DNA of 9,917 nucleotides, taken from an uncultured Chloroflexota bacterium (GTDB lineage: Bacteria > Chloroflexota > Anaerolineae > Aggregatilineales > Phototrophicaceae). The position numbers and the translations under genes are program-made. Positions 1 through 9,917 of the stretch are shown here, in pieces. How positions within the stretch are numbered: the first letter of the stretch is position 1; each line of letters begins with the position of its first letter. The stretch lies in NCBI GenBank assembly GCA_903904765.1, contig CAIVEA010000806.1:1-9917 (forward strand). Direction: 5' to 3'. The notes below the pieces were generated by a model. It did no database searches. It was not told the origin of the DNA and saw nothing but the letters and a program-made list of their open reading frames with translations.

Positions 1-1
1 C

Positions 2-421
2 GTCTACGCCTATTTCCGGCAGATTGAGGATATGGGCGGGGTGCTGCCTGCGCTGCAAGCGGGTTTCTTCCAGCAGGAGATTGCGGAAGCCAGTTATCGC
101 CAGCAGTTGGCGATGGATAGCGGCGAACGGGTGGTGGTGGGTGTGAACCGCTATACCACCGCCGAGAAACCCGCGATTCCCATTCTTCAGATGGATCCCG
201 AAGGCTATCGGCGGCAGGTGGCGCGGTTGGAACGGCTGCGGTTGGAACGGGATAGCGCGGCTGTGGGGGCGGCGCTGGAACGGGTACGGACGGCCTGCAC
301 GGGGGACGAGAATGTGATGCCCGCGTTGATTGCGGCGGCGAAGGCCGATGCTACGCTGGGCGAGATGACGGATGTGATGCGGGCGGTATTTGGCATCTAC
401 CACGAACCCGCTTTTGTGTAA
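2..421 (+). CDS. Methylmalonyl-CoA mutase large subunit, C-terminal part (5' end outside window)
   Basis: The reading frame is open from base 2 to a TAA stop, giving the last 139 residues; the start lies upstream of the window. The end resembles the C-terminus of acyl-CoA mutase large subunits: a segment like NxxxxYxxxE (VNRYTTAEKP), then a helical region rich in RLxRLRxxRD, then DENVMPALIAAAKADATLGEMTDVMRAVFG. In the family this corresponds to the end of the (beta/alpha)8 catalytic barrel domain, which binds the CoA ester and catalyses carbon-skeleton rearrangement (methylmalonyl-CoA/succinyl-CoA or a related pair) with adenosylcobalamin. The protein stops right after this domain. No B12-binding domain with a DxHxxG motif follows, so this is the split form, whose cobalamin-binding small subunit is encoded elsewhere. 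The exact substrate (methylmalonyl-, isobutyryl- or 2-hydroxyisobutyryl-CoA) cannot be told from this fragment. Confidence 0.88.
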   Translation, partial: VYAYFRQIEDMGGVLPALQAGFFQQEIAEASYRQQLAMDSGERVVVGVNRYTTAEKPAIPILQMDPEGYRRQVARLERLRLERDSAAVGAALERVRTACTGDENVMPALIAAAKADATLGEMTDVMRAVFGIYHEPAFV

Positions 422-441
422 TCGCGTGGGACGGGAATAAA

Positions 442-467
442 AACAGCGGGCTGTGAGTCCCGCTGTT
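442..467. terminator. Bidirectional intrinsic terminator between mutase and S1 genes
   Basis: A perfect 9-bp stem (AACAGCGGG at 442-450, CCCGCTGTT at 459-467) encloses an 8-nt loop. On the minus strand the hairpin is followed by TTTTTATT, which suits the S1 gene. On the plus strand a weaker T-rich run (CGTTTTGCTTTG) follows, which suits the mutase gene. Its position between two convergent stop codons fits a shared terminator. Confidence 0.85.
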
Positions 468-492
468 CGTTTTGCTTTGCCGTGCCGGACGC

Positions 493-1707
493 TTATTCAG
501 CGGCGGCGGGGGGCGCTTCTTCGCCATCTTCAGCGGCAGCCGGCGCGTCACCCGCAGGGGCATCACCAGTCGGTGCGCCTTCAGCAGGGGCGGCAGCATC
601 CGTACCCCAACGCTGCGTGAAGCCCACGCGGCGCTTTTCCGGTTCCAGATGGCTAATCCGCAGGCTCAGGCGGTCGCTTTTCTTGACATAGCTGTACGGT
701 TCTTTCAGCGAACCGTCGCCCATTTCGCTGAGATGCAGCAGCCCTTCGAGGCCGTTATCCAGCGCGATAAATGCGCCGAAGTCCACGACGTTCGTCACGC
801 TGCCTTCGACCAACTGACCTTCGTGGTAACGCTGATCGGCATCTTCCCACGGGTCGTTGAGCAGGCGCTTGCGGCTGAGCGCGATACGGTTCGAGTCGCG
901 GTCGAGGTTCAGGACGTACACGTCAATTTCGTCGCCGACCTTGAGCACATCACGCGGGTGATCCACACGGTGCCACGCCAGTTCGCTGACGTGGATGAGA
1001 CCATCCGCGCCACCGAGGTTGACGAAAGCGCCGAAGTCGCGCAGGCCAGTGACCGTGCCCTTGACCACATCGCCTTCCTTGAGTTCGGAAAGCAGACGGG
1101 CTTTCTGCTGGGCACGCCATTCCTTCTGCGCTTCGCGTTCACTGAAGATCAGACGGCGGCGATCCTGATCCACTTCGATGACTTTCACGCCCAGACCCTT
1201 GCCCTGTACGTCGCCCCAGACATCGCGGCGCTCGTTGGACAGGTTGACCGACACCAGATGCGAACTGGGGATAAACCCTTCCAGACGGTTCCAGCGCACC
1301 AGAATACCACCGCGATTGTGGCCAGTGACCGTCACCTGCACCACTTCTTCAGAGGTCAACAACTGGCGAGCCTTTTCCCAATCGTACTGCTGCAAGCCCA
1401 TATTGATCGAGACGACCAGATTGTCGTCCTGATCGCGGGGGTTGAGTACGTAGACGGGGACTTCTGCGCCCACCTTCAGGCTATTGCGGACTTCCGCATC
1501 CAAGCGTTCAATATCCTGAGAGGGGACGATACCGTCCTGCTTCGCGCCCATATCCACAATAATCGCACGCGCTTCAATTTGGAGAATTGTGGCGGAACGA
1601 ATTTCGCCCCGGCGCGGCATCACGTCAAGGTAATTTTCCAGCAACTGTTCAAATTCGCTCTTGCTACCCTGATCTGCATTCGGTTGATTCACGTTAGCGG
1701 GACTCAT
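493..1707 (-). CDS. rpsA: S1-domain RNA-binding protein, 30S ribosomal protein S1-like
   Basis: A 404-residue protein with four S1 (OB-fold) repeats at roughly 33-103, 121-190, 211-280 and 297-366. Repeats 3 and 4 carry the canonical DFGAFVxL and GLxHxSE signatures (GLRDFGAFVNLGGADGLIHVSE; VVDFGAFIALDNGLEGLLHLSE). Repeats 1 and 2 are more divergent, as in ribosomal S1, where they contact the ribosome. The size is typical of the four-repeat S1 proteins of Gram-positive and Chloroflexota-type bacteria rather than the six-repeat enterobacterial form. The last 35 or so residues are an Ala/Pro/Glu/Gly low-complexity tail with repeated GDAPA units, probably disordered. The expected role is to bind mRNA leaders and promote translation initiation. 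The ATG at 1707 has a strong Shine-Dalgarno (AGGAGAGG) about 4 nt upstream. Whether it is the true S1 or a paralogue needs the whole genome. Confidence 0.9.
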   Translation of the reverse strand: MSPANVNQPNADQGSKSEFEQLLENYLDVMPRRGEIRSATILQIEARAIIVDMGAKQDGIVPSQDIERLDAEVRNSLKVGAEVPVYVLNPRDQDDNLVVSINMGLQQYDWEKARQLLTSEEVVQVTVTGHNRGGILVRWNRLEGFIPSSHLVSVNLSNERRDVWGDVQGKGLGVKVIEVDQDRRRLIFSEREAQKEWRAQQKARLLSELKEGDVVKGTVTGLRDFGAFVNLGGADGLIHVSELAWHRVDHPRDVLKVGDEIDVYVLNLDRDSNRIALSRKRLLNDPWEDADQRYHEGQLVEGSVTNVVDFGAFIALDNGLEGLLHLSEMGDGSLKEPYSYVKKSDRLSLRISHLEPEKRRVGFTQRWGTDAAAPAEGAPTGDAPAGDAPAAAEDGEEAPPAAAE

Positions 1708-1802
1708 GCACCTCTCCTGTCATGTGGGGCGTTTTTAGACGGTACACCCAAACCCATATTCCAACCCAATAGAATGTGAGACCTGAATCCGAAAGCCAAC
1801 CG

Positions 1803-1829
1803 ATTTTACACTGTCCGTTAGGGCGGCAA
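1803..1829 (-). promoter_or_regulatory. Candidate sigma70-type promoter for the S1 gene
   Basis: On the minus strand TTGCCG (1824-1829) and TAAAAT (1803-1808) are separated by 15 bp, a short but usable spacing, and would give a leader of roughly 90 nt. An alternative -10, a perfect TATAAT at 1945-1950 minus with no good -35, would give a leader of about 230 nt. The rest of the 277-base gap (1708-1984) holds only a short palindrome (TCTGTGACAGA, 1917-1927). I see no terminator after the phosphoribosyltransferase gene, so read-through into the S1 gene is possible. Confidence 0.35.
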
Positions 1830-1984
1830 TCGAGTAACACAACACATATCTCTGAGCAGGTCAGGGAGATATAGTTTGGTTGGCAGATAGCTCATTGTCA
1901 GCCAGAAACAATTTTGTCTGTGACAGATTTTGAGCGCACTATTCATTATAGCAGATAATATTGCACCGACTATAGGCAATTCAT

Positions 1985-2488
1985 TCAATTCACATCTGGC
2001 ATCCCCATGCCGATGTTCCGCAGGCCTCGATCTACTTCCCATGGATAGATGATGTACGCATCGGTGATCGCACCATAGAAGTCCGGTTCGGCCTTGTTGA
2101 ACATGGAGCGATAGGGGTTATAGTGCAATACGCAGGTGTAGGGGATGCCGCCGGAGGAGTGGACGCGCCCTTTGACAGCGGTGCTGGTGCGCCCGCTGCC
2201 CCATACATCATCCACGATGAGTGTGCGTCGGTCACGCAGGAGTTCGGCATCCGGGAACTGAAGGAAGGACGGCCACGCCATCAGGCCAGCCGATTCGGTG
2301 GCAGGGAAGTCCACCGCAGCCGTGAGGATATGACGAATGCCCAGCGCCTCCGCCAGTAGGCCACCGGGGATGATTCCGCCGCGTGTGATAAGCACCATCG
2401 CGTCGTATGATCCCACAATCTTGAGGGGTGGCAAGAGCACGTCAATCAAGCGATCAACGTCAGCCCATGTCAGCAATTCCTGTTTCAT
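1985..2488 (-). CDS. Phosphoribosyltransferase (xanthine/hypoxanthine-guanine type)
   Basis: A 167-residue type I phosphoribosyltransferase. The diagnostic PRPP-binding loop is seen at residues 89-101 (TLIVDDVWGSGRT: hydrophobic strand, two acidic residues, then the small-residue phosphate loop). The upstream ITRGGIIPGGLLAEALG segment (about 34-50) is the PPi-binding loop region typical of Gpt/HPRT-like enzymes. A late YIIYPWE segment (147-151) matches the base-recognition end of the same group. The likely reaction is purine base plus PRPP to nucleoside monophosphate in cytoplasmic purine salvage; the preferred base is not certain. I start at ATG 2488 because a GAGGAG Shine-Dalgarno lies 10 nt upstream and residue 1 fits the family's length. 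The frame is open up to 2881, but that extension overlaps the divergent metal-binding gene. The stop codon is TGA, so UGA works as a stop in this genome. Confidence 0.87.
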   Translation of the reverse strand: MKQELLTWADVDRLIDVLLPPLKIVGSYDAMVLITRGGIIPGGLLAEALGIRHILTAAVDFPATESAGLMAWPSFLQFPDAELLRDRRTLIVDDVWGSGRTSTAVKGRVHSSGGIPYTCVLHYNPYRSMFNKAEPDFYGAITDAYIIYPWEVDRGLRNIGMGMPDVN

Positions 2489-2542
2489 CGAACAGTCACT
2501 CCTCGGAACAATCGTATAAAAAAGTAGAATCAGTGTAACGCA

Positions 2543-2556
2543 CATCAGGGCTGATG
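2543..2556. repeat. 14-bp dyad in the divergent promoter region
   Basis: CATCAG-GG-CTGATG is an exact inverted repeat in the 171-bp gap between the divergent phosphoribosyltransferase and metal-binding genes. A second, looser inverted pair (ATGCA 2554-2558, TGCAT 2570-2574) overlaps it. The location suits an operator for either gene, but the sequence does not match a CsoR, CueR or CopY site that I recognise. Confidence 0.3.
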
Positions 2557-2659
2557 CAAAATATCCCCCTGCATGAAACCCGCCAGATGGCGTATCGTCA
2601 GTGGCGGGCAATTCGATTACACTATCATCAGAATGTTCAACTTGGGGAGGCACAAAACA

Positions 2660-2863
2660 ATGGAACGCAAAACCGTTCAGGTTCCGAATATTGGTTGCGA
2701 TGGCTGCGTCCGCACGATCAAGAATGAAGTCAGCCAGATCAGCGGCGTAAAAGTGGTGGATGCGAAGGTGGACGGCAAGCAGGTCACGGTGGAGTGGGAA
2801 GCGCCCGCGACGTGGCAGGAAATCGAAAGCCTGATGAAAGAGATTGACTACGCGCCGGCCTAA
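2660..2863 (+). CDS. Heavy-metal-associated (HMA) domain protein, CopZ-like copper chaperone
   Basis: A 67-residue single-domain protein. The N-terminal strand VQVPNIGCDGCVRTIK carries the HMA metal-binding motif GCxxC (Cys13 and Cys16 with the typical GC-DGC-V spacing). The rest follows the beta-alpha-beta-beta-alpha-beta ferredoxin-like pattern: helix TIKNEVSQISGV, strands VVDAKVDGKQVTVEW, and a final helix ending EIDYAP with the family's usual penultimate aromatic. Such proteins bind Cu(I), or another soft metal, in the cytoplasm and hand it to P-type ATPases or regulators. The ATG at 2660 has GGGGAGG 9 nt upstream; the longer open frame from 2573 lacks that signal. No copper ATPase or regulator is adjacent, so the metal is inferred from the family only. 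The gene ends at a shared terminator facing the cytochrome/thioredoxin operon. Confidence 0.88.
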   Translation: MERKTVQVPNIGCDGCVRTIKNEVSQISGVKVVDAKVDGKQVTVEWEAPATWQEIESLMKEIDYAPA

Positions 2864-2881
2864 CCGGACGAGAGCGCACAA

Positions 2882-2906
2882 AAAACGGGGGATGCACCCC
2901 CGTTTT
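2882..2906. terminator. Bidirectional intrinsic terminator
   Basis: A perfect 10-bp stem, AAAACGGGGG (2882-2891) and CCCCCGTTTT (2897-2906), with a 5-nt loop. U-rich ends occur on both strands, so it can end both the plus-strand metal-binding gene (stop at 2863) and the minus-strand thioredoxin operon (stop at 2930). Confidence 0.88.
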
Positions 2907-2929
2907 GATTCCCCACTTGATTGTCCGCT

Positions 2930-3316
2930 TCATTCCGCGATCAGCGCCGTTTCGATGGCTTGTCGCAAATCCGCCTCGGCGACGATGCCGAATCCGCGAT
3001 AGGTTTCGATCTGATTGTTGTTGTAAAGCACATAGCCGGGATGACCGGGCAACCGGATGGACGCGAACAGGCTCTGCCCTTCGCCGCCATCTTGTGCATT
3101 CATAGCGCGGAACGTGACCCGATCGCTGTACTCTGCGGTGAGCCTATCCACGATAGGCTTCATTTCTTGTCAGGGGCCTCAGTTGTCGGTGAAGAAGAAC
3201 AGGAAGGTAGGTTTAGTCACTTCCTGCCCGGTTGCGGGCGTGCCACCGCCAGCCGGAGCGCAGGCGGCTAACAGGGCGACCAGCAGCAGACCGATGAGCG
3301 TGAACCAGCGTGACAT
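2930..3316 (-). CDS. Thioredoxin-fold lipoprotein with predicted double-selenocysteine (U-G-P-U) active site
   Basis: One frame runs from ATG 3316 to TGA 2930-2932, interrupted only by TGA at 3179-3181 and 3170-3172. Read as selenocysteine (Sec) these give 128 residues. Residues 1-19 are a lipoprotein signal peptide (MSRWF, hydrophobic core, lipobox L-A-A-C19), followed by a Gly/Pro/Thr linker. The thioredoxin domain starts with strand PTFLFFFTDN, then U46-G47-P48-U49-Q-E-M-K-P, aligning exactly with the family's W-C-G-P-C-K-x-x-x-P: both UGAs replace the catalytic cysteines. A cis-proline candidate is P93 (GHPGYVLY) and the C-terminal helix is ADLRQAIETAL. The mature protein has no cysteine except the lipidated C19. 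It starts 11 nt after the cytochrome c stop, with AGGA 9 nt upstream, so it is operonic. The predicted role is an extracytoplasmic thiol/selenol oxidoreductase. Alternatives are a pseudogene or a sequencing error. The hairpin at 3141-3159 and the intact downstream domain argue against both. Confidence 0.82.
3141..3159 (-). promoter_or_regulatory. Predicted bacterial SECIS element inside the thioredoxin gene
   Basis: On the mRNA (minus) strand AGCCUAUC-GUG-GAUAGGCU forms a perfect 8-bp stem with a 3-nt loop starting with G. There are 18 nt between the second in-frame UGA (3170-3172) and the loop, and 27 nt from the first (3179-3181). The bacterial SECIS consensus, from memory of published prediction rules, asks for a loop of 3-14 nt with a G in its first two positions, a stem of 4-16 bp and a distance of 16-37 nt; all are met for both UGAs. 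The hairpin encodes K-P-I-V-D-R-L of the conserved helix after the active site, as expected for a bacterial SECIS, which must lie within the reading frame. Confidence 0.75.
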
Positions 3317-3327
3317 AAGCCTGTATC

Positions 3328-3897
3328 CTAACTGCTTGCCGATGGCGTGACGGTGGCGAAGGGCGATTGGGGCGTGGTTTCGACCCCTAGTGTATCCCAG
3401 ATTTCCTGCAATTTGCGGGTGACTTCCGCTTGATAGGCGCGTTGTTCGTCCGTCCACCATAGTTTGATGTAGGCATAGATTTCCATGATGGTCGCGTCGT
3501 CGAAGGTTGCGCCGAAGGCCGGCATCGGGTAGCGGTTCAGCCCGTTGGTGATTCCTTCTTTTGTCACGCGCAGTAGCACCTGATCCGCATATTGCCAGAT
3601 CAGCCCCGTTGAGTCGTGGGCGGGGACGACTTTCATGCCCATTGCGCGGGTTTCGGCGGCGCTGTCGCCCGTTTGCCCTTCGCCATGATAGCCGTGACAG
3701 TGGGCGCAGAATCGCTGGTAGTTGGCTTCGCCGCGCTGGAGCGCCGGATCGGTGAAAGCGGAGGTGGGCAGGGCATCCGGTCCCACTAGCGTAATGGGCA
3801 GCAGCGTGGGCGCGGGGGTGGCTGCGCCGGAGCAGGCCGCCAGCAGGATGCACGCTGCCAAGAGGACGATTATGACGCGGAGTGCGTTGAAGGTCAT
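3328..3897 (-). CDS. Class I c-type cytochrome lipoprotein
   Basis: A 189-residue exported monohaem cytochrome. Residues 1-22 form a lipoprotein signal (MTFNALR, hydrophobic core, lipobox L-A-A-C22), followed by a Pro/Thr/Ala-rich linker. The haem-binding motif is C64-A-H-C67-H68, followed by GYHGEG, a common pattern (CxxCHGxxGxG) in class I cytochromes. The likely sixth ligand is M125 in the YPMPAFG loop, and a C-terminal helix IMEIYAYIKLWW closes the fold. It should sit on the outer face of the membrane and pass electrons to or from a respiratory complex; the partner is not in the window. I choose ATG 3897, which has GAGG 8 nt upstream, over the TTG at 3930, which almost coincides with the predicted transcription start. 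It is the first gene of an operon with the thioredoxin-fold selenoprotein. The C-terminal tail is Ser/Thr/Pro-rich. Confidence 0.9.
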   Translation of the reverse strand: MTFNALRVIIVLLAACILLAACSGAATPAPTLLPITLVGPDALPTSAFTDPALQRGEANYQRFCAHCHGYHGEGQTGDSAAETRAMGMKVVPAHDSTGLIWQYADQVLLRVTKEGITNGLNRYPMPAFGATFDDATIMEIYAYIKLWWTDEQRAYQAEVTRKLQEIWDTLGVETTPQSPFATVTPSASS

Positions 3898-3938
3898 CGG
3901 TGTGGCCTCGAATGCTGGAATGCGGATCAATACCGTTT

Positions 3939-3966
3939 TTTATACCTGATTTGTGTGGTGATGCAA
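3939..3966 (-). promoter_or_regulatory. Sigma70-type promoter of the cytochrome c/thioredoxin operon
   Basis: On the minus strand TTGCAT (3961-3966), a 16-bp spacer and TATAAA (3939-3944) form a good consensus promoter. Transcription would begin near 3932, about 35 nt before the cytochrome ATG at 3897. Confidence 0.65.
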
Positions 3967-4186
3967 GGCGTGATGTGTAGGTTGTCATGTGTTTAGTCAT
4001 TTTGGCTAGACCTGTCGAAACTACCCAAAATAGATTGTGTAGTGTGTGCCAGATGTATAGATCAGCACAAAGCGGGTTGAAGGCTTGTTTTACGGGGAGA
4101 ATATGCTGCAAGGGTATAGTCCGTTGGCGATGCGGGCGGTTATGTTTTGTGAGAAGTAACCAATAGAACGGCGCTAGGCTTCAGAA
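3967..4186. other. Intergenic stretch between the cytochrome operon and glutamine synthetase
   Basis: The full gap between the two divergent genes is 3898-4265 (368 bases). Its ends hold the two promoters described separately. This middle part is less GC-rich than the flanking genes and has no convincing coding frame. It contains an imperfect inverted repeat at 3999-4031 and a 18-codon open frame at 4103-4159 that I do not call. I see nothing else in it. Confidence 0.5.
3999..4031. repeat. Imperfect inverted repeat in the intergenic region
   Basis: ATTTTGGCTAG (3999-4009) and CTACCCAAAAT (4021-4031) pair at 10 of 11 positions with an 11-nt loop. No T-tract follows on either strand, so it is not a normal terminator. 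It could be an operator or part of an unannotated transcript; function unknown. Confidence 0.4.
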
Positions 4187-4244
4187 AGGATAACCATTTT
4201 AGCAACGTGTGCCGCCGCTATAATCCAACTCTGTTGGTTATCCT
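4187..4244. repeat. 10-bp inverted repeat flanking the glutamine synthetase -10 box
   Basis: AGGATAACCA (4187-4196) and its exact reverse complement TGGTTATCCT (4235-4244) are separated by 38 bp that contain the TATAAT box. A third partial copy, TAACCA, lies at 4157-4162. Paired sites on both sides of a promoter suggest binding of a repressor or a nitrogen regulator. The sequence is not the GlnR/TnrA type (TGTnA...TnACA). Confidence 0.5.
4219..4224 (+). promoter_or_regulatory. -10 box of the glutamine synthetase promoter
   Basis: A perfect TATAAT lies 42 nt before the start codon. The -35 region is poor (TTTAGC at 4198-4203, 15-bp spacing), which often marks a promoter that needs an activator. 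The start would be near 4231, inside or just before the second arm of the inverted repeat. Confidence 0.5.
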
Positions 4245-4265
4245 GAACAAAGGACAGCATTCGTC

Positions 4266-5687
4266 ATGACTACGACTCCTATCCGTGATTTCCTCGAGAT
4301 TTCGTATGATGAGCTGGAGGCGCTGAATCTGGAAGCGAAGGAGCAGCGCCTGAATCGTACCCCGGCAGACAAACTGCGTGAACAGCGCATGAAGTATCTG
4401 GCGGATGAGAAGCGTATCAAGGCTGTGACGGTCTGCTTCACCGATCTCGAAGGCCGTCTGCACATGCTGGATTATGACAAGAAGTTCCTGCTGAAGTCCG
4501 AAGATAACCTGACCTTCGACGGTTCTTCCATTCGCGGTTTCTCGCGCCAGTCGGAATCCGACCTGCGCCTCGGCATTGACTGGTCGGCCTTCTACTGGCT
4601 GCCCGCTGATGTGTTCGGCCCCGGCAAGGTGCTGGTGTTCGGTGAAGTTCTGGAACGCGACGGCAGCCCGTATGCTGCTGACCTACGCTCGGTGCTGAAG
4701 CGTTTTACCGCTGATCTGTTCAAGAGCAAGGGTTACACCCTGAACCTTGCCAACGAAATCGAAGGCTTCATTTTCAAGGGGCGTTCGGCTGAACAGCGTT
4801 TCGTGGAAACCGGCTCGATGGAATTTGTGTCCACCAGCGGTTACTACCACTCGCTCCCCGGTGACCCGCTGCGTTCGTTCATTGATGCGGCTGCCGAAGC
4901 GCAGCGTGCGATGGGCTTCGCCAATGAAAAAGATCACCCGGAAGTCGCGCCTTCGCAGTTCGAGATGAATTACTCGTACACCGAAGCTACGATTGCCGCC
5001 GATCAGGTGCAGCTCTATAAGCTGCTGTGCCGTCAAGTGGCCTACCAGATGGATATGACTGCCAGCTTCCTGCCCAAGCCTGTGACGGGCATCAACGGCA
5101 GCGGTATGCATACCAATATGTCGGTGTCGGAGAAGGGCAAGAACCTGTTCTTCGATGCCAAGGGTCGTGAAGAACTGTCTTCGATGGGCTGGGACTTCAT
5201 TCAGCGCATCCTGACCCACGCGCTGGACATCTGCCTTGTGCTGAACCCCAGCGTGAACGCTTACCGCCGCCTCGACCCGCACTATGAAGCGCCGAACCAG
5301 ATCAAGGCTTCTCCGGTGGATCGTGGCTCGATGGTGCGTATCCCGATTGGCAACTCGAAGTCGGCGCGTATTGAAGTGCGCTCGATTGCCCCGGATGTGA
5401 ATCCGTATCTGGCGATCTACACGCTGTTCAAGACTGGTCTGGAAGGCACTGCTGGCACGGTTTCGGCAGATGCTATCCTGCCGGATAATGTCTACGATGC
5501 CATTAACCATTTCCAGAATAGCGAATTTTCGGCGCAGGTACTCACCTCCGAAGTGCGTGACCGCTATGCCGATCTGAAGGTGGCCTCGGCAGATCGTTGC
5601 CCGCGTCGTCTGGGTTCGACCATTAAGGCTTCGGAAGTGCAGTTCCACCACGAAGTCACCAACCAGTACCTGTGGAACAAGTTCTAA
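4266..5687 (+). CDS. glnA: Glutamine synthetase, type I (GlnA)
   Basis: A 473-residue cytoplasmic enzyme that makes glutamine from glutamate, ammonia and ATP; the family forms dodecamers. Signatures in order: F-D-G-S-S-I-R-G-F (84-92, the conserved beta-grasp loop), NEIEGFIF (163-170, first metal-binding glutamate), E226-VAPSQFEMNY (second metal/substrate glutamate region), NGSGMHTNMS (277-286, the metal-binding histidine H282 and ATP site), NPSVNAYRRL (327-336) and RIEVRS (369-373). The usual adenylylation tyrosine context NLY(D/E)LPPEE is not present; that region reads ADAILPDNVYDAINHF, so control by GlnE-type adenylylation is unlikely. The C-terminus (EVQFHHEVTNQYLWNKF) is longer than in enterobacterial GlnA. 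ATG 4266 has AAAGGA 11 nt upstream. An inverted repeat around the -10 box suggests transcriptional control. It converges on a 1-pyrroline-5-carboxylate dehydrogenase gene, which makes glutamate. Confidence 0.95.
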   Translation: MTTTPIRDFLEISYDELEALNLEAKEQRLNRTPADKLREQRMKYLADEKRIKAVTVCFTDLEGRLHMLDYDKKFLLKSEDNLTFDGSSIRGFSRQSESDLRLGIDWSAFYWLPADVFGPGKVLVFGEVLERDGSPYAADLRSVLKRFTADLFKSKGYTLNLANEIEGFIFKGRSAEQRFVETGSMEFVSTSGYYHSLPGDPLRSFIDAAAEAQRAMGFANEKDHPEVAPSQFEMNYSYTEATIAADQVQLYKLLCRQVAYQMDMTASFLPKPVTGINGSGMHTNMSVSEKGKNLFFDAKGREELSSMGWDFIQRILTHALDICLVLNPSVNAYRRLDPHYEAPNQIKASPVDRGSMVRIPIGNSKSARIEVRSIAPDVNPYLAIYTLFKTGLEGTAGTVSADAILPDNVYDAINHFQNSEFSAQVLTSEVRDRYADLKVASADRCPRRLGSTIKASEVQFHHEVTNQYLWNKF

Positions 5688-5708
5688 ACCGCAGCGTACC
5701 GCAATAAC

Positions 5709-5745
5709 AAAAATCCCCCGCCGATACTCTCGGTGGGGGATTTTT
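5709..5745. terminator. Strong bidirectional intrinsic terminator
   Basis: AAAAATCCCCC (5709-5719) pairs perfectly with GGGGGATTTTT (5735-5745), extended inward by one G-T pair and CCGA/TCGG, leaving a 5-nt loop. T-tracts lie on both strands. It sits between the convergent glutamine synthetase and dehydrogenase genes. Confidence 0.92.
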
Positions 5746-5793
5746 ATTTGGTGCGATAGGAAGGGCAGGTTGCGCTTGCCCTGTATTGAGGAT

Positions 5794-7353
5794 TTACAGC
5801 CGTTCCGCCACGCTCTTGCCCTGCGTGAATTGCAGCAGGTAGTCGGGGCCGCCAGCCTTACTATCGGTGCCACTCATGTTGAAACCGCCGAAGGGGTGGA
5901 TGCTCACCAGCGCGCCCGTGCATTTGCGGTTCAGGTACAGGTTGCCCACATGATATTCGCGGCGGGCGCGTTCCAGACGGGCACGGTCGTTGCTGAACAG
6001 CGCACCCGTCAGGCCAAATTCGGTGCTGTTCGCCACGCGCAGCGCGTCGTCAAAATCGGCGGCGCGGATGATCGAAAGCACCGGCCCGAAGATTTCTTCC
6101 TGCGCGATACGGGCATCCCAAGGGACATCCCCGAAGATGGTGGGCGGGATGAAGTAGCCGCCTTCGGGATTGTCGAGGCGCTGACCACCCAGCAACAACT
6201 TGCCTTCCTGCGTGCCGATCTCGATGTACTCCATGATCTTGTTCATGGCGCTGCGGTCAATGACCGGCCCCATCCACACATCGCTGCCGGCATCCGTCGC
6301 GCCGACGGTGATCTTGCTGGCGTATTCGACCACTTTGCCCACGACCTGCTCATACACCGCGTCCACGATGATCGCCCGCGAACCCGCCGAGCATTTTTGC
6401 CCCTGAAAACCGAAAGCACTGTTCACGATTTCACGCGCCGCCGAGTCCAGATCGGCGGTTTCGTCCACCAACACCGCGTCTTTGCCGCCCATTTCCAGAA
6501 TGGTGCGCTTCAGCCAGATTTGACCCGGCTGCACTTTGGCGGCGTTTTCGTTGATCCAGATGCCCACTTCTTTCGAGCCAGTGAAGGCGATGAAGCGCGT
6601 CTTGGGATGCGTAACCAAGCGCCCGCCCACGCTGGAGCCGGGGCCGGTGACGAAGTTCAGCACGCCGGGGGGCAGCCCCAAATCCCAGAACAGTTCGGCG
6701 GCTTTATAGGCGATCAGCGGACTCTGGCTGGCCGGTTTGAAGATGACCGTGTTGCCGGCCACCATCGCGGCGGCGATCAGGCCGACGGGGATGGCGTTCG
6801 GGAAGTTCCACGGCGGGATGCACACGCCCACACCCAGCGGAATGTTGTACAGCGACAACTGTTCCGGCGGGTAGGGGGTGAGGGCGGCGCTGTTATCCGC
6901 GATGCGGACGGCCTGCCGTGCATAATATTCCATGAAGTCAATCGCTTCGGAGGTGTCGGCCTCGGCTTCCGCCCAGCTTTTGCCCACTTCCAGCACCATG
7001 ATGGCGTTGAATTCATGCTTGCGGCGGCGCATGGCAGCGGCGGCGCGCAGCAGGTAGCGGGCGCGCTCCTCGACGGGGACGTACTGCCACGTTTTGAAGG
7101 CTTCAAAGGCGACTTCGACAGCGTGATCGGCATCTTCGATAGTGGCGTTGGCGAAACGGGCGACCACTTCAGCAGGGCGCGCCGGATTGATGCTCTCCAG
7201 CAGATGATCGCGCATCAGCCGTTCCGCGCCGATGACAATCGGGTAGGTTGTGCCGAGCGTGGCTTTGACCGCTTTCAGCGCCTCGTTAAAGGCCGCTTGA
7301 TTTTCCGGTTTGGTGTAATCGGTGAACGATTCGTTGCGAAATTCAGGCAGCAT
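5794..7353 (-). CDS. pruA: 1-pyrroline-5-carboxylate dehydrogenase (L-glutamate gamma-semialdehyde dehydrogenase)
   Basis: A 519-residue aldehyde dehydrogenase superfamily member. The Rossmann cofactor part includes IPPWNFPNAIP (179-189), AGNTVIFKPAS (199-209) and FTGSKEVG (257-264). The catalytic glutamate is E287 in LEMGGKDAV and the nucleophile is C321 in GQKCSAGSR. EEIFGPVLS follows near residue 420. The long N-terminal part (about 50 residues before NPARPAEVV) and the QKCSAGSR context are typical of the monofunctional RocA/PruA group, which oxidises glutamate semialdehyde to glutamate with NAD+ in proline and arginine breakdown. No proline dehydrogenase domain is fused and no proline dehydrogenase gene is adjacent here. 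ATG 7353 has GGAAGGAG 8 nt upstream. With glutamine synthetase next to it in convergent orientation, the pair acts on the same glutamate pool, though they are not co-transcribed. Confidence 0.93.
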   Translation of the reverse strand: MLPEFRNESFTDYTKPENQAAFNEALKAVKATLGTTYPIVIGAERLMRDHLLESINPARPAEVVARFANATIEDADHAVEVAFEAFKTWQYVPVEERARYLLRAAAAMRRRKHEFNAIMVLEVGKSWAEAEADTSEAIDFMEYYARQAVRIADNSAALTPYPPEQLSLYNIPLGVGVCIPPWNFPNAIPVGLIAAAMVAGNTVIFKPASQSPLIAYKAAELFWDLGLPPGVLNFVTGPGSSVGGRLVTHPKTRFIAFTGSKEVGIWINENAAKVQPGQIWLKRTILEMGGKDAVLVDETADLDSAAREIVNSAFGFQGQKCSAGSRAIIVDAVYEQVVGKVVEYASKITVGATDAGSDVWMGPVIDRSAMNKIMEYIEIGTQEGKLLLGGQRLDNPEGGYFIPPTIFGDVPWDARIAQEEIFGPVLSIIRAADFDDALRVANSTEFGLTGALFSNDRARLERARREYHVGNLYLNRKCTGALVSIHPFGGFNMSGTDSKAGGPDYLLQFTQGKSVAERL

Positions 7354-7399
7354 TGGGGTATCTCCTTCCGCAGTAGGCTTGGGATGAATAACGATGTGT

Positions 7400-7408
7400 A
7401 TTGTACCA
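7400..7408 (-). promoter_or_regulatory. Candidate extended -10 promoter of the dehydrogenase gene
   Basis: On the minus strand TGG-TACAAT (7400-7408) matches an extended -10 element (TGn then a TATAAT-like box). The -35 is weak (TCTAGT with a 17-bp spacing). The leader would be about 40 nt, ending in the strong Shine-Dalgarno before 7353. Confidence 0.4.
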
Positions 7409-7462
7409 CGCGCTGGAAGTTGACTAGAGAGGGTGTGGGGTGGGGATGTTACAAAGAATTCA

Positions 7463-7492
7463 CGAACGTTCGGGAGGGGTTGTTCGTATACT
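7463..7492 (+). promoter_or_regulatory. Candidate promoter with palindrome upstream of the DUF4258-like gene
   Basis: TATACT (7487-7492) could be a -10 box for the gene starting at 7550, without a clear -35. A perfect 10-bp palindrome CGAACGTTCG lies at 7463-7472 in the -35 region. It resembles half-sites of a GAAC...GTTC SOS box but lacks the 4-bp centre, so I do not call it a LexA site. Confidence 0.3.
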
Positions 7493-7549
7493 GGTCAAAC
7501 GCAACTTAACAACAGAGTAGACGGGTCTAGTGATAAGGAGTAGATCGCT

Positions 7550-7894
7550 TTGGAACACATCTTCTCGACTGGACATGCTGATGATCGGTCACTTCAGCGG
7601 AATGTATACCGTGATGAAATCGAGTTCGTTCTCGACTATGGTCATCATCTTCATAATGCGGGTGTGATTTTCGTCCAGTTGCGCGCCAAAAACATCCCTG
7701 CCGATTTGCCCGGCAACCACCCGTTCCGGCGTTTGGAAGGCACAACGGTGATGCTGTGCGCCTGCGGGCATACCGTGATTACCCTCTATCGTGAGGAAAC
7801 CGCTTTTCGTAAGGATAAGAGGAAGTCAAAGTACAACGTTCAGCAATCGCGTGAGTTCTTCTGTCCGTGTTGCGGGCAGTCGAAAGCCGCCTAG
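7550..7894 (+). CDS. Small DUF4258-like protein with C-terminal cysteine cluster
   Basis: A 114-residue protein of unknown function. The first 80 residues look like DUF4258: a histidine near the N-terminus (GHADDRSLQR), helix RDEIEFVLDYG, strands around GVIFVQLRAKN and a late TVITLYR strand. I judge this from pattern only. The second half adds cysteines: C70-A-C72-G, and C105-P-C-C108-G close to the end. The latter resembles a CPxCG zinc knuckle, so C70/C72/C105/C108 may bind one zinc. A basic stretch (RKDKRKSK) lies between. Translation starts at TTG 7550, chosen because AAGGAG (7535-7540) lies 9 nt upstream and no in-frame ATG or GTG fits nearby. Some DUF4258 proteins resemble RelE-type toxins, but no antitoxin gene is next to this one. 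No terminator is visible after the stop. Confidence 0.65.
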   Translation: MEHIFSTGHADDRSLQRNVYRDEIEFVLDYGHHLHNAGVIFVQLRAKNIPADLPGNHPFRRLEGTTVMLCACGHTVITLYREETAFRKDKRKSKYNVQQSREFFCPCCGQSKAA

Positions 7895-7993
7895 TCATTT
7901 CCTGAAGTTTATCCCGACGGCGTTGAAGCCCCCTATCGTTGAATAATGCCCCGTTTGCTTCTGTTGTTGAGCTTGTGTCCCCGTAGACTTTGA

Positions 7994-8011
7994 TTGTCAC
8001 CTTTTGTCACC
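7994..8011 (+). repeat. Tandem TTGTCACC repeats, one helical turn apart
   Basis: TTGTCACC occurs at 7994-8001 and again at 8004-8011, a 10-bp period. Directly repeated sites of this spacing are the usual layout for OmpR-type and AfsR/SARP-type winged-helix regulators. They lie 37-54 bp upstream of the TATAAT box of the regulator gene, whose product ends in such a domain. Confidence 0.45.
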
Positions 8012-8047
8012 ACTGACCCCGCTGTGTCGTCAACCGTGAGAGGTTGC

Positions 8048-8053
8048 TATAAT
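8048..8053 (+). promoter_or_regulatory. -10 box of the TPR regulator gene, with flanking GGTTG repeats
   Basis: A perfect TATAAT lies 57 nt upstream of the chosen GTG start; there is no good -35. A dyad CAACC-6 nt-GGTTG (8031-8046) sits directly upstream. GGTTG recurs downstream at 8068-8072 and 8085-8089, and GTCAACC (8029-8035) is mirrored by GGTTGAC (8085-8091). The set looks like regulator sites around a weak promoter. Confidence 0.45.
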
Positions 8054-8109
8054 GAGGCGGACATCTGGGTTGCGACTCGCGTCAGGTTGACGCTGTGCGG
8101 AGGGAACAC

Positions 8110-9897
8110 GTGCTGAACTCACACCATACGGGAAGCAGTAACGTGTTTACGTTCGCCTACCGCCCGACTGCCGACATCCCCCGTTCCGTTCTGGAAAACA
8201 CGGATGCTTTCTCCGAAGAACAGATTCAAGCTTTCGAGCAGCTTTTCGATGACACATGGCATTTTCTGAGCGCAGCCGAGCAAATGACGCTGACGGCCTT
8301 GAGCTATTTCGCGCCCGCCGCGCCTGTTGCCAGTCCCGCGTTATCGGCCATTTTTGCCATCTCCGCAAGTGAGTTGGAGAGCAGTCTCAATCGGTTGCAC
8401 CAACTCCGCTTGATCGAGCAGACGGCGGGCGGGCATGTCAGCCTGAATCGGTTGGTGCATCACTGCGTTTCGCGGCAGTCCGCCAGAGATGGGGAAGCGG
8501 CGAGCCAGTACCGCGCCCGCTGGCTGAATTACTATGTGCAGTTCGTTCAGAAGCACGGCGATGATGATGTCGGTTCGGAAATCGGCTATGGCGGCAACGA
8601 GAGCAACCGTCAGTTGGAAGCCGAAATTGACCACATTCGCATTGCTATCGCGTGGGCATTTGAGCATGAGCCGCTGGCCGCGATCTACATGGTGGAGCGC
8701 ATCACCACGCTACTGCTGGACACCGGACGCTGGGACGAGCGCATCCGTTTGTGTACGAAATCGCTGGAGATTGCTAAACAGCATGAGTTGATCGCGGCGC
8801 AGGTCGGGTTTTTGCAGCGGCTGGGGTGGAGTTATCTTTGCCGCGAGGACTACCCGAACGCGGGTCTGTACATGAAGAACGCGCTGAGCCTGATCCGGCA
8901 GCATCCGAAGTTGGAGCATCATCCGGCGCGGCTGCCGCAGATTTTGCGCGATATGGGCGTGTTGGTTGCTCATCTGCGCGAGGACAACTTCAAAGCCGCG
9001 ATTGACCTGATCGAGCAATCCGAGTCGGTGGCGCGGTATCGTCAACTGGATAACAGCCTGACGCTGGCGCAAATCTTCCGCGCATGGGTTCTGTGTATGC
9101 GCGGTGACAGCCAGAGCGCACATGACGAGACAGACGCGGCGCAGTACTCTTACGGGCAGGCGCACGTTCTGCTGGACAGGCTGATCGCCAAGCTGGTCGA
9201 GCGCAAATATTACCGCCAGCAAATTCTGGCCTACCGCTTGCTGGCGAAAACCCTGTTGCACCTGCCCGCGCCGGAAAACCGGCTAGAACTGGCGCATCAC
9301 TATCTGGAAATCGCGTCCAGCTTTGCCGAGCCGTTCTACCGCGCCTATGTGCAGGCCGAGTTGTCGCGTAGTTGGGGCGACTGGTATATGGCGGTAGGGA
9401 ATGCCGAGTTTGCGCTGCTGTCGTATCGCACCGCCTATCATCTGGCGGTGGTCTGGGGGATGCGCCGCGAAGCCGTTGATCTGATGCGCGTCATCCGGCA
9501 ATTTGAAACCCGCGAGGATGCGCTCTCCGGCAACCGCAAACCCAAGCAACCGCTGGTGCTGGCAGATGATCCCGACAGACCAGAGGACGCTGATCTGGCG
9601 CTGCCGCAGGTGCAGTCCACACAGCATCCGCTGGAGGCCGAGATCAAGCGTGTGATTGCTGATCTGCGTGGCGACAGTGTTCGAGAGCAACCCACCAAAT
9701 CCGAGCAGATTTTGAACGTCTTTTTGCAGCAGCCCCAGCAGGAAATCACGCTGGCTGAACTGAGTCCCCTGTTCGACGGCACGTATAACCCGGAACAGGC
9801 CGCTCGTAACCTGATCGCTAAACTCAACCAGAAATTGAGCCTCGTCGGTTGCCGCATCGAACACGTCACCGCCTACCAGTTAGTATCTACCGAATAA
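8110..9897 (+). CDS. TPR-repeat transcriptional regulator, NB-ARC/AfsR-like without NTPase domain
   Basis: A 595-residue, probably cytoplasmic protein. Residues about 52-118 (LSAAEQMTLTALSYFAP ... LHQLRLIEQ ... VSLNRLVHHCVS) look like the winged-helix segment that follows the NTPase in NB-ARC/STAND regulators. Residues about 135-190 end in the LEAEIDHIRIAIAWAFEH pattern typical of the start of their TPR part. TPR-like helices run to about 465 (for example LLLDTGRWDERIRLCTKSLEIAKQ; LGWSYLCREDYPNAGLYMKNALSL). After a charged/Pro-rich linker (470-525), residues about 530-593 look like an OmpR-type DNA-binding winged helix (three helices, then RIEHVTAYQLVS like the IxTVxGxGYxL wing). No Walker A or B motif is present, and none is seen upstream. 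I start at GTG 8110 because GGAGGG (8099-8104) lies 5 nt upstream; the GTG at 8095 has no such site. Its targets and signal are unknown. Confidence 0.72.
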   Translation: MLNSHHTGSSNVFTFAYRPTADIPRSVLENTDAFSEEQIQAFEQLFDDTWHFLSAAEQMTLTALSYFAPAAPVASPALSAIFAISASELESSLNRLHQLRLIEQTAGGHVSLNRLVHHCVSRQSARDGEAASQYRARWLNYYVQFVQKHGDDDVGSEIGYGGNESNRQLEAEIDHIRIAIAWAFEHEPLAAIYMVERITTLLLDTGRWDERIRLCTKSLEIAKQHELIAAQVGFLQRLGWSYLCREDYPNAGLYMKNALSLIRQHPKLEHHPARLPQILRDMGVLVAHLREDNFKAAIDLIEQSESVARYRQLDNSLTLAQIFRAWVLCMRGDSQSAHDETDAAQYSYGQAHVLLDRLIAKLVERKYYRQQILAYRLLAKTLLHLPAPENRLELAHHYLEIASSFAEPFYRAYVQAELSRSWGDWYMAVGNAEFALLSYRTAYHLAVVWGMRREAVDLMRVIRQFETREDALSGNRKPKQPLVLADDPDRPEDADLALPQVQSTQHPLEAEIKRVIADLRGDSVREQPTKSEQILNVFLQQPQQEITLAELSPLFDGTYNPEQAARNLIAKLNQKLSLVGCRIEHVTAYQLVSTE

Positions 9898-9913
9898 GGG
9901 ACGCATAGCCCTT
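9896..9913 (+). terminator. Possible terminator at the window end
   Basis: AAGGG (9896-9900) can pair with CCCTT (9909-9913) around an 8-nt loop right at the regulator stop codon. The stem is short and the window ends before any T-tract can be judged. Confidence 0.25.
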
Positions 9914-9917
9914 TCCC

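What the first reader, a model, noticed from the sequence alone, without database searches (positions are those of the whole stretch)
2930..3316. Apparently undescribed exported thioredoxin with two selenocysteines (U-G-P-U) replacing both catalytic cysteines
Seen: a single frame with a lipoprotein signal, an intact thioredoxin domain and exactly two in-frame TGA codons, separated by Gly-Pro, at the positions of the two cysteines of the C-G-P-C motif. Flanking residues (FFFTDN before, QEMKPIVDRL after) keep the family pattern. Known: selenocysteine is encoded by UGA and typically replaces catalytic Cys; thioredoxin-like selenoproteins usually have one Sec (CxxU or UxxC), and UxxU is known to me mainly from SelL-type Prx-like proteins. 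Inference: a diselenide/diselenol active site. Random mutation hitting only these two codons, with no other damage in the gene, is improbable.
Basis: partly seen in the sequence, partly recalled or inferred. Interest (0 to 1): 0.94.

Follow-up and report, generated by a model that had tools for sequence, protein, structure and literature searches.

The report
Thioredoxin with two selenocysteines
A gene from an uncultured relative of a Chloroflexi bacterium has UGA codons in place of both active-site cysteines of a thioredoxin that is predicted to be an exported lipoprotein; relatives in 47 genomes have the same two codons, and 92 of 98 related database proteins begin just after this place, so the codons are likely read as selenocysteine and a family of double-selenium redox proteins has likely been missed.

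Summary
Confirmed and extended. The gene is on the minus strand (3316..2930): a predicted lipoprotein with a thioredoxin fold and UGA at both catalytic cysteine positions. A sister genome (protein 86% identical) keeps both UGAs and has selA, selB, selD and a UCA tRNA-Sec. Among 396 class genomes the 31 best rows all carry two in-frame UGAs; I read 51 of 53 listed, all U-x-x-U. Codons behind the motif are nearly fixed and form a covarying hairpin whose loop lies 17 nt from UGA2 and 26 nt from UGA1, so one bacterial SECIS could serve both. 46 of 49 carriers have selA; one (G327) has no Sec gene over cut-off. 92 of 98 database homologues start just after the motif. A cytochrome c gene flanks 19 of 52 (fused once); copper-ATPase and HMA genes are common nearby, with none in 20 control stretches. 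The 2026 review table lists PF00085 thioredoxin only as UxxC. Likely role (inferred): exported diselenol/diselenide partner of a cytochrome c in copper or haem handling. A single origin of the U-x-x-U form is not settled: one tree supports it, a second with other rows does not.

The parts
2930..3316 (-). UxxU thioredoxin gene: predicted exported lipoprotein, 128 residues if both internal UGAs are read as Sec
   Evidence: frame; PF00085; AlphaFold2 model of residues 30-128, Cys for U, mean pLDDT 94.8
3260..3271 (-). lipobox L-A-A-C (residues 16-19)
   Evidence: a strict lipobox pattern fits 48 of 52 family rows, the other four read LPAC or LNAC
3179..3181 (-). UGA codon 1 (residue 46, first catalytic Cys position)
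   Evidence: in 52 of 52 UxxU rows and 10 of 10 UxxC rows read
3170..3172 (-). UGA codon 2 (residue 49, second catalytic Cys position)
   Evidence: in 52 of 52 UxxU rows
3141..3159 (-). hairpin AGCCUAUC-GUG-GAUAGGCU, proposed bacterial SECIS for both UGAs
   Evidence: 8-bp stem, -9.8 kcal/mol for the hairpin alone; covarying pairs in relatives
2930..2932 (-). TGA used as the real stop of the same gene (TAA in the sister genome)
3328..3930 (-). c-type cytochrome with lipoprotein-type signal, directly upstream (11 nt between the genes); likely same transcript
   Evidence: PF13442, PF00034; same-strand neighbour in relatives; fusion in L038
2660..2863 (+). small heavy-metal-associated (HMA, CopZ-like) protein, convergent neighbour
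   Evidence: PF00403; similar gene in 7 of 22 UxxU stretches, window included, 0 of 20 control stretches
2883..2907 (.). inverted repeat AAAACGGGGG-ATGCA-CCCCCGTTTT between the convergent genes, likely a two-way terminator
   Evidence: read in the sequence; no terminator scan was run

Best explanation
Window 3316..2930 (minus strand) encodes a predicted exported lipoprotein with a thioredoxin domain whose two active-site cysteine codons are both UGA; both are likely read as selenocysteine, guided by one hairpin just downstream that would serve both codons. Shown: the two UGAs, their conservation across a family, the conserved covarying hairpin, and Sec machinery in the sister genome and selA in 46 of 49 carriers. 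Inferred: SelB, bound to that hairpin, delivers Sec-tRNA first at UGA1 (loop 26 nt away) and then at UGA2 (loop 17 nt away); both spacings lie in the 16-37 nt range of the published bacterial SECIS model. Inferred, weaker (about 0.4): outside the membrane the U-x-x-U pair cycles between diselenol and diselenide and exchanges electrons with the neighbouring lipoprotein cytochrome c, in copper handling or in building copper/haem proteins of the respiratory chain; the His next to the cis-Pro could tune the pair or help it bind Cu(I).
For: Conservation: sister protein 86% identical with both UGAs; the 31 best rows in 396 class genomes have two in-frame TGAs, 53 such rows in 49 genomes in the (cut) listing; the 51 rows I read (47 genomes) and the window all have TGA-x-x-TGA at the motif. 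Selection: dN/dS 0.16. SECIS: over 62 UGA rows (60 distinct) 95.3% of cells paired, 25 cells changed on both sides (shuffled mean 5.9), covariation 0.258 against 0.148 shuffled and at most 0.126 when slid; codons fixed beyond the protein: GTG 52/52 (elsewhere in the same genes 130/324), ATC 50/50 (113/215), GGG 45/46 (91/393). Machinery: selA, selB, tRNA-Sec tca, selD in sister genome G001; selA at E <= 1e-50 in 46 of 49 UxxU genomes, background 318 of 396; selA also in G730, a further UxxU genome. Relatives: UxxC rows keep the hairpin (10 of 10) and all 13 UxxC genomes checked have selA; the four CxxC rows nearest by score (L059-L062) lie in genomes with no selA, selB or selD over cut-off. 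Databases: 92 of 98 homologues begin after the motif, 77 at the same position. Function: cyt c homologue beside 19 of 52 UxxU genes, same strand 19 of 19, 0 of 20 UxxC/CxxC loci, fused in L038; CopA-type ATPase 10 of 22, HMA 7 of 22, cyt c 11 of 22 against 0 of 20 control stretches; His before the cis-Pro in 51 of 52 rows (the other ends before it), 0 of 10 UxxC and 0 of 10 CxxC rows of that set.
Against: G327, one 5.63-Mb contig, has an intact UxxU gene and hairpin but no selA, selB, selD or tRNA-Sec over cut-off. G313 and G316 lack selA, and selB over cut-off; both have selD with UGA at its Sec site and G313 a tRNA-Sec, so gaps in draft genomes are likely. The Sec/Cys switch is not clean: two CxxC rows, L068 and L129, lie in genomes with selA. 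In 7 of 52 rows the expected hairpin is not the minimum-energy fold and in 11 of 52 fold and energy are not both met; 3 of 10 CxxC rows meet both. Two of five covariation measures do not beat shuffles (3 against 2.7; 6 against 6.9). Part of the hairpin's fixity comes from the conserved peptide P-[IV]-V-[NDH]. One origin of the UxxU form: 96/95 in the first tree, but not found when L129, L130, L136 and L137 were added and four distant CxxC rows left out. The His is not exclusive: L129 (CPFC) and L130 (UPVC) have it. Context queries were taken from the loci themselves, so part of those counts is self-match. The window's own genome is not held. Nothing shows Sec in the protein or any activity.
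Confidence: 0.88

Rival explanations
1. Sequencing error, pseudogene or two chance nonsense mutations in a CGPC thioredoxin.
For: Two UGAs interrupt the frame and the ORF list gives only pieces.
Against: Same two UGAs in 51 further loci from 47 genomes, purifying selection on both sides, no other in-frame stop in the domain of the rows read.
Confidence: 0.01
2. The UGAs are read as Cys (or another residue) by a suppressor tRNA or a changed code, not as Sec.
For: UGA falls at Cys positions; G327 has the gene without Sec genes over cut-off. I did not search carriers for a tRNA-Cys(UCA).
Against: The same gene ends with TGA, as does the window's phosphoribosyltransferase-like gene; a SECIS-like hairpin is conserved; 46 of 49 carriers have selA and the sister genome the full set; of five UxxU carriers searched for selD, the four that have it (G001, G313, G316, G352) carry UGA at its Sec site, G327 has none.
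Confidence: 0.03
3. The protein is a CcmG/ResA-like thiol (selenol) reductant for making c-type cytochromes in general.
For: Cytochrome c and, in 4 of 22 stretches, CcdA/DsbD-type membrane genes.
Against: ResA model NF002854 12.9 bits against a cut-off of 170; a general maturation factor would not be expected to be fused to one cytochrome.
Confidence: 0.2
4. It is mainly a copper protein: the two selenols and the His at the cis-Pro bind Cu(I) and pass it to copper sites outside the membrane.
For: CopA-type ATPase in 10 of 22, HMA in 7 of 22, cupredoxin-like genes in 4 of 22 stretches, 0 of 20 controls; His in 51 of 52 rows.
Against: No copper binding was tested; the closest context is the cytochrome; the fold is a plain thioredoxin; the His also occurs in a CxxC and a UxxC relative.
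Confidence: 0.2
5. Only one of the two UGAs is decoded efficiently by the hairpin; the other has its own signal or yields mostly truncated protein.
For: Double decoding needs two rare events; four rows (L029, L031, L032, L034) have a shifted or weak hairpin.
Against: Both UGAs are present in all 52 rows; UxxC relatives carry the same hairpin with UGA1 alone and it folds in 10 of 10 of them.
Confidence: 0.2

Closest known systems
Sec-containing thioredoxin, PF00085, UxxC (reviews PMC9312934 and PMC13188914; passages and table rows seen)
   Same: Thioredoxin domain, Sec at the first Cys position, bacterial SECIS inside the gene
   Different: Both positions are UGA here; lipoprotein signal; His before cis-Pro; tied to a cytochrome c; the tables give PF00085 thioredoxin as UxxC, with one Sec
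Prx-like thiol:disulfide oxidoreductase, PF00578, UxxC/UxxU (same reviews)
   Same: U-x-x-U motif in a protein recalled to have a thioredoxin fold
   Different: AhpC-TSA family; the window protein matches only PF00085 in Pfam at E <= 0.001
Prx-like 2 UxxU sequences of the Global Ocean Sampling survey (PMC2398784, passages seen) and SelL, the diselenide selenoprotein of Shchedrina 2007 (title seen in a reference list; paper not held)
   Same: Two Sec in U-x-x-U; diselenide in a redox motif by the title
   Different: Prx-like, not PF00085; SelL is recalled as an animal protein with a eukaryotic SECIS
Metal-binding UxxU protein NF041115 (review table, PMC13188914)
   Same: U-x-x-U and a link to metal handling
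   Different: A different family; not among the NCBIfam matches of the window protein at E <= 0.1
CcmG/ResA/TlpA extracytoplasmic thioredoxins
   Same: Exported, thioredoxin fold, cytochrome c context (recalled)
   Different: ResA model far below cut-off; UxxU and GHP here

Membership tests
bacterial selenoprotein | in-frame UGA at a redox Cys position, conserved in homologues | tested here: met
   52 of 52 rows read, both positions
bacterial selenoprotein | bacterial SECIS: 3-9 nt loop, 4-16 bp stem, G in first two loop positions, loop 16-37 nt from UGA, MFE <= -7.5 kcal/mol (model as in PMC13188914) | tested here: met
   Window: 8-bp stem with loop GUG (18 and 27 nt from UGA2 and UGA1), or 7 bp with loop CGUGG (17 and 26 nt); -11.1 kcal/mol for 38 nt. 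Family: fold and energy both met in 41 of 52
bacterial selenoprotein | Sec machinery in the genome | tested here: met
   Met in sister genome G001; window's own genome not held; not met in carrier G327
bacterial selenoprotein | selenium in the protein | not testable with these tools
   needs 75Se labelling or mass spectrometry
bacterial selenoprotein | Cys-containing homologues exist | tested here: met
   CxxC relatives; none falls in a supported UxxU subgroup, but the deep forks are not resolved
thioredoxin domain family PF00085 | Pfam score over gathering cut-off | tested here: met
   36 bits, cut-off 23.5
thioredoxin domain family PF00085 | thioredoxin fold with cis-Pro opposite the motif | tested here: met
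   model pLDDT 94.8, Foldseek best hits thioredoxins, TM about 0.8; P aligns with the cis-Pro column (the cis state itself was not checked)
TrxA equivalog (TIGR01068, NF047697) | score over curated cut-off | tested here: not met
   33.0 of 96.8 and 33.3 of 140 bits
Prx-like PF00578 UxxU selenoprotein | AhpC-TSA domain | tested here: not met
   no PF00578 match at E <= 0.001
ResA type | NF002854 (ResA) score over cut-off | tested here: not met
   12.9 of 170 bits; no CcmG model was singled out

The most novel reading that the evidence does not exclude
A family of exported thioredoxins kept in double-selenocysteine form: one SECIS hairpin decodes two UGAs nine bases apart, the product is a diselenide/diselenol pair with a copper-ready histidine, and it wires electrons to a dedicated lipoprotein cytochrome c, an all-selenium redox relay on the bacterial cell surface.
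Probability: 0.32. Interest if true: 0.87.

Novelty: new variant of a known kind. Interest (0 to 1): 0.8.

Why it matters
In the review tables seen, most selenoprotein families have one Sec. Here two UGAs replace the whole active site of a thioredoxin and are kept across 47 genomes read. It gives a natural test of what a diselenide pair adds, is a likely case of one SECIS serving two UGAs at different spacings, and links selenium to cytochrome c and copper. It also exposes a systematic annotation gap: 92 of 98 database relatives found are fragments that lack the active site.

Tried and rejected
Pseudogene or error: rejected on conservation and dN/dS. Rfam on the region: one chance hit, no SECIS family. 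Viral contigs: no relative; plasmids: none. Own-genome searches: not held. Weak tRNA-Sec hits in G327, G316 and the four CxxC genomes: ARAGORN calls the best ones tRNA-Ser (G316: tRNA-Leu), so not counted, although three passed the Rfam cut-off. A first SelD pattern found nothing; redone from the match coordinates. L140 (G149), listed with '2 TGA', turned out to be U-I-A-C with a second TGA that ends it. Single origin of UxxU: supported 96/95 in the tree, not found in the tree (other rows; 18% of bootstrap trees), so withdrawn as a firm claim; I lowered the novel case from 0.35 to 0.32 for this and for Cys row L129. Paper searches: UxxU + thioredoxin + selenoprotein, selenocysteine + Chloroflexi + selenoprotein (41), UGPU (50: any-term search that ranks papers with both terms first; the five listed have no UGPU), 'two selenocysteine' + three terms (51, none), UxxU/diselenide (76), bSECISearch (78), Anaerolineae + selenoprotein (82, six papers). 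No listing or passage named an UxxU PF00085 thioredoxin; only open-licence papers are held, and I read passages or table rows of six (PMC9312934, PMC13188914, PMC2398784, PMC12013277, PMC1794560, PMC5424206), no whole text.

Full report
OBSERVATION. The frame is on the minus strand: ATG at 3316, TGA at residues 46 and 49 (3181-3179 and 3172-3170), terminal TGA at 2932-2930. With Cys for U it matches Pfam thioredoxin PF00085 (36 bits, cut-off 23.5) and has a lipobox LAAC. A structure model from 49 family rows is a confident thioredoxin fold (mean pLDDT 94.8) whose best solved matches are thioredoxins (TM about 0.8).

A SISTER GENOME. No genome is held for the window. A scan of the species-genome collection with two peptide patterns, which can reach close relatives only, found one relative, L001, from a MAG titled 'uncultured Chloroflexi bacterium isolate Loclat_bin-07687'. 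Its protein is 86% identical and has UGA at the same two places. Four collinear blastn blocks of 83-95% identity join the two stretches. dN/dS between the two genes is 0.16 (33 synonymous, 20 other changes), 0.17 for the mature part before and 0.14 after the UGAs. That genome (G001) has selA (518.6 bits), selB (376.2), a tRNA-Sec with anticodon tca (68.6) and selD (369.8 bits, with an in-frame UGA in C-A-G-U-A-S-K).

A FAMILY. In 396 genomes drawn from the class of G001, 355 have some match at E <= 0.001; the 31 best rows all have two in-frame TGAs, and the (cut) listing holds 53 such rows in 49 genomes and 28 rows with one TGA. I read 51 of the 53 (47 genomes; G369 and G270 were not fetched) and the window: all 52 have TGA-x-x-TGA at the motif, with x-x being GP, AP, PP, PA, IP, VP and others. 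I also read 10 of the 28 one-TGA rows (all U-x-x-C) and 10 rows without TGA (C-x-x-C). Trees of about 100 columns: with the 52, the 10 UxxC and 9 of the 10 CxxC rows (L066 dropped), UxxU is one side of one branch, 96/95. With L129 (CPFC), L130 (UPVC), L136 (UIPU) and L137 (UVSC) added and four distant CxxC rows (L063, L064, L065, L067) left out, UxxU needs two changes and is one side in 18% of bootstrap trees; the subgroup L029/L031/L032/L034 then leaves it and the ULAC rows enter, at weak forks. So several UxxU subgroups are firm, a single origin is not. In 400 genomes drawn from the phylum, the listed two-TGA rows were five genomes of the class sample, G730 (U-I-P-U, confirmed, selA present) and G149 (in fact U-I-A-C with a second TGA that ends it). 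Whether G730 belongs to the class is not told.

DATABASES. A profile search of 5.8 billion proteins scored 565 candidates and gave 98 hits of which 92 start after the motif, 77 at the same position (the third residue after the second motif place); the 6 that cover the motif are CxxC proteins of 105-151 residues. The search with the window protein alone gave three hits, all such fragments, one of them the window's own. The DNA in front of these fragments was not looked up, apart from the window's own.

THE HAIRPIN. After UGA2 come 10-11 nt and then a stem-loop: in the window AGCCUAUC-GUG-GAUAGGCU. Over 62 UGA rows (60 distinct), 95.3% of 360 cells pair; 25 cells changed on both sides (shuffled mean 5.9); covariation score 0.258 (shuffled 0.148; best slid version 0.126). 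Two of the five measures do not beat shuffles: pairs with two-sided change (3 against 2.7) and further pair types (6 against 6.9). Typical switches: GCCCAU/AUGGGC, GCCUAU/AUAGGC (window), ACCCGU/ACGGGU (L024), GCCUGU/ACAGGC (UxxC). Codons under the hairpin are nearly fixed: GTG 52 of 52 Val (elsewhere in the same genes 130 of 324), ATC 50 of 50 Ile (113 of 215), GGG 45 of 46 Gly (91 of 393), CCC 47 of 52 Pro (112 of 321). The published bacterial SECIS model asks for a loop 16-37 nt from the UGA, a G in its first two positions, a 4-16 bp stem and MFE <= -7.5 kcal/mol (PMC13188914, passages). Here the loop is 17 nt from UGA2 and 26 nt from UGA1 (18 and 27 if the top pair forms), so one hairpin suits both; UxxC relatives carry it with UGA1 alone. 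Fold and energy are both met in 41 of 52 UxxU, 10 of 10 UxxC and 3 of 10 CxxC rows; 7 UxxU rows fold otherwise. L062 (CxxC) still has CCTGC-CGTGA-GCAGG, a likely relic.

SEC TRAIT. selA at E <= 1e-50 is in 318 of 396 class genomes (315 over cut-off) and in 46 of the 49 genomes with a two-TGA row. Of the three without, G313 has tRNA-Sec and a Sec-type selD, G316 a Sec-type selD, and G327 (one 5.63-Mb contig) has none of selA, selB, selD, tRNA-Sec over cut-off. All 13 UxxC genomes checked have selA (ten; G661, G038, G149). The four CxxC rows nearest by score (L059-L062) are in genomes without selA, selB or selD over cut-off; the tRNA-Sec model passed its cut-off in three of them, but ARAGORN reads these as tRNA-Ser. 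Against a clean switch: L068 (G311) and L129 (G410) are CxxC rows in genomes with selA; of the remaining five CxxC genomes two have selA (G287, G229) and three do not (G278, G271, G175). G327 is an unexplained exception: recent loss or a gap.

FUNCTION. Directly upstream in the window, 11 nt away and on the same strand, is a c-type cytochrome with a lipoprotein-type signal; on the other side, convergent, an HMA (CopZ-like) gene. A homologue of that cytochrome lies within the roughly 1-1.5 kb flanks (some cut by contig ends) of 19 of 52 UxxU genes (window included), always on the same strand, and of 0 of 20 UxxC/CxxC genes. In L038 both domains are one protein. In 22 longer stretches (window, L001, 20 fetched) there are CopA-type ATPases in 10, HMA in 7, cytochrome c in 11, DUF2085 in 5, CcdA/DsbD-type in 4, cupredoxin-like in 4, against none in 20 stretches from elsewhere in 11 of the same genomes; a redoxin query hit 4 against 1. 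Queries came from these same loci, so a part is self-match. A His precedes the cis-Pro in 51 of 52 UxxU rows (L096 ends before it) and in 0 of 10 UxxC and 0 of 10 CxxC rows of that set, but L129 and L130 have it too; it aligns with the Ile (thioredoxins) or Tyr (a PDI-like protein) before the Pro. From known thioredoxin anatomy (recalled) that residue touches the active-site pair, so it could tune the selenols or help bind Cu(I). I commit to an exported diselenol/diselenide partner of a cytochrome c in copper or haem handling, at about 0.4; the copper-site and cytochrome-maturation readings are rivals.

NOVELTY. The 2022 and 2026 reviews list PF00085 thioredoxin as UxxC (one Sec in the 2026 table); UxxU is listed for the Prx-like PF00578 family, a metal-binding protein (NF041115) and FmdB (passages and table rows). 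The 2008 ocean survey describes UxxU in a Prx-like 2 family. Searches for UxxU with thioredoxin, for Chloroflexi or Anaerolineae selenoproteins and for diselenide listed no such family; the deep-Sep paper has no 'UxxU' or 'Chloroflex' in its main text. NCBIfam has no model over cut-off. I therefore call it a new variant of a known kind: a double-Sec thioredoxin family.

Noticed in passing
L049-L051, L053, L055-L057 (about 1001-1400 of each): A related UGSC/UGAC (UxxC) thioredoxin family, mostly with a lipobox, with the same hairpin; its nearest CGSC/CGTC forms (L059-L062) sit in genomes without Sec genes over cut-off.
   Followed up: partly
L052, L054, L058: A second UxxC group, U-L-A-C, without a lipobox and with a hydrophobic stretch in front; the hairpin is kept.
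   Followed up: partly
L129 (G410), L130 (G661): A C-P-F-C and a U-P-V-C relative, both with G-H-P and both in genomes with selA: a possible Sec/Cys pair within Sec-using bacteria.
   Followed up: partly
L062 (complement of about 1103-1162): A CxxC form that still carries a SECIS-like stem (CCTGC-CGTGA-GCAGG), a likely relic of Sec use.
   Followed up: no
L026 / L075 (genome G327): Intact UxxU gene and hairpin in a 5.63-Mb single-contig genome where no selA, selB, selD or tRNA-Sec passed cut-off.
   Followed up: partly
L173-L176: selD of four carriers is itself a selenoprotein gene (C-A-G-U-A-S-K).
   Followed up: partly
L029, L031, L032, L034: A UxxU subgroup with a shifted or weak hairpin and an unsure place in the tree; how it decodes is open.
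   Followed up: partly
genomes G253, G326, G287, G215: Two UxxU genes in one genome.
   Followed up: no
L069 8151-8963, L075 8142-8993: A DsbA-like (Thioredoxin_4) gene lies between the UxxU gene and a cytochrome c gene.
   Followed up: partly
L136 (G730): A more distant U-I-P-U protein with K-S-H-P instead of G-H-P and hairpin GCCUAUCGUUGAUAGGC.
   Followed up: partly
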